A DNA stretch of 64,000 nt, from NCBI GenBank assembly GCA_913775265.1, contig CAJYJH010000021.1, positions 62,001 through 126,000 of the forward strand. The letters are read 5' to 3'. Shown in pieces: positions 1 through 64,000 of the stretch; the stretch's first letter is position 1; each line of letters opens with the position of its first letter. Both the position numbers and the translations under genes were made by a program. The notes below the pieces were generated by a model. It was not told the origin of the DNA and did no database searches. It saw only the letters and a list, made by a program, of their open reading frames with translations. This DNA is from an uncultured Mucilaginibacter sp. Its GTDB lineage: Bacteria > Bacteroidota > Bacteroidia > Sphingobacteriales > Sphingobacteriaceae.

Positions 1-1
1 T

Positions 2-538
2 TTTAAAAAAGATAAATTTAAACTGCTAAATCATGGTGATTTCTGGCTATCACAAACGCCCGAAAAACCATCTTTGGGTTGGGACGCTACGTGTTGTAAC
101 CGTATATGCTCCTGGGTGTACCTGCAAGACATCAAATCGAAACGCAAGTTCTATTTCTTTAATGCCCACTACGACCATCAAGGTAATATTGCCCGCGAAG
201 AAAGCAGCAAGCTGATTATGCAACGTATTAAAAGCGTTGCCGGCAACGAGCCTGTAGTGTTAACCGGCGATTTTAACGGCGACCGTAGCAGCACCTGGTA
301 CCAGCGCATTGCAACATCCGGCTGGCTTAAAGATGCTTATACGCAGGTTAAATACCCATATGCTACTACCGGGTCTTTCAATAACTTCGGATCCAATATA
401 AAAAGTAATGAGGTGATAGACCACATCTTTACCACCAGCAACTTTAAAGTGCTGCGTTGGGGGTTACTGACAGATAGTTATCATGGTAAGTACCCATCAG
501 ACCATTTTCCGATAACTGCACAAATAGCGTTTAAATAA
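2..538 (+). CDS. Endonuclease/exonuclease/phosphatase family protein, C-terminal part
   Basis: This is the C-terminal 178 residues of a reading frame that enters from the left edge, so the start is not visible. The frame is open from base 2. It carries the late motifs of the EEP (DNase I / sphingomyelinase-like) fold: a GWDA..CNR segment, NAHYDHQG, the metal and catalytic GDFNGD motif, IDHIF, and the terminal SDHFPI with the catalytic His. Such enzymes are metal-dependent phosphodiesterases or phosphatases and in Bacteroidetes are often secreted, but the N-terminus needed to show export is missing. The substrate cannot be told from this part. A strong terminator follows directly. Confidence 0.85.
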   Translation, partial: FKKDKFKLLNHGDFWLSQTPEKPSLGWDATCCNRICSWVYLQDIKSKRKFYFFNAHYDHQGNIAREESSKLIMQRIKSVAGNEPVVLTGDFNGDRSSTWYQRIATSGWLKDAYTQVKYPYATTGSFNNFGSNIKSNEVIDHIFTTSNFKVLRWGLLTDSYHGKYPSDHFPITAQIAFK

Positions 539-542
539 AATC

Positions 543-585
543 ACGAAGGCCGGTTCATGTTGAATGATCCGGCCTTCGTTTTTGG
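543..585 (+). terminator. Rho-independent terminator after the EEP gene
   Basis: A perfect 11-bp stem (543-553 with 569-579) encloses a 15-base loop and is followed by a T run. It starts 4 bases after the EEP stop codon and separates that gene from the converging DUF4097 gene. Confidence 0.85.
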
Positions 586-610
586 TGATAAGGTATGTTT
601 AGGTAATATC

Positions 611-1651
611 TTATTCGAACTTAACGTTAACACTGCCACTTGAGGCATAGGCTTGCACCAGGGCGCCACCGCCGTTTATCTTTCCTTCTACCCTGTCTTT
701 GTCTTTGCTGCCTTCAAATCGGCTATTAACCAAAGTAGTATTTACGCGGTCGCCTTTTAAGTTCAGATTATATCCTTTTTGCTGTGGCATAATTAAATCA
801 ATGTAACCTGAGCTGGTATTCAACTTTACGTATCTGCCTACACTATTTAGTTGCGCATGTATACTACCGCCGCTGGTTGATGCATCAACGCCACCATCTA
901 TCTGAGAAAGATCGATAGTACCGCCCGATGTACTGGTTGATAAATCGCCCGCGATGTGATCAGCGTTGATACTGCCGCCAGACGTAGTTGCATTTATTTT
1001 TCCTTTTAACTGGCTTAATTTTAATGAACCGCCACTGGTTACCAGGTAAAGGTTGCCTTGGCAATTGCTGGCGCTGATGCTACCGCCGCTGGTTACTAAA
1101 TCAATATCCTGATCGGCATGATCAACCTCAATACTGCCGCCCGATGTACGCCCTTTAATACGACCGCTTACATGAATTACCTGCAAACTGCCACCGCTGG
1201 TTGCAAAGTTTTGCTCACCGGTAAGATTGGATAAGCTGATACTGCCGCCGCTGGTATTCAAATTGGTAGATACCGCTTTGGGTACATAAATCTTAAAGGA
1301 TATGCTGAGCGATTTATTCCAATTCATGTTAGATCTGGATTTTGCCGTAGCATGAAGCTCGTGGTTATCGTCTGTAATCTCTAAAGTGTAATTGTCTTTC
1401 AGGCGTTGCTCCAGTTCTTCTTTAGAAAGGTTATTGCGGTTGTTGCCCGAATTAACATAAACTTCTATCCTTGCCTCACCGGGTGCTACGCCGTCCACTT
1501 CAATGCTACCACCTGAGGTACGAACAAATACACCCTTGATGGCAGACTTAGAAAGCGCTTTGGTTAAATAGGGCTCAGTATTCCATTTGTTTTGCGCAGA
1601 GGCAGCGAGGCTGCTCAAAGCCATAAAAAGGATAAGGGATTGCTTTTTCAT
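611..1651 (-). CDS. DUF4097-like repeat (beta-solenoid) exported protein
   Basis: 346 residues. I chose the ATG at 1651 because a clean signal peptide (MKKQSLILFMALSSLAASAQ) starts there; an upstream ATG at 1792 would add 47 residues that do not look like an export signal. From about residue 45 the protein is built from about ten degenerate units of 16-20 residues, each with the core TSGGSI or a close variant (TSGGSL, TSGGTI, TSSGYI). This fits the right-handed beta-solenoid of the DUF4097 / putative adhesin families. Predicted exported, periplasmic or surface. The molecular role is unknown, and no enzyme motif is visible. Confidence 0.8.
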   Translation of the reverse strand: MKKQSLILFMALSSLAASAQNKWNTEPYLTKALSKSAIKGVFVRTSGGSIEVDGVAPGEARIEVYVNSGNNRNNLSKEELEQRLKDNYTLEITDDNHELHATAKSRSNMNWNKSLSISFKIYVPKAVSTNLNTSGGSISLSNLTGEQNFATSGGSLQVIHVSGRIKGRTSGGSIEVDHADQDIDLVTSGGSISASNCQGNLYLVTSGGSLKLSQLKGKINATTSGGSINADHIAGDLSTSTSGGTIDLSQIDGGVDASTSGGSIHAQLNSVGRYVKLNTSSGYIDLIMPQQKGYNLNLKGDRVNTTLVNSRFEGSKDKDRVEGKINGGGALVQAYASSGSVNVKFE

Positions 1652-1856
1652 TGTATTGGTTATTATGACCGTTTTACTGTTAAACTGATGATGGTTGTAG
1701 AGTAAAATTAATACCAAAACAACAAACAACTGATTACCAATAACATAAATACTATAGACAGAAATCAATCGTCCGACTGCGGAACAACACATGTTCGTAA
1801 CCGATACAGTTTTATAGACTGGCGCGGCATCAATTATCTATAAACGAAAAAAACAA

Positions 1857-1885
1857 GAGGCGCTTATGCATTACATAAGCGCCTC
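1857..1885 (-). terminator. Rho-independent terminator of the ADH / small-protein operon
   Basis: A perfect 12-bp GC-rich stem (1857-1868 with 1874-1885) with a 5-base loop. On the minus strand it is followed by TTGTTTTTTT, so it ends the transcript of the genes at 2409-3563 and 1911-2396. Confidence 0.9.
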
Positions 1886-1910
1886 GCAATCATAAATCCT
1901 TATATGTTTG

Positions 1911-2396
1911 CTACTTTTTCTTTTTATTGAGTGATACCAATACCACAAAGGTAACAATAGCCGCAGTGGCAGCCTTTTGCAGTACGGCTTTACGATTATA
2001 CTTCCACTCGGCAGCCCAGCCCTTTTCGGCAAAAATATTGGGTACATGGCCTTGTTTCAGGTCGTCAACGATACCTTCAACTACATTTACCCTGTCGGCC
2101 AGCAATAACGGTAACCAGTGCCCGTAACTCGACTCGCTGTATTTGAACGCGTAACGGCGTATAGCTCCACTTAAACCTTTTGGCGGACTGGCTGTACCAA
2201 ACACGGCCGATAAATTGGGGCGCTCGTTGGAGTGCAATACTTCTACCGTTGCGGGCTGCAATGGCGGACGTTCCCAGTTAATACGCTTATGGTCGTCGCC
2301 GGTATATTTTTTAATGGGATAGGTCGGCTCGTTCTCCGGATCAGCATCTATACCCCATCCATTGATATGCGAAAAATCTTTCTCTGTTGTGTCCAT
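1911..2396 (-). CDS. Small protein with C-terminal membrane anchor, function unknown
   Basis: 161 residues, ATG start. The N-terminal two thirds are soluble, charged and rich in Pro and Trp (HINGWGIDADPENEPTYP, INWERPPLQP). The C-terminus holds one hydrophobic segment (about residues 141-157, AAIVTFVVLVSL) followed by a run of lysines, so it is probably tail-anchored with the bulk in the cytoplasm. It starts 12 bases after the stop of the zinc alcohol dehydrogenase and shares its terminator, so the two are co-transcribed. I recognise the type as a Bacteroidetes hypothetical but know no function. A role beside the dehydrogenase is only inferred from the operon. Confidence 0.8.
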   Translation of the reverse strand: MDTTEKDFSHINGWGIDADPENEPTYPIKKYTGDDHKRINWERPPLQPATVEVLHSNERPNLSAVFGTASPPKGLSGAIRRYAFKYSESSYGHWLPLLLADRVNVVEGIVDDLKQGHVPNIFAEKGWAAEWKYNRKAVLQKAATAAIVTFVVLVSLNKKKK

Positions 2397-2408
2397 AGTT
2401 TTAATGTT

Positions 2409-3563
2409 TTACACCCTTGCAGATGGCGGAATTAAAATCGGTTTGATACAGTTATCCAGCTTGGCCGAAAAAATATGATAAGCATCAGCGGCTTCCTCTA
2501 ACGGAACTCGGTGCGATATAATTTCTTTCGGATTTAACCGGCCTTCTTTAATATGTTCAATCAAACGCGGTAGTAATCGTTTAACCGAAGCCTGGTTAGC
2601 CCGTATAGTAATACCTTTATTTACCACGTTGCCGATAGGCACCAGGTTATCGGTTGGGCCATACACGCCTACAATAGATACAATCCCGCCTTTTTTAACT
2701 GAATTAATGGCCCAGTGCAATGCCGTAGCCGAACCGGCTTGTAACATTAGTTTACGCCCGGTTATAGTTTGCATGGCACTGCCGGCAGCATCGCCGCCTA
2801 CAGCATCTATACATACATCAGCACCTAACCAGTCGGTTGTTTTTTTCAGGAACAACACAGGGTCTTCGAGCGATTTAAAGTTATAGGCCTCACATTGTGC
2901 ATACTTCCGCACAAAATCCAGGCGGTACTCCAAATGGTCAATCACAATTACCCTGGCTGCACCAAACAGCCACGATGATTTGGCGGCCATAATGCCCACC
3001 GGGCCAGCTCCAAACACCACTACGGTATCACCTTTTTTGATACCACCCATTTCGGCGGCCTGATAGCCTGTGGGTACAACGTCGGTCAATAGCACTGCAT
3101 CATCCGGATCCATCCAATCTGGAATTACGGTCGGACCGACATCGGCATAAGGAACCCGTACATATTCGGCCTGACCACCGTCAAATCCACCTGCTGTATG
3201 CGAATAACCGAATATCCACCCTACCGCCGTTGCTTCAGGATTTGACTCGTGACAGTTACCGTAGAGCTCCTGCTTACAGAAAGCACATTTGCCACAGGCA
3301 ATATTAAACGGAACCAGTACTGTATCGCCTACCTTTACTTTCTCTACGGATGAGCCAATCTCTTCTACCACACCGATAAACTCGTGCCCGAAGGTGGAGC
3401 CCACACGGGTATCGGGCACCAGTCCGTGATATAAGTGTAAATCCGACCCACAGATACACGAGCGGGTTACCCTCACTATAGCATCACCGGGATGCAAGAT
3501 TTCGGGATATGGTTTTTGATCGACCCTTACTCTAAAAGGCCCACGGTAATTCATTGCCAGCAT
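2409..3563 (-). CDS. Zinc-dependent alcohol dehydrogenase (formaldehyde-dehydrogenase-like MDR)
   Basis: 384 residues, the usual length for the medium-chain dehydrogenase/reductase family. Catalytic zinc ligands are Cys38, His60 and Glu61 (in CICGSD and FGHEF). The structural zinc site is Cys90, Cys93, Cys96 and Cys104. The nucleotide-binding Rossmann motif GAGPVG is at 185-190. The extended layout resembles glutathione-independent formaldehyde dehydrogenase-like ADHs that oxidise alcohols or aldehyde adducts with NAD(P). The true substrate is not determinable. ATG at 3563; a second ATG three codons later (3554) is equally possible. First gene of a two-gene operon with the small anchored protein downstream. 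Confidence 0.9.
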   Translation of the reverse strand: MLAMNYRGPFRVRVDQKPYPEILHPGDAIVRVTRSCICGSDLHLYHGLVPDTRVGSTFGHEFIGVVEEIGSSVEKVKVGDTVLVPFNIACGKCAFCKQELYGNCHESNPEATAVGWIFGYSHTAGGFDGGQAEYVRVPYADVGPTVIPDWMDPDDAVLLTDVVPTGYQAAEMGGIKKGDTVVVFGAGPVGIMAAKSSWLFGAARVIVIDHLEYRLDFVRKYAQCEAYNFKSLEDPVLFLKKTTDWLGADVCIDAVGGDAAGSAMQTITGRKLMLQAGSATALHWAINSVKKGGIVSIVGVYGPTDNLVPIGNVVNKGITIRANQASVKRLLPRLIEHIKEGRLNPKEIISHRVPLEEAADAYHIFSAKLDNCIKPILIPPSARV

Positions 3564-3681
3564 ACAATTTATTCCTTTCTTGTTTAATTATAAACTAATG
3601 GTTAATCAAATAACTTAGTAAATAATTTATTGTTTAGATAATATAGGAATAATGAATACTTGCAAACGCCGTGATTGCCCC

Positions 3682-4257
3682 TCAATCAACCGATTTCCGC
3701 CGCCTGATAATTAGCTTACCACTTTTAATGAGTTTCTTTTCCTGATCGGTAAAGGCCTCACGACCGCCAAAATCCTGCACCCAATAGCTATTGCGTTCGG
3801 CAATACCTACTTCTTTAAACGCAGGGTTCATTAGGTTTTTACAATGACCGGGGCTTTTAAACCAGCCCGCATTTACTTCGGCAATACTCTCCTGTCCTTT
3901 GGCTATGTTTTCGCCAATGGCAAAGCTTTTATAGCCATTATAATTATAGCCAGCGTCAAAAATCCGGTCTTGTATGGTGCGGCCATCCTTACTGGTGTGA
4001 TCAAAATAGTCGCGCTTGTCCATGTCTTTCGCATGGCCCTTGGCGGCGTCTTCTAACTGGTCGTTCCAAACCAATGGCGGCGCAGGCGGCATGTAAGTGG
4101 TTCCGCAACGGCAGCCCTGGGCACGGGTTTTATTAATGCGCTCTAAAAACTCATTTTTAAACGAGCTGTTGTCCATGTCGGGCAATTTAGCTGCGGTTAT
4201 GGCTCCTGCTAATATCATTAATCCAGCAATAAGCGGCTTCTTTAATAACTTCAACAT
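3682..4257 (-). CDS. CAP-domain (SCP/PR1) secreted protein
   Basis: 191 residues. An N-terminal hydrophobic signal segment (residues 7-23) is followed by a CAP domain from about residue 34. Visible CAP features are His75 and His87 in the HAKDM...YFDHTS stretch, GENIA (115-119) and GHCKNLMNP (137-145), which carry the conserved cavity His/Glu residues and the Cys of the family. Bacterial CAP proteins are exported; their activity is poorly known (lipid binding or protease-like roles have been proposed). A second Cys pair (GCRCG near 49-52) could form disulphides. It is transcribed alone. Confidence 0.85.
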   Translation of the reverse strand: MLKLLKKPLIAGLMILAGAITAAKLPDMDNSSFKNEFLERINKTRAQGCRCGTTYMPPAPPLVWNDQLEDAAKGHAKDMDKRDYFDHTSKDGRTIQDRIFDAGYNYNGYKSFAIGENIAKGQESIAEVNAGWFKSPGHCKNLMNPAFKEVGIAERNSYWVQDFGGREAFTDQEKKLIKSGKLIIRRRKSVD

Positions 4258-4440
4258 CTTACTCTTTCAGACACTAAAAATTCGATGTAGTTTAACGCAG
4301 TAAATGCGGGTAAATTATTTAAAGCTCATACTGCTTTGCTTTTAGCTTTACTCACTTCCTACTTGTTCGTACCGTCATCAATTTATGGCATATCAATCCG
4401 GTTACTTGCATAATTATTCGTTTCTTTGGCACCTCAAATT

Positions 4441-5496
4441 ATGGTTACCTTTTTCGAAGCTTCGCTCCAAAATATTTCAGTCCATCATGTAGGCAACCCC
4501 ATGCAGGATGAACGCTATGTGTTATCAGATACACCACTGGCTCTAAAAGATGAAATTATTCCGCGCCTGCTGATGCAGTATTTTTTAACACCGTTTGAGA
4601 AAACCAATGAGGTTTACCACCTGATGCATGCCGGCGGCGACCTGCACCTGAACGAAATTTATGCATATTGCACTGATATGTTTGCTGACGAAAGCCGTTT
4701 TCATGAGCTGTCGCAGCAAATAGCCAAGCACTTGTACAGCGTGTCGGGGCACCCTAAAATAAAAGCCGGTGAGGTATATATTGGTTACTTTAACAATGTA
4801 CAATTAGAGGGCGAGCAATTGGATGCCATTGGTATTTTTAAATCGGAAACTAAAGAAACATTTTTAAAGATTTTTCCGCAGGATAACGGTTTCGAACTGG
4901 ACTATGAAGAAAATGCCATTAATATCAATAAACTGGATAAAGGCTGCCTGATCATCAACTCGCAGAAAGAAGAAGGTTACAAAGTAGTGGTGATTGACCA
5001 CACCAACCGCAGCCAAGAAGCAGTGTATTGGAAAGACGAGTTTCTGAAATTAAAGGTGCGAAACGATAACTTTAACCAGACTAACAATGCCCTGAGCATT
5101 TACAAAAACTTTGTTACCGAAAAACTGGATGACGAGTTTGATATGAGCAAAGCCGATAAGATTGACTTACTCAACCGCTCGATGAAGTATTTTAAAGAGA
5201 AAGATACCTTTGAACTGGACGAATTTACGGGTGAAGTACTGGGTAACGATCAGGCTATCGAATCTTTCAAAACTTATAAGAACCAGTACGAGCAGGAATT
5301 TGAAACCAAGATACCCGACACTTTTGAAATATCGGATAACGCAGTTAAAAAACAGGCCCGTGTTTACAAAAGCGTTTTAAAGCTCGACAAAAACTTCCAC
5401 ATCTACATACACGGCAATAAAGAGCTTATTGAAAAAGGCTTTGATGATGATAAGGCCATGAACTTTTATAAGGTTTATTTTAAAGAAGAAGAGTAA
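4441..5496 (+). CDS. Nucleoid-associated protein, NdpA/YejK family
   Basis: 351 residues from ATG 4441; a TTG five codons upstream is less likely. The sequence starts with the family pattern of a short beta strand then ISVHHVGN, and continues with VLSDTPL, the YIGYFNNVQLEGEQLDAIGIFKSE region and a long charged alpha-helical C-terminal half. This matches the NdpA (37-kDa nucleoid-associated) family, DNA-binding proteins of bacterial chromosomes. The protein is acidic overall, as is common in Bacteroidetes versions. It stands alone between divergent and co-directional neighbours. Confidence 0.85.
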   Translation: MVTFFEASLQNISVHHVGNPMQDERYVLSDTPLALKDEIIPRLLMQYFLTPFEKTNEVYHLMHAGGDLHLNEIYAYCTDMFADESRFHELSQQIAKHLYSVSGHPKIKAGEVYIGYFNNVQLEGEQLDAIGIFKSETKETFLKIFPQDNGFELDYEENAININKLDKGCLIINSQKEEGYKVVVIDHTNRSQEAVYWKDEFLKLKVRNDNFNQTNNALSIYKNFVTEKLDDEFDMSKADKIDLLNRSMKYFKEKDTFELDEFTGEVLGNDQAIESFKTYKNQYEQEFETKIPDTFEISDNAVKKQARVYKSVLKLDKNFHIYIHGNKELIEKGFDDDKAMNFYKVYFKEEE

Positions 5497-5593
5497 GCTT
5501 TAAAACTGTAGTACCCTGTTGGCGCTCGAGGTTCTGACTCATTATTTCAAACATTATCTGCTGCCGCTCTATTGACTAAATAAAGGCAGCATT

Positions 5594-6448
5594 ATGAATG
5601 AGCGTTTTGACCAGGCAAATGGCATTAATTTTCATGTTTATTATGATGGTGATGAAAACTCAGAAGTCATAATCTTTCTGCATGGCTTTCCCGAATATGG
5701 TGGTGCCTGGCACCGGCAGCTTAGTTTTTTTGCCGAGCAAGGTTGTTACGCATTGGCACCCGACCAGCGCGGTTATAACTTAAGCAGTAAACCTAAGGGT
5801 ACTAAAGCTTATCTGCTCGATCATTTGGTAACTGACATGGCCGAGTGGATTAAACAATTGACCCCGCAGAAAGTAATTTTAGTAGCCCACGATTGGGGCG
5901 GTGGCGTGGCCTGGGCTTTGGCGACCAAACATCCAGAACTGTTACAAAAATTGGTGATCCTCAACATGCCGCATCTGGCAGTGATGAAAAAGCATTTACG
6001 AACCAATGTGAAACAGATGCTTAAAAGCTGGTATGCGGCCTTTTTTCAGCTGCCCCTATTACCCGAATTGATGTGTCGATTATGGAATTTTAAGTTTTTG
6101 ACGGGTGCCTTGGTTAACTCAGCCAATCCGAAAACATTTACCAAACAGGATTTGGAAAACTATCGCCAGGCATGGCGGCAACCGCACGTAACAACGGCTA
6201 TGCTGAACTGGTACCGGGCGTTTAAATACGACATCGGAAAAAAGCATAATGATGTGATTGTTCCTACCCTCATTATATGGGGCAAAAAAGACACTGCTTT
6301 AAATGCCCAGATGGCGAGCGACAGCATTGCCATGTGCAAACAAGGTAAACTCATCATGATTGAGGATGCTACCCACTGGTTGCATCACGAAAAACCTAAC
6401 GAAATCAATCGGATGATACTCAGCTTTCTTAAGGAGCGGAACGGTTAA
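5594..6448 (+). CDS. Alpha/beta-fold hydrolase, epoxide-hydrolase-like
   Basis: 284 residues, typical single-domain length, no signal peptide, so cytoplasmic. The oxyanion motif HGFPEYG (30-36) precedes the nucleophile elbow HDWGG with Asp100 in place of Ser. Asp233 (WGKKDTAL) and His261 (ATHWLHHE) complete the likely triad. An Asp nucleophile points to epoxide hydrolase or haloalkane dehalogenase chemistry rather than an esterase; a cap-domain Tyr such as Tyr207 or Tyr212 would favour epoxide hydrolase. The natural substrate is unknown. Confidence 0.85.
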   Translation: MNERFDQANGINFHVYYDGDENSEVIIFLHGFPEYGGAWHRQLSFFAEQGCYALAPDQRGYNLSSKPKGTKAYLLDHLVTDMAEWIKQLTPQKVILVAHDWGGGVAWALATKHPELLQKLVILNMPHLAVMKKHLRTNVKQMLKSWYAAFFQLPLLPELMCRLWNFKFLTGALVNSANPKTFTKQDLENYRQAWRQPHVTTAMLNWYRAFKYDIGKKHNDVIVPTLIIWGKKDTALNAQMASDSIAMCKQGKLIMIEDATHWLHHEKPNEINRMILSFLKERNG

Positions 6449-6516
6449 TATCACTCGGGCGGGTTGTATATCAAATTGAATGTTGCTATCATTACGGCAA
6501 CAAAACCAACTTGACC

Positions 6517-7128
6517 ATGAAAAAGTCTAAATACTTTACCGCTGCTCTGCTGTTGTTAAGCACTGTTACTTTCGCACAAAACAAACCCATGAAATGGCTT
6601 AACCAACCCAAACAATGGAAAGGTGATGCACACCAGCTCATCATGACCGTTGACCCCGGCACGGACTATTGGCGCGTTACACACTATGGTTTCATCCGCG
6701 ACTCAGGCCCATTTTATTACCAGGAAATGGAGGGTGATTTTGAAGCAACCGTTAAGGTAAGCGGCCATTACCAAGAACTGTTTCACCAAGCCGGATTAAT
6801 GATACGTATTGATAACAAGAACTGGATTAAAACCGGCATTGAGTATGTAGACGGCGTGCAAAACGTGAGTGCTGTAGTAACTCGCGAGGTGTCGGACTGG
6901 TCGGTAGTACCGCGCAATGATAGCCCGAAATCTATCTGGTTAAAGCTATTACGTAAAGGTGACTACGTACAGGTTGAATACTCTTTTGATGCTAAAACTT
7001 ACAAGATGCTGCGCTTAGCTTACTTCCCGCCCAACGTAAAAGCGCAAATAGGGATGGTGGCTGCTGCACCAGGTAAAAAAACGTTTCTGGTTACGTTTGA
7101 TAACTTTGTTGTGAAGCCTGTAAAATAA
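6517..7128 (+). CDS. DUF1349 domain protein, exported
   Basis: 203 residues from ATG 6517, chosen because the signal peptide MKKSKYFTAALLLLSTVTFAQ starts there. The rest matches the DUF1349 concanavalin-like fold: TDYWRVTHYGFIRDSGPFYYQ, GDFEATVKVSG, the QAGLMIRIDNKNWIKTGIEY core and TFDNFVVKP at the end. Members are predicted carbohydrate-binding-like beta-sandwich proteins. The function is not established. The exported form suggests a periplasmic or surface location. Confidence 0.85.
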   Translation: MKKSKYFTAALLLLSTVTFAQNKPMKWLNQPKQWKGDAHQLIMTVDPGTDYWRVTHYGFIRDSGPFYYQEMEGDFEATVKVSGHYQELFHQAGLMIRIDNKNWIKTGIEYVDGVQNVSAVVTREVSDWSVVPRNDSPKSIWLKLLRKGDYVQVEYSFDAKTYKMLRLAYFPPNVKAQIGMVAAAPGKKTFLVTFDNFVVKPVK

Positions 7129-7163
7129 TTTACTCAGGGTAGTTTTATATTAACCAACTTAAA

Positions 7164-8051
7164 CTATTCATCCAAAAGGAGGGCGTTAGGCAGAATATTG
7201 TCGAGCCCCCACCTTTCTTCAATGCCTAAACCAAACAGGGCAAAGTCGTACTTCACCGGATCGAGCGGGTCGAAATGGCGCAAGTGTTCGGTTAGTTCAA
7301 TAGCCGTTTGCCAATCGGTTTGTTTGCGGGTTATCAGTTTAAGCTTACGGGCAATACGGTCTACATGTAAATCGCATGGGCAAATCAACTGGGCCGGACT
7401 GATACGCTTCCAAATCCCAAAATCTACTCCCGCCTCATCCTGACGTACCATCCACCGCAAAAACATATTTAACCGCTTACAAGTAGACTTTTGCGACGGC
7501 GACGACACATGCTTTTTAGTACGATGCGGATAATCGGGTAAGGAAAAAAAGTAAGAACGAAAGTAATTGAGCGACGACTCCGCCCCAGCTACAGCCCCCC
7601 AGCCCCCTACAGGGGGAGCAAGAAGATCAGACGGATAATCTTGTTGCCAATCAAACTTCTGCTCCCCCTTTAGGGGGCTGGGGGGCATAAATGCATCCTC
7701 CAAACTCTCGTATTTTTCATAATGATGCCTGAAGAACGCGATAAAATATAGCGTATCAATATCGTTGAAAGTACGATGCTTAAACGTAAGCAGCTTTTTG
7801 AGATCAGGTTCCTGGTGATTGATAATAAAATCGTAAGGGGCACCATCCATCAGGGCAATCAGTTCGCGACACTTTTTGATGATAGTTACGCGCTGCCCCC
7901 AGGCTAAGGTTGCAGCCCAAAAGCCCATGATTTCGATATCCTGCTGCTTGCTAAACTGGTGCGGTATTACAATCGGGTCGTTCTCAATGAACTCCAGCCG
8001 GTTGTATTGCGCTACTTTAGCATCCAGAAAAGCTTTGATATCGGTTACCAT
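7164..8051 (-). CDS. TIGR02757 / DUF2400 family protein carrying a translated repeat insertion
   Basis: 295 residues. Family hallmarks are ATLAWGQR near the N-terminus, the STCKRLNMFLRWMVR block (189-203), QLICPCDLHVDRIARKL (221-237) and DPVKYDFALFGLGI (264-277). The fold is thought to be related to helix-hairpin-helix DNA glycosylases, but function is unproven. Residues about 122-153 (starting MPPSPLKGE, ending VGGWGA) are encoded by a 93-base inverted-repeat element (7594-7686). It is exactly 31 codons, so the frame is kept, and it sits in a loop between SLEDAF and AESSLNYFRSYFF. Without it the protein would be about 264 residues, close to my recollection of the family's usual length. The insertion may or may not affect activity. 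Confidence 0.9.
   Translation of the reverse strand: MVTDIKAFLDAKVAQYNRLEFIENDPIVIPHQFSKQQDIEIMGFWAATLAWGQRVTIIKKCRELIALMDGAPYDFIINHQEPDLKKLLTFKHRTFNDIDTLYFIAFFRHHYEKYESLEDAFMPPSPLKGEQKFDWQQDYPSDLLAPPVGGWGAVAGAESSLNYFRSYFFSLPDYPHRTKKHVSSPSQKSTCKRLNMFLRWMVRQDEAGVDFGIWKRISPAQLICPCDLHVDRIARKLKLITRKQTDWQTAIELTEHLRHFDPLDPVKYDFALFGLGIEERWGLDNILPNALLLDE
7594..7686. repeat. Inverted-repeat element, copy A, inside a coding sequence
   Basis: Two 27-base arms (7594-7620 and 7660-7686) are inverted copies matching at 26 of 27 positions, around a 39-base spacer. Each arm is itself a small hairpin (CCCCCT facing AGGGGG) and is far more GC-rich than its surroundings. Total length is 93 bases, divisible by three, with no stop in the host frame. 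Copy B at 9309-9413 shares the arm sequence and the adjoining interior stretch (ATCAAACTnCTGCTCCCCC). It looks like a non-autonomous, REP-like mobile repeat. No transposase is nearby. Confidence 0.85.
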
Positions 8052-8065
8052 TGTTTAAAAAAGTT

Positions 8066-8158
8066 AGAGCCAAGAACCAAGAGCCAGGAACTAAGACAGT
8101 ACACTCGACTATACTTAATTCAAAACCCTTGGTTCTTGGCTCTTGTGTCTTGGTTCTT
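8066..8158. repeat. Intergenic inverted repeat of AAGAACCAAGAGCC type
   Basis: A perfect 16-bp inverted repeat (8066-8081 with 8128-8143) is flanked on each side by a degenerate second copy of the same unit (8082-8097 and 8145-8158). Each arm is therefore a tandem pair. It nearly fills the gap between the PLP enzyme and TIGR02757 genes. It is unrelated in sequence to the C/G-rich elements at 7594 and 9309. It could fold in the transcript and act as an attenuator or processing site, which is inference. Confidence 0.75.
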
Positions 8159-8161
8159 TCT

Positions 8162-9301
8162 TTACGCCAAGGCGTTCTTCAAATCTTCCAGCAAATCGTC
8201 AATATCCTCTACCCCAACGCTGATGCGTAGCAGGTTGTCTACCACACCGGCAGCTTCGCGAGTTTCGCGAGGGATGGACGCGTGGGTCATGGTGGCCGGG
8301 TGATTTATTAAAGATTCAACGCCACCTAACGATTCAGCTAAAGTAAACACCTTTAAATTTGACGCGATGCGGAACGTTTCCTTTAAATCGGCACCTTTCA
8401 ACACGATGGAAATCATACCGCCAAAATCACGCATCTGTTTAGCTGCTATATGATGGTTAGGATGATCGGTGAAACCTGGCCAGTAAATGCGTTCTACTTT
8501 AGGATGATCTTTTAAAAACTCAGCGATAGCACGGCCGTTTTCGCAATGGGCTTTCATGCGCAGGTGCAGGGTTTTGATGCCGCGCAACGCTAAAAAGCTA
8601 TCCATTGGTCCGGGCGTAGCGCCGCATGAGTTATAGATAAACCATAAGCGTTTATACAAATCCTCATCGTTCATCATCAAGGCGCCCATCACCAAATCGG
8701 AGTGACCACCAATGTATTTAGTCACGGAATGCATCACCAGGTCAGCACCCAAGTCCATAGGATTTTGCAGGTATGGCGAGGCAAAGGTATTATCTACCAC
8801 CAGCGTTAGGTTTTTGTCTTTCGTGATAGCAGCCACTGCCTGAATATCTACTACCTGCATGGTAGGATTGGTAGGTGTTTCTATCCAAACCAGCTTGGTT
8901 TTATCGTTCACATACTCATGTATGATGTCGGGCTGATGCAGATTGATGAAGTGAAACTTAATACCGTAGTTAGCAAATATCTTAGTAAAGATACGGTACG
9001 AGCCACCGTACAAATCATTGTTAGTAATTACTTCGTCGCCGGGCTGCAGTAATTTCATTACGGCATCTGTAGCTCCCATTCCGCTCGAAAAAGCCAGACC
9101 AAATTTTGCATTTTCCAGTGCGGCTAAACAGTCTTCCAGTGCTTTACGGGTAGGATTAGTTCCGCGAGAGTACTCGTACCCCTGATGATCGCCTGGTGCC
9201 CGCTGAGCATAAGTAGATGTTTGATATATCGGCGTCATCACTGCTCCGGTACTCGGATCAGGGTGTTGCCCTGCATGTATTGCTTTAGTTGCGAATTTCA
9301 T
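8162..9301 (-). CDS. Trans-sulfuration PLP enzyme (cystathionine gamma-synthase/lyase family)
   Basis: 379 residues, full length for the Cys/Met metabolism PLP enzymes. Visible motifs are the phosphate-binding YSRGTNPT (44-51), SSGMGA (72-77), DNTFASPY with Asp170, and the Schiff-base Lys195 in [12 protein letters not shown]. The family covers cystathionine gamma-synthase (metB), cystathionine lyases (metC) and methionine gamma-lyase; sequence alone does not separate them here, though the N-terminus resembles the gamma-synthase/lyase group. It acts in the cytoplasm in methionine/cysteine interconversion. It lies downstream of proS, with a repeat element filling the gap. Confidence 0.88.
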
Positions 9302-9308
9302 AATTACA

Positions 9309-9413
9309 GCCCCCCCCCCCTAAGGGGGGAGCATTTAAACGTTTATCCTTTTAGGGAAGGACGATTTATATATTGCATATCAAACTCCTGCTCCCCCTCA
9401 GGGGGTTGGGGGC
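9309..9413. repeat. Inverted-repeat element, copy B, filling the proS 3' gap
   Basis: Arms of 25 bases (9309-9333 and 9389-9413) are imperfect inverted copies, mostly C/G runs, around a 55-base AT-rich spacer. The right arm and its inner flank closely match copy A (7594-7686). The element occupies almost the whole 111-base gap between proS and the PLP gene and touches the proS stop codon at base 9413. It includes an 11-base C run (9310-9320), a likely site of length variation. TAAT flanks both ends, which may be a chance match or a target duplication. Confidence 0.8.
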
Positions 9414-10885
9414 TAATAAGCTCTTGCAAACAACACCCTTTGTGTGGATGGGTTGCCGGTCAGAATACACTTGCCTTCTTCCTGTATGTTATCTAAAGGT
9501 ATACAACGAATAGTTGCTTTGGTTTCTTCTTTAATACGCTGCTCGGTTTCTGATGTACCGTCCCAATGGGCTGATATAAAGCCTGGCTTCTCGTCAAGCA
9601 TGCGTTTAAACTCATCGTAGTCGTTTACCTCAACGGTATTTTCCGCACGGAAGTTTAAGGCTTTCTGATAGATGTTCTCCTGAATTTCTTCTAACAATTT
9701 TTCAATATGTTCAGCTAATCCGTCTTGTGCTACCGTCTCTTTAGTTTTGGTATCACGACGGGCCAGCTCTACCGTACCGTTTTGCATGTCGCGGCTACCA
9801 ATGGCAATACGTAAAGGCACACCTTTTAACTCATACTCGGCAAATTTAAAGCCCGGGCGCTGAGTATCACGATCGTCAAACTTAATCGATATGCCTTTAG
9901 CTCTCAGCTCAGTGCTCAAACTTTTGATGTAAGAACGAATGTTTTCCAGTTCCTCATCGTGCTTGTAAATAGGCACGGCTACCACCTGTATTGGGGCAAG
10001 TTTTGGAGGCAACACTAAACCGGCATCATCAGAATGTGTCATAATCAATGCCCCCATTAAGCGGGTAGATACTCCCCATGAAGTTGCCCAAACATAATCC
10101 AGTTTACCTTCTTTGCTGGTAAACTTCACGTCAAATGCTTTAGCAAAGTTCTGACCTAAAAAGTGTGAGGTGCCTGCTTGCAATGCTTTTCCATCCTGCA
10201 TCAGTGCTTCAATACAATAAGTATCCAAGGCCCCGGCAAAACGCTCGTTGGCAGTTTTACGGCCTTTTACCACTGGTACTCCCATCCAGTTTTCTACAAA
10301 ATCAGCATAAACGTCCAGCATTTGCTCCGTTTCAGCTATCGCTTCTTCGGCAGTGGCGTGAGCCGTGTGGCCTTCCTGCCATAAAAATTCGCTGGTACGT
10401 AAAAATAAACGGGTACGCATTTCCCAACGTACTACGTTAGCCCACTGGTTTACCAGGATAGGTAAATCACGGTAAGATTGTATCCAGCCGCGGTAGGTGT
10501 TCCAAATAATGGTTTCCGACGTTGGGCGCACTACTAATTCTTCCTCCAATTTCGCATCTTCGTCAACAATAATGTTGCCTTCGCCATCGTTCTTTAATCT
10601 ATAGTGTGTAACTACGGCGCATTCTTTAGCAAAGCCTTCCACATGGCTGGCCTCTTTTGAGAAGAAAGATTTAGGTATAAACAGCGGAAAATACGCATTG
10701 CTGTGACCGGTATCTTTAAACATCTTATCAAGCGCAGCCTGCATTTTTTCCCAGATGGAGTAGCCGTAAGGCTTAATGATCATGCAGCCTCTTACCGGCG
10801 AATATTCGGCAAGATCAGCTTTTATTACAAGGTCATTAAACCATTGCGAGTAATCTTCGTCTTTACTTATTATACCCTTGCTCAT
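9413..10885 (-). CDS. proS: Prolyl-tRNA synthetase, short archaeal/eukaryotic type
   Basis: 490 residues. Class II synthetase motifs are clear: VVRPTSE (118-124), motif 2 with [20 protein letters not shown] (157-176), and an anticodon-binding domain from about residue 300 ([19 protein letters not shown]). It lacks the large INS editing insertion of the bacterial long form and ends in the conserved short C-terminal RAY, so it is the ProS type 3 common in Bacteroidetes. It charges tRNA-Pro in the cytoplasm. Its stop codon abuts repeat copy B. Divergently transcribed from the lipoprotein gene at 10990. Confidence 0.96.
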
Positions 10886-10935
10886 ATGTTATTTGTGGAA
10901 TAGATTTTGACTATTGAAATATGTAATATTGCTGC

Positions 10936-10943
10936 CAAATTTA
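10936..10943 (-). promoter_or_regulatory. Putative -7 box of proS
   Basis: TAAATTTG on the minus strand matches the Bacteroidetes TAnnTTTG consensus, 51 bases before the proS start. No good -33 TTG lies at the standard distance, so support is moderate. Confidence 0.4.
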
Positions 10944-10989
10944 TAAATTAATTATGTTTAAAAACTTCAACTTTTAACAACCTAATAAA

Positions 10990-11919
10990 ATGAAAAGAAA
11001 CATTCTACAATCCGCCGTTCTTTTCAGTGCGCTTGCGCTTGCTTCCTGCTCAACCCCAAACAAACTGGCATCCACTCCCGAAAAGGATGATGATGTTTAC
11101 TTTACTAAAGCAGAGGCTGCCGAGGCGCCTGTATACCGGCAACCGATATATGCCGATCGCTATACAAATGCTGATCAAGGCACCGGCGACGATGATGACT
11201 ATTATTACTATGATAGTTATGCATCGCGTATAAACCGTTTTGGCTATTCATCGCCTTTTGATTACTACGACGATTACTATTATGGCTACAATAATCCATA
11301 CGCGTTTAACAATTTTGGATATGGAGGGTTAGGTTATGGCGGCTGGGGCGGTGGCCTTGGATACGGTTATGGCGGTTGGGGCTTAGGCGTTGGCCTGGGC
11401 TGGGGCGGCTATGGGTATGGCGGCTGGGGCTATGGTTTAGGCTACGGTGGTTTAGGTTATGGCTTTGGCGGTTTATATAACCCTTACTCTTATTGGGGTA
11501 CCGGTTTTGGTTACGGCGGTCCATACTGGGGCGTATACTCTGCCTATGGCAACGTTGCTAAAGCACGTCCTTACCGCGGTTCGGGTTATCCAACCAATTA
11601 CGGTACAGGGAGTGGTAACGTAGGTCGTACTGCATCTGGTCGTCCGGTAGGTTACAATGGTGCTTATGGCAATGCCATGAATTCACCTGTTCGTCGTCCG
11701 GCAAGTATTGATTACGGTAATTCTTCATATAATGGCGGTCGCCCGTCGCGTGGCGCTGCAAGCCCGCAACCGGTTTATCGTCCGCAACGTACCGAAATCA
11801 ATCGTCCACAATATCAACCCGCAACCATGGACCGTGGTTCATCATCAGCCGGTTCATTCGGTGGCGGTGGCGGCGGCGGCGGGGGCAGCCGCGGAGGAGG
11901 CCGTCCGTCGAGACCATAA
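10990..11919 (+). CDS. Gly/Tyr-rich lipoprotein of low complexity
   Basis: 309 residues. A type II signal peptide with lipobox LALASC predicts lipid attachment at Cys20. Residues 50-100 carry Asp/Tyr clusters. About 95-190 is dominated by Gly, Tyr, Trp and Leu in GYGGWG / GLGYGG-like units, and the C-terminal third is Gly/Ser/Arg/Pro-rich, ending in an eight-glycine run. No catalytic motif is seen. Similar low-complexity lipoproteins are common in Bacteroidetes, with no established function. The tail may be disordered or adhesive, which is inference. It begins 104 bases from divergent proS, and a FadL-like gene follows 26 bases downstream, so the two may share a transcript. Confidence 0.85.
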   Translation: MKRNILQSAVLFSALALASCSTPNKLASTPEKDDDVYFTKAEAAEAPVYRQPIYADRYTNADQGTGDDDDYYYYDSYASRINRFGYSSPFDYYDDYYYGYNNPYAFNNFGYGGLGYGGWGGGLGYGYGGWGLGVGLGWGGYGYGGWGYGLGYGGLGYGFGGLYNPYSYWGTGFGYGGPYWGVYSAYGNVAKARPYRGSGYPTNYGTGSGNVGRTASGRPVGYNGAYGNAMNSPVRRPASIDYGNSSYNGGRPSRGAASPQPVYRPQRTEINRPQYQPATMDRGSSSAGSFGGGGGGGGGSRGGGRPSRP

Positions 11920-11945
11920 TTCAACCTTTTATTGCATTTATCTAC

Positions 11946-13445
11946 ATGAAAGCTAAACACTTATTACTGGCAATGGCTACAGTAGCCATTTCACAGCATG
12001 CTTTTGCTCAATATTCGCAAGATGCTATACGCTTTTCGGGTGCCGATGTTGGTTCAACATCGCGCATCAAAGCGATTGGCAACGCCAATATTGCTATAGG
12101 CGGCGATCTAACCTCCATTGCTAACAATCCGGCCGGTTTGGGCTTTTTTACCCGGTCTGAATTAAGCATTACGCCGGAATTTAACAGGAACCGGACAAAT
12201 TCGACCTATCCGAGATTTGGTTCGGCTTACGGTACCAGTAGCACGCCGGCTACTACCAGTACTGCCGACCAACGCAATGCATTAAACTTTAATAATGCAT
12301 CGGTGGTGTTTTATGGGCAGTTAAATAAAGGACGTGGTGAGGACAAAGGCAAAGGCTGGCTAAGCGTTAACTTTGGTGCGTCATACGCCCGCACTAACAA
12401 TTTTTATCAAAATTACAGTTATCGTGGTGTAAATCCGAACAGTTCTATTTCTGATTATTATGCATTTTTAGGTAATAAAGCTATAGATGACGGCTATAGT
12501 TTAGACGGTTATCTGGAAGGATGGGCGCGCGATCAGCGGTTAATTAACAACACTGCTGACCCGAACACTTATGTTCCGTCAAATACTTTGGGTGGCACCG
12601 AATCTAACGTCACTACCTCAACGGGTGGGCAAAGCGCTTATAATTTTGCCTTTGGCGCTAATTACAGCAACAAGTTGTATTTAGGTTTAGGCTTAAGTTT
12701 TACCAACCTGCGTTATAATACGACTACCGATTTCACCGAAGATAACTACAATACGGTATTAAGAAGTAACTACACATCAACTTATACCCGCGACCAAGTG
12801 ACTAAAGGCAATGGCTTTAACGCCCGCTTTGGCTTTATCTACAAACCTGTTGAAACTGTTCGTTTAGGCGCGTCAATTACCACACCTACCTGGTATACCA
12901 TTGATGATAACAGTTATGAAGGCCTGACTACCCGTTATGCCAACGTTTCTAATGCCGGCGGTCGTAACAGCGACACCTACCCTGCTCGTTATACATTGCG
13001 CACTCCATTTAAAGTAGCAGGTGGCTTGGCGGTATTTGCTGGTAAATATGGCTTTATCACCGGTGATGTGGAGTACATGGATTATACCAGTACTCATTTA
13101 ACCAGTGATGATTACGATGCAACAACTGATAATAACGAAATTAAACGCAATTATCAATCTGTAGTAAATGCTCGTTTAGGTGCAGAGGCCCGCTTAACCA
13201 GCGCTTTCTTTTTAAGAGGTGGTTATGGTGTTTACGGCAGCCCATCTAAAATCAACGCTACAAACCGTCAAACTGTAAGCGGCGGTTTAGGCTACCGTTT
13301 TGCTAATTACTATATTGATGCTACTTACACTCACGTGAGTAACACAAGCACCTTATCTCCCTATGATTTGGCTGATTATAGCCCTGCTGCAGATATTAAA
13401 AATCGCAACAGTAATGTATTTTTAACTTTAGGATTACGCTTTTAA
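11946..13445 (+). CDS. OmpP1/FadL-type outer membrane beta-barrel protein
   Basis: 499 residues with the signal peptide MKAKHLLLAMATVAISQHAFAQ. The start of the mature protein (YSQDAIRFSG..GSTSRIKAIGNANIAIGGDLTSIANNPAGLGFF) is the classic N-terminal hatch motif of FadL/TodX proteins with the NPAG signature. The rest alternates hydrophobic strands and polar loops and ends in an aromatic-terminated strand (VFLTLGLRF), as outer membrane barrels do. Likely role: passive uptake of hydrophobic compounds across the outer membrane; substrate unknown. A long bidirectional terminator follows. Confidence 0.88.
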   Translation: MKAKHLLLAMATVAISQHAFAQYSQDAIRFSGADVGSTSRIKAIGNANIAIGGDLTSIANNPAGLGFFTRSELSITPEFNRNRTNSTYPRFGSAYGTSSTPATTSTADQRNALNFNNASVVFYGQLNKGRGEDKGKGWLSVNFGASYARTNNFYQNYSYRGVNPNSSISDYYAFLGNKAIDDGYSLDGYLEGWARDQRLINNTADPNTYVPSNTLGGTESNVTTSTGGQSAYNFAFGANYSNKLYLGLGLSFTNLRYNTTTDFTEDNYNTVLRSNYTSTYTRDQVTKGNGFNARFGFIYKPVETVRLGASITTPTWYTIDDNSYEGLTTRYANVSNAGGRNSDTYPARYTLRTPFKVAGGLAVFAGKYGFITGDVEYMDYTSTHLTSDDYDATTDNNEIKRNYQSVVNARLGAEARLTSAFFLRGGYGVYGSPSKINATNRQTVSGGLGYRFANYYIDATYTHVSNTSTLSPYDLADYSPAADIKNRNSNVFLTLGLRF

Positions 13446-13461
13446 AAGTCAAAAGCTTTGA

Positions 13462-13506
13462 TAAACAAAACGGCCTGCGCTTAAATAGTGCAGGCCGTTT
13501 TGTTTA
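13462..13506. terminator. Bidirectional terminator between the FadL-like gene and dps
   Basis: A perfect 17-bp stem (13462-13478 with 13490-13506) has A-rich and T-rich ends, so it can stop transcripts arriving from both the plus-strand porin gene and the minus-strand dps gene. Confidence 0.9.
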
Positions 13507-13522
13507 TTACTATAAAGATGAA

Positions 13523-14002
13523 TTAATCTTCATTTACAAATGAACGCAGCATCCAGGTATTTTTTTCCTTATACTGCATAAATCCGTTCACCATATCATT
13601 GGTACCGTCATCACCTGCATCAGCGGTGATATCTAAAATTTCGCGCTCTTTCTCGATTAAAATTGCCATGTCATCAATCAGAGCTTTCACCAGGAAAGTA
13701 TCCGTCTGGCCAATGGTATTAACCTCCTTAATAGTTGATACTTTAATATAATCACCAAATGTGCTGTATGGCGGCTTGCCTAAGGTTAAGATACGCTCGG
13801 CCAGTTCGTCAATAGTCTGCACGGCATTAGTGTACATTTCTTCAAACTTCTCGTGTAAGGTAAAAAAGTTTGAGCCTTTGATATTCCAATGACAGCCTCT
13901 TATTTTTTGGTAATGTATATGATAATTGGCTAACAAGTCGTTCAGGTGGTCTACCACCGGTTTTACCTCTTTTTCGTTGAGGCTTATTTCTTTTGCATCC
14001 AT
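13523..14002 (-). CDS. dps: Dps-family ferritin-like DNA-protection protein
   Basis: 159 residues from ATG 14002; an in-frame ATG at 14071 would add 23 unrelated residues. The Dps ferroxidase set has the right spacing: His38 (CHWNIKG), His50, Asp65 and Glu69. The four-helix length matches the 150-165 residue family. Dps forms a 12-subunit cage that oxidises and stores iron with peroxide and shields DNA under stress. Cytoplasmic or nucleoid. Transcribed alone, divergent from the DUF4905 gene. Confidence 0.93.
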   Translation of the reverse strand: MDAKEISLNEKEVKPVVDHLNDLLANYHIHYQKIRGCHWNIKGSNFFTLHEKFEEMYTNAVQTIDELAERILTLGKPPYSTFGDYIKVSTIKEVNTIGQTDTFLVKALIDDMAILIEKEREILDITADAGDDGTNDMVNGFMQYKEKNTWMLRSFVNED

Positions 14003-14106
14003 GTTCTTATGTAGTTGTAATGTTAAAATTCGAACACAAACCCACGCTAAGTGTTTGAAAAAAGGTAACATTTTGGACGGCTTTGATAAAAAGTTTACTT
14101 TTAAGC

Positions 14107-14865
14107 ATGACTCAGTTAAAGCTGGTAATTGCCGAGCACTTTGCCGGAGAAATATGGCGCATGGAAGTTGATCCGGTAAGCCATATTTTATTTGTAGAAA
14201 CCCGTAGCAAAGAAGATCGTAAAGTAAGTTTTGCAGGGCTCGATCTTAGCAACGGTAAAACCTACTTTAAAGATCATACCCTAGACGAAAGCTGGTTAAC
14301 CGGTATCGAGTCTGCTTTTAATGGGGTCTTGCTTCTTCACTACTACCAGGCTACAGGTAGCCCAGCCCATAAAGGTTTGGCAGCATTAGAAGCACAATCA
14401 GGCAATGTATTGTGGAGCAATTTCAATTACACATTTGATCATCTAACCATCAATGGACCCGCTGTTTTTGATAGCCGGTTCCAGCCTCCTGTTTTAAAAA
14501 TAGCCGATATAAATACCGGGAACCTGTTACGCAGTTACCAGCCTAACGAAGATCATGTGCCTGATAATCAAATCACTGTACCTAAAAGCATGGGTTGGAA
14601 TGACAGCCTGCCCAAATTACCTGCCGAGCCCTACCGAAACAATGTGCATTACTTAGAATACAATAATTTGATAATTGTATCTTTGCACGCGCTTTGGGCC
14701 GGGCAGCTACGGCAGTGCCTGTATGTGCTCGAAAACGGGCAACTTATTTTTGAGGATATATTAAATACCCATATACAAAAATTGCAGCCTGAGGCGTTTG
14801 TGTTATACCGCAATCAGCTTATCTATATTAAAGATAAGGTGGAGATTAAGGTACTAAATTTATAG
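14107..14865 (+). CDS. DUF4905-like protein of unknown function
   Basis: 252 residues from ATG 14107; an in-frame TTG at 14083 is less likely. No signal peptide. The sequence has beta-propeller-like stretches (MEVDPVSHILFVETRS, VSFAGLDLSNGKTYF, GLAALEAQSGNVLWSN) like a short PQQ/WD-type repeat protein, and resembles the Bacteroidetes DUF4905 family. It heads a tight plus-strand run with the LysM protein (15 bases downstream) and udk. Any role in envelope work is inferred only from position. Confidence 0.65.
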   Translation: MTQLKLVIAEHFAGEIWRMEVDPVSHILFVETRSKEDRKVSFAGLDLSNGKTYFKDHTLDESWLTGIESAFNGVLLLHYYQATGSPAHKGLAALEAQSGNVLWSNFNYTFDHLTINGPAVFDSRFQPPVLKIADINTGNLLRSYQPNEDHVPDNQITVPKSMGWNDSLPKLPAEPYRNNVHYLEYNNLIIVSLHALWAGQLRQCLYVLENGQLIFEDILNTHIQKLQPEAFVLYRNQLIYIKDKVEIKVLNL

Positions 14866-14880
14866 CTGAGTAAGTTTAAC

Positions 14881-15843
14881 ATGACATTTAAGATTTTTGT
14901 ATTAGCTGGCTTATCAACCCTGTGTTCTTTACCTGTTTTGGCCAGTCCCGTTTTAGATTCAATTGGTATTGAAAACCTGGACGGTAAAAAAGTAATACTC
15001 CATAAGCTCGATCCCCGGGATAATTATTTTGCATTAGGACGACGTTATAACGTTAAACCCAACGTTATTATGCAGTTTAACAACAATGCCTCGATGCGTG
15101 TAGGCAATGTAATTAAAGTGCCAACTGAGCAACCCTTCCTGTCGCCAACACCGCAAACAACAGCAAGCACTGCCACCGCCAACACGACTGACGGCACTAC
15201 CGTTTACAAAGTATCAGCCGGCGAAACATTGTATGCTATATCCAGGCGTTTTAATATGAGGGTTGAAGATATCGTAACGCTGAACAACTTAAAATCAACG
15301 AGCCTTACGCCGGGGCAATTACTAAACGTAAAAGCGACAACTACAACTCCGCCGGCTACACAACCGCAGGTTACAACCGTACAAACTACAGTAACCACGC
15401 AACCGGCAAATACCGCCCAAAAACAAACTACCGTACAGCAACCAACATCAACCACACCGATAACTATGCCACGTGACTCATCCAGGGTTGCAGCAACAGA
15501 CAGTGCCGGTGTGGAGCGCCGTGTACCCGCTAACCGTTACGGCATTACTGAGCGTAACGAAAAAGGTGTGGCCACTTTTTTGGATGACAGCGGTTTAGGG
15601 CTTGATCCGAACAAAAAACTGGCTTTGCACCGCACTGCACCTGTAGGTACTGTTTTAAAAATTACTAACCCCATGACTAACCGCGTAACCTTTGCCAAAG
15701 TAGTTGGACGGTTTAATGATAACGAAAATACCAAAGACGTAATGGTTGTGCTTACTAAGAGTGCTGTTGACGCTTTGGGTGCACTTGACAAACGCTTTCA
15801 GGTAAATATTAGCTACGGAACCCCTAATGAGTCACAAGAATAA
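14881..15843 (+). CDS. Exported LysM protein with RlpA-like C-terminal domain
   Basis: 320 residues. A signal peptide (about 1-22) is followed by two LysM modules (about 40-81 and 109-152) that bind peptidoglycan glycan chains, then a Thr/Gln/Pro-rich linker (153-195). The C-terminal region (about 228-314: KGVATFL, LALHRTAPVGTVLKITNP, VGRFNDNENTKDVMVVLTKSA) has the layout of the RlpA double-psi beta-barrel. The usual Asp of the RlpA VxDRGP motif is replaced (VVGRFND), so lytic activity is doubtful. Periplasmic cell-wall protein. Its end overlaps udk by 17 bases. Confidence 0.85.
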   Translation: MTFKIFVLAGLSTLCSLPVLASPVLDSIGIENLDGKKVILHKLDPRDNYFALGRRYNVKPNVIMQFNNNASMRVGNVIKVPTEQPFLSPTPQTTASTATANTTDGTTVYKVSAGETLYAISRRFNMRVEDIVTLNNLKSTSLTPGQLLNVKATTTTPPATQPQVTTVQTTVTTQPANTAQKQTTVQQPTSTTPITMPRDSSRVAATDSAGVERRVPANRYGITERNEKGVATFLDDSGLGLDPNKKLALHRTAPVGTVLKITNPMTNRVTFAKVVGRFNDNENTKDVMVVLTKSAVDALGALDKRFQVNISYGTPNESQE

Positions 15844-16474
15844 GCCCTATATTATAGGCATTGCCGGAGGAAGCGGCTCGGGCAAGACTTTTTTTTTGAA
15901 ATGTTTTTTAGAGCACTTTACAGCCGATGAGGTTTGTTTGGTGTCTCAGGATGATTATTATATTCCGGTAGCACATAACATGACGCCGGAAGAAAACAAG
16001 CTTTACAACTTCGATCTACCGCGCACGATAGACCGCGAACATTTTATAGAAGACATTAACGCGCTGGTAAATAATCAAACCATTTACAAAAAGGAGTATA
16101 CTTTTAACAATCCCAATGCGGTTCCAAAAACGCTGGAGATTAAACCGGCACCGATACTGATTGTTGAGGGTTTATTCATCCTCCACTTTGAGGATATTGC
16201 CAAACAGCTTAACCTCAAAATATTTTTGGAGACAAATGAGGACGTTGCCTTACAACGCCGGTTAAAACGCGACTTGGAAGAACGCGGATACTCGAACGAG
16301 GATGTGCTATACAAATGGCATAACCACGTGGTACCGGCTTATAAAGAGTACCTGCTTCCCTATCGCGAAACCTGCCATAAAATTGTTGTCAATAATACAC
16401 AAGTAGCCGAAGATATTATCAAAATCACCGATGAAATATCGGCCGAATTAAGACATAAACTATTTAACGAGTAA
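15827..16474 (+). CDS. udk: Uridine kinase
   Basis: 215 residues. The P-loop GGSGSGKT is at 14-21, followed by SQDDYY, the DLPRTIDREHF substrate region and the RRLKRDLEERGYS lid. It phosphorylates uridine (and cytidine) to the monophosphate in pyrimidine salvage, using ATP or GTP, in the cytoplasm. Its ATG lies 17 bases inside the end of the LysM gene, so translation is probably coupled. A terminator hairpin follows the stop. Confidence 0.92.
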   Translation: MSHKNKPYIIGIAGGSGSGKTFFLKCFLEHFTADEVCLVSQDDYYIPVAHNMTPEENKLYNFDLPRTIDREHFIEDINALVNNQTIYKKEYTFNNPNAVPKTLEIKPAPILIVEGLFILHFEDIAKQLNLKIFLETNEDVALQRRLKRDLEERGYSNEDVLYKWHNHVVPAYKEYLLPYRETCHKIVVNNTQVAEDIIKITDEISAELRHKLFNE

Positions 16475-16487
16475 CCACTACCCGCTA

Positions 16488-16530
16488 AAGGGCAACAAAT
16501 TATATGTGTTTGTTGCCCTTTGTTGCTTTT
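16488..16530 (+). terminator. Rho-independent terminator of udk
   Basis: A perfect 12-bp stem (16488-16499 with 16509-16520) is followed by TGTTGCTTTT. It ends the DUF4905-LysM-udk transcript and shows that the next gene starts after it, at ATG 16550 rather than the TTG at 16520. Confidence 0.75.
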
Positions 16531-16549
16531 ACAGCTATACTTGCTGTTG

Positions 16550-18157
16550 ATGTTATACCACGCAGGTCAAAAGGCTTTTATTTCCCTCATAATAGCGGCT
16601 TCTATATTTTCTTTCAGTTGTCAGAGCACTAAAAGCCAACCGGGCGCTGGTTTAAACCGTTTGCTTAGTTTAAAAGATACTACCGCATTTAAAAACATGC
16701 TGGGGGTTAACGCCTTTGAGTGGAACTTTCTACAAAACCCTAACGACCCAAACAATGCCATGGAAATTTATGAGCCTAAGATGAAACTCATACAATCGTT
16801 TGGAGGCGTGAGGCATTACCTGGATTGGGGCCGTATTGAAGATAAGCCTGGCAAATTTACTTTTAACCCAGCCCATGCCGGTGGGTGGAATCTCGACGCC
16901 ATTTACCAGCGATGCAAAGCTGATGGTATAGATATGCTGGTTTGCTTAAAAACATGCCCGAACTGGTTGCAGGATACTTATCCGGCAAATGAACGGGATG
17001 CAGAAAACGTGCCTATGCCCTATGGGGCCAACAAGGCCAAACCGGTAAGTTACATTTTACAAGCAAAGGCAGCTTTTCAATTTGCTGCCAGGTATGGCAG
17101 TAATAAGCAAATTGACAAAGCACTGCTCAAAATAGACTCATCACCGCGTTGGACGGCCGACCAGACTAATCAACCTTTCACCGGATTGCACACGGTAAAA
17201 TACATGGAGTGTGACAATGAGCGCGACAAGTGGTGGAAAGGCGACAAAGCTCATCAAACAGCTGAAGAGTATGCCGCTAATCTGTCCGCATTCTATGATG
17301 GCCATAAAGGTACCTTGGGCAAGGATGTGGGCGTAAAAACAGCCGATCCCAAAATGCAGGTAGTGATGGCCGGTTTGGCTAAAACGGATGTACATTACGT
17401 AAAAGCAATGATTGAGTGGTGCAGAAAAAACCGGGGTTACAAAGCCGATGGCAATATCAACTTATGTTTCGACGTGATCAACTTTCACTTGTATGCCAAC
17501 GACCACCTAGAACATCATGACCAAGCCACACAGGGAGTTGCTCCTGAACAGTCGGAGGCGGCCGAGGTAGCATCACAATTTGCTTTGCTGGGCAATCAGT
17601 ACCATTTGCCGGTATGGGTTACAGAGGCCGGGTACGATGTTAATCCGCAAAGCCCTCAGCGAGCAGTTGCTATAGGCAATAAATCTATTTTGCAAACACA
17701 GGCCGACTGGACCATCAGAACGGCGTTGTTATATGCGCGCAACGGCATCCAAAAGTTATTCTTTTATATGCTATTTGATGATAATCTGGCCAATCCGGTG
17801 CAATACGCATCGTCAGGACTGGTGACAGAAGATTTAAAACGCCGACCTGCGGCCGATTTTATTTTACAAACTAAGAATTTATTGGGGAAATTTAGCTATC
17901 GTGAGACTATCTGTAAATCGCCCTTTGTGGATTTATACCGGTATGGTAACAAAGTCATGTATGTATTGGTACAGCCTACCCAAAACGGTTCAGTATCCCA
18001 ATATACACTTACGTTACCTGGCGTTAATAAGGCCTTAATTCATCAGTTAAACGCAAACGAACCAACCTGTACAGATAGAACTGTTGAGGTCAAAAACGGG
18101 ATACTAACGATCGAGGCAAAAGAAACACCTGTATTTATTGAACCGCTACAAAATTAA
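16550..18157 (+). CDS. Clan GH-A type glycoside hydrolase, lipoprotein
   Basis: 535 residues from ATG 16550. A lipobox-like SFSC places a lipid anchor at Cys24. The body looks like a (beta/alpha)8 retaining glycosidase: the acid/base is likely Glu224 preceded by Asn (CDNERDKWW) and the nucleophile Glu359 (VWVTEAGYD), separated by the usual span. Sugar-stacking aromatics (FEWNF, LDWG) lie at the N-terminal side of the barrel. A beta-sandwich domain probably forms the last 90 residues. The GH family (5, 30, 39, 51 or unclassified) and the substrate cannot be fixed by eye. Exported to the periplasm or surface. No SusC/SusD partner is nearby. Confidence 0.75.
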   Translation: MLYHAGQKAFISLIIAASIFSFSCQSTKSQPGAGLNRLLSLKDTTAFKNMLGVNAFEWNFLQNPNDPNNAMEIYEPKMKLIQSFGGVRHYLDWGRIEDKPGKFTFNPAHAGGWNLDAIYQRCKADGIDMLVCLKTCPNWLQDTYPANERDAENVPMPYGANKAKPVSYILQAKAAFQFAARYGSNKQIDKALLKIDSSPRWTADQTNQPFTGLHTVKYMECDNERDKWWKGDKAHQTAEEYAANLSAFYDGHKGTLGKDVGVKTADPKMQVVMAGLAKTDVHYVKAMIEWCRKNRGYKADGNINLCFDVINFHLYANDHLEHHDQATQGVAPEQSEAAEVASQFALLGNQYHLPVWVTEAGYDVNPQSPQRAVAIGNKSILQTQADWTIRTALLYARNGIQKLFFYMLFDDNLANPVQYASSGLVTEDLKRRPAADFILQTKNLLGKFSYRETICKSPFVDLYRYGNKVMYVLVQPTQNGSVSQYTLTLPGVNKALIHQLNANEPTCTDRTVEVKNGILTIEAKETPVFIEPLQN

Positions 18158-18167
18158 AGCGTAACAA

Positions 18168-18416
18168 TTAAGCAGCTTTGCTTTGCAACGATTGTGTTTT
18201 CTCCAATTCGGCAACAATCAGATTTTTTAAAGAGGAATTGAGATTAATATCACCTAAAACTTTCCAGGTTTTACCGGCTTTAAGCAACCAATATTTGGTA
18301 TCACTCAATTTGAGTTTATACATCGTAAACCCACCCGGATAATCTGATTCAAATACAGTTGCCTTGAAATTATTTTTCAGGTGAACAAATTCAATTTTAA
18401 ATATACGTTTAAACAT
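18168..18416 (-). CDS. Small protein of unknown function (82 residues)
   Basis: Starts at ATG 18416 (MFKRIFKIEFVHLKNN); an ATG eight codons upstream (18440) is possible. The composition is basic with alternating beta-like strands (FKATVFESDYPGGFTMYKL, KYWLLKAGKTWKVLG) and a short C-terminal helix. No motif is recognised and no export signal seen. It converges on the glycosidase gene with only 10 bases between them. The gene-like composition and good start favour a real gene. Confidence 0.6.
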   Translation of the reverse strand: MFKRIFKIEFVHLKNNFKATVFESDYPGGFTMYKLKLSDTKYWLLKAGKTWKVLGDINLNSSLKNLIVAELEKTQSLQSKAA

Positions 18417-18790
18417 TATCTCACTTGTTTGTATTATCACTAAACAGTTAAGGAAGATAAATTAAAGGCCATTTTAATCTACACTCAACTTTTCAGCATT
18501 AATCTTGACAAATATATTGCCAAACCATCCAGATATTAACTATTAAATAATTCTTAACTAACATTTTACGCAAGCGCATTTATTCCAAGTGCAAACCACC
18601 ATTTAACCCATTCGAAAACATTTTATAAGTTACAACTTACATTATCCGACAATTACTACACCTGTACAATTAAATAATCATACCTCAATATTTGTAGGCA
18701 GTTTCAGGTGCAAAGTGTATAAAAGCTATGGTTATTTCAGATGACAGATTATTACTACATTTGGTTACCACAATACAATGATGTTGTACT
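18417..18790. other. AT-rich intergenic stretch
   Basis: About 370 bases between the divergent 82-residue gene and the PH-SHOCT gene. It is strongly AT-rich with no convincing reading frame or RNA fold. The only signal I can support is the -7 box at 18756-18763 near its right end; promoters for the minus-strand gene must lie near the left end. Confidence 0.6.
18756..18763 (+). promoter_or_regulatory. Putative -7 box of the PH-SHOCT gene
   Basis: TACATTTG matches TAnnTTTG exactly and lies 27 bases before the ATG at 18791. No clear TTG at -33. Confidence 0.45.
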
Positions 18791-19420
18791 ATGATTGAAA
18801 AGTTTTTATATGAGCAGCAAGACCCTAAAGCGGTTGAGAAAGTTTACAGCCGACTGGTAGAATTGTTGCCGCCTGGTGAAGACACCCTATATATAGCCAC
18901 GCAAAAAAAGCCGCTGGTAAATCTGCTGCCCGATTGTATAGTAATTACTAATCGGCGAGTATTATTTTTTTCGCCTGCCAACCTGGGTTTATCTTTGAAA
19001 TTCGTCGATTTTGTTTGGAAAGACATAGCCGATGTAAGCATGAAAGAAGAAATCATTGGCTCGGTGTTCACTATCAAAACAACACAGGGAGCTGAGATGA
19101 GCGTTGATTACTTGCCTAAAGTGCAGGGGCGTAAATTGTACCAGTTTTCGCAGGAGTGCCGCGAGAATGAGCGCAAACGCGAAGAATTGCATAAGGTTCA
19201 GAATACACCTTATATGTCTTTCGAGGCTCCGGCTCCGCAAAGCTATACTCCACCTGTTGCACCAACTCCTCCACCTGCTCCGGCCCCTGAGCCAGTGGTA
19301 GAACAAAAACCGGATGAGCTGACCGAAAAGCTCAAAAAGTTGAAATTGCTGTTTGATAACGGATTGATTTCGCAGGAAGAATACAACCAAAAGAAACTGG
19401 AATTGTTAAGTGAGCTGTAA
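18791..19420 (+). CDS. PH-like domain protein with C-terminal SHOCT motif
   Basis: 209 residues, soluble. About residues 20-125 look like a bacterial PH-like (bPH) domain: TNRRVLFFSP, VDFVWKDIADVSMKEEIIGSV, FTIKTTQGAEMSVDYLPK. A Pro-rich linker (about 148-168) follows, and the last 34 residues are a SHOCT motif (LTEKLKKLKLLFDNGLISQEEYNQKK), a short helical module found at the ends of many oligomerising proteins. Function is unknown; the domain pair is typical of proteins that sense or tether something. A small winged-helix gene follows 11 bases later. Confidence 0.8.
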   Translation: MIEKFLYEQQDPKAVEKVYSRLVELLPPGEDTLYIATQKKPLVNLLPDCIVITNRRVLFFSPANLGLSLKFVDFVWKDIADVSMKEEIIGSVFTIKTTQGAEMSVDYLPKVQGRKLYQFSQECRENERKREELHKVQNTPYMSFEAPAPQSYTPPVAPTPPPAPAPEPVVEQKPDELTEKLKKLKLLFDNGLISQEEYNQKKLELLSEL

Positions 19421-19431
19421 TTATACAGTTT

Positions 19432-19887
19432 ATGACGCCTGTTACTGATGAACATGGACTGCCCAAACCAATTGGGTGGTATTTAAAAGAAGCCGATCAA
19501 CTAATTACCGCGTTTTTTGATGACGCATTTGACAGGCATTGCATTACTCGTTACCATTGGATGGTTTTACGCACGATAGCGAGTAAAAGCTATATTAACG
19601 TGGAAGCCCACCATGAGCAGGTTAAGTACTTTTTAAGTTTAGACAGGCTTAACGGCATCATCGATAACCTGGCCACGCGTGGTTGGATCAAAACTAACGA
19701 AAATAAAAACTACCAGTTTACCGACGCAGGCAAAAGACTATACGATTCAGTCAATCATACCTACGAAAAGCAACTGGTAACCATGATGCAAGGCGTTACC
19801 GAAGAGGATTACAGCCATGTAATTGATACTTTAGACCGCATCATTAATAACCTCAATAAAAAGGTTTCAATAGAACTAAAAGAGTAA
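19432..19887 (+). CDS. Winged-helix (MarR-like) putative transcription factor
   Basis: 151 residues. It has the layout of a small MarR-type winged helix: N-terminal dimer helix (GWYLKEADQLITAFFDDAF), helix-turn-helix region around residues 45-85 (HWMVLRTIASKSYINVEAHH..LSLDRLNGIIDNLATRGWI), a short wing (ENKNYQFTDAGKRLYD) and C-terminal helices. It lies 11 bases after the PH-SHOCT gene, so likely co-transcribed, and converges on the GLPGLI operon. Its target is unknown. The palindromic operator at 23631-23670 is a candidate by proximity only. Confidence 0.7.
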   Translation: MTPVTDEHGLPKPIGWYLKEADQLITAFFDDAFDRHCITRYHWMVLRTIASKSYINVEAHHEQVKYFLSLDRLNGIIDNLATRGWIKTNENKNYQFTDAGKRLYDSVNHTYEKQLVTMMQGVTEEDYSHVIDTLDRIINNLNKKVSIELKE

Positions 19888-19910
19888 CAGGATAATGCTG
19901 TTACTCTTTT
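19878..19910. terminator. Bidirectional terminator overlapping the winged-helix gene stop
   Basis: A perfect 13-bp stem (19878-19890 with 19898-19910) with a 7-base loop includes the last codons and the stop of the winged-helix gene. A-rich and T-rich ends suit both this gene and the converging outer membrane gene at 19932. Confidence 0.85.
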
Positions 19911-19931
19911 AACTTCCTTCGCATTACATTT

Positions 19932-22607
19932 TTAAAAATTAAACGAAGCTTTTAAGGTTACCATGCGTCCGGGCAGTCGATAAACGCTATTGGTAAAATT
20001 ATTTGCGGTGAGGAAAGGTGCGCTATAGGTTTTGGTATCAAAAATGTTAAGCATAGTTAATTCCAGATCGGTGTTTCGTTTGTTGATTTTGTAACGGGCC
20101 GAAAAATCAGCAAATGAATAATTTAAATTGCCGCCCAAGCTTTGGTTGGTATAGTAATGATCACCAGACAATTTAAGAAACAAGTTATTTAACGGATTAT
20201 AGTTGATAGCCCCCTGATGCTGCAACTGCGTGATACCTGTATTGCCCGATCCGGCTACAGATGACCGGCTGGTGGTACGAGTGGCCGTTATACGATAACT
20301 TACATTAAGTTGATTACTTATTTTGGTTTCGGCACTTCCGTTAACTACGTTACTGTAGTTAGTGTAAGGCAACAGTACATTGTTTAATATCTGGTTGTAT
20401 TTGTTAGTAGACCATGAGTATCCTGCACCAAAGGTAGAATGCAAACTGTATACATACTTACTTGTGCTACCCGATAACGACCACGTACTTATGCTATTAG
20501 CATAAGGCAATACAACAGTGCGCTGAAAATTATCGGTAAGTACTGCCGAGGTAATATTGTTAACAGCAATGTGATTGTACCCCGCCGTTACTCCCCAAAA
20601 AAACAGTTTTAACGCTTTGCGATAGTTGTACCCAACCATGGCATTTTGCGTTTTACGTTCTGCCAGGTCTGCATAGTTAGCGTTAAGCGTACGATAATTG
20701 GTAAGTATATCGCCCTGGTAGGCTTGGGTAATATCACCTATGTCGTTTCTAAAATTGTATGCAGCGCTCACATATTGCTCAGCAGCCATCGCATACCTAA
20801 CCGAAACCTGCGGGTCGAAATACAACCGTGTTAATGCCTTATCCAGATTATACAAGCCGTCAGAGTAAGTAATGTGCTGCAAACTCAATGGCAACCTGAC
20901 GTTCAACTTTAGCTTTTCGCCGGGTACATCAAAGGCAGCTTCGGTATAGCTTTTTGTTTTAAACCAATCCAGGTTATTGACCGATTGATTGTTGGCAGCG
21001 GTTACACTCCCGTTGGTTTGTATCACAATTAATGCCGAATTTAAATTTTGCGACTGTAAACTCACACCAGCTTTGTAAGAATGTGTAAATCTATCACCGG
21101 CATGCCTGAACGAAAAGTAATTGTTGGCGTACCACGTTGGAATGTTAGCCGTTTGCAGTAATTGCGCGTAAGGTACATTTTGGTTAAACACATCCTGGTT
21201 AATACCCGGCTGCAATATCCGGCTTTCAGGATTGCTTAAACGGTTGATGTAAGAGTAAGCCTCCAGGATATTACCCGAATTATAGGTTTTCATCAAGTTA
21301 AATTCGTTAGAAAAATCCAAACGATTATTTTTCAATGCCTGATCAGACCCAATACCGTTAGCATTCAGGGCCGAGGTTGATCGGTACTGCTCGTAATCGG
21401 TAAGGAAGGTGTTGTTCAGATAGTAATTTGATTTGTTGATATTAAGCGTAGCCTGGGCATGCAACAGGTCGGGCCGTTTGCGGTTATCCTGCAGCTCAGT
21501 GTAACGGATGGTATCGCCGGGTAAATAGGTTTCCCGCACCTTTACATAGTTTTGCAGTTGCCTATCGTGTAAGTACGACAGGTTAGCTTTGAGCTGCACG
21601 TCCTTTTTTACATTAACCAGGTTGTTTAAGTTGATCATACCCGACTGGTTAAACAAATACCGATTAGTAGGTAAGTTAGGATTGCCTGCCGCTCCCAAGG
21701 ATAGCAAATTTTGCGGCTTATTATTATCCAACCGGTTTAAGTAATTGCTCAAATTATGTGATACCAGATCATTTTGGATATCTACACCGGTATTATTGCC
21801 CTTAATGTAATTTACTGCTTTGTACTTATCCTTAAACATCATGGCGTTAATAACGCCATCATACTTACCGGGCAAGCCGCCGCCAACATTGCCCTGCCCT
21901 ACCATCTGTATTTTAGCATCCGGCTTTATGGTTAGGTTAAGTGCCACATCATCACTCACTATCTTATTTTGCAAGGCTTTGATAGGTTGATGGTTCTCCA
22001 TTACCTGCACCTGATCTACCACGCCGTTAGGAATTGTTTTGGTGGCAATGTTGTATTTATCATCCAGCAGGTTGTCGCCGCCGATGTACAAGTTGGAAAT
22101 ACTCTTGCCATTGTATTTAATTTTACCGTTATCATCGACCTCAACACCGGGCAGCTTTTTGATTACATCACCAATTACCCTATCCTGCGGACTGGTAAAT
22201 TCAGATACCTTATAACTGATCGTATCCCCCCTTACCTTTAGCCTTGGCGTAGTATTTTTTACATTAACAGCCTGCAACTGGTTAATCGAGTGACTTAAAA
22301 CGAAATTGTACGGTGCCGATATATCTTTTACCGGCTTACTTTGCTTTTTAAAACCAACGGAAGTGATTTCTACACGTAAATCATTCTTAGCAGCATCTGT
22401 AGGTATAGCCAGGCTAAACCCACCCTTATAATCTGTAGCTGTGAAGCTAATAATAAGGTTACCGGCGCCCATCAGTTTGGCATTGGCATAAGGCACAACC
22501 TTGCCTGCGCTGTCTGTAACTGTACCCTTAATAGTTTGGGCCAGACTGTTAATCGAAAACAAGAAAGTGCAGATACAGACAACGATTACTGTAACTGCCG
22601 TTCTCAT
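19932..22607 (-). CDS. Outer membrane beta-barrel protein with carboxypeptidase-like N-terminal domain
   Basis: 891 residues. Signal peptide (1-24), then a CarboxypepD_reg-like beta-sandwich (about 26-108: IKGTVTDSAGKVVPYANAKL, GGFSLAIPTD), a plug-like region (about 120-225: VIGDVIKKLPGVEVDDNGKI, NLYIGGDNLLDDKYN), and a long barrel ending in an aromatic residue (MVTLKASFNF). It belongs to the TonB-receptor-like group of Bacteroidetes (outer membrane barrel family 3), but no SusD partner is present. Its ATG overlaps the stop of the GLPGLI gene (ATGA), so translation is coupled. Cargo unknown. Confidence 0.88.
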   Translation of the reverse strand: MRTAVTVIVVCICTFLFSINSLAQTIKGTVTDSAGKVVPYANAKLMGAGNLIISFTATDYKGGFSLAIPTDAAKNDLRVEITSVGFKKQSKPVKDISAPYNFVLSHSINQLQAVNVKNTTPRLKVRGDTISYKVSEFTSPQDRVIGDVIKKLPGVEVDDNGKIKYNGKSISNLYIGGDNLLDDKYNIATKTIPNGVVDQVQVMENHQPIKALQNKIVSDDVALNLTIKPDAKIQMVGQGNVGGGLPGKYDGVINAMMFKDKYKAVNYIKGNNTGVDIQNDLVSHNLSNYLNRLDNNKPQNLLSLGAAGNPNLPTNRYLFNQSGMINLNNLVNVKKDVQLKANLSYLHDRQLQNYVKVRETYLPGDTIRYTELQDNRKRPDLLHAQATLNINKSNYYLNNTFLTDYEQYRSTSALNANGIGSDQALKNNRLDFSNEFNLMKTYNSGNILEAYSYINRLSNPESRILQPGINQDVFNQNVPYAQLLQTANIPTWYANNYFSFRHAGDRFTHSYKAGVSLQSQNLNSALIVIQTNGSVTAANNQSVNNLDWFKTKSYTEAAFDVPGEKLKLNVRLPLSLQHITYSDGLYNLDKALTRLYFDPQVSVRYAMAAEQYVSAAYNFRNDIGDITQAYQGDILTNYRTLNANYADLAERKTQNAMVGYNYRKALKLFFWGVTAGYNHIAVNNITSAVLTDNFQRTVVLPYANSISTWSLSGSTSKYVYSLHSTFGAGYSWSTNKYNQILNNVLLPYTNYSNVVNGSAETKISNQLNVSYRITATRTTSRSSVAGSGNTGITQLQHQGAINYNPLNNLFLKLSGDHYYTNQSLGGNLNYSFADFSARYKINKRNTDLELTMLNIFDTKTYSAPFLTANNFTNSVYRLPGRMVTLKASFNF

Positions 22608-23578
22608 TTTTTCTCAGGTAATTCAATAGGGTTGTTGGTTACCGCCTTAGGTCCTGATGCTGTATTAACCCTAATGCTGGATATTGAGGCTACTGCAGCT
22701 CCACTTCCACCTGCGCTAAAAGTTGCAGTTTGGCCAGATGCCCCAGTACGGCCCTGTACCATCGCCCTTTGTGATTGCGCGAAAGCCTGTGGGTCTTTAC
22801 GCATGATTTCTCTTACCTCTTCAAACTCCTTTGGGCTGGTTTTAATAGCATTAGCCGGTAAAGCGATTACATTACTGTTTTTTGATGCATCATCCATACC
22901 ATTAAACATGATGCGTGCGGTTGAGCTTTGTTCCTGATTGCTTTGTGCCTTAACAGTATTATCAATCTTTTCGATGCCATCAAACTTGAACATCACTTCT
23001 TTTTTAGTATCAGAAGCCTCCACGATTAACCCCGGTAGGCCGCTCAATTTCCATGGGCCGGCATGATAAGGCAACTCATCACAGAACCAAGCGGTATAAT
23101 CACGACCTTTGAAATGCATTGTAGCCTTTTGACATGGCAATCCTCCGATAGTTGCAGTATCGGCACTTACTTTCCAGTTCAGGGCCGACATGCTTTCGGG
23201 GATGATGTAGCTATTCATCATCAGCCGTTCTATACTGTAAAGCTTTTTCTCGTTTGGGTACTGGTAATAATCAACATTGGGACTCAAGGCTCCTATGTTC
23301 GAGGTTATTTTCAAATCTCGTGATCCGCTGTTCATTTGCTCATCAATACTTTTACGCATTTTCTCTTCTTGCAGCTTACGGTCATAGCTCTTATAAACGC
23401 TCGAGTTACGCCCTACCAGCAAAATCATGTTTTCTACCAAAGGCTTGTCGCGATTATTAGTGTCGCGTACGTGAGTAAACTTGTAATGAACAATGGCTTG
23501 TGCAGTGTCGGGCTTTTGTGCTTTGGTCAGGATGGCAATTAAAAGCAGCAATGTGGTTAAGTAGGATTTGAGCTTCAT
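22604..23578 (-). CDS. GLPGLI family exported protein
   Basis: 324 residues with the signal peptide MKLKSYLTTLLLLIAILTKA. The name-giving GLPGLI is at residues 180-185 (GPWKLSGLPGLIVEA), preceded by the conserved TAWFCDELPYHAGPW. Members are periplasmic or surface proteins of Bacteroidetes, commonly paired with a TonB-receptor-like barrel, as here. Function is not established. First gene of a two-gene operon. Its promoter region contains a -7 box (23626-23633), two tandem 20-bp palindromes (23631-23670) and an (ATAC)18 tract (23688-23760), so regulation is likely tight. Confidence 0.9.
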   Translation of the reverse strand: MKLKSYLTTLLLLIAILTKAQKPDTAQAIVHYKFTHVRDTNNRDKPLVENMILLVGRNSSVYKSYDRKLQEEKMRKSIDEQMNSGSRDLKITSNIGALSPNVDYYQYPNEKKLYSIERLMMNSYIIPESMSALNWKVSADTATIGGLPCQKATMHFKGRDYTAWFCDELPYHAGPWKLSGLPGLIVEASDTKKEVMFKFDGIEKIDNTVKAQSNQEQSSTARIMFNGMDDASKNSNVIALPANAIKTSPKEFEEVREIMRKDPQAFAQSQRAMVQGRTGASGQTATFSAGGSGAAVASISSIRVNTASGPKAVTNNPIELPEKK

Positions 23579-23625
23579 ATGGTTAAATATTGTCTATGTT
23601 TAATGATTTGCCCTACAGGACAAAA

Positions 23626-23633
23626 CAAATATA
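23626..23633 (-). promoter_or_regulatory. -7 box of the GLPGLI operon
   Basis: TATATTTG on the minus strand matches TAnnTTTG exactly and lies 48 bases before the ATG at 23578. The palindromic operator overlaps its upstream end. Confidence 0.6.
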
Positions 23634-23670
23634 ACTAATTAATTAGTTATAAAACTAATCACTTAGTTAT
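23631..23670. promoter_or_regulatory. Tandem palindromic operator of the GLPGLI operon
   Basis: Bases 23631-23650 are a perfect 20-bp palindrome (ATAACTAATTAATTAGTTAT). The next 20 bases (23651-23670) repeat it with 17 of 20 matches. Two abutting symmetric sites between and over the promoter elements are what a dimeric TetR- or MarR-type repressor would need. The regulator is not identified. Confidence 0.7.
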
Positions 23671-23687
23671 TTAACATATTTTAACGG

Positions 23688-23760
23688 ATACATACATACA
23701 TACATACATACATACATACATACATACATACATACATACATACATACATACATACATACA
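23688..23760. repeat. Tetranucleotide microsatellite (ATAC)18
   Basis: Eighteen perfect copies of ATAC plus one base, with no interruption, between the tyrS terminator and the GLPGLI promoter. It starts 17 bases upstream of the second operator palindrome. Such tracts change length by slipped-strand mispairing. Confidence 0.97.
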
Positions 23761-23780
23761 ACGGACCTTTCTAAAACGAA

Positions 23781-23820
23781 AAAAGGGTTGAATGCATTAA
23801 ATTAAGCATTCAACCCTTTT
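23781..23820. terminator. Terminator of tyrS
   Basis: A perfect 15-bp stem (23781-23795 with 23806-23820) with a 10-base loop. On the minus strand it is followed by a T run (TTTTTTCG), as needed after tyrS. Confidence 0.88.
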
Positions 23821-23849
23821 ACGAGAGAATAAGTTATAAGAAAATTGAG

Positions 23850-25133
23850 TTACTCAACTACAATTAGAAAATAATTCTTTTTACCCTTTTGCACTACCCA
23901 AAATTTATTGTTAATTAAAGTTTCGTTACCGTAACGGCTGTCAACAGCCTCAATTTTCTTTTTATTGATGGCTACCCCTCCGCCCTGTATCATCTTCTTA
24001 GCTTCACCTTTAGACGGGAATACGGTTGCTTTAACCGCCAACAAATCTAAAACATCGGCACCTTCTTCTATATCCTGTTTTGCCACAGTAAAGTTAGGTA
24101 CGCCTTCAAAAATGGCTAATACCTCTGCATCGGTTAGTTCATTTAAAAATTCGATGCCCGTATTACCAAACAAAAACTCTGATGATTGTATGGCTTTTTG
24201 GTAAGCAGCCTCACCATGCACACGGATAGTAATATCTTTAGCTAACGCTTTCTGTAAAGCACGCTGATGCGGAGCAGCATTGTGCGTAGCTTCTAAATCT
24301 TCAATGGTTTGACGATCGAGCAAGGTAAAAATGCGGATGAACTTCTTCACATCCTCATCACCGGCATTTAACCAAAACTGGTAAAACTGGTAAGGTGATG
24401 TACGGGCGGTATCTAACCAAACAGCGCCGCTTTCGGTTTTGCCAAACTTGGTGCCGTCGGCCTTCTTAATTAATTGCGTGGTTAAAGCAAAAGCTTCACC
24501 GGCATCTTTACGGCGTATTAATTCGGTGCCCGTAACAATATTACCCCACTGGTCTGATCCGCCCATTTGTATAGCACAATGGTGATGTTTCCACAAGTAG
24601 TAAAAATCATAACCTTGTACTAACTGGTAGGTAAACTCGGTAAAAGACATACCGGTATCGCCGCTTAAACGGTTTTTTACCGAGTCCTTGGCCATCATGT
24701 AGTTTACCGTAATGTGCTTACCCACATCGCGGATAAAATTGAGGAACGAAAAGTCTTTAAACCAATCATAGTTATTCACCATCTGAGCGCTGTTAACGCC
24801 GCAGTCAAAATCCAGAAACTTTTCCAGCTGCTGCTGGATGCTTTGCAGGTTGTGCTGCAACACATCTTCAGAAAGCAAATTACGCTCGGCCGATTTGCCT
24901 GACGGGTCTCCAACCATACCGGTAGCACCGCCAACCAAAGCGAACGGCTTATGTCCCGCACGTTGAAAGTGAATCAGCGTCATGATCTGCGTTAGGTGAC
25001 CAACGTGTAACGAATCAGCTGTTGGGTCGAAGCCAATATAGCCCGATGTCATGCCTTTATTCAGTAACTCTTCAGTTCCGGGCATAATATCGTGCAGCAT
25101 GCCCCTCCAGCGTAATTCTTCAACAAAACTCAT
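23850..25133 (-). CDS. tyrS: Tyrosyl-tRNA synthetase
   Basis: 427 residues. Class I motifs are HVGH (43-46) and a KFGKT version of KMSKS. The substrate-binding GSDQWGN and the GYDFYYL segment are those of bacterial TyrRS. A C-terminal S4 RNA-binding domain (FPSKGEAKKMIQGGGVAIN..K) ends the protein. It charges tRNA-Tyr in the cytoplasm. Monocistronic, with its own -7 box (25159-25166) and terminator. Confidence 0.97.
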   Translation of the reverse strand: MSFVEELRWRGMLHDIMPGTEELLNKGMTSGYIGFDPTADSLHVGHLTQIMTLIHFQRAGHKPFALVGGATGMVGDPSGKSAERNLLSEDVLQHNLQSIQQQLEKFLDFDCGVNSAQMVNNYDWFKDFSFLNFIRDVGKHITVNYMMAKDSVKNRLSGDTGMSFTEFTYQLVQGYDFYYLWKHHHCAIQMGGSDQWGNIVTGTELIRRKDAGEAFALTTQLIKKADGTKFGKTESGAVWLDTARTSPYQFYQFWLNAGDEDVKKFIRIFTLLDRQTIEDLEATHNAAPHQRALQKALAKDITIRVHGEAAYQKAIQSSEFLFGNTGIEFLNELTDAEVLAIFEGVPNFTVAKQDIEEGADVLDLLAVKATVFPSKGEAKKMIQGGGVAINKKKIEAVDSRYGNETLINNKFWVVQKGKKNYFLIVVE

Positions 25134-25158
25134 GATTGTAAACTTGTTTAAAAGTTGG

Positions 25159-25166
25159 CAAAGATA
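25159..25166 (-). promoter_or_regulatory. -7 box of tyrS
   Basis: TATCTTTG on the minus strand matches TAnnTTTG exactly, 25 bases before the tyrS ATG. The -33 region is not clear. Confidence 0.55.
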
Positions 25167-25246
25167 GCAATTACCCTAAAATAAGCTAAGACAGCGTTCA
25201 TCTTGGTGTAGACTCACCTTCGCGCGACGGTGAAAAGACCAGACTA

Positions 25247-25777
25247 CTATTTTCCGTTACTTAAGTTTATGTCTTTATAAGTTTCAAAGCGGCCATGGTT
25301 ATCGGGTTTGTAATAAATTCTTACCTGGGTAACTTTAAAAGATATATTACCATTCTGCAAGTAATCATCTGCCAAATGTTTCATGGCTATAAAATCATCT
25401 GCAGTAAAACCACACCATTTACGGCCCAAGGTTAAATGCGGATGAAAACCGCCGTCACCTTTATTGATCTCTTCCGGCTCGAACAGCTTTAAAGCAGGTA
25501 TGAGCTGGTTGTATAGTTCATTTAAACCCAGTGATTGCACACTTGCAAATAAAACTCTGTCGCCAAAAAAGGAGGTACCGGGCAATTGAATATCAAAAGG
25601 CTTAGTCGTCTCACAGATGTTTTCAACAATTTGCACCCAAGGTTCAATTTGAAGCAGACTTACAGGTGGACGAATAGTAATATGCGGTTCCAGGCTGTTA
25701 TCTCCAAACTGCGTTTGTATCTGTTGTATATGCTCGTAAATATCAGGGGGCGGAACAATACCAACAAAGAATTTCAT
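25247..25777 (-). CDS. LigT-like 2H phosphoesterase (2'-5' RNA ligase family)
   Basis: 176 residues. The two HxT motifs that define the 2H superfamily are present: His32-Ile-Thr34 and His114-Leu-Thr116 (PHLTLGRKW). The length fits single-domain members. Bacterial homologues act on 2'-5' RNA linkages or cyclic phosphates in the test tube; the cellular role here is unknown. Cytoplasmic, single gene, divergent from the AcpH-like gene. Confidence 0.85.
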   Translation of the reverse strand: MKFFVGIVPPPDIYEHIQQIQTQFGDNSLEPHITIRPPVSLLQIEPWVQIVENICETTKPFDIQLPGTSFFGDRVLFASVQSLGLNELYNQLIPALKLFEPEEINKGDGGFHPHLTLGRKWCGFTADDFIAMKHLADDYLQNGNISFKVTQVRIYYKPDNHGRFETYKDINLSNGK

Positions 25778-25916
25778 TTAACTATCAATTATACTGCGGC
25801 TGATTTGTTTTCCTGGTTTAAACGGCTGTTACTGCGTCAATCACGTCAAAACGTTACAATTTGATAACCTTACAATTTCGTTTACTGCAAAAAAGCATGT
25901 ATTTTGCCATACCGCT

Positions 25917-26585
25917 ATGAATTTTTTGTCTCATTTTTATTTCGACCGCTATACTACTGATTGCTATCATGTGTTAGGTACTGTATTGCCGGATTTACTC
26001 AAAAATGCCGACAAAAACATTATTCTGCATCCCGAAAAGCTTGAATATCCTGACGGCCCTGAACAAGCCATACAACAAGGATGGTTAAAGCACTTAGAAG
26101 TGGACAGGCACTTTCATAACTCTGATTTTTTTAAAACCAATTCGCATCAGCTCAAGCTTAAGTTGCTGCCGACCATGGTTGGTTCGCCGGTAAAGCCGTT
26201 TTTTTTAGGGCATATTGCCTTAGAGTTACTATTAGATAACTTACTGCTCACCACCGGTATGGTTAAGGCCCACGACTTTTACACCCACCTGAATGGTTGC
26301 AGCCACGAAGTAATTTACAGTTTCCTGGGGCGGAGCGGAATGCTCAATCCCGACGTGTTTCTTCGCTTTTTTGAGAACTTTAAACGAAATGAATATTTGC
26401 ACACCTATGCCGAAACGGAAAAGGTGACCTATGCCCTAAAACGCATTTGCATGCGTATCTGGAGCAATCCTTTTAGCGAAGAAAATGAGACAGCAATAAG
26501 CGTGGCTATTAGCAATTACCGCCATCAACTCGAAGACAACTTTACTCCCATATTTGATGACATTGAAGCATTGCTTGAATATTAA
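25917..26585 (+). CDS. Acyl-carrier-protein phosphodiesterase-like (AcpH/DUF479) protein
   Basis: 222 residues. It begins MNFLSHFYF and continues GTVLPDLLKN and LEVDRHFHNSDFF, the same order as the MNFLAHL..GN.L.DF..G...R.ID pattern of AcpH, an HD-like metal hydrolase that removes 4'-phosphopantetheine from acyl carrier protein. His6 and the DRHFH histidines are plausible metal ligands. The match is by pattern, so the activity is tentative. Its 3' end converges on the MFS gene with an 18-base gap. Confidence 0.6.
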   Translation: MNFLSHFYFDRYTTDCYHVLGTVLPDLLKNADKNIILHPEKLEYPDGPEQAIQQGWLKHLEVDRHFHNSDFFKTNSHQLKLKLLPTMVGSPVKPFFLGHIALELLLDNLLLTTGMVKAHDFYTHLNGCSHEVIYSFLGRSGMLNPDVFLRFFENFKRNEYLHTYAETEKVTYALKRICMRIWSNPFSEENETAISVAISNYRHQLEDNFTPIFDDIEALLEY

Positions 26586-26603
26586 AGAGTTTCGAATCTT
26601 GAA

Positions 26604-27860
26604 TTAATGCACAATTACTGAAATTTCTTTTTGCTGTTGACGCTGCCGTTCTGCGGAGCGCTTAAACAATATACCGAACAGAATGGCTACGGCTAATCCG
26701 GCTAAGCCTTCAATGCAAAGCACCAGTCTTGCACTGGCATGGTGGGTAGCCAAACCAACAAAAAAACTACCCAAAGGTTGCATACCCATAAAAGCCATTA
26801 CATAATAGCTTATTACACGACCACGCATTTCGTCACTTACCGTAGTTTGTATAAATGTATTGGTCCCAGCAATCTGCATCATGGCGCCGGCTCCGGCAGG
26901 CATTACCAGCAATAAAGCCAGCCAAATACTGTTGCTCCAGGCAAACGAAGCCAGGCTTACACTAAACATAGCGCAGGCAAAAACTACGATTCGCTTTACA
27001 TTACCCGTATTTTTTAGTCCGGCCATATAAAAAGCGCCCATCAACGATCCTAAACCCGATATACTGTTTAGCAGGCTGTAAGTACGGGCATCACCATGAA
27101 AAATATCTTTGGCAAAAATCGGCATCAATGTGGTATACGGCATTACAAAAAAGCTGGTGCAGGCCATCAGCAAAATCACCAGTTTAATGTCGGGTACGCT
27201 TTGTAAATAGTTATACCCTTGTTTGAGGCCGTCCCACACACTATCCGTAGTCTTTTTGATATCCATGGGAGGCAACTTCATGAACAACAATGAAGTAATT
27301 ACGGCCACAAAGCTCAGCGCATTCAGTAAAAAGCATATACCAGTACCTACTGTGGTCAGCAATATACCGGCAACTGCCGGACCCAACATACGGGCGAGGT
27401 TCACCATAGATGAGTTCAGAGCAATAGCGTTTTGCAAGTCACTTTTATCTTCAATCAACCTGATCATGAGCGACTGGCGCGAAGGCGTATCAAAGGCATT
27501 GATAATACCCAGCACAATGCTTAAACCAATGATGGCATACATGTTATATACCTTCAACAATACCAAAGTAGCCATGGTACCGGCCTGCAGCATGGCCAGT
27601 ATTTGCGTAGTGAGTAAAATTCGGTAGCGATTGTGCCTGTCGGAAATGGTACCGCCGTAAGGCGAAAGTAAAAGCGTGGGAATTTGCCCAGCAAAGTTAA
27701 CCAGGCCCAGCATCAGCGCCGAATGCGTGGTAGTATATACCAACCAGTTAATGGCAATCCGCTCCATCCAGGTACCGACAAGAGAGATGGACTGACCAAC
27801 AAAATACAGCCTGAAATTATAAGATCGTAATGAACGAAAGGTAGTAGATAGCGCCGACAT
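26604..27860 (-). CDS. MFS exporter, EntS-like (MFS_3)
   Basis: 418 residues with about 12 hydrophobic spans. The N-terminus (FRSLRSYNFRLYFVGQSISLVGTWM), the early loop GTISDRHNRYRIL and the TPSRQSLMIRLI segment are those of the MFS_3 / enterobactin-exporter-like group. It is an inner membrane proton-driven exporter, substrate unknown (siderophore, drug or metabolite). No siderophore or regulatory gene is next to it. Confidence 0.85.
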   Translation of the reverse strand: MSALSTTFRSLRSYNFRLYFVGQSISLVGTWMERIAINWLVYTTTHSALMLGLVNFAGQIPTLLLSPYGGTISDRHNRYRILLTTQILAMLQAGTMATLVLLKVYNMYAIIGLSIVLGIINAFDTPSRQSLMIRLIEDKSDLQNAIALNSSMVNLARMLGPAVAGILLTTVGTGICFLLNALSFVAVITSLLFMKLPPMDIKKTTDSVWDGLKQGYNYLQSVPDIKLVILLMACTSFFVMPYTTLMPIFAKDIFHGDARTYSLLNSISGLGSLMGAFYMAGLKNTGNVKRIVVFACAMFSVSLASFAWSNSIWLALLLVMPAGAGAMMQIAGTNTFIQTTVSDEMRGRVISYYVMAFMGMQPLGSFFVGLATHHASARLVLCIEGLAGLAVAILFGILFKRSAERQRQQQKEISVIVH

Positions 27861-27996
27861 GATGTAGTAAAGACAATACCTAAACTATTTAGTTTATTAT
27901 AATATTGCCTCGCCACAAAACCACTACCAAATCGTTACAAGAGATAACAGTATACCGACCACCGATTAAGCGATGGCCGGTGAATAAAAAGAATGC

Positions 27997-28830
27997 TTAA
28001 ATAATTCCGGCTTTTTCCAGTTCGGCTTGCATTTGCTGTTGCAGCTTTTTCGCCTCAGCACGGGCAGCGTCAGCAAAGTCTTTGCCGTTTGAAGCATAGA
28101 TGATAGCACGTGATGAGTTAACCAGCAAACCGCAATCAGCGTTCATCCCGTAGCGGCAAACGTCTTCTAAGCTGCCGCCCTGTGCGCCCACGCCGGGTAC
28201 CAGTAAAAAGTTATCGGGCGCATGTTTGCGAATGTTCTCGAACTCGGCACCTTTAGTGGCTCCTACCACATACATAATACGATCAGCACCGGCCAAGGTA
28301 TTTACTTTGTTAATCACGGCTTCGTGCAATAAACCTTCGGGCGTTTGCAGGTACTGAAAATCGCGGCTACCTTCTGAAGAGGTTAACGCTAGTACAATAA
28401 CCCATTTATTGGCATAAACTAAATAAGGCGTAATGCTATCGTGCCCCATATAAGGTGTAATAGTGATAGCGTCGAAGCTCATGCCTCCGGCTTGCTCGTC
28501 AAAAAAAGCGCGGGCATAGCGGTCGGATGTGTTGCCAATATCACCGCGTTTAGCATCAATAATACTTAAACAATCTTTAGGCAAATATTCATAAGTGCCA
28601 ATCAGACTTTGTAAACCTTTGATACCGCTACTTTCGTAGAAAGCGGCGTTGGGTTTATAAGCAACGCATAAGTCGCGGGTAGCATCAATAATACGCTTGT
28701 TAAACTCCAGCACCGGATCGGGATAGCTTTGCAAAAAAGCAGGTATTTTGTCAATATCAGTATCCAGACCCACACATAAAAATGACTTTTTAAGTTTAAT
28801 CTGCTCAACAAGCTGGCTGTAGTTTAACAT
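27997..28830 (-). CDS. pyrF: Orotidine 5'-phosphate decarboxylase, type 2
   Basis: 277 residues, the length of the long (type 2) PyrF. The catalytic DAKRGDIGNT is at 92-101 with Lys94. FLCVGLDTDIDKIP and VAYKPNAAFYE are the substrate-binding regions. It makes UMP from OMP in de novo pyrimidine synthesis, in the cytoplasm. Single gene, divergent from rho. Confidence 0.95.
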   Translation of the reverse strand: MLNYSQLVEQIKLKKSFLCVGLDTDIDKIPAFLQSYPDPVLEFNKRIIDATRDLCVAYKPNAAFYESSGIKGLQSLIGTYEYLPKDCLSIIDAKRGDIGNTSDRYARAFFDEQAGGMSFDAITITPYMGHDSITPYLVYANKWVIVLALTSSEGSRDFQYLQTPEGLLHEAVINKVNTLAGADRIMYVVGATKGAEFENIRKHAPDNFLLVPGVGAQGGSLEDVCRYGMNADCGLLVNSSRAIIYASNGKDFADAARAEAKKLQQQMQAELEKAGII

Positions 28831-28918
28831 ATATATAAATATTATGAAAAATATAAAGCCACAAAAAAACTAAAAATCAATAGAAGTGTTAGCCTGATGT
28901 AACTATTTTTTAAAATAA

Positions 28919-28949
28919 TTGTAATTATTAAAATTAATAAGTACACTTG
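28919..28949 (-). other. Antisense view of the rho promoter interval (no minus-strand signal seen)
   Basis: The interval was read on both strands. Only the plus strand gives a promoter match, reported separately; nothing for pyrF is seen in these bases. Confidence 0.3.
28919..28949 (+). promoter_or_regulatory. Promoter of rho (-33 TTG, -7 TACACTTG)
   Basis: TTG at 28919-28921 and TACACTTG at 28942-28949 are 20 bases apart, the Bacteroidetes sigma-A arrangement with one mismatch in the -7 box. Transcription would start near 28955, leaving a leader of about 145 bases before the rho ATG at 29103. Confidence 0.6.
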
Positions 28950-29102
28950 CAGCGTTTCCAAACAAATTTTTCTTGCACTAAAGAAAAGTTGTAAAAATCC
29001 CACGTTGCAACAAATACAATAAATTAGTTTTCAAGGTGCGTTACAGCAGCAAGATCAATTTTCTATACATTAAATAATCCTCTTTGAATCATATTTCATC
29101 TC

Positions 29103-30881
29103 ATGCCTGATACACTCGAACTGAATGACAAGTTAGTGTCTGAATTGCGTCAAATGGCTAAAGATCTGGGAATTGCTGAAGCAGACGAACTGCGTAAAGC
29201 CCAGCTCATTACCCGTATTGTTGAGCAAGAAAGCCTTATTGATGCTGCACGCGCCCAACAATCAACCTTAAACGAAAATTACGCCAACGTTGCTGCCGAT
29301 AAAAACGAAGATGCAGCAGCTACCGATACCGAAGAAAAGCCCCGTAAAAGAGCACGCACTGTAAAAAGTAAAACTACACCGGCTAAAACTGCAGCGGCAG
29401 AAGAAGCAGGTGCTGATTTATTTGCAGCTCCTGAGGCTATTACTCAACCCGAAACTACACAAGCCGGCACACCAAACGATGTGCAAGCTATTGAAACCGT
29501 TGCCGAAAGCGCAGCTGCTGCACCAGCAAGCGAACCTGAGGCGCAACCGGTAAGCACCCCGAAATTTGAACGCCGCCCTAACACGCAGCGCGAAAACAAC
29601 ATGCCGCGTGAGCGTACACAGCGCGAAAACCCGGGAAGAGAAAACAACAACCGCGATAATAATAACCGTGACAACAGCCCAAGAGAAAGGGATAATAATC
29701 GGGAGAATAACAATCGCGAAAACAATCAACAGAACAAAAACAACCAGGAGGCTATTAACCTTGACTTTGATAACGTAATTGTTAACGAGGGCGTGCTGGA
29801 AATTATGCCTGATGGTTACGGTTTTTTACGCTCATCTGATTATAATTATCTTACCTCTCCTGATGATATTTATGTATCACAGTCTCAGATTAAGCTTTTC
29901 GGATTAAAAACCGGTGATACCGTTCGCGGTAGCATTCGTCCGCCAAAAGAAGGTGAAAAATACTTCCCGTTGGTACGTGTAGAAGCCATCAATGGCCGCA
30001 TACCTGCCGAGGTACGCGACCGTGTTCCGTTTGATCACTTAACACCGCTGTTCCCGTCTGAAAGGTTAAACTTGTTTACTGATGCAGGTAATTACTCAAC
30101 CCGTATTATGGATTTGTTCTCTCCTATTGGTAAAGGTCAGCGTGGTTTAATCGTAGCTCAGCCTAAAACCGGTAAAACTATGTTACTGAAGGATGTGGCC
30201 AATGCTATTGCTAAAAACCATCCGGAAGTTTACCTGATCATTTTACTGATTGATGAGCGCCCTGAGGAGGTTACCGATATGGCCCGCAGCGTACGCGCCG
30301 AGGTAGTATCATCAACTTTTGACGAGCCTGCCGAACGCCACGTAAAAATCGCTAACATCGTATTGGAGAAAGCCAAGCGTATGGTAGAATGCGGGCATGA
30401 TGTTGTTATTTTATTAGACTCTATCACCCGTTTAGCTCGTGCTTACAACACCGTAGCACCTGCATCGGGTAAAATACTGTCGGGTGGTGTGGATGCCAAT
30501 GCATTGCACAAGCCTAAGCGCTTTTTTGGTGCCGCCCGTAACATTGAGGATGGCGGTTCATTAACCATTATTGCTACAGCCCTTACAGAAACCGGCTCTA
30601 AAATGGACGAGGTTATTTTTGAAGAGTTTAAAGGCACTGGCAACATGGAGTTACAGTTGGATCGTAAACTATCTAACAAACGTATATTCCCGGCTATTGA
30701 TATTACGGCATCAAGTACCCGTCGTGACGACTTGCTGCTCGACCGCGAGACATTACAACGCATCTGGATTCTACGTAACCATTTGGCCGACATGAATTCG
30801 TTGGAATCCATGGAATTTTTACAGAGCCAGATCCGCGGAACAAGAAGCAACGAAGAATTTTTAGTTTCTATGAACTCTTAA
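29103..30881 (+). CDS. rho: Transcription termination factor Rho with disordered insertion
   Basis: 592 residues, well above the roughly 420 of E. coli Rho. An N-terminal Rho_N helical domain (about 1-50) is followed by a Glu/Ala/Pro-rich then Arg/Asn/Glu-rich low-complexity region (about 60-220). Then come the cold-shock-like RNA-binding domain ([13 protein letters not shown]...) and the RecA-type ATPase core with P-loop QPKTGKT near 355 and [12 protein letters not shown]. The hexamer translocates on RNA and stops transcription. A comparable insertion in Bacteroides thetaiotaomicron Rho drives phase separation; the same here is inference. The long leader allows autoregulation. Confidence 0.97.
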
Positions 30882-30924
30882 CCATTTATGGTGTTATAAT
30901 TCCGAGTCGTTTTAAATGATTATG

Positions 30925-30960
30925 AGGACGCTTATCTATCAGTAAGCGTCCTTTCTTTTT
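30925..30960 (+). terminator. Terminator of rho
   Basis: A perfect 10-bp stem (30925-30934 with 30943-30952) with an 8-base loop is followed by TTCTTTTT. Confidence 0.85.
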
Positions 30961-31072
30961 AGAATGAAGTTGGATGAGTAAGTTAAAGCAAGGTTAAAAT
31001 GACGTTAGAAAAAAGGCAAACTTTAACAGGTTCATCAAACCTTAAAAATTATTGGCTATCTTCAACACCGAA

Positions 31073-31786
31073 ATGAGGAAACGCGTTAAGAAACATGTAC
31101 CCAACGCTATCACCTGTGCTAACCTGTTCAGTGGATGTATCGGGATTGTTTTTGTTACTTTTCAGGATAATTTAATATTTGCGGCCTACTGTATTTTCTT
31201 AGCTGCTATTTTCGACTTTTTTGATGGATTGGCCTCCAGGGTATTACAATCTTTTTCGCTAATTGGTAAGGATTTAGATTCACTGGCCGACGTAGTGAGT
31301 TTTGGCGTACTGCCTGCCTTTATCATGTACCGCTTGTTTTTACAGGCTCCACAGATAGATGGTGTAAGTACCTATCTTAATTTCATCGCTTTCTTGATAC
31401 CGGTATTTTCTGCCTTAAGGCTGGCTAAGTTTAATAATGATGAACGCCAGACAGATAGCTTTATTGGCTTACCCACGCCAGCTAATGCTATATTAATCGG
31501 CTCGTTTCCGCTCATCATCAAAGAGCAGTACGGCTTTTTCACAGCTTTTATCCTGAACCCGTTTTTCCTGGCATTTTTTGTAGCCATCATGTGTATGTTG
31601 CTGGTAGTGGAATTACCACTGATGTCGCTTAAATTTAAGAACCGCGATTTTCAGCGAAATATTTACCGCTATATTTTACTGTTGATTTCGGCAATTCTCA
31701 TATTGTTTTTTAAATTTGCCGCAATTCCGGCGATCATCGTTATGTATATCGCCATATCAGTTATTCAAATTAGATTCGCGAGATAA
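31073..31786 (+). CDS. pssA: CDP-diacylglycerol-serine O-phosphatidyltransferase
   Basis: 237 residues from ATG 31073. The CDP-alcohol phosphotransferase motif is DGLASR..(8)..G65-x3-D69-x3-D73 with Asp51 first; the usual Ala before Arg is Ser. LDSLADVVSFG is typical of PssA. Seven or eight membrane spans place it in the inner membrane. It makes phosphatidylserine, the precursor of phosphatidylethanolamine. purS starts 2 bases after its stop, so they are co-transcribed. Confidence 0.93.
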   Translation: MRKRVKKHVPNAITCANLFSGCIGIVFVTFQDNLIFAAYCIFLAAIFDFFDGLASRVLQSFSLIGKDLDSLADVVSFGVLPAFIMYRLFLQAPQIDGVSTYLNFIAFLIPVFSALRLAKFNNDERQTDSFIGLPTPANAILIGSFPLIIKEQYGFFTAFILNPFFLAFFVAIMCMLLVVELPLMSLKFKNRDFQRNIYRYILLLISAILILFFKFAAIPAIIVMYIAISVIQIRFAR

Positions 31787-31787
31787 T

Positions 31788-32039
31788 ATGAAATTTCAGG
31801 CCGAAATAGATGTAATGCCAAAAAAAGAAATTTTGGACCCACAAGGTAAAGCTGTAACCGGCAGTATGAAAAACCTTGGCTTGGCCGAAATTCAAAATGT
31901 TCGTATCGGTAAACACATTACCCTCGAAATTGAAGCAGAAAGCGTTGAAGCAGCCGAAGCCAAAACTGAACAAGCCTGCAAAAATCTGTTAGCTAACCTG
32001 ATTATGGAAAGCTATACTTTTACAGTAACACCTGCTTAA
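31788..32039 (+). CDS. purS: Phosphoribosylformylglycinamidine synthase subunit PurS
   Basis: 83 residues from ATG 31788, the normal size. The pattern MKFQAEIDVMPKKEILDPQG then V.GSMKNLG, VRIGKHITLEIE and CKNLLANLIMESYTF is that of PurS. PurS dimers bridge PurQ and the small PurL in the three-part FGAM synthase of purine synthesis, so this organism likely has the split enzyme; purL and purQ are outside the window. Pairing with pssA is not functionally obvious. Confidence 0.93.
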   Translation: MKFQAEIDVMPKKEILDPQGKAVTGSMKNLGLAEIQNVRIGKHITLEIEAESVEAAEAKTEQACKNLLANLIMESYTFTVTPA

Positions 32040-32096
32040 TTAGTAAGCTATTGGCAAAGCAGCTATAAAAATTTAAGATTCCGATTTTATGATATG

Positions 32097-32127
32097 ATGC
32101 GCAAGAATTACTTGCGCATTTTTATTT
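32097..32127 (+). terminator. Terminator of pssA-purS
   Basis: A perfect 9-bp stem (32097-32105 with 32111-32119) with a 5-base loop is followed by TTTTTATTTT, directly before the converging ispD stop. Confidence 0.85.
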
Positions 32128-32837
32128 TAAGATGTTTGTGTAGCTCGTGCCTTTAGCAATAACTCGGCAATAGCAATATCTTCCGGAAAAGTAATTTTAA
32201 AATTCTGATAATCGCCTTCGGCAATGTGAATGGAAAACCCGGCGTGCTCGGCTACACTGGCATCGTCGGTAAAGCTTTCCTGGTAAGCATGTTCGTAAGC
32301 TTGCTTCAGCAAATCCGCTTTAAAAGTTTGCGGGGTTTGTACCAGGTAAATTTCATCGCGCAGCAGACTCTGATTGTAAGCCGCTTTAACCTGCCGTACA
32401 GAGTCGCGGCTCTTCACAGCCACTACTACTGCCCCCTGGCTCAAAGCTTGTTTATAGGCTGCCTCTATCACCTCTGCACTTACCAACGGGCGCACTGCGT
32501 CGTGTACAGCTACCAACGCATTTTGCGGCACCAAACTTAACCCGTTTTTTACCGAGTGAAAGCGTGTAGGCCCGCCACTAATTAATTGATGGTTAATATT
32601 AAACTTATGCTCCGCACAAAGCTCCGTCCAATACTGATGAAAAGCCTCAGGCAATACCACAATTAACTGTGGTTTGGATGGTGCATGATGAAAAGCCAGC
32701 AAAGTATGCATCAATACCGGCAAACCGTTAAGCAACAAAAATTGCTTAGGGACTGCCGATTGCATACGGGTACCAGATCCTCCGGCTACAATGATGGCGT
32801 AAGTTTCGATACTGCGTGAGTGGTAAATGGCTGACAT
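32127..32837 (-). CDS. ispD: 2-C-methyl-D-erythritol 4-phosphate cytidylyltransferase
   Basis: 236 residues. The nucleotide-binding motif AGGSGTRM...PKQF (18-33) and the VAVHDAVRPLVS region are those of IspD. It couples CTP to MEP in the non-mevalonate isoprenoid pathway, in the cytoplasm. Sits downstream of queA on the minus strand with a terminator between, so it is transcribed separately. Confidence 0.95.
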   Translation of the reverse strand: MSAIYHSRSIETYAIIVAGGSGTRMQSAVPKQFLLLNGLPVLMHTLLAFHHAPSKPQLIVVLPEAFHQYWTELCAEHKFNINHQLISGGPTRFHSVKNGLSLVPQNALVAVHDAVRPLVSAEVIEAAYKQALSQGAVVVAVKSRDSVRQVKAAYNQSLLRDEIYLVQTPQTFKADLLKQAYEHAYQESFTDDASVAEHAGFSIHIAEGDYQNFKITFPEDIAIAELLLKARATQTS

Positions 32838-32874
32838 TGGAATTTCAAATCAACGCAAATATAGGACAATAAAA

Positions 32875-32900
32875 AGCCCCGTTGCATTGGCAACAGGGCT
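32875..32900 (-). terminator. Terminator of queA
   Basis: An 11-bp stem with one mismatch (32875-32885 with 32890-32900) and a 4-base loop. On the minus strand it is followed by TTTTATTG. Confidence 0.75.
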
Positions 32901-32923
32901 CATCATTACTTTTATACCTTTAA

Positions 32924-33973
32924 TTAGATAATTAACATGGCATCACCGTAGCTGTAAAAGCGGTATTTCTCTTTAACAGCAATTTCGTAAGCATTCATTA
33001 CGTTCTCGTATCCACCAAAAGCGGCAATCATCATTAATAATGTTGATTCAGGCGTGTGGAAGTTAGTGATCATGCAGTTAGCGATACTGAAATCGTACGG
33101 CGGGAAGATGAATTTACTGGTCCAGTCGTTAGCAGCTTTTAAGGTTTTGTTAGCCGATACCGCCGACTCAATCGTACGCATAGAGGTTGTACCTACTGCA
33201 CAAACGCGTTTTTTGCGCTCAATAGCACGGTTCACAATGTCGGCTTGTTTCTGCTCGATAATAAATTGCTCAGAATCCATTTTGTGCTTGGTTAAATCCT
33301 CTACCTCTACCTGACGGAAAGTGCCTAAACCCACGTGCAACGTTACTTCGGCAAACTCAACACCTTTTAATTCCAGGCGTTTCATCAGTTCACGGCTAAA
33401 ATGCAAACCAGCAGTTGGGGCAGCTACTGCGCCTTCGTTTTTAGCAAAAATGGTTTGGTAACGCTCTTTATCCTGCTCGGTAGCTTTACGCTTTATATAT
33501 TTAGGCAGCGGAGTTTCACCTAAAATTTCAACGTTACGACGGAACTCCTCATCGGTACCGTCAAACAAAAAGCGGATAGTACGGCCGCGGGATGTAGTAT
33601 TATCAACCACCTCAGCCACTAACAAATCGTCGTCGCCAAAGTACAATTTGTTGCCCACACGTATTTTACGGGCCGGATCAACCAGTACATCCCATAAACG
33701 CAGTTCTTTATTTAATTCGCGTAATAAAAATACTTCAATAGTAGCACCGGTTTTTTCCTTGTTACCGTACATACGGGCCGGAAACACCTTAGTGTTATTA
33801 AGTATCATTACATCTTTGTCGTCAAAATAATCCAGAACATCTTTGAATATCTTATGCTCAATTTTACCTGAATCACGGTGTAAAACCATCAGGCGCGACT
33901 CGTCGCGAACGTCAGACGGGTTATGGGCAATTAATGACTCGGGCAGGTTGAATTTAAATTGAGATAACTTCAT
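32924..33973 (-). CDS. queA: tRNA ribosyltransferase-isomerase QueA
   Basis: 349 residues from ATG 33973 ([19 protein letters not shown], the standard QueA start); an upstream ATG at 34006 is less likely. [29 protein letters not shown] and the ALGTF-like [10 protein letters not shown] motif are diagnostic. It transfers the ribosyl part of S-adenosylmethionine to preQ1 in tRNA to make epoxyqueuosine at the wobble position of GUN anticodons. Divergent from the GT9 gene. Confidence 0.96.
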
Positions 33974-34108
33974 ATCTTGTCTATGATATTGATTTTTAGG
34001 GCGCAAAGTTACGCATTAATTCAGAGAATGTAAACGCTTAAGCCAGAGGTTTTGTGTGAGCAATGTAAAACAAAATAAGCTTACAAACTTTTATGTTAGT
34101 GTTTACCT

Positions 34109-35230
34109 ATGAATAGCTGGCGAAACTGCAAAAAAATACTCTGTATCCGTCCCGATAATATGGGCGATCTGCTCATGACTACTCCGGCCATTCGGGCACT
34201 TAAGCAAACATTTAATGCACACATCACGGTATTAACCTCTAGCATGGCTGCTGGCATAGCCCGCCACATAGCTGAAATAGATGAGGTGATGGTATTTGAC
34301 GTGCCTTGGGTTAAAAGCAACCAGTCTGTGCCAAACGACGCATTTACAACAGTTACAGAAGATATTAAAAACCGGCAGTTTGATGCTGCTATTGTATTTA
34401 CTGTTTATAGCCAAAATCCTTTGCCCACCGTGATGCTGGCTTACCTGGCGGGCATCCCTTTAAGATTGGCTTATTGCCGCGAAAACCCTTACCAGCTACT
34501 CACACACTGGCAACCCGATAAAGAACCTTATGAGTTTATTAAACACCAGGTACGCCGCGATCTTGATTTGGTTGCTTCCATCGGCGCCCGAACTGATAAT
34601 GAACGTTTAGGTTTACAGGTTCCCGATGTTTGGTTACAGGTAAAACAAAAGCTGCAGCAAGAAAATATTAACCCTGGCCAGCCCTGGCTGATTATGCACC
34701 CTGGCGTAAGCGAGCCTAAACGCGAATATCCGCAAGCTCAATGGGCTGAAGTTGCAAAGATGGCAGTTGAACAATTGGGGTACCATGTATTATTTACCGG
34801 ATCGGGCAGTGAACGCGAAATGGCGGCAGACATTCAGTTATTAGCTGGTGATGACACTTTTAACATCGCTGGCAGACTAAGTTTGGATGAATTTATTTGT
34901 TTAATAGCTAAAGCGCCATTAGTGGTATCCGTTAATACTGGCACCATACATATTGCTGCAGCAACGCAAACACCAACGGCTGTCTTATATGCCTTAACAA
35001 ATCCGCAACATACACCATGGATGGTACCAAGCCAGGTTTTAAGTTACAGTGTACCTGCCGAGGCAAGGAGCAAAAATGAAGTAATAGCTCACGTTAACAG
35101 TTATTTTGATCAGGAGCCGTCAAACCTGCCTTGCCCTGAAGATATACTTACAGCCATTAAAAATCTGCTTAATCCAAAGCAGTTGACCGTCTCAGTAGGC
35201 ACACCTCAAAGAGCATCGGCAACTATTTAG
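34109..35230 (+). CDS. Glycosyltransferase family 9 (heptosyltransferase-like)
   Basis: 373 residues. The N-terminal ILCIRPDNMGDLLMTTPAIR is the GT9 signature of ADP-heptose:LPS heptosyltransferases. The second half has the MHPGVSEPKREYPQAQW donor-binding block and VSVNTGTIHIAAA near the end. It probably adds a heptose or other sugar to the lipopolysaccharide core at the inner membrane face. No other LPS genes are adjacent. The antiporter gene follows 45 bases later. Confidence 0.88.
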   Translation: MNSWRNCKKILCIRPDNMGDLLMTTPAIRALKQTFNAHITVLTSSMAAGIARHIAEIDEVMVFDVPWVKSNQSVPNDAFTTVTEDIKNRQFDAAIVFTVYSQNPLPTVMLAYLAGIPLRLAYCRENPYQLLTHWQPDKEPYEFIKHQVRRDLDLVASIGARTDNERLGLQVPDVWLQVKQKLQQENINPGQPWLIMHPGVSEPKREYPQAQWAEVAKMAVEQLGYHVLFTGSGSEREMAADIQLLAGDDTFNIAGRLSLDEFICLIAKAPLVVSVNTGTIHIAAATQTPTAVLYALTNPQHTPWMVPSQVLSYSVPAEARSKNEVIAHVNSYFDQEPSNLPCPEDILTAIKNLLNPKQLTVSVGTPQRASATI

Positions 35231-35275
35231 CAATAACGTTGTTGCTAAACATGTACTGCCGATACTTCTTTTACT

Positions 35276-36520
35276 ATGGATCATTACGTTGTTGTTATTA
35301 GTGTTATAGGTATAGCCGCTTTGGGTATGGCCTGGATGCCGTCTGTTACCAAACATACTGGTGTCTCTTACGCCATTATTTATGTATTGGCCGGTGTGCT
35401 GCTTTATCTTGCCTTTCCGCACCTGTTACCGGCAGCCGACCCACGTAAAGATCAAAGCCATACTATGCACATTACCGAACTGGTAATCATCGTATCGTTG
35501 ATGGGCACGGGTATTAAGATTGATCGGCCATTTAAGTACGCCAGTTGGAGAAGCCCGATACGGCTGGTCACGGTGGGCATGGTATCTTGCATTGCCTTGG
35601 CAACGTTAACCAGCTTTTACTTTTTTAATCTCGACATTGCTTCCGCCCTCCTCATTGGCGCTGCCCTGGCCCCTACCGATCCGGTACTGGCATCTGACGT
35701 GCAGGTAGGCCCGCCTAACGAAAATGAAAAGTTTGAAACCAAGTTTGCACTCACTGCCGAAGCAGGATTGAATGACGCTTTTGCTTTTCCGTTTGTTTTA
35801 TTGGCTATAACCTTATCCAATTTGCCCTTTACAGGTACCGATGCCCTTTGGAAATGGGTAGAGCATGCTTTAATATTAAAAGTTATAATTGGTTTGGTGA
35901 TTGGTTACTTACTCGGTCAGCTATTGGGTTACATCGTATTTACCATGGGCGACAGGATGAAGATACTGGAAACCCGCGATGGCTTTGTGGCCCTATCGCT
36001 TACGCTGATGGTTTACGGCATAACTGAACTGGCGCACGGCTATGGCTTTTTGGCTGTTTTTGTAGCCGGAACTACTTTACGCAATTACGAACTTGACCAT
36101 CATTTACATAGTAAATTGCACGCCTTCACCGACCAGACCGAACGCATCATGGTGGCTATAGTGTTAATCTTATTCGGCGGTAGTTTAACTACAGGCGTGC
36201 TTCAAAACCTGACCTGGCCAATGGTTGCCTTTTCGGTTTTATTTCTTTTTGTAATGCGTCCGCTTACTTCATTTTTAAGTTTGGCAGGTATCAATATACA
36301 TTCTAAGGAGCGATGGGTGATCAGCTTTTTTGGCATACGGGGTTTGGGCTCTATTTACTATCTGGCTTATGCGCTTAAAGAAACACAATTCCCGTACGCC
36401 GATCAAATCTGGACAACCGTAACATTTACCGTTTTATTATCGGTAGTTGTACACGGACTTACCGCAACACATGTCATGAATTATATGGAAGCCCGCTTTG
36501 CCAAAGAAATAGCTAAATAG
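35276..36520 (+). CDS. Na+/H+ antiporter, CPA1 (NhaP-like)
   Basis: 414 residues with about 12-13 hydrophobic spans. The core motif ALAPTDPVLASDVQVGPPNENE and the later AEAGLNDAFAFPFV (with the conserved Asn-Asp) are typical of NhaP-type CPA1 exchangers. Inner membrane; exchanges Na+ or K+ for protons in pH and salt balance. It has no cytoplasmic C-terminal regulatory domain. Co-directional with the GT9 gene. Confidence 0.9.
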   Translation: MDHYVVVISVIGIAALGMAWMPSVTKHTGVSYAIIYVLAGVLLYLAFPHLLPAADPRKDQSHTMHITELVIIVSLMGTGIKIDRPFKYASWRSPIRLVTVGMVSCIALATLTSFYFFNLDIASALLIGAALAPTDPVLASDVQVGPPNENEKFETKFALTAEAGLNDAFAFPFVLLAITLSNLPFTGTDALWKWVEHALILKVIIGLVIGYLLGQLLGYIVFTMGDRMKILETRDGFVALSLTLMVYGITELAHGYGFLAVFVAGTTLRNYELDHHLHSKLHAFTDQTERIMVAIVLILFGGSLTTGVLQNLTWPMVAFSVLFLFVMRPLTSFLSLAGINIHSKERWVISFFGIRGLGSIYYLAYALKETQFPYADQIWTTVTFTVLLSVVVHGLTATHVMNYMEARFAKEIAK

Positions 36521-36537
36521 ACTCGCTTAAAAAAAGA

Positions 36538-36559
36538 AGCCGGGCTACTATACCCGGCT
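36538..36559. terminator. GC-rich hairpin after the antiporter gene
   Basis: A perfect 7-bp stem (36538-36544 with 36553-36559) starts 18 bases after the stop codon. No T run follows on the plus strand, so it is a weak terminator at best or an mRNA-stabilising hairpin. Confidence 0.45.
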
Positions 36560-36724
36560 ACTAATCTAATATACTTATGAAAACAACGACACCAAGACGT
36601 CCTCTTCGCATACAAATCTATTCTTAAAAGTTTTAAAATACAAAGATTGGATTCAATCAATACGATTTGTGACTTCCAAGTTATGTTACAGCTGTTATTT
36701 ATACTTGCATTTTAAACACATTCT

Positions 36725-37417
36725 ATGATGAACGTAAAAGTAATTGCGTTTGATGCCGACGATACCCTTTGGGTAAATGAACCCTACTTTAGGCAAACCG
36801 AAGAAAAATTTTGCGCATTGTTCAGCGAGTTTTTGTCTCCGCACAATATTGAGCGCGAGTTGATGAAGACAGAAATAGGTAACCTGGGGCTTTATGGATA
36901 CGGCATTAAAGGCTTCATGCTCTCCATGATCGAAACTGCCTTAACCATAACCGATGGCCAAATCAGCACCGCCGCTATCGACCGGATACTGACTTTGGGA
37001 AAAGAGCTATTGAATGAACCCATCGAGCTACTGGAAGGTGTTGAGCAGGTATTGCAAACCTTGCAGGGTAAGTATAAGCTGGTAGTAGCCACCAAAGGCG
37101 ACTTGCTGGACCAGGAACGCAAACTTAAAAAGTCGAATCTGACGCAGTATTTCCACCACGTAGAAATCATGTCTGAAAAAGACGAAGCGAGCTACCGTAA
37201 ACTGGTGAAGCATTTAGATATCCGGCCCGAAGAACTGCTAATGATCGGCAACTCTTTAAAATCGGATATTTTACCGGTATTGCAAATTGGCGGCCATGCC
37301 ATACATGTGCCCTACCATATTACCTGGGTACACGAAATGATAGAAAGCCAGGTAGAGCACGAGAATTTTAAAAGCGTTACCCACATCCAGGAAATTTTGC
37401 AATACTTGCCGCTATGA
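36725..37417 (+). CDS. HAD-superfamily hydrolase
   Basis: 230 residues; ATG at 36725, or 36728 one codon later. HAD motif I is FDADDTLW (Asp10, Asp12), motif II lies in VVATKGD, Lys is in the SEKDEASYRKLVKH region and motif IV is MIGNSLKSDILP. The layout is the subfamily I (haloacid dehalogenase / phosphatase) type. Likely a cytoplasmic phosphatase on a small molecule. Its stop overlaps the start of the CAT-like gene by 4 bases (ATGA), so the two are translationally coupled. Confidence 0.9.
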   Translation: MMNVKVIAFDADDTLWVNEPYFRQTEEKFCALFSEFLSPHNIERELMKTEIGNLGLYGYGIKGFMLSMIETALTITDGQISTAAIDRILTLGKELLNEPIELLEGVEQVLQTLQGKYKLVVATKGDLLDQERKLKKSNLTQYFHHVEIMSEKDEASYRKLVKHLDIRPEELLMIGNSLKSDILPVLQIGGHAIHVPYHITWVHEMIESQVEHENFKSVTHIQEILQYLPL

Positions 37418-38076
37418 AACAAAAACTGGATTTGGAGCATTGGCCACGCAAGCAGCATTTTGAATTTTTCAGACAATTTGAAGAGCCTTACTTTGGAGTT
37501 ACAGTTACCGTTGATTGTACACTGGCCTATGAGCATGCCAGGGCGCACGGCGTTTCCTTGTTTATTTACTACTTGTATCAATCACTAACCGCAGCAAACG
37601 AAATTGAGGCTTTCCGATATCGTATTGAAGGTGATGATTTGTTTATGTACGATACCGTAAATGCCGCGCCTACTATCAATCGTCCTGATGGGACTTTCGG
37701 GTTCGGTTACTTTGATTACAGCCCGAGTTTTGAAACATTTTTAAATGGCGCCGAAAAGGAAATCGAAAGAATCCAAAGCTCAACCGATTTGATGCCGGCC
37801 ACATCAGGCCAAAATATTGTTCAGTACTCAGCACTGCCATGGTTAAACTTTAGTTCACTTTCGCACGCCCGTATGTTCAGGTATCTGGACAGTGCCCCCA
37901 AAATAAGTTTCGGACAAATTACCGAGCAAGATGGACTAAAGATGATGCCTGTTTCTATCCACGTGCACCATGCACTAATGGACGGCTTGCATGTTGGCCA
38001 ATACGTACAACGATTTCAGGATTTACTGAACATGGGGTTACAACCTTTAACATCAGTAACAAAGAGACTGCGATAA
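37414..38076 (+). CDS. Chloramphenicol acetyltransferase-like protein
   Basis: 220 residues, the normal CAT length. The catalytic motif HHALMDGLHVGQYVQRFQ carries the second His of HHxxxDG, and the N-terminal PRKQHFEFFRQFEEPYFGVTV matches the CAT start. Chromosomal CAT-like enzymes often have unknown acyl acceptors, so antibiotic resistance should not be assumed. Probably a trimer in the cytoplasm. Coupled to the preceding HAD gene; a terminator follows. Confidence 0.85.
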   Translation: MKQKLDLEHWPRKQHFEFFRQFEEPYFGVTVTVDCTLAYEHARAHGVSLFIYYLYQSLTAANEIEAFRYRIEGDDLFMYDTVNAAPTINRPDGTFGFGYFDYSPSFETFLNGAEKEIERIQSSTDLMPATSGQNIVQYSALPWLNFSSLSHARMFRYLDSAPKISFGQITEQDGLKMMPVSIHVHHALMDGLHVGQYVQRFQDLLNMGLQPLTSVTKRLR

Positions 38077-38082
38077 AACATG

Positions 38083-38119
38083 AAAGCCACTATCTTATTA
38101 AAAGATAGTGGCTTTTTCA
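38083..38119 (+). terminator. Terminator of the HAD / CAT-like pair
   Basis: A perfect 14-bp stem (38083-38096 with 38102-38115) with a 5-base loop is followed by TTCATT. Confidence 0.8.
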
Positions 38120-38134
38120 TTACTTAATGTGGCT

Positions 38135-38281
38135 CTATGCCCTACGGATAACGCCCAGTAATAATGAAATAATTGCTATAACTAATAAAATGTGGATTAA
38201 GCCTCCAACATTATAAACAAAAGCTCCCAATAGCCATCCAATAACCAGGATAACAGCGACAATGTAAAGTAAACCTCTCAT
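38135..38281 (-). CDS. Small membrane protein, Lmo0937 / DUF5670-like
   Basis: 48 residues, ATG at 38281, stop TAG. The sequence begins MRGLLYIVAVILVIGWLLG, forms two transmembrane segments (about 3-22 and 26-44) joined by the short turn FVYNVGG, and ends IRRA. This is the pattern of the small Lmo0937-type (DUF5670) membrane proteins often seen in Bacteroidetes. No function is established; a stress-related envelope role is often guessed. Single gene. Confidence 0.8.
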   Translation of the reverse strand: MRGLLYIVAVILVIGWLLGAFVYNVGGLIHILLVIAIISLLLGVIRRA

Positions 38282-38361
38282 TTGGTAAGTGTTTTAGTTT
38301 GATAAATGTATTTATTACCTTTTTAACCAAAACCATTCCAAAATGTTGATCGGAAATAAAA

Positions 38362-38381
38362 AAACCCGCTCTCGCAGGTTT
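38362..38381 (-). terminator. Terminator of the DUF2795-like gene
   Basis: An 8-bp stem with one mismatch (38362-38369 with 38374-38381) and a 4-base loop; on the minus strand it runs into TTTTATTTCC. It starts 5 bases after the stop codon. Confidence 0.6.
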
Positions 38382-38386
38382 AATTT

Positions 38387-38608
38387 CTAATATTCGTCTT
38401 CATTAAAAAAGAAGTCGTCTTTGGTAGGGTAATCAGGCCAGATTTCTTCTATGTTCTCATAGGGTTCACCATCATCCTCTAACGCCTGCAAATTCTCAAT
38501 CACCTCAACAGGTGCACCCGAACGAATAGCATAATCAATTAGTTCATCTTTAGTAGCAGGCCATGGTGCATCTTCCAGATGTGAAGCCAATTCAAGAGTC
38601 CAGTACAT
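38387..38608 (-). CDS. Small acidic DUF2795-like protein
   Basis: 73 residues. LASHLEDAPWPATKDELIDYAIRSGAP followed by EVIENLQALEDDGEPYENIEEIWPDYP matches the DUF2795 family and its typical acidic Bacteroidetes version. Likely a small cytoplasmic helical protein. Function unknown. It has its own terminator. Confidence 0.85.
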   Translation of the reverse strand: MYWTLELASHLEDAPWPATKDELIDYAIRSGAPVEVIENLQALEDDGEPYENIEEIWPDYPTKDDFFFNEDEY

Positions 38609-38698
38609 ATGTTATAATTTATTGTTATGGTTAACTATCAATTTTCGCAAAAATATAATATTTCTTGTTGATTTATCAAATATTTTTATCAAAAACTA

Positions 38699-39250
38699 TT
38701 ACGCACGCGGAAGCCATTTGTTTTCAGGTATTTGATGTAAATAACCTGTTTTACGTGCCAGCATAAACAGGTAATCGCTCAAACGGTTTAAGTAAACCAC
38801 TATATTTTCGTCTACACTGCTTTCCTGGGCCAAATGCACTATTACACGTTCCGCTCTCCGGCATACGCAACGTGCTAAATGACAAAAAGATATGGCATTG
38901 CTTCCGCCCGGTAAAATAAAATGTTTTAAGGGCGGCAACTGGCCATCCATTGCATCCATTTCCCGCTCCAGCAAATCAATATCTTCCGGAGCCAGGTCGG
39001 GCACTACCATTTTAGATTTTTTAGGATCGGCCGCCAATGATGCACCCACCGTAAATAACCGATCCTGAACTTGCTTTAACACCTGCTTATCGTAAACCGA
39101 AACATCAGCCTGATCAGCAATTAATCCTATGTAGGAATTTAGCTCATCCACCGTGCCGTAGCTCTCAATACGCAAATGAAACTTAGGTACACGGGTGCCG
39201 CCTATCAGCGAGGTAAATCCTTTATCGCCCGTTTTGGTATATATTTTCAT
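38699..39250 (-). CDS. Cob(I)alamin adenosyltransferase, PduO/MMAB type
   Basis: 183 residues. It starts with the ATP-binding MKIYTKTGDKGFTSLIGGTRVPK and ends with the RLSDYLFMLAR motif; the CVCRRAERVIVHL helix carries the conserved Arg and Glu. It transfers adenosyl from ATP to cob(I)alamin to make coenzyme B12. No B12 riboswitch or B12-dependent mutase is visible nearby, so it probably serves a mutase elsewhere, for example methylmalonyl-CoA mutase. Cytoplasmic. Confidence 0.93.
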   Translation of the reverse strand: MKIYTKTGDKGFTSLIGGTRVPKFHLRIESYGTVDELNSYIGLIADQADVSVYDKQVLKQVQDRLFTVGASLAADPKKSKMVVPDLAPEDIDLLEREMDAMDGQLPPLKHFILPGGSNAISFCHLARCVCRRAERVIVHLAQESSVDENIVVYLNRLSDYLFMLARKTGYLHQIPENKWLPRA

Positions 39251-39399
39251 GGCGGCTGCAATTAATCAAATTCAGCCCGAAATAATTAAATTTAATTGAT
39301 TTTATGAGACTTTGCTGAACTAACAAACCCATAAAACGCTTTTGAAGCAACAAAAACGGCGTAAACTCTTCATTTAAGAAAAGTAATTCCGAGCAAACG

Positions 39400-39879
39400 C
39401 TACTCAGTAACCAATACGCCGTCAGCCATTATCTGTATATCTTTTTTAGGCTTCGTGATTTTTGCAATTTCTTTGCTGCTTTTACCGGCATCAGCCGCAT
39501 AATGGCGCAGGCGGTCTACACTGGTTTCGTTTACTTTGGCAGTTCCCTCAACCACTACTTTTTTACCCACAATGTTTTGCGGCATAAAGTAGGCGTAATC
39601 AGTAAAACGCACCATAATAGGGTCGCCATTGGCTTGTGATAGTTTCATAAAACAGCCTTTCTTTTTGCACACTTCAACCACCTCGCCGGTAATTTTACCC
39701 TGGTAAACAGTATCCTTACTCAAGTGCTGGTTCAAAGCCGCTAAGGTGATTGCCTTATCCTGAGTTACAGTTTTACCGTAAGTTACTCCAGGCGCTGCCG
39801 TTTTTATAGTATTTTGCTGAGCGTATCCGGTTAAGGCAAGCCCGCTTATAGCCAGTGTAATCAATAGCTTCTTCATCAT
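39400..39879 (-). CDS. DUF4920 exported protein
   Basis: 159 residues (ATG 39879 or 39876). A signal peptide (MMKKLLITLAISGLALTGYAQ) precedes a domain with GKITGEVVEVCKKKGCFMKL and MVRFTDYAYFMP, which matches DUF4920. The Cys pair in VCKKKGC could bind a metal or form a disulphide. The fold is OB-like. Periplasmic; function unknown. Divergent from the MBL hydrolase. Confidence 0.85.
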   Translation of the reverse strand: MMKKLLITLAISGLALTGYAQQNTIKTAAPGVTYGKTVTQDKAITLAALNQHLSKDTVYQGKITGEVVEVCKKKGCFMKLSQANGDPIMVRFTDYAYFMPQNIVGKKVVVEGTAKVNETSVDRLRHYAADAGKSSKEIAKITKPKKDIQIMADGVLVTE

Positions 39880-40006
39880 TAATTTTGTGTGTTTAAATAT
39901 AAAAGTATAAAAACTTTCGTTTTAAAACTTGCTTAGCAAACGCCGAATTGTAAATGTTACAAAACCGGTGGTTGTTAAGCAGCGTTAATTCTAAAAGCAA
40001 AAAGTT

Positions 40007-40960
40007 ATGGAGGCAGCGACATTAAACCTTAATAATTTTAACGACGAGAAAGATTACTTCGAGGTAGTACCCGGCGTTTGGGGGATGAAGATTATTTTTG
40101 TCAACGTTCATATGATATCGACCGGTGACGCCAACGAATGGGTGTTGGTAGATGCCGGCCTCAAAGGTTTTGCCGGTAAGATTGAAGAAATGGCAACCGA
40201 CCTATTCGGCGAAAACAATCCACCGGCTGCTATTATACTTACGCACGGGCACTTTGACCACATTGGCGCTATTAAACAGCTGCTACAAATATGGCAGGCA
40301 CCGGTATATGCACACCCGTTAGAACTACCCTACTTAACTGGACTGTCAGCATATCCACCGCCAGACCCAACTGTAGGCGGCGGCTTAATGAGTTTTATGT
40401 CGGTACTGTACCCTAAAAAACCCATTGATTTAGGCGAACAGGTACATGCCTTGGCCGAAAATGGCAGTGTTCCATTTTTGCCCGAATGGATATTTATATT
40501 TACACCGGGCCATGCTCCCGGGCATATCAGTTTGTGGCGTAAACGCGATAAATTACTTATAACGGGCGACGCTTTTGTGACCACACAGCAAGAGTCGGCA
40601 TTTTCTGTTGCTACACAAAAACGTGTTGTTGCCGGTCCGCCAAAATACTTTACACCCGACTGGATCGAGGCAGCCGCATCAGTCAAAAAACTCCGCGATT
40701 TACATCCGGCCATAGCTACCACAGGACACGGCAAACCTATGTACGGACACGAATTAACTGAAGGCTTAGATAACCTGGTGCAAAACTTTGAAGAATTAGC
40801 CATACCAGACCAGGGCCGATATGTTAAAGAACCTGCAAAAGCAAATAAACACGGCGTGCAATACGTACCCCCTGAGCCGTTTAACCCGCTGATGGCGGCT
40901 TCGGTAGCAGGTATATTGGCTTTGGGTATTTATGCTTTGGTTAAAAAAGCTAAAAAGTAG
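40007..40960 (+). CDS. MBL-fold metallo-hydrolase with C-terminal membrane segment
   Basis: 317 residues. The metal site HxHxDH is His80, His82, Asp84, His85 (THGHFDHIG), followed by GHAPGHISLW and GDAF, then a late TGHGKPM. A final hydrophobic segment (about residues 292-311, MAASVAGILALGIYALV) ends in a Lys-rich tail and looks like a membrane anchor. No signal peptide. Substrate unknown; the family includes hydrolases, lactonases and glyoxalases II. Single gene. Confidence 0.85.
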   Translation: MEAATLNLNNFNDEKDYFEVVPGVWGMKIIFVNVHMISTGDANEWVLVDAGLKGFAGKIEEMATDLFGENNPPAAIILTHGHFDHIGAIKQLLQIWQAPVYAHPLELPYLTGLSAYPPPDPTVGGGLMSFMSVLYPKKPIDLGEQVHALAENGSVPFLPEWIFIFTPGHAPGHISLWRKRDKLLITGDAFVTTQQESAFSVATQKRVVAGPPKYFTPDWIEAAASVKKLRDLHPAIATTGHGKPMYGHELTEGLDNLVQNFEELAIPDQGRYVKEPAKANKHGVQYVPPEPFNPLMAASVAGILALGIYALVKKAKK

Positions 40961-40999
40961 ACTGACTTGCAGCATTGCCCGGCACCAGTTTTAAATATG

Positions 41000-41018
41000 A
41001 CAGCCTTAAACAGGCTGT
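41000..41018. terminator. Weak hairpin between convergent MBL and symporter genes
   Basis: A 7-bp stem (41000-41006 with 41012-41018) and a 5-base loop. No T run; may still act as a partial terminator. Confidence 0.3.
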
Positions 41019-41034
41019 TATATCAATAAGTAAA

Positions 41035-42276
41035 TTATGCTGATATGACGGGCTGTTCATCGGCTTTATTTATCCAGTCTTTTCCTTCAGTGAACCGGGC
41101 AATCATCATTGCGGCTACAGTATCGCCGGTGGCATTCAATAAAGTTGCCATTGGGTCAACCAGAGTACCGATAATCATGGCGGGCGGTAAGGCCTCGGGT
41201 GGGAAGCCGTAGGCAGCAATAAACAATAACTCGCCCACGTAACCGCCATTAGGTATACCACCTTCTACCATACTTACCAATACAGTCATAGCCAGTGCCA
41301 GCAGTATAGTATCTACGCCATTAAAGCTCTTACCAAACAAAGCAAATACTACTGCCATTTTAATGATGGATGAAATACTCGATCCATCTTTGTGCAATGT
41401 TGCGCCTAAAGGAATAGTCACATTGGCAATTACCGCAGGGATGCCTATCCATTTGGCAGCATCCATGTTGGCGGGTATGGTAGCTATACTGCTGCAAGTG
41501 CCTACTGCCGTGGCCGAGGGGATAATGTTGTTTCGCCAAAAGCGCCTGATGCCTTGCATACCTCCGGCAATAAAGGCATAAACACTAAACATCGCCACAA
41601 AATAAAAAGCCCCGGTGGCATAGTATAAACCTAACGACCGGGCGTAAGCGCCAAACAACTGCGGACCAAATACGCCTACCTGGTATGCAAAGTAAGCCCC
41701 CAAGCCTATGGGCCCTAATTTCATGATGATGATAAATACCTGTTTAAAAACTTCGTTACCGGCATGCAAAAAACGCGTAAACGAAGCACCTTTTTCTCCG
41801 GCACGCAATGCTCCAAAACCAATAACGACCGAAAAGATAATCATGGCCAGCATATTTTTACGCGATAGTAGTTCGTAAAACTCGCCTGTAGTAAACAGTT
41901 GGGTTATTTGATTGCCTATGGGCTGTTCGCTTATTTTTTCGGTAATCTTTGCTCCGGGCAGTTGCTCGTGTATCGGGAATAACCAGACCGCCAGAATGGT
42001 GATGCAGGCTGCTGTAATTACCGTACCTAAAAAAACCAGCGACATTACGCCCATAATCTTGCTCAGCTTTTTACCTGGCTCCAAACCGGCAATAGCCGAA
42101 GCGATGGCGAAAAACACCAGCGGTATTACGGCAGTAAAAAGCAAATTCAGGAAAATGTCGCCCATAGGTTTAAGCACCTCTACCCGTTTGCCCAATAACA
42201 AACCTGCTATACTGCCACACAAAATACCGGTAAGCAGCCAGATTATTCCGCTATAATTTTTGTGAAAGTTGTTCAT
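41035..42276 (-). CDS. Dicarboxylate/amino acid:cation symporter (DAACS)
   Basis: 413 residues with about eight hydrophobic spans and re-entrant loops. Conserved features are the Ser-rich hairpin (SATAVGTCSSIATIPANM), PLGATLHKDGSS and the DPMATLLNATGD near the end. It takes up C4-dicarboxylates, glutamate or neutral amino acids with Na+ or H+. The substrate is not resolved. Inner membrane. Divergent from the amidohydrolase gene. Confidence 0.92.
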   Translation of the reverse strand: MNNFHKNYSGIIWLLTGILCGSIAGLLLGKRVEVLKPMGDIFLNLLFTAVIPLVFFAIASAIAGLEPGKKLSKIMGVMSLVFLGTVITAACITILAVWLFPIHEQLPGAKITEKISEQPIGNQITQLFTTGEFYELLSRKNMLAMIIFSVVIGFGALRAGEKGASFTRFLHAGNEVFKQVFIIIMKLGPIGLGAYFAYQVGVFGPQLFGAYARSLGLYYATGAFYFVAMFSVYAFIAGGMQGIRRFWRNNIIPSATAVGTCSSIATIPANMDAAKWIGIPAVIANVTIPLGATLHKDGSSISSIIKMAVVFALFGKSFNGVDTILLALAMTVLVSMVEGGIPNGGYVGELLFIAAYGFPPEALPPAMIIGTLVDPMATLLNATGDTVAAMMIARFTEGKDWINKADEQPVISA

Positions 42277-42444
42277 GGTTAATGGCTAAATGTAGCAAAA
42301 CTGACGGAAGATTTATTACATAAACAAGCTTCGCAACGTATCTACTTTGTTACTGTGCTTTATCGTCAGGGCAATATCAATTGCTGTGTAAACATCAAAA
42401 CAATCAGGCGTTATTATTATTTTCGCAGCCAAGGTCTATCGTTC

Positions 42445-45400
42445 ATGAAACACTCTTACCTCAGTATATTATTAGTGCTGGCCGGTTTAACGGCGTCTGC
42501 ACAAAAGTGGAATATCGAAAACACGCCCGGCCCGGCCAAAAAGGTGAGCATCACTACTGATGAAGGCACCTGGATGAACCTGGATGTAAGCCCTGACGGT
42601 AAAATCATTGTGTTTGACTTGTTGGGCGATATTTACAGTTTACCCGTAACCGGCGGCAAGGCAACTCTGTTAGCCGGCGGTAAAGCTTGGGAAGTGCAGC
42701 CACGCTTTAGTCCTGATGGAAAAAGCATAGCTTACACCAGCGACCGCGACGGCGGCGACAATATTTGGGTAATGGGCAATGATGGCGGCGCCAAACGCGC
42801 CATCACTAAAGAAAACTTCAGGCTGCTCAATAACCCCTATTGGACACCAGACGGCCAATACATTGTAGCGCGGAAACATTTTACCGGTTCCCGATCATTA
42901 GGGGCAGGCGAAATATGGATGTATCACAAAAACGGCGGCGATGGCTTACAGTTAACTAAACGCAAAAACGATCAGCAGGATGCAGGCGAGCCCATAGTAT
43001 CGCCTAAAGGCACTTATGTGTACTGGAGCGAGGATGTTACACCCGGCCCTTATTTTCAATACAACAAAGACCCTTACCAAGGCATATACGCCATTAAACG
43101 TTTAAACCGGCAAACCGGCCAGATCGAAACTGTAACGGGCGGCGCAGGTGGCGCCTGCCGTCCGCAGATATCGCCCGACGGTAAACTATTAGCTTTTGTA
43201 AAGCGTAATCGCTTAAAGAGCGTTTTGTACATCCAGAATTTACAAACCGGCGAAGAGTACCCGGTATATGATAACCTAAGCCACGACCAGCAGGAAACCT
43301 GGGCTATTTTTGGTACTTATCCAAATTTTAACTGGTTGCCCGATAATCAGCACATTATTTTTTACGCTAAGGGGAAAATCTGGAACCTGGACATCACCAC
43401 CCTAAGTGCAGCTAATGTACCGTTCGAGCTTACTTCGCAACAAACCATTACCGATGCGCTGCACTTTCCGCAAAAGGTATATCAGGATGAGTTTACCGCA
43501 CGCATGATCCGTCAGCTTACTACCTCGCCTGATGGCAAGCGGGTAGCATTCAACGCAGCAGGATACATTTACATTAAAGACCTGCCTAATGGTAAACCCG
43601 AACGGGTTACCACTTCTCAGGAGTTTGAGTACGAACCCGCGTTTAGTCCGGATGGCAAACAGTTAGTTTACACCAGTTGGAACGACGAACTGAAAGGTGC
43701 TGTTAACACTGTTGATCTGGCCACCAGGCACATTAGCCGCTTAACAACCGATAGAGGCCTGTATTACTCACCGGTTTTTTCTAACAAAGGCGACAAAATA
43801 GTTTACCGTAAAGGCGAGGGTAACGACGTCTTAGGCTATGCTTACGGTAAAAACCCAGGCATTTATGTAGTGCCCGCTACAGGTGGCGCACCGCAATTAC
43901 TACTGAACAACGGCATCCGTCCGCAGTTTTCGGCAGATGACAGCAAGCTATATTACCAAAGTACAGAAGATGGAAAGAAAGCCTTTAAAATGATTGACCT
44001 GGTTAACCCAGGCATGGCCCCCAAAACGCTTTATACCTCCACTTACGCTACACAGTTTAACCCAAGCCCCGATGGCAAATGGATGGCTTTTACCGAGCTA
44101 TATAACTGCTATCTTACTCCACTTACTTACACTGGTAATGCGCAAGAATTATCGGCTACCAATAAGGCTTTACCATTAAACCGCTTAACACGCGATGCAG
44201 GTACTTACCTGCACTGGAGTAAAGACAGCCAAAAGCTGATGTGGACTTTAGGGCCTAAGTATTATACTAAAGATATTAAAGCAGCTTTTGCCTTTGCCGA
44301 TAGCGATAATGATAAAGCAACTGCTTCTGATACTGCTGGTGTTGATATTGGCTTGAGGCTAAAATCAGATCAGCCTGCCGGTAAAATAGCCTTCACCAAC
44401 GCACGCATCATCACCATGAAGGGCGACGAAGTAATTGAAAAAGGAACCATCGTAGTAGACCGTAACCAGATTGTGGCCGTTGGTAAAGACGTGCAGCCAC
44501 CGGCAGATGCCAAAGTTTACAATGTCGCCGGCAAAACCATCATCCCGGGCATTGTCGATGTACATGGGCATTTAGGTGTTAGCCCGGATGGTATTTCGCC
44601 GCAGCAAGACTGGCATTATTTTGCTAACCTGGCTTATGGCGTGACTACTTCGCATGATCCATCAAGCAATACCGAAATGGTTTTCAGCCAGTCGGAAATG
44701 GTTAAGGCCGGTCGTATGGTTGGTCCGCGGGTATATTCCACCGGAACGATATTGTATGGTGCAGATGGTGACTTTAAAACAGTAATTAATAGCATAGATG
44801 ATGCACGATCAAGCTTACGCCGATTAAAAGCGGTTGGAGCATTCTCGGTAAAAAGCTATAACCAGCCCCGACGCGAGCAACGCCAGCAAATTGTAGAGGC
44901 CGCTCGTGAGTTGCAGATGCAGGTAGTACCCGAGGGTGGCTCTACCTTTTTCACCAATATGAACGAGATAGCCGACGGACATACAGGCATTGAACATAAT
45001 ATACCGGTTTGGCCGGTGTATAAAGATGTAAAATCTTTTTGGAACGCCAGTAAAACAGGTTATACCCCTACCCTTATTGTAGCTTACGGCAGCCAGTTTG
45101 GCGAAAACTACTGGTATGATCGTAGCGAGGTATGGAAAAACGAGCACCTGCTCACCTTTACCCCGCCCGCTATTGTGGATGCCCGTTCGCGCCGCCGCAC
45201 TACCTCCGAATATGGCGACTACGGCCATATTGATGCAGCTAAAGCGACCAAACAAATTGCTGATGGCGGAACCAGGGTAAATTTAGGCGCGCACGGACAA
45301 TTACAAGGTTTAGGTGCCCATTGGGAATTATGGATGCTGAGCCAGGGCGGCTTTACCCCAATGCAGGCCCTGCGTTGCGCCACTGTAAATGGAGCAGCGT

Positions 45401-45681
45401 ATTTGGGCATGGATAAAGAGATAGGATCATTAGAAGTAGGCAAACTCGCAGACTTAGTAGTATTGAACCAAAACCCTTTAGATGATATCCGTACCAGCGA
45501 TAACATTAAATATGTAATGGCGAACGGCCGCTTGTATGATTCGGACTCAATGAACGAAACGGGCAACACCGAAAAACCACGCCTGCGCTTTTGGTGGCAG
45601 TTAGGCCGTGGTGATATGATGAACTTACCGGTCGGTAATACCGAAACTTATCTCTTCGGTAGCAGCGACGGAGAGAATTAG
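42445..45681 (+). CDS. Fused TolB-like beta-propeller and amidohydrolase, exported
   Basis: 1078 residues from ATG 42445, where the signal peptide MKHSYLSILLVLAGLTASAQ begins; a GTG 30 codons upstream is less likely. Residues about 35-620 hold repeated SPDGK..VY / FSPDGKSIAYTS blades of a TolB/WD40-like propeller. From about 650 on is an amidohydrolase domain (VDVHGHLG with the HxH metal pair near 710, EGGSTFFTNMNEIADGHTGIEHN, and the C-terminal LEVGKLADLVVLNQNPL). Likely a periplasmic metal-dependent hydrolase of an amide or peptide-like substrate. Single gene. Confidence 0.88.
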   Translation: MKHSYLSILLVLAGLTASAQKWNIENTPGPAKKVSITTDEGTWMNLDVSPDGKIIVFDLLGDIYSLPVTGGKATLLAGGKAWEVQPRFSPDGKSIAYTSDRDGGDNIWVMGNDGGAKRAITKENFRLLNNPYWTPDGQYIVARKHFTGSRSLGAGEIWMYHKNGGDGLQLTKRKNDQQDAGEPIVSPKGTYVYWSEDVTPGPYFQYNKDPYQGIYAIKRLNRQTGQIETVTGGAGGACRPQISPDGKLLAFVKRNRLKSVLYIQNLQTGEEYPVYDNLSHDQQETWAIFGTYPNFNWLPDNQHIIFYAKGKIWNLDITTLSAANVPFELTSQQTITDALHFPQKVYQDEFTARMIRQLTTSPDGKRVAFNAAGYIYIKDLPNGKPERVTTSQEFEYEPAFSPDGKQLVYTSWNDELKGAVNTVDLATRHISRLTTDRGLYYSPVFSNKGDKIVYRKGEGNDVLGYAYGKNPGIYVVPATGGAPQLLLNNGIRPQFSADDSKLYYQSTEDGKKAFKMIDLVNPGMAPKTLYTSTYATQFNPSPDGKWMAFTELYNCYLTPLTYTGNAQELSATNKALPLNRLTRDAGTYLHWSKDSQKLMWTLGPKYYTKDIKAAFAFADSDNDKATASDTAGVDIGLRLKSDQPAGKIAFTNARIITMKGDEVIEKGTIVVDRNQIVAVGKDVQPPADAKVYNVAGKTIIPGIVDVHGHLGVSPDGISPQQDWHYFANLAYGVTTSHDPSSNTEMVFSQSEMVKAGRMVGPRVYSTGTILYGADGDFKTVINSIDDARSSLRRLKAVGAFSVKSYNQPRREQRQQIVEAARELQMQVVPEGGSTFFTNMNEIADGHTGIEHNIPVWPVYKDVKSFWNASKTGYTPTLIVAYGSQFGENYWYDRSEVWKNEHLLTFTPPAIVDARSRRRTTSEYGDYGHIDAAKATKQIADGGTRVNLGAHGQLQGLGAHWELWMLSQGGFTPMQALRCATVNGAAYLGMDKEIGSLEVGKLADLVVLNQNPLDDIRTSDNIKYVMANGRLYDSDSMNETGNTEKPRLRFWWQLGRGDMMNLPVGNTETYLFGSSDGEN

Positions 45682-45717
45682 AAATTATTAATCTATCTAC
45701 AATCAAACCTAAAAAGC

Positions 45718-46143
45718 ATGTCTCACGAAAACAGCCTTGACCGTTTCATCAAAGCACAACAAAACGACTATGCTACCGCCCTGTCAGAAATAAAAAGTGG
45801 TAAAAAGCGCAGCCACTGGATGTGGTATATTTTTCCGCAATTAAAAGGCCTGGGCATGAGCGAGACAGCCCGCTACTATGGTATTCAAGACAAACAGGAA
45901 GCGACAGATTATTTACAAAATAATGTGTTGGGTAAACGCATAATCGAGATTTCGGAAGCGTTGATGAGCCTACCTAACGATGATGCTCACCAAATATTTG
46001 GCAGCCCCGATGATATAAAGCTTAAATCAAGCATGACGTTATTTGCCGCCTTGCCCAATACCCATCCCGTATTTGAGCAAGTGCTATCCAAGTTTTACGA
46101 CGGAGAAAAGGATCAGAAAACGCTGCAGTTACTCAAAGCTTGA
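45718..46143 (+). CDS. DUF1810 family protein
   Basis: 141 residues. It begins with the family pattern SLDRFIKAQQNDYATALSEI, then KKRSHWMWYIFPQLKGLG and a C-terminal KLKSSMTLFAAL...FEQVLSKFYDGEKDQKTL. DUF1810 proteins are small cytoplasmic helical proteins of unknown function related to YfbU-like folds. Single gene; a bidirectional terminator lies between it and the converging desaturase. Confidence 0.9.
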   Translation: MSHENSLDRFIKAQQNDYATALSEIKSGKKRSHWMWYIFPQLKGLGMSETARYYGIQDKQEATDYLQNNVLGKRIIEISEALMSLPNDDAHQIFGSPDDIKLKSSMTLFAALPNTHPVFEQVLSKFYDGEKDQKTLQLLKA

Positions 46144-46148
46144 TAAAT

Positions 46149-46184
46149 AAAAATGCCTGAACGAACAGTCGCTCAGGCATTTTT
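46149..46184. terminator. Bidirectional terminator between DUF1810 and desaturase genes
   Basis: A perfect 12-bp stem (46149-46160 with 46173-46184) with a 12-base loop; A and T runs on both sides serve both converging genes. Confidence 0.9.
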
Positions 46185-46203
46185 ATTTTATATTATTCTG
46201 CAA

Positions 46204-47310
46204 TTACAGCTCACCGTGTACAAATAAACTTTCTTTACTGCCGCTTTTTTTCAATAACATAAAGTGTGAGCGTACGGCCTCACTTAATGGGTAAGACCTA
46301 TATGGCAGATTATACTTGGCGGCATACTCTTTAATAATGGGTGTAATAGCCGGGTAGTAAGTATGTGCCACCGTTGGGAACAGGTGATGCGCCACGTGGT
46401 GGTTAAAACCGCCGAACAGAAAATTAGCTACTTTACTGTCCGGACTAAAATCTTTGGTTTCGGTAATCTGGTACATAGCCCAAGTCATATTCAATGAACC
46501 GTTTTCTGGAGGTAGCGGAAACTCAGCATCTTCATCGGCGTGGGTAGATAACAAAGCCATCACCCCGAACCCGCTTGATGTAACATGCATCGTAAAAAAC
46601 GCCAACAAAACCATATACCATGGCTGGTTCAACACAAGCATCGGGATACCCAGCATAAATATCAGGTTACAAATTTTGGCAGCAAACAGTTTTACATACT
46701 CGATAGTAGGTATGTTAGTTACCCTTTTCAGGTAATTGTCCTTAGTACCAAAAAAGTCTTTAAAGTCGCGTACCAATAACCAGTTTAACGTGTAAAACAG
46801 GTATAAAAACCACATGTATATATGCTGGTACCTGTGGAAGTTGTAACGAGGGCTTTCCGGAAAAATACGTACAATGTCGCTTTGTTTTACATCAATGTCC
46901 CAATGCTGTAAATTGGGATATGGGTGATGCAACAATAAGTGTCGTTTTTTCCAGATGTAACTATTACTGCCAAACAGCTCCAGCACATATGTATACAGCT
47001 CATTATGCTTACGCGATTTAAAAACTGCGCCATGTGCCGCATCATGAAAACCGTTTAAAAAAACCATAATCATGGTTATGCCTGTGGCCACGTAAAAGGC
47101 AAACAAATAAGGAGTATAATTACCAAAAGCCAGGATACAGGCATAAAAGGAAAAATATAACAAGACCAACAGAACTGATTTTACAACGATAACCTGTTGT
47201 ATTCTGCGGTTATTAAGTACGCGTTGCTGTACTTCGGCATTTAATTGCTTAAAAAAATCGTCGGCACCCGCTTTTTTAAACGACGGCTTTGTAAGTGTAT
47301 CTGTAATCAT
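46204..47310 (-). CDS. Fatty acid desaturase, membrane di-iron type
   Basis: 368 residues from ATG 47310; a GTG at 47373 would add 21 residues. The three histidine boxes are HDAAH (89-93), HLLLHH (124-129) and HHVAHH (304-309), with about four membrane spans between. It belongs to the acyl-lipid / linoleoyl-CoA desaturase group that inserts a double bond using O2 and electrons from a cytochrome b5 or ferredoxin partner. Inner membrane. Position of the double bond and partner are unknown. Divergent from gatB. Confidence 0.9.
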   Translation of the reverse strand: MITDTLTKPSFKKAGADDFFKQLNAEVQQRVLNNRRIQQVIVVKSVLLVLLYFSFYACILAFGNYTPYLFAFYVATGITMIMVFLNGFHDAAHGAVFKSRKHNELYTYVLELFGSNSYIWKKRHLLLHHPYPNLQHWDIDVKQSDIVRIFPESPRYNFHRYQHIYMWFLYLFYTLNWLLVRDFKDFFGTKDNYLKRVTNIPTIEYVKLFAAKICNLIFMLGIPMLVLNQPWYMVLLAFFTMHVTSSGFGVMALLSTHADEDAEFPLPPENGSLNMTWAMYQITETKDFSPDSKVANFLFGGFNHHVAHHLFPTVAHTYYPAITPIIKEYAAKYNLPYRSYPLSEAVRSHFMLLKKSGSKESLFVHGEL

Positions 47311-47515
47311 GAGTAGCGATAAAAAAGGTTGGTTTGCGTAAACCTGCTTAGCAACATGAGCAGTACTAAACACAACGCAGATTTTAACAACAAAAATTAA
47401 TTTTGGTTTACACCTGCGCCCCCACCTTCAAATCTGCCTACATTAGCACATCCATGTTTATCTTAACGAAACCAAAGTTTATGCCGTTTTTCCGATGATT
47501 AGTAGCGAATAAATT

Positions 47516-47523
47516 TATATTTG
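47516..47523 (+). promoter_or_regulatory. -7 box of gatB
   Basis: TATATTTG matches TAnnTTTG exactly, 39 bases before the gatB ATG at 47563. No clear -33 TTG. Confidence 0.5.
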
Positions 47524-47533
47524 CCGTGTTAGG

Positions 47534-47549
47534 GCAGATGCAAATCTGC
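47534..47549 (+). promoter_or_regulatory. Small hairpin in the gatB leader
   Basis: A 6-bp perfect stem (GCAGAT with ATCTGC) and a 4-base loop would lie at the 5' end of the mRNA just upstream of the start codon. It could affect translation or stability, or be a remnant of the GCAAAT/GCAGAT repeat family seen at 58836. Confidence 0.4.
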
Positions 47550-47562
47550 ATTATATATAGTA

Positions 47563-49032
47563 ATGACTGATAGTAACTTCGAAGTAAGCAGCAAATATGA
47601 ACTGGTAGTGGGTTTAGAGGTGCACGCACAATTATCTACCCAAAGCAAAATTTTCTCGTCGGATAGCGCCTCTTTTGGTGCTCAGCCCAATGAGCATATC
47701 AGTATGGTATCGTTGGGTCATCCGGGTACATTGCCTTTCTTAAATAAAAAAGCCGTTGAATATGCCGTTAAGTTAGGTTTTGCCTGCCATGGCGAAATTA
47801 ACCTGTATAATAATTTTGCCCGCAAAAACTATTTTTATGCCGATTTGCCTAAAGGCTATCAGATAAGTCAGGATCAGCACCCAATTATCACCGGTGGCTA
47901 TGTGAAAGTAAAGCGGCATGATGGCACCGAGCGGTCAATTGCTATCCATCACATCCACATGGAAGAGGATGCCGGTAAAAGCATGCACGATCAGCATGAT
48001 GCGCATTCGCTTATCGATTTAAACCGTGCCGGTGTGCCTTTACTTGAAATTGTATCGCAACCTGATATCCACAGCAGCGAAGAAGCCGGACTATATCTTA
48101 CCGAGATGCGCCGCCTGTTACGCTATCTGGACATATGCGACGGCAATATGGAAGAAGGCAGCATGCGTTGCGATGCCAACATTTCAGTTAGGCTTAAAGG
48201 TGCTACGCAATTAGGCAACCGCTGCGAGGTAAAAAATTTAAATTCGATACGCAACGTGCAACGCGCTATCGAACATGAGTTTCTTCGTCAGATAGAGATC
48301 ATTGAAGCAGGTGGCTATATTGACCAAAACACGCTAAACTTTAATGCAGATACCGGCGAAACTTCGGTATTGCGCAGTAAAGAGATGGCGAACGACTATC
48401 GCTACTTCCCGGAGCCAGATTTACAACCATTATTGTTAAGCGAGGATTACCTTGAAAGCATACGCCGCACTATGCCGGCACTGCCCGAAGAGCTTTATCA
48501 TAAATACAGTGAGCAACTGGGCCTATCAGATTATGACGCCTCAGTTATTGTGGCAGACCACGACACTGCCTTGTTTTTTGAGCAGGTAATTACACACACA
48601 TCTAACTATAAAGGTGCAGCGCATTGGTTAATGGGTACGGTTAAATCATATTTGAACGAGCATCATCAAACTATTACCACGCTTGGCCTTACGCCGCAGC
48701 AATTGTGCGGATTAATACAATTGGTTGATGAAGGCAAAGTAAACCACACTGTAGCCGCGCATAAACTTTTCCCCGCCCTGTTGCAACATCCGGACAAAAC
48801 AGCTCTCCAGGTGGCCGAAGACTTAAATCTGCTCATTAGCGATGACAGCAATGAACTAGACCAGTTTATTCACGAAGCCTTGGCCAAATACCCTGATAAA
48901 GTGGTTGAATACCAAAAAGGCAAAAAAGGCGTATTAGGATTATTTATGGGCGAAATAATGAAACGCTCGAAAGGTAAAATTGATCCGCAGAAAACAAACC
49001 AGCTTTTAATTAAAGCACTACAAGCAAAATAA
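47563..49032 (+). CDS. gatB: Asp/Glu-tRNA amidotransferase subunit B
   Basis: 489 residues. YELVVGLEVHAQLSTQSKIFS, the ARKNYFYADLPKGYQISQ block and the HHIHMEEDAGKS region are those of GatB; a C-terminal tail (GKKGVLGLFMGEIMKRSKGK) is the YqeY-like tRNA-binding domain. With GatA and GatC it converts Glu-tRNA-Gln and Asp-tRNA-Asn to the amides. GatA and GatC are not in the window. The next gene starts on the A of its stop codon. Confidence 0.96.
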   Translation: MTDSNFEVSSKYELVVGLEVHAQLSTQSKIFSSDSASFGAQPNEHISMVSLGHPGTLPFLNKKAVEYAVKLGFACHGEINLYNNFARKNYFYADLPKGYQISQDQHPIITGGYVKVKRHDGTERSIAIHHIHMEEDAGKSMHDQHDAHSLIDLNRAGVPLLEIVSQPDIHSSEEAGLYLTEMRRLLRYLDICDGNMEEGSMRCDANISVRLKGATQLGNRCEVKNLNSIRNVQRAIEHEFLRQIEIIEAGGYIDQNTLNFNADTGETSVLRSKEMANDYRYFPEPDLQPLLLSEDYLESIRRTMPALPEELYHKYSEQLGLSDYDASVIVADHDTALFFEQVITHTSNYKGAAHWLMGTVKSYLNEHHQTITTLGLTPQQLCGLIQLVDEGKVNHTVAAHKLFPALLQHPDKTALQVAEDLNLLISDDSNELDQFIHEALAKYPDKVVEYQKGKKGVLGLFMGEIMKRSKGKIDPQKTNQLLIKALQAK

Positions 49033-50144
49033 TGAAGAAACACTTTTTAGCATACGGCCTCCCCCTTTTACTCAGCATTTACGCTTGTAAAGACAAATCG
49101 GGCTTTACTATTGAAGGTAAAATTAACAACCCCGGAGAAGTAAAAAAGGCTTACTTATTAAGAGCTGACACCTCGCAAGTTAGTGTAATTGATTCAGCCG
49201 AATTAAAAGACGGCAGCTTTAAGTTTAAAAACCAGTCGGCTACCGCTAATCTGTTTAAGTTACGTGTAGGCAGTTCTATCTACGATTTGATTGCCCAAAA
49301 CGGCGACAACATCACCTTCGAAACAAATCTGAACGACCAGGCACATACTTACAAAGTTGAAGGTTCGCAAGAATCTGAAAAAATTAAAGAGTTTAACACT
49401 TTCAGTAATGCCTTCGGCGAGAAAAACGCCCAATTGGTTACCGAGTTTCAGAGTAAAGCGCAGGGTGTAAAAAACCAAGACTCATTGCTTAAAGTATATC
49501 AGCCTGTATTAGAAAAAAATATGGCTGGTTATAGCGACCAGGTAATCAAATTTGTAAACGACAATAAAAGCTCGTTAGCCGCTTTTTATGCAGCTATGTC
49601 TTTAGACCCGTACAAATATGAGCAACAGTTAGTAAAATATGCTGACGACATTAAAGGCCAGTTTAAAGACAATGCCCCGGTGCAACAGTTTATTAAACAA
49701 ATGGAAGCGGCTAAGCCATTATCCATAGGTCATGAGGCGCCAGATTTTACCATCAAAACTATCGATGGCAAATCGGTGAAACTTTCTGATTACAAAGGCA
49801 AATATGTAATGCTCGATTTTTGGGCATCATGGTGCGGACCATGCCGTCAGGAAAACCCCAACGTAGTACGTTTATACAATCAATACAAAGGTAAAGGACT
49901 TAACATTTTGGGCATATCGCTTGATGAAGATAAAGCCGCCTGGCAAAAAGCGATTAATGATGATAAGTTAACGTGGCAGCATGTCTCAGATTTGCAAAAG
50001 TTTGATGGCCCTACCGAGAAACTTTATCATATTGAGGCTATTCCGTCAAATTTTGTGATAGATCCGCAAGGAAAAATTATTGCAAAAAATATCACGGGTC
50101 AAAACCTGGAGGAGTTTTTTAACAAAACCTTTGCTCAACTTTAA
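49032..50144 (+). CDS. TlpA-like thioredoxin-fold lipoprotein with DUF4369
   Basis: 370 residues. A lipobox (SIYAC, Cys19) predicts a lipid anchor. Residues about 24-120 are the DUF4369 domain (FTIEGKINNPGEVKKAYLLRADTS pattern split across strands). The C-terminal half is a thioredoxin fold with APDFTIKTIDGK and the active site WCGPCR (267-272). Likely a periplasmic disulphide oxidoreductase (TlpA/ResA-like). Coupled to gatB by a one-base overlap, an unexpected pairing. Confidence 0.88.
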   Translation: MKKHFLAYGLPLLLSIYACKDKSGFTIEGKINNPGEVKKAYLLRADTSQVSVIDSAELKDGSFKFKNQSATANLFKLRVGSSIYDLIAQNGDNITFETNLNDQAHTYKVEGSQESEKIKEFNTFSNAFGEKNAQLVTEFQSKAQGVKNQDSLLKVYQPVLEKNMAGYSDQVIKFVNDNKSSLAAFYAAMSLDPYKYEQQLVKYADDIKGQFKDNAPVQQFIKQMEAAKPLSIGHEAPDFTIKTIDGKSVKLSDYKGKYVMLDFWASWCGPCRQENPNVVRLYNQYKGKGLNILGISLDEDKAAWQKAINDDKLTWQHVSDLQKFDGPTEKLYHIEAIPSNFVIDPQGKIIAKNITGQNLEEFFNKTFAQL

Positions 50145-50206
50145 GCAAACATTAAGCTTTAACAATTTATTAACAATGGTTTAACCTTTTTATTTTGTTT
50201 TGCCTT

Positions 50207-50214
50207 TACATTTG
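50207..50214 (+). promoter_or_regulatory. Putative -7 box of the response regulator gene
   Basis: TACATTTG matches TAnnTTTG; 18 bases before the ATG at 50232, so the leader would be short. No -33 TTG at the right distance. Confidence 0.4.
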
Positions 50215-50231
50215 TGCTAAAATTCGACCTG

Positions 50232-50924
50232 ATGAGCACTACTGCAAAACAAAAGATACTTATTGTTGATGACGAGCCGGATATTTTAGAGCTTATCGAA
50301 TACAATTTAAAAAAAGAGGGCTACCAGGTTTATTTAGCCGACAATGGCCAGGAGGCTGTGGCCGAAGCCAAAAAGGTGTTGCCTGATTTAATTGTACTGG
50401 ACATTATGATGCCAAAGATGGATGGCATTGAGGCTTGCCGTATTATGCGTACCATGCCCGAGTTTAAAAATACCTTTATGGTATTTTTAACAGCCCGCAG
50501 CGAAGAGTACTCAGAAATTGCCGGTTTTAACGTAGGTGCTGATGATTATATTGCCAAACCTATTAAGCCTCGTGCACTGGTTAGCCGCATCAACGCTATT
50601 TTACGCCGTAATGCCGGTCCGGACGAGGTGTCTGACAATAAGCTGGAAGTTGGCGACTTAGTGATTGACCGCGAAAGCTACCTGGTTTATCAAAACGGCA
50701 CTAAAGTGGTATTAGCCAAAAAAGAGTTTGAACTGCTATACCTGTTAGCGTCTAAACCCGGCAAAGTTTACACCCGCGACGTGATCTTGAAAAACATTTG
50801 GGAAGACTCTGTAGTGGTTACCAACCGTACCATTGACGTACATATCCGTAAGCTACGCGAAAAATTAGGCGAGAACTATGTATCAACAGTTAAAGGCGTG
50901 GGATATAAATTTGAGTACGTATAA
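50232..50924 (+). CDS. OmpR/PhoB-family response regulator
   Basis: 230 residues from ATG 50232; an upstream GTG overlaps the -7 box. Receiver domain: acidic pair Asp13-Asp14, phospho-acceptor Asp57 (LIVLDIMM), FLTARSE and Lys in AKPIKPRAL. Effector domain: winged helix from about 130 (ELLYLLASKPGKVYTRD, TIDVHIRKLREKLG). The layout is closest to PhoB-like regulators. The partner sensor kinase is not in the window. Single gene with terminator. Confidence 0.94.
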   Translation: MSTTAKQKILIVDDEPDILELIEYNLKKEGYQVYLADNGQEAVAEAKKVLPDLIVLDIMMPKMDGIEACRIMRTMPEFKNTFMVFLTARSEEYSEIAGFNVGADDYIAKPIKPRALVSRINAILRRNAGPDEVSDNKLEVGDLVIDRESYLVYQNGTKVVLAKKEFELLYLLASKPGKVYTRDVILKNIWEDSVVVTNRTIDVHIRKLREKLGENYVSTVKGVGYKFEYV

Positions 50925-50953
50925 TTAATAAAATCACAACTATAAGCATTTTC

Positions 50954-50985
50954 AAAAGGCTTCTCTGTAAAAAGAGAAGCCTTTT
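50954..50985 (+). terminator. Terminator of the response regulator gene
   Basis: A perfect 13-bp stem (50954-50966 with 50973-50985) with a 6-base loop, running into TTTTTCG. Confidence 0.88.
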
Positions 50986-51194
50986 TCGTTTAAGTAATTA
51001 ATTACTGATATACCACTTCAGTTTTTAGTCTTTACAACAAATCAATTTTACCCTCAAAAAAACTACTAATACAATTTCAGTGAAATGACTATCTGTATTC
51101 AACACTTAAGCAGATTAAATTGAAGTTTAAGCGTATTTTATCCACATCTTACCATTGTTACCGGGCAGGTTTTTAAGTTTTCAAGAAAAATAAG

Positions 51195-51202
51195 TAGGTT
51201 TG
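51195..51202 (+). promoter_or_regulatory. -7 box of the APC permease gene
   Basis: TAGGTTTG matches TAnnTTTG exactly, 40 bases before the ATG at 51243. No clear -33 TTG. Confidence 0.45.
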
Positions 51203-51242
51203 GAGGTGAACATGATTAAATCTTTACAACTGAACTAACAAC

Positions 51243-52775
51243 ATGAGTTTATTTATTAAAAAATCCATTCAGTCGTTGCTGGCAGCATCGGCCGAGTCGG
51301 ATAAAAGTTTGAAGCGCACGCTCGGGCCAACTGCGTTAATAGCCTTGGGTATCGGTGCTATCATCGGTGCCGGTTTATTTGTGCGTACTGCAGCAGCTGC
51401 AGGTGGCAACGCCGGTCCGGCTGTTACCATTTCGTTCATTATTGCTGCCGTAGGTTGTGCGTTGGCTGGTTTATGCTATGCCGAGTTTGCCAGTATGATA
51501 CCTATAGCCGGTAGTGCTTACACCTACTCTTATGCAACCATGGGCGAATTCATTGCATGGATCATCGGCTGGGATTTGGTGCTCGAGTATGCTTTGGGAG
51601 CTGCTACAGTTGCCATTGGCTGGTCGCAGTACCTAAACGATTTACTCATGACGTTCTTTAACACATCCATACCTTATGAATGGAGCCATTCCCCTTTCCA
51701 AGTTTCACCAACAGGTATACATGGTATTGTTAACATACCGGCCATTGTTATTATACTCTTGTTAACTATGTTGTTAATTCGCGGCACTGCCGAGTCTGCC
51801 GTTGTAAACAACATCATCGTACTGGTAAAAGTAGCCATCGTGTTACTGATTATCGGCTTCGGCTGGCAGTTCATCAACCCTGCAAACCACACTCCATACA
51901 TGATTCCGGCTGATGCAGGAAGTGTTACCCTGAATACCGGTGTAGTGCACAACTATGCTGATGCAGCCAACCATGGCTGGTTTGGTGTATTGCGTGGTGC
52001 AAGTATAGTGTTCTTTGCGTTTATCGGTTTTGATGCGGTATCTACTGCGGCTCAGGAAGCTAAAAATCCACAAAAAGATATGCCGGTAGGTATCCTCTTA
52101 TCACTGGTAATCTGTACTGCTTTATATATCCTTTTCTCGCACGTTTTAACCGGTATAGCCTCTTACAAAGAATTTTTATCACAAGGTTCTGAAGCATCTG
52201 TGTCTTACGCTATCCGTAACCACATGCCAGGATACGAGTGGTTAGCTAAATTAGTAACCGTAGCTATTTTAGCCGGTTTCTCTTCAGTAATTCTGGTGAT
52301 GTTGATGGGTCAGACTCGTGTATTTTATACTATGAGTACTGACGGTTTAGTGCCTCCGGTATTTTCAAAGCTACATCCAAAATTCCGTACACCTTACAAA
52401 TCACAGTGGTTATTCTTTGTTTTTGTATCCTTATTTGCTGGTTTTGTTCCTGACAGCGTGGTAGGCGATATGGTGAGTATAGGAACCCTCTTTGCGTTTG
52501 TTTTAGTTTGCTTAGGTATCTTCATTTTGCGCAAAACTGACCCTAATATTCAGCGTCCGTTTAAAACGCCTTTATATCAAATTGTATGCCCATTAGGCGC
52601 TATTGTTTGTTTATTTATGATTGCGAGCGAAGGCTGGGAAAACTGGGCACGTTTGATTGTGTGGTTAATTATCGGCTTTATTATATACTTTGGTTACAGT
52701 ATAAAACACTCCAAAGTGCGTAAAGGCGATGACAAAACACCAATGGATCCGCCAAATCCAATGTATGTTGAATAA
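51243..52775 (+). CDS. APC-family amino acid permease
   Basis: 510 residues with about 13-14 hydrophobic spans. The first span has the substrate-binding IGAIIGAGLFVRT, followed by GPAVTISF..ALAGLCYAEFASMIP. FIGFDAVSTAAQEAKNPQKDMP and the long LMGQTRVFYTMSTDGL are typical of the cationic amino acid (CAT/YfnA) transporter group. Inner membrane uptake or exchange; substrate not resolved. Single gene with terminator. Confidence 0.93.
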   Translation: MSLFIKKSIQSLLAASAESDKSLKRTLGPTALIALGIGAIIGAGLFVRTAAAAGGNAGPAVTISFIIAAVGCALAGLCYAEFASMIPIAGSAYTYSYATMGEFIAWIIGWDLVLEYALGAATVAIGWSQYLNDLLMTFFNTSIPYEWSHSPFQVSPTGIHGIVNIPAIVIILLLTMLLIRGTAESAVVNNIIVLVKVAIVLLIIGFGWQFINPANHTPYMIPADAGSVTLNTGVVHNYADAANHGWFGVLRGASIVFFAFIGFDAVSTAAQEAKNPQKDMPVGILLSLVICTALYILFSHVLTGIASYKEFLSQGSEASVSYAIRNHMPGYEWLAKLVTVAILAGFSSVILVMLMGQTRVFYTMSTDGLVPPVFSKLHPKFRTPYKSQWLFFVFVSLFAGFVPDSVVGDMVSIGTLFAFVLVCLGIFILRKTDPNIQRPFKTPLYQIVCPLGAIVCLFMIASEGWENWARLIVWLIIGFIIYFGYSIKHSKVRKGDDKTPMDPPNPMYVE

Positions 52776-52796
52776 CACCAATTTTACGCTATAAGC

Positions 52797-52829
52797 AAAA
52801 AGGTTCTGCCCCATGGGTAGAACCTTTTT
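52797..52829 (+). terminator. Terminator of the permease gene
   Basis: A perfect 11-bp stem (52797-52807 with 52819-52829) with an 11-base loop and a T run in its descending arm. Confidence 0.8.
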
Positions 52830-52874
52830 GCTTTTTATTCCTTTTGTTAACCATAATGTTATTACATCTATTGG

Positions 52875-54056
52875 ATGAAGGCCGACCGTAACCTATGGAT
52901 ATTGGTATTGATATGTGTGATTAACTCCATGGGGTTTGGCATCATCGTACCTTTACTGTACGATTACGGCAAAAAATTTGGCCTTACTGAACAAACTGTA
53001 GGCATCCTCACCGCATCATTTTCTGTAGCCCAGTTTTTTGCCACTCCCCTGTTAGGATCACTCTCAGACAAGTGGGGCCGCAAACCTCTTTTGGCTATAA
53101 GTTTGGCAGGCACTTGCTTGTCGTTTTTAGTTTTTGGACTGGCTCAAAACCTATTGATGTTGTTCGCTGCACGTATACTCGACGGTGTAACGGGTGGCAA
53201 TATATCTGTAGCGCAGGCCATGGTGTCTGATACATCATCGTCCGAAGACCGGGCCAAGAAGTTTGGCATACTCAGTTCGGCGTTCGGCTTTGGTTTTGTT
53301 TTGGGCCCGGCCCTGGGCGGCTTGTTAAGTAAATTAGGCTTACAAGTTCCCTTTTTCTTTGCTGCCGGCATTGCGTTCATTGGTGCTATACTGGCTACTT
53401 TTGTACTCAAAGAAACTAAGCCAAAGCAAGACGGGGTAAAACAAAAGTCGAAAGACGGTCATCGGTTTACTTTTGTGTCTTTAATCACGGCATTAAAAAT
53501 CCCGGTAGTAGGCACAGCTGTATTTACCGGCTTTTTGTTAACGATGGCTCAGTTCATTATGATCATCGGTTTCCAAACCTTCTCGGTAGATAAATTAAAA
53601 ATTGCCCCTACCCAGATCGGCTTGCTTTATGCCGGCTTCGGTATAACAGGCATTTTAATGCAACTTGCTGTTTCTCTCATTACAAAAATTATTTCATCCA
53701 GGGCTATTATTCTGTTATTATCTACCGCCATATGCCTGGCAGCAATGGTTTTTACCGGTTTTACACAGACTGTATTTCCGTTTGCAGCGGGCTTGTTCGT
53801 TTATGGTCTTTTTAACGGGTTACGTAACCCCATGCTTAACGCCATTATAGCCGACCGCAGTAACGAAAATACTCAAGGTGAGATACTGGGTGTTAATCAA
53901 TCATACGCCTCACTGGGGCAAACGCTTGGTCCTATAGCTGCGGGCTTAATTACGGCCGTATCAATCCACGCCGTTTTCTTTTTGTCGGCATTTTTTATTT
54001 TGCTTGGGTTTTTGCTTACCTTTCGCCTAAAAGCCAAAGAAAAGCAATCCACCTAA
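52875..54056 (+). CDS. MFS transporter, TetA-like
   Basis: 393 residues with 12 predicted spans. Motif A is GSLSDKWGRKPLL after span 2, and motif C-like ALGGLL / FGFVLGPALGG in span 5 points to a drug:proton antiporter of the DHA1 (tetracycline-resistance-like) group. Chromosomal members may export other compounds. Inner membrane. marC-like gene follows after 3 bases, so both share a transcript. Confidence 0.88.
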   Translation: MKADRNLWILVLICVINSMGFGIIVPLLYDYGKKFGLTEQTVGILTASFSVAQFFATPLLGSLSDKWGRKPLLAISLAGTCLSFLVFGLAQNLLMLFAARILDGVTGGNISVAQAMVSDTSSSEDRAKKFGILSSAFGFGFVLGPALGGLLSKLGLQVPFFFAAGIAFIGAILATFVLKETKPKQDGVKQKSKDGHRFTFVSLITALKIPVVGTAVFTGFLLTMAQFIMIIGFQTFSVDKLKIAPTQIGLLYAGFGITGILMQLAVSLITKIISSRAIILLLSTAICLAAMVFTGFTQTVFPFAAGLFVYGLFNGLRNPMLNAIIADRSNENTQGEILGVNQSYASLGQTLGPIAAGLITAVSIHAVFFLSAFFILLGFLLTFRLKAKEKQST

Positions 54057-54059
54057 GCT

Positions 54060-54638
54060 ATGTTTAACACTTTTGATCCAAGGCAGGTATTATCAGTAAC
54101 CATGATATTATTTGCCATCATTGATATCATAGGCACTATTCCCATCATCATCAGTTTACGCCAGCGGGCTGGGCATATCGAGTCGGAAAAAGCTTCCCTT
54201 ACCGTACTTGCCCTGATGGTAGCATTTTTATTTGTAGGAGAAGAATTGTTGAAGATTATTGGTTTAGATATTGCCTCATTTGCTATTGCCGGTTCGTTGG
54301 TAATCTTCATCATAGCAATGGAAATGATATTAGGTATCTCGTTCTTTAAAGAGGATGAGCATGTCCCCGCTACCGTTTCAATCGTCCCGTTGGCTTTTCC
54401 GCTCATAGCTGGTGCGGGTACCATGACTACTTTACTTTCACTCAAATCTCAATACGCGACTACCAATATTATCATAGGCATTACGCTAAATACCATTATT
54501 GTTTATGTAGTATTAAAAAATGTGAGCCTGTTAGAGCGCATGTTGGGCAAAACAGGGTTGGGTGTATTGCGTAAGGCATTTGGCGTCATTTTATTAGCTA
54601 TCGCTATCAAATTGTTCAGGAGTAATAGCGGGTTATAA
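54060..54638 (+). CDS. MarC-family integral membrane protein
   Basis: 192 residues, six predicted membrane spans. The order FAIIDIIGTIPIII, GEELLKIIGLDIASFAIAGSLVIFIIAMEMI and PLAFPLIAGAGTMTTLL matches the MarC family. Despite the name, members have not been shown to give multidrug resistance; the role is unknown. Follows the MFS gene directly. Confidence 0.9.
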   Translation: MFNTFDPRQVLSVTMILFAIIDIIGTIPIIISLRQRAGHIESEKASLTVLALMVAFLFVGEELLKIIGLDIASFAIAGSLVIFIIAMEMILGISFFKEDEHVPATVSIVPLAFPLIAGAGTMTTLLSLKSQYATTNIIIGITLNTIIVYVVLKNVSLLERMLGKTGLGVLRKAFGVILLAIAIKLFRSNSGL

Positions 54639-54790
54639 TAATCCTGCTATTAAAAATCGGAATACAATAAATTGATACTATCGACTTTAACATTTAAGTG
54701 ATTAAGCGACTCTAACAATAGTTTATTTGAGCCTTCGTTATAAGTAAATCCTGCCAACAAGTAGTGTGCAGGATTTTGTATTTTTACACC

Positions 54791-55300
54791 GTGCATACTT
54801 TTACAAAAAAGCTTCCTATCATTATTGTATTTGCTCTGATGTTTGCCGGCTGGGCTATCAGTTCGTGTAAAAAAGAGAATGAGAACACCCTCAACACCTT
54901 TTTAACAGGTAACGGTACCTGGCGTTTAGCTTCGCTTAGAGTTGAAACCCTGCATGGCGACACCTCCAAACGGATTGACACATTAAATACTAACTGCCAA
55001 TACAATCAAACATTTACCTTTAACTCAGACGGTGCCTGCAACTACGACTATTTTAGCTGCCTTGACCAATCTACACAAGGTAAATGGAATATGAGCGTAG
55101 GTGACACCATTTTTCTTTCGTCAGATATGGTATGTAAGGATACTACCAAAGCAGGAACATCGACTCCGTTTGCGAGAGTTCAGGTTGTGAATTTGGGGCG
55201 TAATTCTTTAGTTATACAATCGGTAAAAGTTGATGTTCTTTATAAAACGCCAAGGGAGGTACTAAGGCGCCGGGTTACCCGCTACGGTTTTATCCATTAA
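54791..55300 (+). CDS. Lipoprotein, lipocalin-like, start uncertain
   Basis: 169 residues if it starts at GTG 54791. The N-terminus (HTFTKKLPIIIVFALMFAGWAISSC) is a type II signal peptide with Cys26 as anchor. A GTG at 54764 would add nine residues; no ATG gives a complete signal peptide. The mature part (NGTWRLASLRVETL, YNQTFTFNSDGACNYDYF, GKWNMSVGDTIFL) has the WxLxs and G.W patterns of lipocalin-like Bacteroidetes lipoproteins. Function unknown. Converges on nothing; purN follows 52 bases later. Confidence 0.7.
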   Translation: MHTFTKKLPIIIVFALMFAGWAISSCKKENENTLNTFLTGNGTWRLASLRVETLHGDTSKRIDTLNTNCQYNQTFTFNSDGACNYDYFSCLDQSTQGKWNMSVGDTIFLSSDMVCKDTTKAGTSTPFARVQVVNLGRNSLVIQSVKVDVLYKTPREVLRRRVTRYGFIH

Positions 55301-55352
55301 ACATCCACCACTTACATAAAATACTATATTTACACCAAAATTACGTGCCGCT

Positions 55353-55943
55353 TTGAAAACCAGAATAGCCATTTTAGCTTCAGGATCGGGATCGAACGCT
55401 CAAAAAATAATGGAGCATTTTAAAAACCATGCCGACAGTGAAGTAGTGTTGGTGCTCACTAACAATCCGCAGGCTTATGTGCTGCAACGTGCTGATAATT
55501 TTGAAATACCTACACACGTTTTTTCGCGTCAGGAATTTTTTCAGACTGAGGATGTTGTAAAACTCTTAAAAAAAATGGAGGTGGATTTGATTGTGCTGGC
55601 CGGATTTTTATGGCTGGTACCTGAATCATTACTTAAAGCTTTTCCTAATCAAATCGTCAATATCCACCCTTCATTATTACCTAAATATGGCGGTAAAGGT
55701 ATGTACGGCGACCATGTGCACAGAGCTGTTCTTGAGAATGGTGAAAATGAGTCGGGCATTACTATTCATTTCGTGAATGAGCATTTTGACGAGGGTGAAG
55801 TGATTCATCAAGCCAAATTTAAAATTGAACCCGGCGACGATTTAAATACCATTAAACTTAAAGGTCAACAATTGGAGCATCAACACTTTCCGAAAGTTAT
55901 AGAAGCATTAGCGGCTAAGATGAAAAGCACTACTAAAAACTAA
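55353..55943 (+). CDS. purN: Phosphoribosylglycinamide formyltransferase
   Basis: 196 residues. It starts at TTG: no ATG or GTG lies in frame nearby and the protein begins exactly at the family start (KTRIAILASGSGSNAQKI). The catalytic triad region is NIHPSLLPKYGGKGMYG and the GIT.HFVNEHFDEG block, with the conserved Asp at the end. It transfers a formyl group from 10-formyl-THF to GAR in purine synthesis, step 3. Cytoplasmic. purH follows about 200 bases later. Confidence 0.94.
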   Translation: MKTRIAILASGSGSNAQKIMEHFKNHADSEVVLVLTNNPQAYVLQRADNFEIPTHVFSRQEFFQTEDVVKLLKKMEVDLIVLAGFLWLVPESLLKAFPNQIVNIHPSLLPKYGGKGMYGDHVHRAVLENGENESGITIHFVNEHFDEGEVIHQAKFKIEPGDDLNTIKLKGQQLEHQHFPKVIEALAAKMKSTTKN

Positions 55944-55995
55944 TGCACTCTTAGTTGAATAACATCCCGAGCATAGTGCTACATAACTACAGATT

Positions 55996-56035
55996 TATGT
56001 AAATATACAAATGCATACATATGCAAATATACAAA
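55996..56035. repeat. Short direct repeat upstream of purH
   Basis: Two copies of a 16-base unit TATGnAAATATACAAA (55996-56011 and 56020-56035) with one difference, spaced 24 bases apart. The unit resembles the arms of the inverted repeat at 58836-58935. Confidence 0.65.
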
Positions 56036-56115
56036 GTAGCAATTTCACTTTTGCACTAAAATCTATTGCTAATAAAGCCTGGTGCTTTACTGCTTAACAA
56101 CTCGGCAAAAATCAT

Positions 56116-56123
56116 TACCTTTG
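56116..56123 (+). promoter_or_regulatory. -7 box of purH
   Basis: TACCTTTG matches TAnnTTTG exactly and lies 24 bases before the ATG at 56147. This supports 56147 as the start rather than an ATG-like codon at 56066. Confidence 0.55.
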
Positions 56124-56146
56124 CGGCTCAAAATATCCACTATTGC

Positions 56147-57688
56147 ATGAGCCAGTCTGTTCAAATTAAAAACGCTTTAATTTCTGTTTACTACAAGGAT
56201 CACTTAGAACCCGTAATTCAAGAATTAAATCGTTTGGGAGTAAAAATATATTCAACCGGCGGAACTGAAACTTTTATACGCAGCTTAGGCGCCGAAGTTA
56301 TTGCCGTTGAAGATTTAACCTCTTACCCTTCTATTTTGGGCGGACGTGTTAAAACACTGCACCCTAAAGTATTTGGTGGCATACTGGCCCGCCGCAATTT
56401 TGAATCGGATGAGCAGCAATTAGCTCAATACGAAATCCCGGAAATTGATTTAGTAATTGTTGACCTGTACCCTTTTGAGGAAACGGTACGTTCGGGTGCT
56501 GCGCATGATGATGTGATTGAAAAAATCGACATCGGCGGTATATCGCTTATTCGGGCAGCAGCTAAGAACTTCAAAGATGTCGTTATCGTAGCTTCAAAAA
56601 ATGATTACCAGCAACTGGGTGAAATTTTGAAAGAACAAAACGGTACAACTACTTTAGACCAGCGTCGTCAGTTTGCGCAAAAGGCGTTTAACATCACCTC
56701 TCACTACGATACCTCGATATTCCAATACTTTAATTTAAACCAGGGCGAAGCTAATCCGGCTTTACCTGTGTTTAAACAGAGCATCCAAACCAGTCATACG
56801 CTGCGTTACGGTGAGAACCCGCACCAGAAAGGTACTTTTTATGGCAACCTGGAAGCGATGTTTACCAAGCTGCATGGTAAAGAGTTATCTTACAATAACT
56901 TGGTGGACGTTGATGCAGCTGTCGCCCTGATTGATGAATTTACTGACCCTACCATCGCTATTTTAAAACATACTAACGCTTGTGGTATTGCCACCCGTTC
57001 CTTTATTAAAGAAGCCTGGGTTGATGCTTTGGCCTGCGATCCGGTATCAGCTTTTGGTGGCGTTATTATAGCTAACGACGAGATTAACGCTGAAACTGCT
57101 GCTGAAATCAGCAAGATTTTCTTTGAAGTTTTGATAGCCCCTGCCTACACCGATGAGGCCCTGCAAATACTAAAAGAGAAAAAGAACCGTATAATACTCA
57201 TTCGCCAACCGGTCGAATTAGGTTTAAAGCAGTTTAAAGCTTTGCTGAACGGTGTAATTGAGCAGGACAAAGATCTGGTGATTGAAGGGCCTGAGCAGAT
57301 GACGACCGTTACCGAGCAACAGCCGACAGCACAAGAGCTTAAAGATTTGTTTTTTGCTAACAAAGTGGTAAAACACACCAAATCAAACACCGTAGTATTG
57401 GCTAAAAACAACCAGTTACTGGCCAGCGGTGTAGGTCAAACCTCAAGGGTTGACGCTTTGCGCCAGGCTATCGAAAAAGCCCGCTCTTTTGGGTTTGATT
57501 TACAAGGAGCTGTGATGGCTTCGGATGCGTTCTTTCCGTTTCCGGATTGTGTAGAAATTGCTGCCGATGCAGGTATAACTGCCGTATTGCAACCAGGCGG
57601 CTCTATTAAAGACCAGGACTCCGTTAACATGTCTAACCAAAAAGGCATTAGCATGGTAACTACCGGAGTAAGGCACTTTAAACACTAA
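56147..57688 (+). CDS. purH: AICAR formyltransferase / IMP cyclohydrolase
   Basis: 513 residues from ATG 56147 (MSQSVQIKNALISVYYK). The N-terminal MGS-like cyclohydrolase domain (STGGTETFIRSLG, GGRVKTLHPKVFGGIL) is followed by the AICAR transformylase domain (LRYGENPHQKGTFYG, LKHTNACGIA, PFPDCVEIAADAGI). It performs the last two steps to IMP. Cytoplasmic. Directly upstream of the mre cluster, an association I believe is frequent in this group. Confidence 0.97.
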   Translation: MSQSVQIKNALISVYYKDHLEPVIQELNRLGVKIYSTGGTETFIRSLGAEVIAVEDLTSYPSILGGRVKTLHPKVFGGILARRNFESDEQQLAQYEIPEIDLVIVDLYPFEETVRSGAAHDDVIEKIDIGGISLIRAAAKNFKDVVIVASKNDYQQLGEILKEQNGTTTLDQRRQFAQKAFNITSHYDTSIFQYFNLNQGEANPALPVFKQSIQTSHTLRYGENPHQKGTFYGNLEAMFTKLHGKELSYNNLVDVDAAVALIDEFTDPTIAILKHTNACGIATRSFIKEAWVDALACDPVSAFGGVIIANDEINAETAAEISKIFFEVLIAPAYTDEALQILKEKKNRIILIRQPVELGLKQFKALLNGVIEQDKDLVIEGPEQMTTVTEQQPTAQELKDLFFANKVVKHTKSNTVVLAKNNQLLASGVGQTSRVDALRQAIEKARSFGFDLQGAVMASDAFFPFPDCVEIAADAGITAVLQPGGSIKDQDSVNMSNQKGISMVTTGVRHFKH

Positions 57689-57804
57689 AAAAGGGTTGCT
57701 GTAAAGTATTTTGCATAGCCCGGCAACTGTTTTGAAATACAAACGGTTATTAATAACTTACGTAGATTTTTTCAATCTTTGCAGATTATTTGACACAACA
57801 CTAA

Positions 57805-58827
57805 ATGGGTTTATTTAATTTTTTCACTCAAGAAGTTGCTATTGACTTAGGAACGGCAAATACCCTGATAATACATAACGATAAAGTGGTGGTTGATGAG
57901 CCATCCATTGTAGCATTTGACCGTAAAACCAACAAGGTGATTGCCATTGGTAAGCAGGCTATGCAAATGGAAGGTAAAACCCATGATAATATACGTACCG
58001 TACGCCCGCTTAAAGACGGCGTTATAGCCGATTTTGATGCCGCCGAGCACATGATACGCGGCATGATTAAAATGATTAACAAAGGCAAAGGATGGTTTTT
58101 CCCATCATTGCGTATGGTAATCTGTATACCTTCGGGCATTACCGAGGTAGAAAAACGTGCGGTACACCAATCGGCCGAGATTGCCGGTGCCAAAGAGGTT
58201 TACTTGATTCATGAGCCTATGGCTGCAGCTGTTGGTATTGGTATCGACGTTGAAGAGCCTATGGGTAACATGATCATTGATATCGGCGGTGGTACTACCG
58301 AGATCGCAGTGATTGCACTTTCGGGTATTGTATGTGACCAGTCTATCCGCGTGGCAGGTGACAATTTTGACTCCGACATCGTTCAATACATCCGTCGCCA
58401 GCACAACATCATGATTGGTGACCGTACTGCCGAAAAAATTAAAATTGAAGTGGGTGCCGCCCTGCCTGAACTGGCAGATCCTCCGGGCGATTTTGCCGTA
58501 CAAGGTCGCGATTTAATGACCGGCGTACCTAAGCAGATTACCGTTTCTTATACGGAGATAGCGCATTGTTTAGACAAATCTATTTCTAAAATCGAAGAAG
58601 CTATCCTAAAAGCTCTGGAGATCACCCCTCCAGAATTGTCGGCTGATATTTACCAGACCGGTATTTACCTTACCGGTGGTGGCGCATTGTTACGCGGCTT
58701 AGATAAGCGTGTAGCTGCTAAAACCAAACTACCGGTTCACGTAGCCGAGGATCCGTTGCGCGCTGTAGTACGCGGCACCGGCACCGCCTTAAAAAACATA
58801 GGCAATTATAAGTTCTTGATGCAATAA
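57805..58827 (+). CDS. mreB: Rod shape-determining protein MreB
   Basis: 340 residues, the standard size. Actin-fold motifs: phosphate-1 IDLGTANTLI (14-23), DPHEP-like VHEPMAAAVGIGI, phosphate-2 IDIGGGTTEIAVI, and adenosine region LTGGGALLRGLDKRV. MreB filaments under the inner membrane guide wall synthesis during elongation. First gene of the elongasome cluster; 129 bases holding an inverted repeat separate it from mreC. Confidence 0.97.
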   Translation: MGLFNFFTQEVAIDLGTANTLIIHNDKVVVDEPSIVAFDRKTNKVIAIGKQAMQMEGKTHDNIRTVRPLKDGVIADFDAAEHMIRGMIKMINKGKGWFFPSLRMVICIPSGITEVEKRAVHQSAEIAGAKEVYLIHEPMAAAVGIGIDVEEPMGNMIIDIGGGTTEIAVIALSGIVCDQSIRVAGDNFDSDIVQYIRRQHNIMIGDRTAEKIKIEVGAALPELADPPGDFAVQGRDLMTGVPKQITVSYTEIAHCLDKSISKIEEAILKALEITPPELSADIYQTGIYLTGGGALLRGLDKRVAAKTKLPVHVAEDPLRAVVRGTGTALKNIGNYKFLMQ

Positions 58828-58835
58828 ATTATCAA

Positions 58836-58935
58836 TTTGCATATGTGCAGATATGCAAATGTGCAGATGACCCGATTGAAATTTAGATTTTCACATACTT
58901 CATCTGCATATTTGCATATTTACATATTTGCACAT
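58836..58935. repeat. Inverted repeat of TGCAAAT/GCAGAT type between mreB and mreC
   Basis: Inner arms 58851-58870 and 58900-58919 are inverted copies matching at 19 of 20 positions around a 29-base loop. Degenerate copies of the same unit extend the arms outward to about 58836 and 58935. It starts 9 bases after the mreB stop. It would form a long hairpin in the mreB-mreC transcript and may act as attenuator or stability element. A related sequence lies upstream of purH. Confidence 0.75.
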
Positions 58936-58956
58936 CACTTGTCCTAATACAATCCC

Positions 58957-59790
58957 ATGCGTAACCTTTTGATTTTCATCAGCAAGTACAACGCATTTTT
59001 TTTATTCCTGATTTTCGAGATTACATCGTTAATTATTTACGTTAAATACAACTCTTTTCAGCGGGCTACTTTAATTAATTCGGCCAATCAGGTTACAGGT
59101 GCCTTATATGCCCGGGCCAGCGAGGTAAGCAGTTATGTTAAACTTAAAGACGTTAATGACAGCCTGGCTTCAGAAAATGCCCGCTTGCGTGGCATGCTCA
59201 ATTCTGCCTATTACGCCGACACTTTGGCTAAGCATACGGTAAATGATACAACGTATAAACAACAATACACCTATATTGAAGCGCGAGTAGTAAACAATAG
59301 CGTGACCAAGCGGAATAACTTTATTACCATACAAAAAGGAAGCAAGGACGGTATTGCCAAAGGCATGGGTGTGATCTGCGGCTCCGGCGTAGTAGGTAAG
59401 GTAATTTTAACCTCAGAGCATTTCTCTATCATCCAATCCTTTTTACATAAAGATACTCAATTAAGCGCCATGCTGGCCGACACTAAAGATATTGGCAGCT
59501 TGATATGGGGAAATGACCTGAATCCGCATATGGGTGTTTTAAAAGATATCCCCAACCATGTTAAGGCACGTGTTGGCGAATGGGTGGTTACGTCTACTTA
59601 TTCTGATTTGTTTCCGGCTGGTATACCTTTAGGCAAAGTAATGAATTTACATGCTAAAGGCGGTGGCTTTTTCCTGAACATGGAAGTTAACTTGTCGGTA
59701 GATTTTGCCAAACTGGAGTATGTATATGTAGTGAACAATAAATTGGCTCAGGAACGTACTGCATTAGAAACCCAAAAGCCCAATGAGTAG
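58957..59790 (+). CDS. mreC: Rod shape-determining protein MreC
   Basis: 277 residues. A single membrane span (about 9-28) is followed by a coiled-coil stretch (about 40-80), then the MreC beta domains (KGSKDGIAKGMGVICGSGVVGKV, WVVTSTYSDLFPAGIPLGKV). MreC spans the inner membrane and links MreB inside to PBP2 and RodA outside. Its stop overlaps mreD by 8 bases. Confidence 0.94.
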   Translation: MRNLLIFISKYNAFFLFLIFEITSLIIYVKYNSFQRATLINSANQVTGALYARASEVSSYVKLKDVNDSLASENARLRGMLNSAYYADTLAKHTVNDTTYKQQYTYIEARVVNNSVTKRNNFITIQKGSKDGIAKGMGVICGSGVVGKVILTSEHFSIIQSFLHKDTQLSAMLADTKDIGSLIWGNDLNPHMGVLKDIPNHVKARVGEWVVTSTYSDLFPAGIPLGKVMNLHAKGGGFFLNMEVNLSVDFAKLEYVYVVNNKLAQERTALETQKPNE

Positions 59791-60298
59791 AGTACTGATT
59801 CAAAATTTTGTGCGCTTTGTAGTACTGGTGTTGCTGCAGGTTTTTTTGCTGAAAAATATCAGCTTGTACAACCTGTCTATGCCGTACCTGTACGTTCTGT
59901 TTATTATGCTGCTCCCCCTGGAAACGCCTAATTTGTTGTTGTTCTCGCTGGCATTTTTGATGGGTATCATCATCGATATGTTTTATGATACACCCGGCCT
60001 ACACGCGGCAGCCAGCGTAATACTGGCGTTTGTAAGGGTTTTGTTTGTGAGTATTACGGTGCAGCGTGATGGATTTGATGCCGAGCCCGAACCTACGTTA
60101 GGGAATATGGGATTCCGCTGGTTTCTTACCTATTCAACCGTGTTAATCCTCATTCATCATTTTTTTCTTTTCTGCCTCGAAGTTTTCAGATTTTCTGAAA
60201 TACAATATACTTTATTACGTTTCTTATCCAGTTCACTATTTACTTTATTTTTAATTTTAATAACCAGCTTTTTGTTTTACAGAAGGAAAGAACGTTAA
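59783..60298 (+). CDS. mreD: Rod shape-determining protein MreD
   Basis: 171 residues, five to six predicted membrane spans, typical MreD size. The segment YVLFIMLLPLETPNLLLFSLAFLMG and the later helix FYDTPGLHAAASVILAFVRV fit the poorly conserved family. Overlaps mreC by 8 bases and ends directly at the mrdA ATG. Integral membrane part of the elongasome. Confidence 0.85.
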   Translation: MSRVLIQNFVRFVVLVLLQVFLLKNISLYNLSMPYLYVLFIMLLPLETPNLLLFSLAFLMGIIIDMFYDTPGLHAAASVILAFVRVLFVSITVQRDGFDAEPEPTLGNMGFRWFLTYSTVLILIHHFFLFCLEVFRFSEIQYTLLRFLSSSLFTLFLILITSFLFYRRKER

Positions 60299-62365
60299 AT
60301 GAACAGCTATTTTGAGCGACGCTACGTAGTTACCGGTATATTCATCACTATTGCCCTTGTACTCTTGGGGCGATTGTTCTACATACAGATTATTGACGAC
60401 CGGTATGCCTTATTTGCCGATAAAAATGTATTGCGCAAAACCATTATTTTTCCGGCCCGCGGACCAATCTTGGACCGTAATGGGAAAATATTAGCGCAAA
60501 ACTTACCCGTTTACAATGTTTTGGTTACGCCAAAGCGCATGAAGCCTTTTGATACCCTGGATTTTTGTAAAATGATCGGGATTGACAAGGCGGGTTTTGA
60601 TAAACGACTGGCCAAGGCAAAAAAATATTCTCCTTATAAACCAACCATCTTTGAGAAACAAATCTCGGTTGAAAGGTATGCTCCTTTGCAGGAACGCCTG
60701 TCGGAGTTTCCGGGTTTTGATGTAGAAGCACGCACGGTTCGAACTTACCCCGATTCGGTAGCGGCTCACTTTGTTGGTTTTACTGGCGAGGTAAACGACA
60801 AAAAGATAGCACAATCTGGTGGCTATTACCGCCAAGGCGATTACATTGGTATTTCGGGCGTTGAAAGATCTTTCGAAGATGTTTTGAGAGGACAACGTGG
60901 TGTAACCTACCGGATGGTCGATTCGCGAAATGTGGAAAAGGGTGCATTTGCCAACGGTGCGTTCGATACGGTTGCCATAGCTGGTGAGCCGCTCATGTCG
61001 TCATTAGACATCCGCATCCAAAAGCTTGGCGAAACACTAATGCATAATAAGGTAGGCAGCATCGTCGCTATTGAGCCATCAACCGGCGAGATTTTGGCAT
61101 TTGTGAGCAGCCCAACTTACGATCCCAATTTAATGGTGGGTCGTGAGCGTGGTAATAACATGATGAAAATGTATAAGGACCCTTACAGACCTATGCTTGT
61201 TCGGCCTATACAAGCTACTTATGCACCCGGATCATCATTTAAGCCGTTAGATGCGCTGATTGCCTTACAAGAAGGTATCATTACGCCTCAAACTACTTTT
61301 TTCTGTCCGCATTATTACCAGGCCGGTAATCACCGCGTTGGTTGTGAGCATTTTGATGGTGTTACCGACCTGCGTAAAGGCATCGCTCAATCATGCAACA
61401 CTTACTTTTGTAATGTATTTGATCGTTTGATGAATGCAAATGGCGCTAAAAACATCCGCCCTACACTTACCAAGTGGAAAGGTCAGGTAAACAAGTTCGG
61501 TTTTGGAGTTAAACTTGACGTAGAACTACCGTTTGAATACCGTGGTAACGTACCTACTCCCCTGCACTTTGATAAAGTTTTTGGCAAAAACAGGTGGCGG
61601 TCCAGCTCTATTATCTCTCTAGCCATTGGTCAGGGTGAGTTACTGGCTACCCCTTTACAATTAGCCAATGTGGAGGCGGTTATTGCCAACAGGGGTTTCT
61701 TTTATAAACCTCACCTCATTAAAGCTATCGGCGATAAAAAAATCATAAAGGCTGAATACACCGAAAGAAATGATGTAGGTATTGACCCACAATATTTTGA
61801 GCCGGTTATTGACGGGATGCAGGATGTGGTGGATCATGGCACGGCTGCAGCATCGCGGATACCTGGCATTGTGATGTGTGGTAAAACCGGGACAGTACAA
61901 AACAGCCATGGTAAAAATCACTCTGTATTTGTGGGCTTTGCCCCGCGCGATACACCACGCATCGCCATTGCAGTGATTGTTGAAAACGGTGGTTACGGTG
62001 CATCATGGGCTGCACCAATCGGTAGTTACATGATTGAGAAATATCTGCGTAACACCATTACAAGGCCTAAGGCACAGGTCGACTACATCATCAACCATAA
62101 TCTATTACCTCCACCTCCGGGATGGAAACCACCGGTAAAAAAGCTGTCCAAAAAAGATAGCTTGATGGTTGACAGCCTACGCAAAGACGGCTTTAAAAAG
62201 AACTGGAAAAAGATTGACAGTATTAAACGTCATCTCAAAAAACACAATGCTGATACAGCCAAACGAGCCATTGAGTTAAAATCGGCCTCCCGATCAGCTA
62301 AACATGACAGTAGCCGATACAAGTTAGTAGCCTACCAACCTAAACGTAAAGAAGATGAACAATAA
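60299..62365 (+). CDS. mrdA: Penicillin-binding protein 2 (elongation transpeptidase)
   Basis: 688 residues. N-terminal membrane anchor (about 9-30), pedestal domain starting ILDRNGKILAQN, and transpeptidase domain with Ser312-x-x-Lys315 (APGSSFKPLD), SCN (SxN motif) and KTG (CGKTGTVQ). It crosslinks peptidoglycan during side-wall growth with RodA. The last 80 residues are a Lys/Asp-rich charged tail not needed for catalysis and longer than in E. coli. Adjacent to mreD (no gap) and overlaps rodA by 11 bases. Confidence 0.95.
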   Translation: MNSYFERRYVVTGIFITIALVLLGRLFYIQIIDDRYALFADKNVLRKTIIFPARGPILDRNGKILAQNLPVYNVLVTPKRMKPFDTLDFCKMIGIDKAGFDKRLAKAKKYSPYKPTIFEKQISVERYAPLQERLSEFPGFDVEARTVRTYPDSVAAHFVGFTGEVNDKKIAQSGGYYRQGDYIGISGVERSFEDVLRGQRGVTYRMVDSRNVEKGAFANGAFDTVAIAGEPLMSSLDIRIQKLGETLMHNKVGSIVAIEPSTGEILAFVSSPTYDPNLMVGRERGNNMMKMYKDPYRPMLVRPIQATYAPGSSFKPLDALIALQEGIITPQTTFFCPHYYQAGNHRVGCEHFDGVTDLRKGIAQSCNTYFCNVFDRLMNANGAKNIRPTLTKWKGQVNKFGFGVKLDVELPFEYRGNVPTPLHFDKVFGKNRWRSSSIISLAIGQGELLATPLQLANVEAVIANRGFFYKPHLIKAIGDKKIIKAEYTERNDVGIDPQYFEPVIDGMQDVVDHGTAAASRIPGIVMCGKTGTVQNSHGKNHSVFVGFAPRDTPRIAIAVIVENGGYGASWAAPIGSYMIEKYLRNTITRPKAQVDYIINHNLLPPPPGWKPPVKKLSKKDSLMVDSLRKDGFKKNWKKIDSIKRHLKKHNADTAKRAIELKSASRSAKHDSSRYKLVAYQPKRKEDEQ

Positions 62366-63620
62366 CAGGCGTAGCTTCTTTTTTAACGTTGACTGGGTGA
62401 CGGTGTTAATTTACTTAGCCTTATGTACTATTGGCTGGTTTAACATTCACGCAGCAGTGTTTGATGATACTCATCCTGAGCTGATTGATTTAGAAACGCA
62501 GTACGGTAAACAGTTTATCTTCATTATATCAGCCGTAATATTGGGCGGTGTAATTTTACTGTTAGATAGCCGCTTTTTTATAAGCATTGCCCCTGTTTTT
62601 TATGTAGTTACGGTCTTACTCCTAATGGTGGTACTTGTAGTAGGCCGCAACGTGGGCGGTAATCAAGCTTGGATACCTTTAGGCAGTTTTAAATTACAAC
62701 CTTCGGAGTTTGCAAAGTTTAGTACCTGCCTATTGCTGGCGCGCTATCTGAGTGGTATCAACATCCGTATCACAGAGCTAAAATCTTTCTTTATTTCAGC
62801 CGGTATCATTGCGCTACCCATGCTGCTCATTATGTTGCAGCCTGATACAGGGTCGACTTTAGTATTTTGTTCACTAATCTTTGTGTTGTACCGAGAGGGA
62901 TTATCGCCTTATTTTTTAATCATTGCCGGGTTAGCCATTGTGCTATTTATTTGCTCATTGCTATTTAATCAGTTATATGTAGTCGGTATTTTAGTAGCGT
63001 TAACTGTGGCTGCGATATTCTTATTCAGGTTAAAACGCGAAACCGTTGTTGGATTATTAGGCGGATTGGTGCTGGCCATTGGCTTTATATTCAGCGTAAA
63101 TTTCATTTATAAAAACGTCCTGCAATCGCATCAAAAATCGCGTATCGACGAGCTATTGGGTATTTCGAGTGACATTAAAGGGGTTGGCTATAACGTAAAC
63201 CAATCTAAAATTGCCATCGGCTCCGGCAAACTTTGGGGAAAGGGTTACCTGAATGGCACGCAAACCAAGTATTCGTTTGTACCCGAGCAAAGTACCGACT
63301 TTATATTTTGTACCGTTGGCGAAGAATGGGGCTTTGCCGGTTCTGTTGTAGTAATAGGACTATTCATGTTTTTGCTTTTGCGTATCATCATGATGGCCGA
63401 ACGGCAGCGCTCACCATTTTCGAGAGTATATGGCTATGGGGTGGCTTCTATCATCTTTTTTCACGTGGTAATTAATATCGGCATGACCATTGGCGTAGTA
63501 CCCGTAATTGGTATCCCCCTGCCCTTCATCAGTTATGGCGGCTCATCTTTGTGGAGTTTTACCATTTTGTTATTTATCTTGATCAAGCTTGACTCTAATC
63601 GGTTGGGTCACGTGCTGTAA
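62355..63620 (+). CDS. rodA: Rod shape-determining protein RodA (SEDS glycosyltransferase)
   Basis: 421 residues with about ten membrane spans. SEDS signatures: NVGGNQAWIPLGSFKLQPSEFAKF (the conserved Pro-Ser-Glu), the large extracytoplasmic loop with FVPEQSTDFIFCTVGEEWG, and VPVIGIPLPFISYGGSS. It polymerises glycan strands from lipid II with PBP2. Last gene of the elongasome cluster; its start lies inside the end of mrdA, so translation is coupled. Confidence 0.96.
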   Translation: MNNNRRSFFFNVDWVTVLIYLALCTIGWFNIHAAVFDDTHPELIDLETQYGKQFIFIISAVILGGVILLLDSRFFISIAPVFYVVTVLLLMVVLVVGRNVGGNQAWIPLGSFKLQPSEFAKFSTCLLLARYLSGINIRITELKSFFISAGIIALPMLLIMLQPDTGSTLVFCSLIFVLYREGLSPYFLIIAGLAIVLFICSLLFNQLYVVGILVALTVAAIFLFRLKRETVVGLLGGLVLAIGFIFSVNFIYKNVLQSHQKSRIDELLGISSDIKGVGYNVNQSKIAIGSGKLWGKGYLNGTQTKYSFVPEQSTDFIFCTVGEEWGFAGSVVVIGLFMFLLLRIIMMAERQRSPFSRVYGYGVASIIFFHVVINIGMTIGVVPVIGIPLPFISYGGSSLWSFTILLFILIKLDSNRLGHVL

Positions 63621-63694
63621 GCGAATATCTCTTTAATCGCACTTGCAGATGTTTGAATGGCATGTTGTATTTATTAGATGATATATCTAAATTG

Positions 63695-63715
63695 TGGTTC
63701 CAATTAATTGAACCA
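63695..63715 (+). promoter_or_regulatory. Near-perfect palindrome over the start of the DUF1801 gene
   Basis: TGGTTCCAATTAATTGAACC with the following A is a 20-bp palindrome with one extra C. Its last base is the A of the start codon. A dimeric repressor bound here would block transcription or translation start. TetR or ArsR-type binding is possible; no regulator is visible in the window. Confidence 0.5.
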
Positions 63716-64000
63716 TGAGCCAAACCGATCCACGTATTGACGCATATATCAGCAAATCTGCCGACTTTGCGCAGCCCATTTTAAATCATTTACGACAATT
63801 AGTTCATCGCGCTTCTCCACAAATTCAGGAAACCATGAAATGGAGTATGCCTTTTTTTGAGTATAAGGGCACGCTTTGTAATATGGCAGCTTTTAAAGAA
63901 CACTGCTCTTTCGGCTTTTGGAAAGGCGCCATGCTGGCCGACCCTGACAACATCCTGAATATTAAAGACGACAATAGCATGGGGCAATTGGGACGCATCA
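63715..64000 (+). CDS. DUF1801 / YdhG-like protein, N-terminal part
   Basis: The first 95 residues from ATG 63715; the gene runs past the right edge. SKSADFAQPILNHLRQLVHR, SPQIQETMKWSMPFFEYKG and LCNMAAFKEHCSFGFWKGAML are the DUF1801 (YdhG/YdeI-like) pattern. These small cytoplasmic proteins have no agreed function, and some are linked to stress or iron. Translation probably begins right at a palindromic operator (63695-63715). Confidence 0.85.
   Translation, partial: MSQTDPRIDAYISKSADFAQPILNHLRQLVHRASPQIQETMKWSMPFFEYKGTLCNMAAFKEHCSFGFWKGAMLADPDNILNIKDDNSMGQLGRI

Follow-up and report, generated by a model that had tools for sequence, protein, structure and literature searches.

In Mucilaginibacter, a genus of soil bacteria, one loop of a DUF2400/TIGR02757-family protein is a recurrent landing site for palindromic DNA, and related species may hold different palindromes at the same spot. 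In the window, by which we mean the whole 64,000-nucleotide stretch analysed (C21:62001-126000 of our own genome, G000, from an uncultured Mucilaginibacter sp.), this loop is encoded by a 93-bp inverted repeat, the spacer of which is inverted relative to that of the nearest sampled relative while the reading frame is open either way. The repeat is very probably a non-autonomous bipartite palindromic element, composed of two inverted hairpin arms and a directional spacer, which is tolerated in places where a disordered loop can accommodate it. Most earlier accounts of in-frame palindromic inserts deal with single genomes, so that it has been hard to tell accident from a steady supply of protein sequence. 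In the present case a single conserved gene is followed through 93 species in which the insert is present, halved, in another frame, of another family or flipped, and such a genus-wide series makes the rate, the tolerance and possible targeting directly measurable; it also implies that 'species-specific' linkers in the Mucilaginibacter group may be mobile DNA. The features concerned are as follows.

7164..8051, minus strand: host gene of the DUF2400/TIGR02757 family, 295 aa, with a predicted endonuclease III-like (HhH-GPD) fold
7594..7686, no strand assigned: palindromic element, 93 bp, reading PPSPLKGEQKFDWQQDYPSDLLAPPVGGWG in the frame of the DUF2400 gene (residues about 122-153)
7594..7620, no strand assigned: arm 1, 27 nt, forming an imperfect hairpin of its own, CCCCCTnnAGGGGG, and bearing a C-rich tail
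7621..7659, no strand assigned: spacer, 39 nt, inverted relative to the orthologous spacer of genome G048
7650..7655, plus strand: ATCAAA motif, which adjoins arm 2 and confers direction on the element
7660..7686, no strand assigned: arm 2, 27 nt
9308..9414, no strand assigned: second, diverged copy of the element, in the same orientation in G048

The two arms match at 26 of 27 positions (96% complementary, with 39 nt between them), the CCCCCTnnAGGGGG hairpin is present in each, and the RNA folding energy of the element is -68.3 kcal/mol (z -8.9 against 200 shuffles). The 295-aa ORF encloses the whole element and scores 197.7 bits against TIGR02757 (cut-off 139.2) and 285.1 bits against DUF2400, also above the cut-off; the arm match and these profile scores confirm the 93-base repeat, with its 39-base spacer, that the first-pass annotation had placed inside a TIGR02757 gene. 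Its description as exactly 31 codons is right as to length and wrong as to register, since by arithmetic the element begins with the third base of codon 122 and ends with the second base of codon 153, adding about 31 residues to the host protein (PPSPLKGEQKFDWQQDYPSDLLAPPVGGWG plus the shared end codons). At up to three mismatches, no further place in the 64-kb window matches the arm beyond these two (mean of 0.00 in 100 shuffled controls). The more diverged copy at 9308-9414, which had been said to share arm and inner sequence from within a non-coding gap, indeed does so (74% over 47 nt and 83% over 24 nt); it fills the gap between ORF 8162-9301(-) and ORF 9413-10885(-), and its final two bases overlap the stop codon of the latter. 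A different inverted repeat, AGAGCCAAGAACCAAGAGCC..., with 36-nt arms that are 81% complementary and 32 nt apart, is found at 8060-8163, where it takes up most of the space that separates the DUF2400 gene from its upstream neighbour.

The insert falls between two helices of a conserved fold, in a loop for which disorder is predicted. In an AlphaFold model built from 49 sequences (mean pLDDT 87.6, pTM 0.86), residues 122-152 lie between helices 117-121 and 153-168, in agreement with the earlier assignment of residues about 122-153 to a loop between conserved blocks, and the internal segments with pLDDT below 50 are 130-136 and 147-151. The evidence that the modelled protein has an endonuclease III-like (HhH-GPD) fold is good but not conclusive, and we give it moderate weight: VIA-align superimposes the model on endonuclease III (1orn_A) with a Z of 12.8 over 197 residues (rmsd 4.4), a value that helical models can reach, and DNA glycosylases form the top 22 of 50 VIA-align rows, while the best E from Foldseek alone is 0.09. 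A PDB sequence search with DUF2400 gave a single match (E 0.11), which was regarded as chance.

The element is dispersed and multi-copy. At up to two mismatches the arm has 28 matches at 20 places in our own genome (one in the control), not every place having both arms. Only two of the 20 places lie within a recognised gene and have 60 or more residues both before and after them, namely those in DUF2400 and in the tRNA pseudouridine synthase TruA (TIGR00071). The earlier proposal that the element can sit in genes therefore holds for these two, but the other 18 places are between genes or at gene ends, where the element forms the C-terminal tails of an RsmF-like protein, HisIE, a flippase-like protein and one unnamed ORF, as well as the N-termini of MurD and of a YtnP-like protein. 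Across the genus, the strict arm is present in 86 of 100 genomes (our own included; no match in the reversed-pattern control), and in an order-wide sample it was found, by our own count, in 50 of 60 same-genus rows versus 23 of 190 others. It is missing from the DUF2400 genes sampled in other genera, none of the 65 reaching an arm score of at least 13 versus seven of 15 Mucilaginibacter-like records; these residues are thus not ordinary conserved sequence shared with unrelated genera. When the first-listed near-consensus arm of each of 30 genomes was inspected, one was gene-internal, again in DUF2400, and two occupied the N-terminal end of a MurD-like gene, the position also taken in our own genome; the genes preceded by arms at their start also include what we take to be one MurG-like and two TrpG-like genes. 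The MurD N-terminus, which the element builds in our own and two other genomes (L018 1551-2936, L147 1441-2853 and L164 1390-2847, identified by family search for L018 and by near-identical core sequence for L147 and L164), is a third recurrent site.

To follow the DUF2400 site, 93 loops were read between the conserved SLExAF and FRxYF motifs in the 95 of 100 genus genomes that match the gene; L204, one of 94 loci, was left out as its anchors failed, and G069 as only a fragment. Loops were classed by DNA similarity with cut-offs that we set, seven loops and the nine of the Gx class being assigned by eye. The element or an arm was recognised in 53, sequence like other repeat families in 22 (one doubtful) and nothing recognisable in 18, distributed as follows.

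Both arms: 18 of 93 loops
Left arm: 22 of 93 loops
Right arm: 3 of 93 loops
Right arm in another frame, DGNYSPFRGLGG (Gx class): 9 of 93 loops
Both arms with a nested second repeat: 1 of 93 loops
GTCATnCTGAG repeat, GTCATnCTGAGCG..CGAAGnATCT, peptide VILSDSEGS: 16 of 93 loops
Other repeats: 6 of 93 loops, one doubtful
None recognised: 18 of 93 loops

Less confidence attaches to right-arm calls with scores of 13-16, since the control scores reached 16 at the 99th percentile and 22.5 at most; we read the high control scores as probably due to windows running past the gene end into real elements. The other repeats are likewise dispersed: three patterns, the last of them that of the GTCATTGCGAGG repeat, match 71, 83 and 96 of 100 genomes (reversed-pattern controls 0), counts that may include loop copies, the patterns having been designed from the loops with the help of known Bacteroidetes repeats, and that do not cover the C-type repeat of L033. 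Fifteen of the 16 genomes with a GTCATnCTGAG loop have at least one strict match of its pattern. Two loops are compound: at L199 (the DUF2400 gene of G058) another repeat, with the peptide HVEPVETLTASLSLRQAQTD, is nested between two G-rich arms with the frame kept, and at L030 (that of G048) an extra truncated arm-like copy (SPSLGWG) accompanies the full element, also in frame.

The first-pass annotation had proposed to see whether close relatives lack the insert. Its interpretation was right in kind and too small in scope, the insert being no isolated case: many genus loops hold the element, its remnants or other repeats and only the 18 noted above hold nothing recognisable. An assembly or annotation artefact is unlikely for the insert itself, because dozens of other genomes have this site filled as well. 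Palindromy above z 3 was detected in 20 of 66 loops of at least 60 nt, versus three of 132 coding control windows and one of 22 loops of that length among the 37 that could be cut out from the 65 other-genera genes. These proportions, together with the many matches to dispersed repeats, led us to reject an ordinary variable loop as the explanation. On the opposite side, 46 of the 66 loops are not clearly palindromic at present. A tree of this one gene from which the loop was excluded (690 nt, with 40 of 90 inner branches starred) requires 44 changes for the twelve loop classes and 36 for five lumped classes, compared with a mean of 44.8 (minimum 39 of 300) for shuffled labels, which indicates some inheritance, part of the pattern being descent, together with much turnover. 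Family by family, the changes are near those of shuffled labels (G 24 versus 31.2, V 13 versus 15.0, Gx 6 versus 8.8, none 15 versus 16.8). Supported sister genes can differ in family, as in L039 (the Mucilaginibacter element) and L049 (the VILS repeat), and likewise in the pairs L037/L047 and L057/L196.

The Gx loops, in which the right arm is read in another frame as DGNYSPFRGLGGFR (L205, L208, L220, L222, L227, L229, L230, L233 and L234), occupy six separate places in the tree and differ from one another mostly synonymously. They are no longer than many element-free loops, the arm replacing the loop instead of lengthening it, and plain decay does not explain this combination. They look like an old arm that is now held at the protein level, and that has perhaps been exchanged between species.

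The loop of TruA repeats the pattern of DUF2400, with different repeat families at one site. Loops were obtained at all but five of 94 loci (from 94 of 100 genomes), and cut-offs were set at the highest score among 400 control windows (8.5 for the Mucilaginibacter element family). Of the resulting 89 loops, 24 belong to this family, 33 carry a different repeat with a 7-base period (the CCATAGTCCATTGACCATAGAC type) and 32 carry neither. The CCATAGTCCATTGACCATAGAC-type repeat is itself dispersed, being found in 65 of 100 genomes with loop copies included (one control match).

The codon choice of the right arms is in line with translation. In the frame in which TTT would give a TAG stop, the right arm has TTC in 13 of 13 cases, as translation would demand, versus 15 of 34 elsewhere (p 0.0005, the rows being related and not independent); this count left out 13 DUF2400 and five TruA 'A' rows in which the right-arm pattern had picked up left arms.

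The orientation of the spacer adds a second layer of change at the same site. Compared with G048, the best-matching genome for the DUF2400 gene and the nearest sampled relative, the window spacer is identical at 30 of 39 positions when inverted and at 12 of 39 when read directly, none of 2000 shuffles being as good. The gene flanks are in normal orientation with respect to G048, and the copy at 9308-9414 is unflipped. The ATCAAA motif that gives the element its direction precedes 11 of 54 sampled arms at a distance of at most 18 nt, against a background of 197 of 19190 18-nt windows (1.0%). By eye, an ATCAAA-like motif stands beside the right arm in 14 DUF2400 loops and beside the left arm in two, those of the window and L043, so the window probably carries the derived orientation. 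Frame 1 of the 93-mer is stop-free on both strands, so that the flip leaves the protein open, and the peptides at its start and end are the same or nearly the same either way.

Taken as a bipartite palindromic element, the repeat would be inserted or copied at many genome places by some enzyme, and most insertions in coding sequence would be purged. Flexible loops such as those of DUF2400 and TruA, and gene ends, would tolerate it provided that its length and phase keep the gene open. Once translated, the DNA would serve as a dispensable Pro/Gly-rich linker that may decay, lose an arm or be replaced by the next palindrome, and the flip would most simply originate from recombination between the two inverted arms or from resolution of their hairpin. 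The earlier statement that the sequence had moved or been copied stands as to its multiple copies; since the loci compared showed neither a target-site duplication nor an empty site within a species, movement itself is what the distribution suggests. A bolder reading, which we regard as rather unlikely, would see permanent docking sites in the loops of DUF2400 and TruA; there, unrelated palindromes would swap and flip in place and so rewrite, again and again, the linker of a conserved enzyme, with the element acting as an invertible peptide cassette.

Elements of this kind have precedents, and in-frame insertions of REP sequences and Rickettsia palindromic elements (RPEs) are already known; the turnover at one site and the flip are the new parts. 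The accessible text of PMC10969869 records in-frame palindromic elements in Rickettsia, and RPEs, as described in the parts available of PMC10969869 and PMC3733652, are likewise short, dispersed, palindromic and in frame in unrelated genes. The Mucilaginibacter element shares with them the dispersed palindrome (93 bp at 20 places; about 100-150 bp for RPEs) and the in-frame insertion in unrelated genes (internal in DUF2400 and TruA, N-terminal in MurD), and both kinds of element have a tRNA pseudouridine synthase among their hosts, that of the B subunit gene in R. conorii (PMC3733652, in the part available) and TruA here. It differs in phylum, in that one orthologous site holds different repeat families across the genus, and in that one copy is flipped. 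As the host is not Rickettsia, the comparison made in the first-pass annotation is apt in the sense that the element works like an RPE, and does not imply membership of that group. In the REP/BIME/REPIN group the likeness extends to paired inverted imperfect hairpins around a spacer, to many copies and to positions that touch stop codons or are gene-internal. The portion of PMC3733652 at hand places REPs inside genes, often those for DNA repair or tRNA pseudouridine synthases, categories that the endonuclease III-like protein and TruA resemble; it also describes different REPs at about the same site in recB of X. campestris and X. oryzae, and CGTC-tagged REPs in Bacteroidetes and Rickettsia. 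The view that such elements had not been described for this group was hence only partly right, CGTC-tagged REPs in Bacteroidetes and gene-internal REPs in other phyla being in print. Judging from their GTC start, the GTCATTGCGAGG and GTCATnCTGAG repeats may, in our reading, belong to the CGTC-tagged REPs, which the G-rich arm of the Mucilaginibacter element does not resemble. The prokaryotic MITEs ERIC, QMITE1 and BOX are, according to the available parts of PMC10969869, non-autonomous inverted-repeat elements that can fuse with ORFs (PMC2759123 and PMC5896051 are listed on the subject too); the Mucilaginibacter element has inverted repeats as well, but no target-site duplication was read and a search limited to PF01797 found no parent insertion sequence. 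Among the literature matches listed, which cover few subscription papers and make absence weak evidence, there was no paper on protein-inserted palindromes in Mucilaginibacter or in the DUF2400 loop (one unrelated DUF2400 paper was matched), nor any that reports unrelated repeats replacing one another at a single coding site across a genus, or a flip in place.

Among the other explanations, a single insertion in the genus ancestor, followed by vertical descent and later loss of arms, with other repeats added to an already disposable linker, is plausible but falls short of an even chance. It would account for the occurrence of the two-arm form in every major clade, where the left arm follows closely on a shared upstream motif, for the single frame shared by all 39 left arms caught (seven further matches look like right arms) and for the homology of the window and G048 spacers. 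Against it, the supported sister genes L039 and L049 hold different families, right arms at the DUF2400 site are in three reading frames (8, 14 and 8 loops), and proline codons of the arms are CCC in 94 of 111 cases versus 315 of 1079 in the flanks (rows not independent), a bias that could hardly survive the divergence of a whole genus unless other copies renewed it. It is somewhat doubtful that the loop is instead a true target, to which elements are directed and in which they are not merely tolerated, because the moving machinery recognises some local sequence or structure, perhaps that of the palindrome already present. The occurrence of several families at a single site, in DUF2400 and again in TruA, would fit, as would the nested case L199 and the GTCATTGCGAGG repeat, which is far commoner (96 of 100 genomes, up to 378 matches in one) yet present in one of 93 DUF2400 loops, so that occupancy is not set by abundance. 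Tolerance by a disordered loop predicts recurrence too, however, many other places are occupied by elements, and in a comparison that was not a systematic search no target motif common to the DUF2400 and TruA loops was noticed. That the palindrome is kept for a useful peptide or mRNA hairpin in DUF2400 appears quite improbable: the RNA hairpin is strong and the Gx arm peptide varies mainly by synonymous substitutions, but the loops with no recognisable element include some of 12-16 residues between the anchors, different families supply unrelated peptides at the same place, and the model has low confidence in the loop, as is usual for disordered segments.

It is also unlikely that the repeat is an ordinary REP/REPIN mobilised by a RAYT (Y1 transposase). 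Its two short hairpin arms, inverted with respect to each other and separated by a spacer, match the REP-doublet layout given in the available part of PMC6006769, and PF01797 is matched in 91 of 100 genomes. The element nevertheless lacks the consistent GTAG or CGTC tetranucleotide at the arm end, GTAG being near seven and CGTC near one of 54 sampled arms on either strand and at either end; CTAC stands just outside arm 1 in the window, which follows no family rule. Moreover, arms occur in six of the nine PF01797-free genomes (G023 6, G032 6, G036 2, G060 16, G070 15 and G084 15), and neither PF01797 locus of our own genome, L139 or L140, has an arm within about 1.5 kb. A RAYT was set aside as the mobiliser after the PF01797 search of our own genome and of the 100 genomes, and the inspection of our own flanks, gave no link. 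Of these two Y1 transposase genes, one lies between genes that we take to be metF-like and metH-like, and the other, L140, has an unrelated palindrome, GACTTGTGCTTTG..CAAGTC, nearby.
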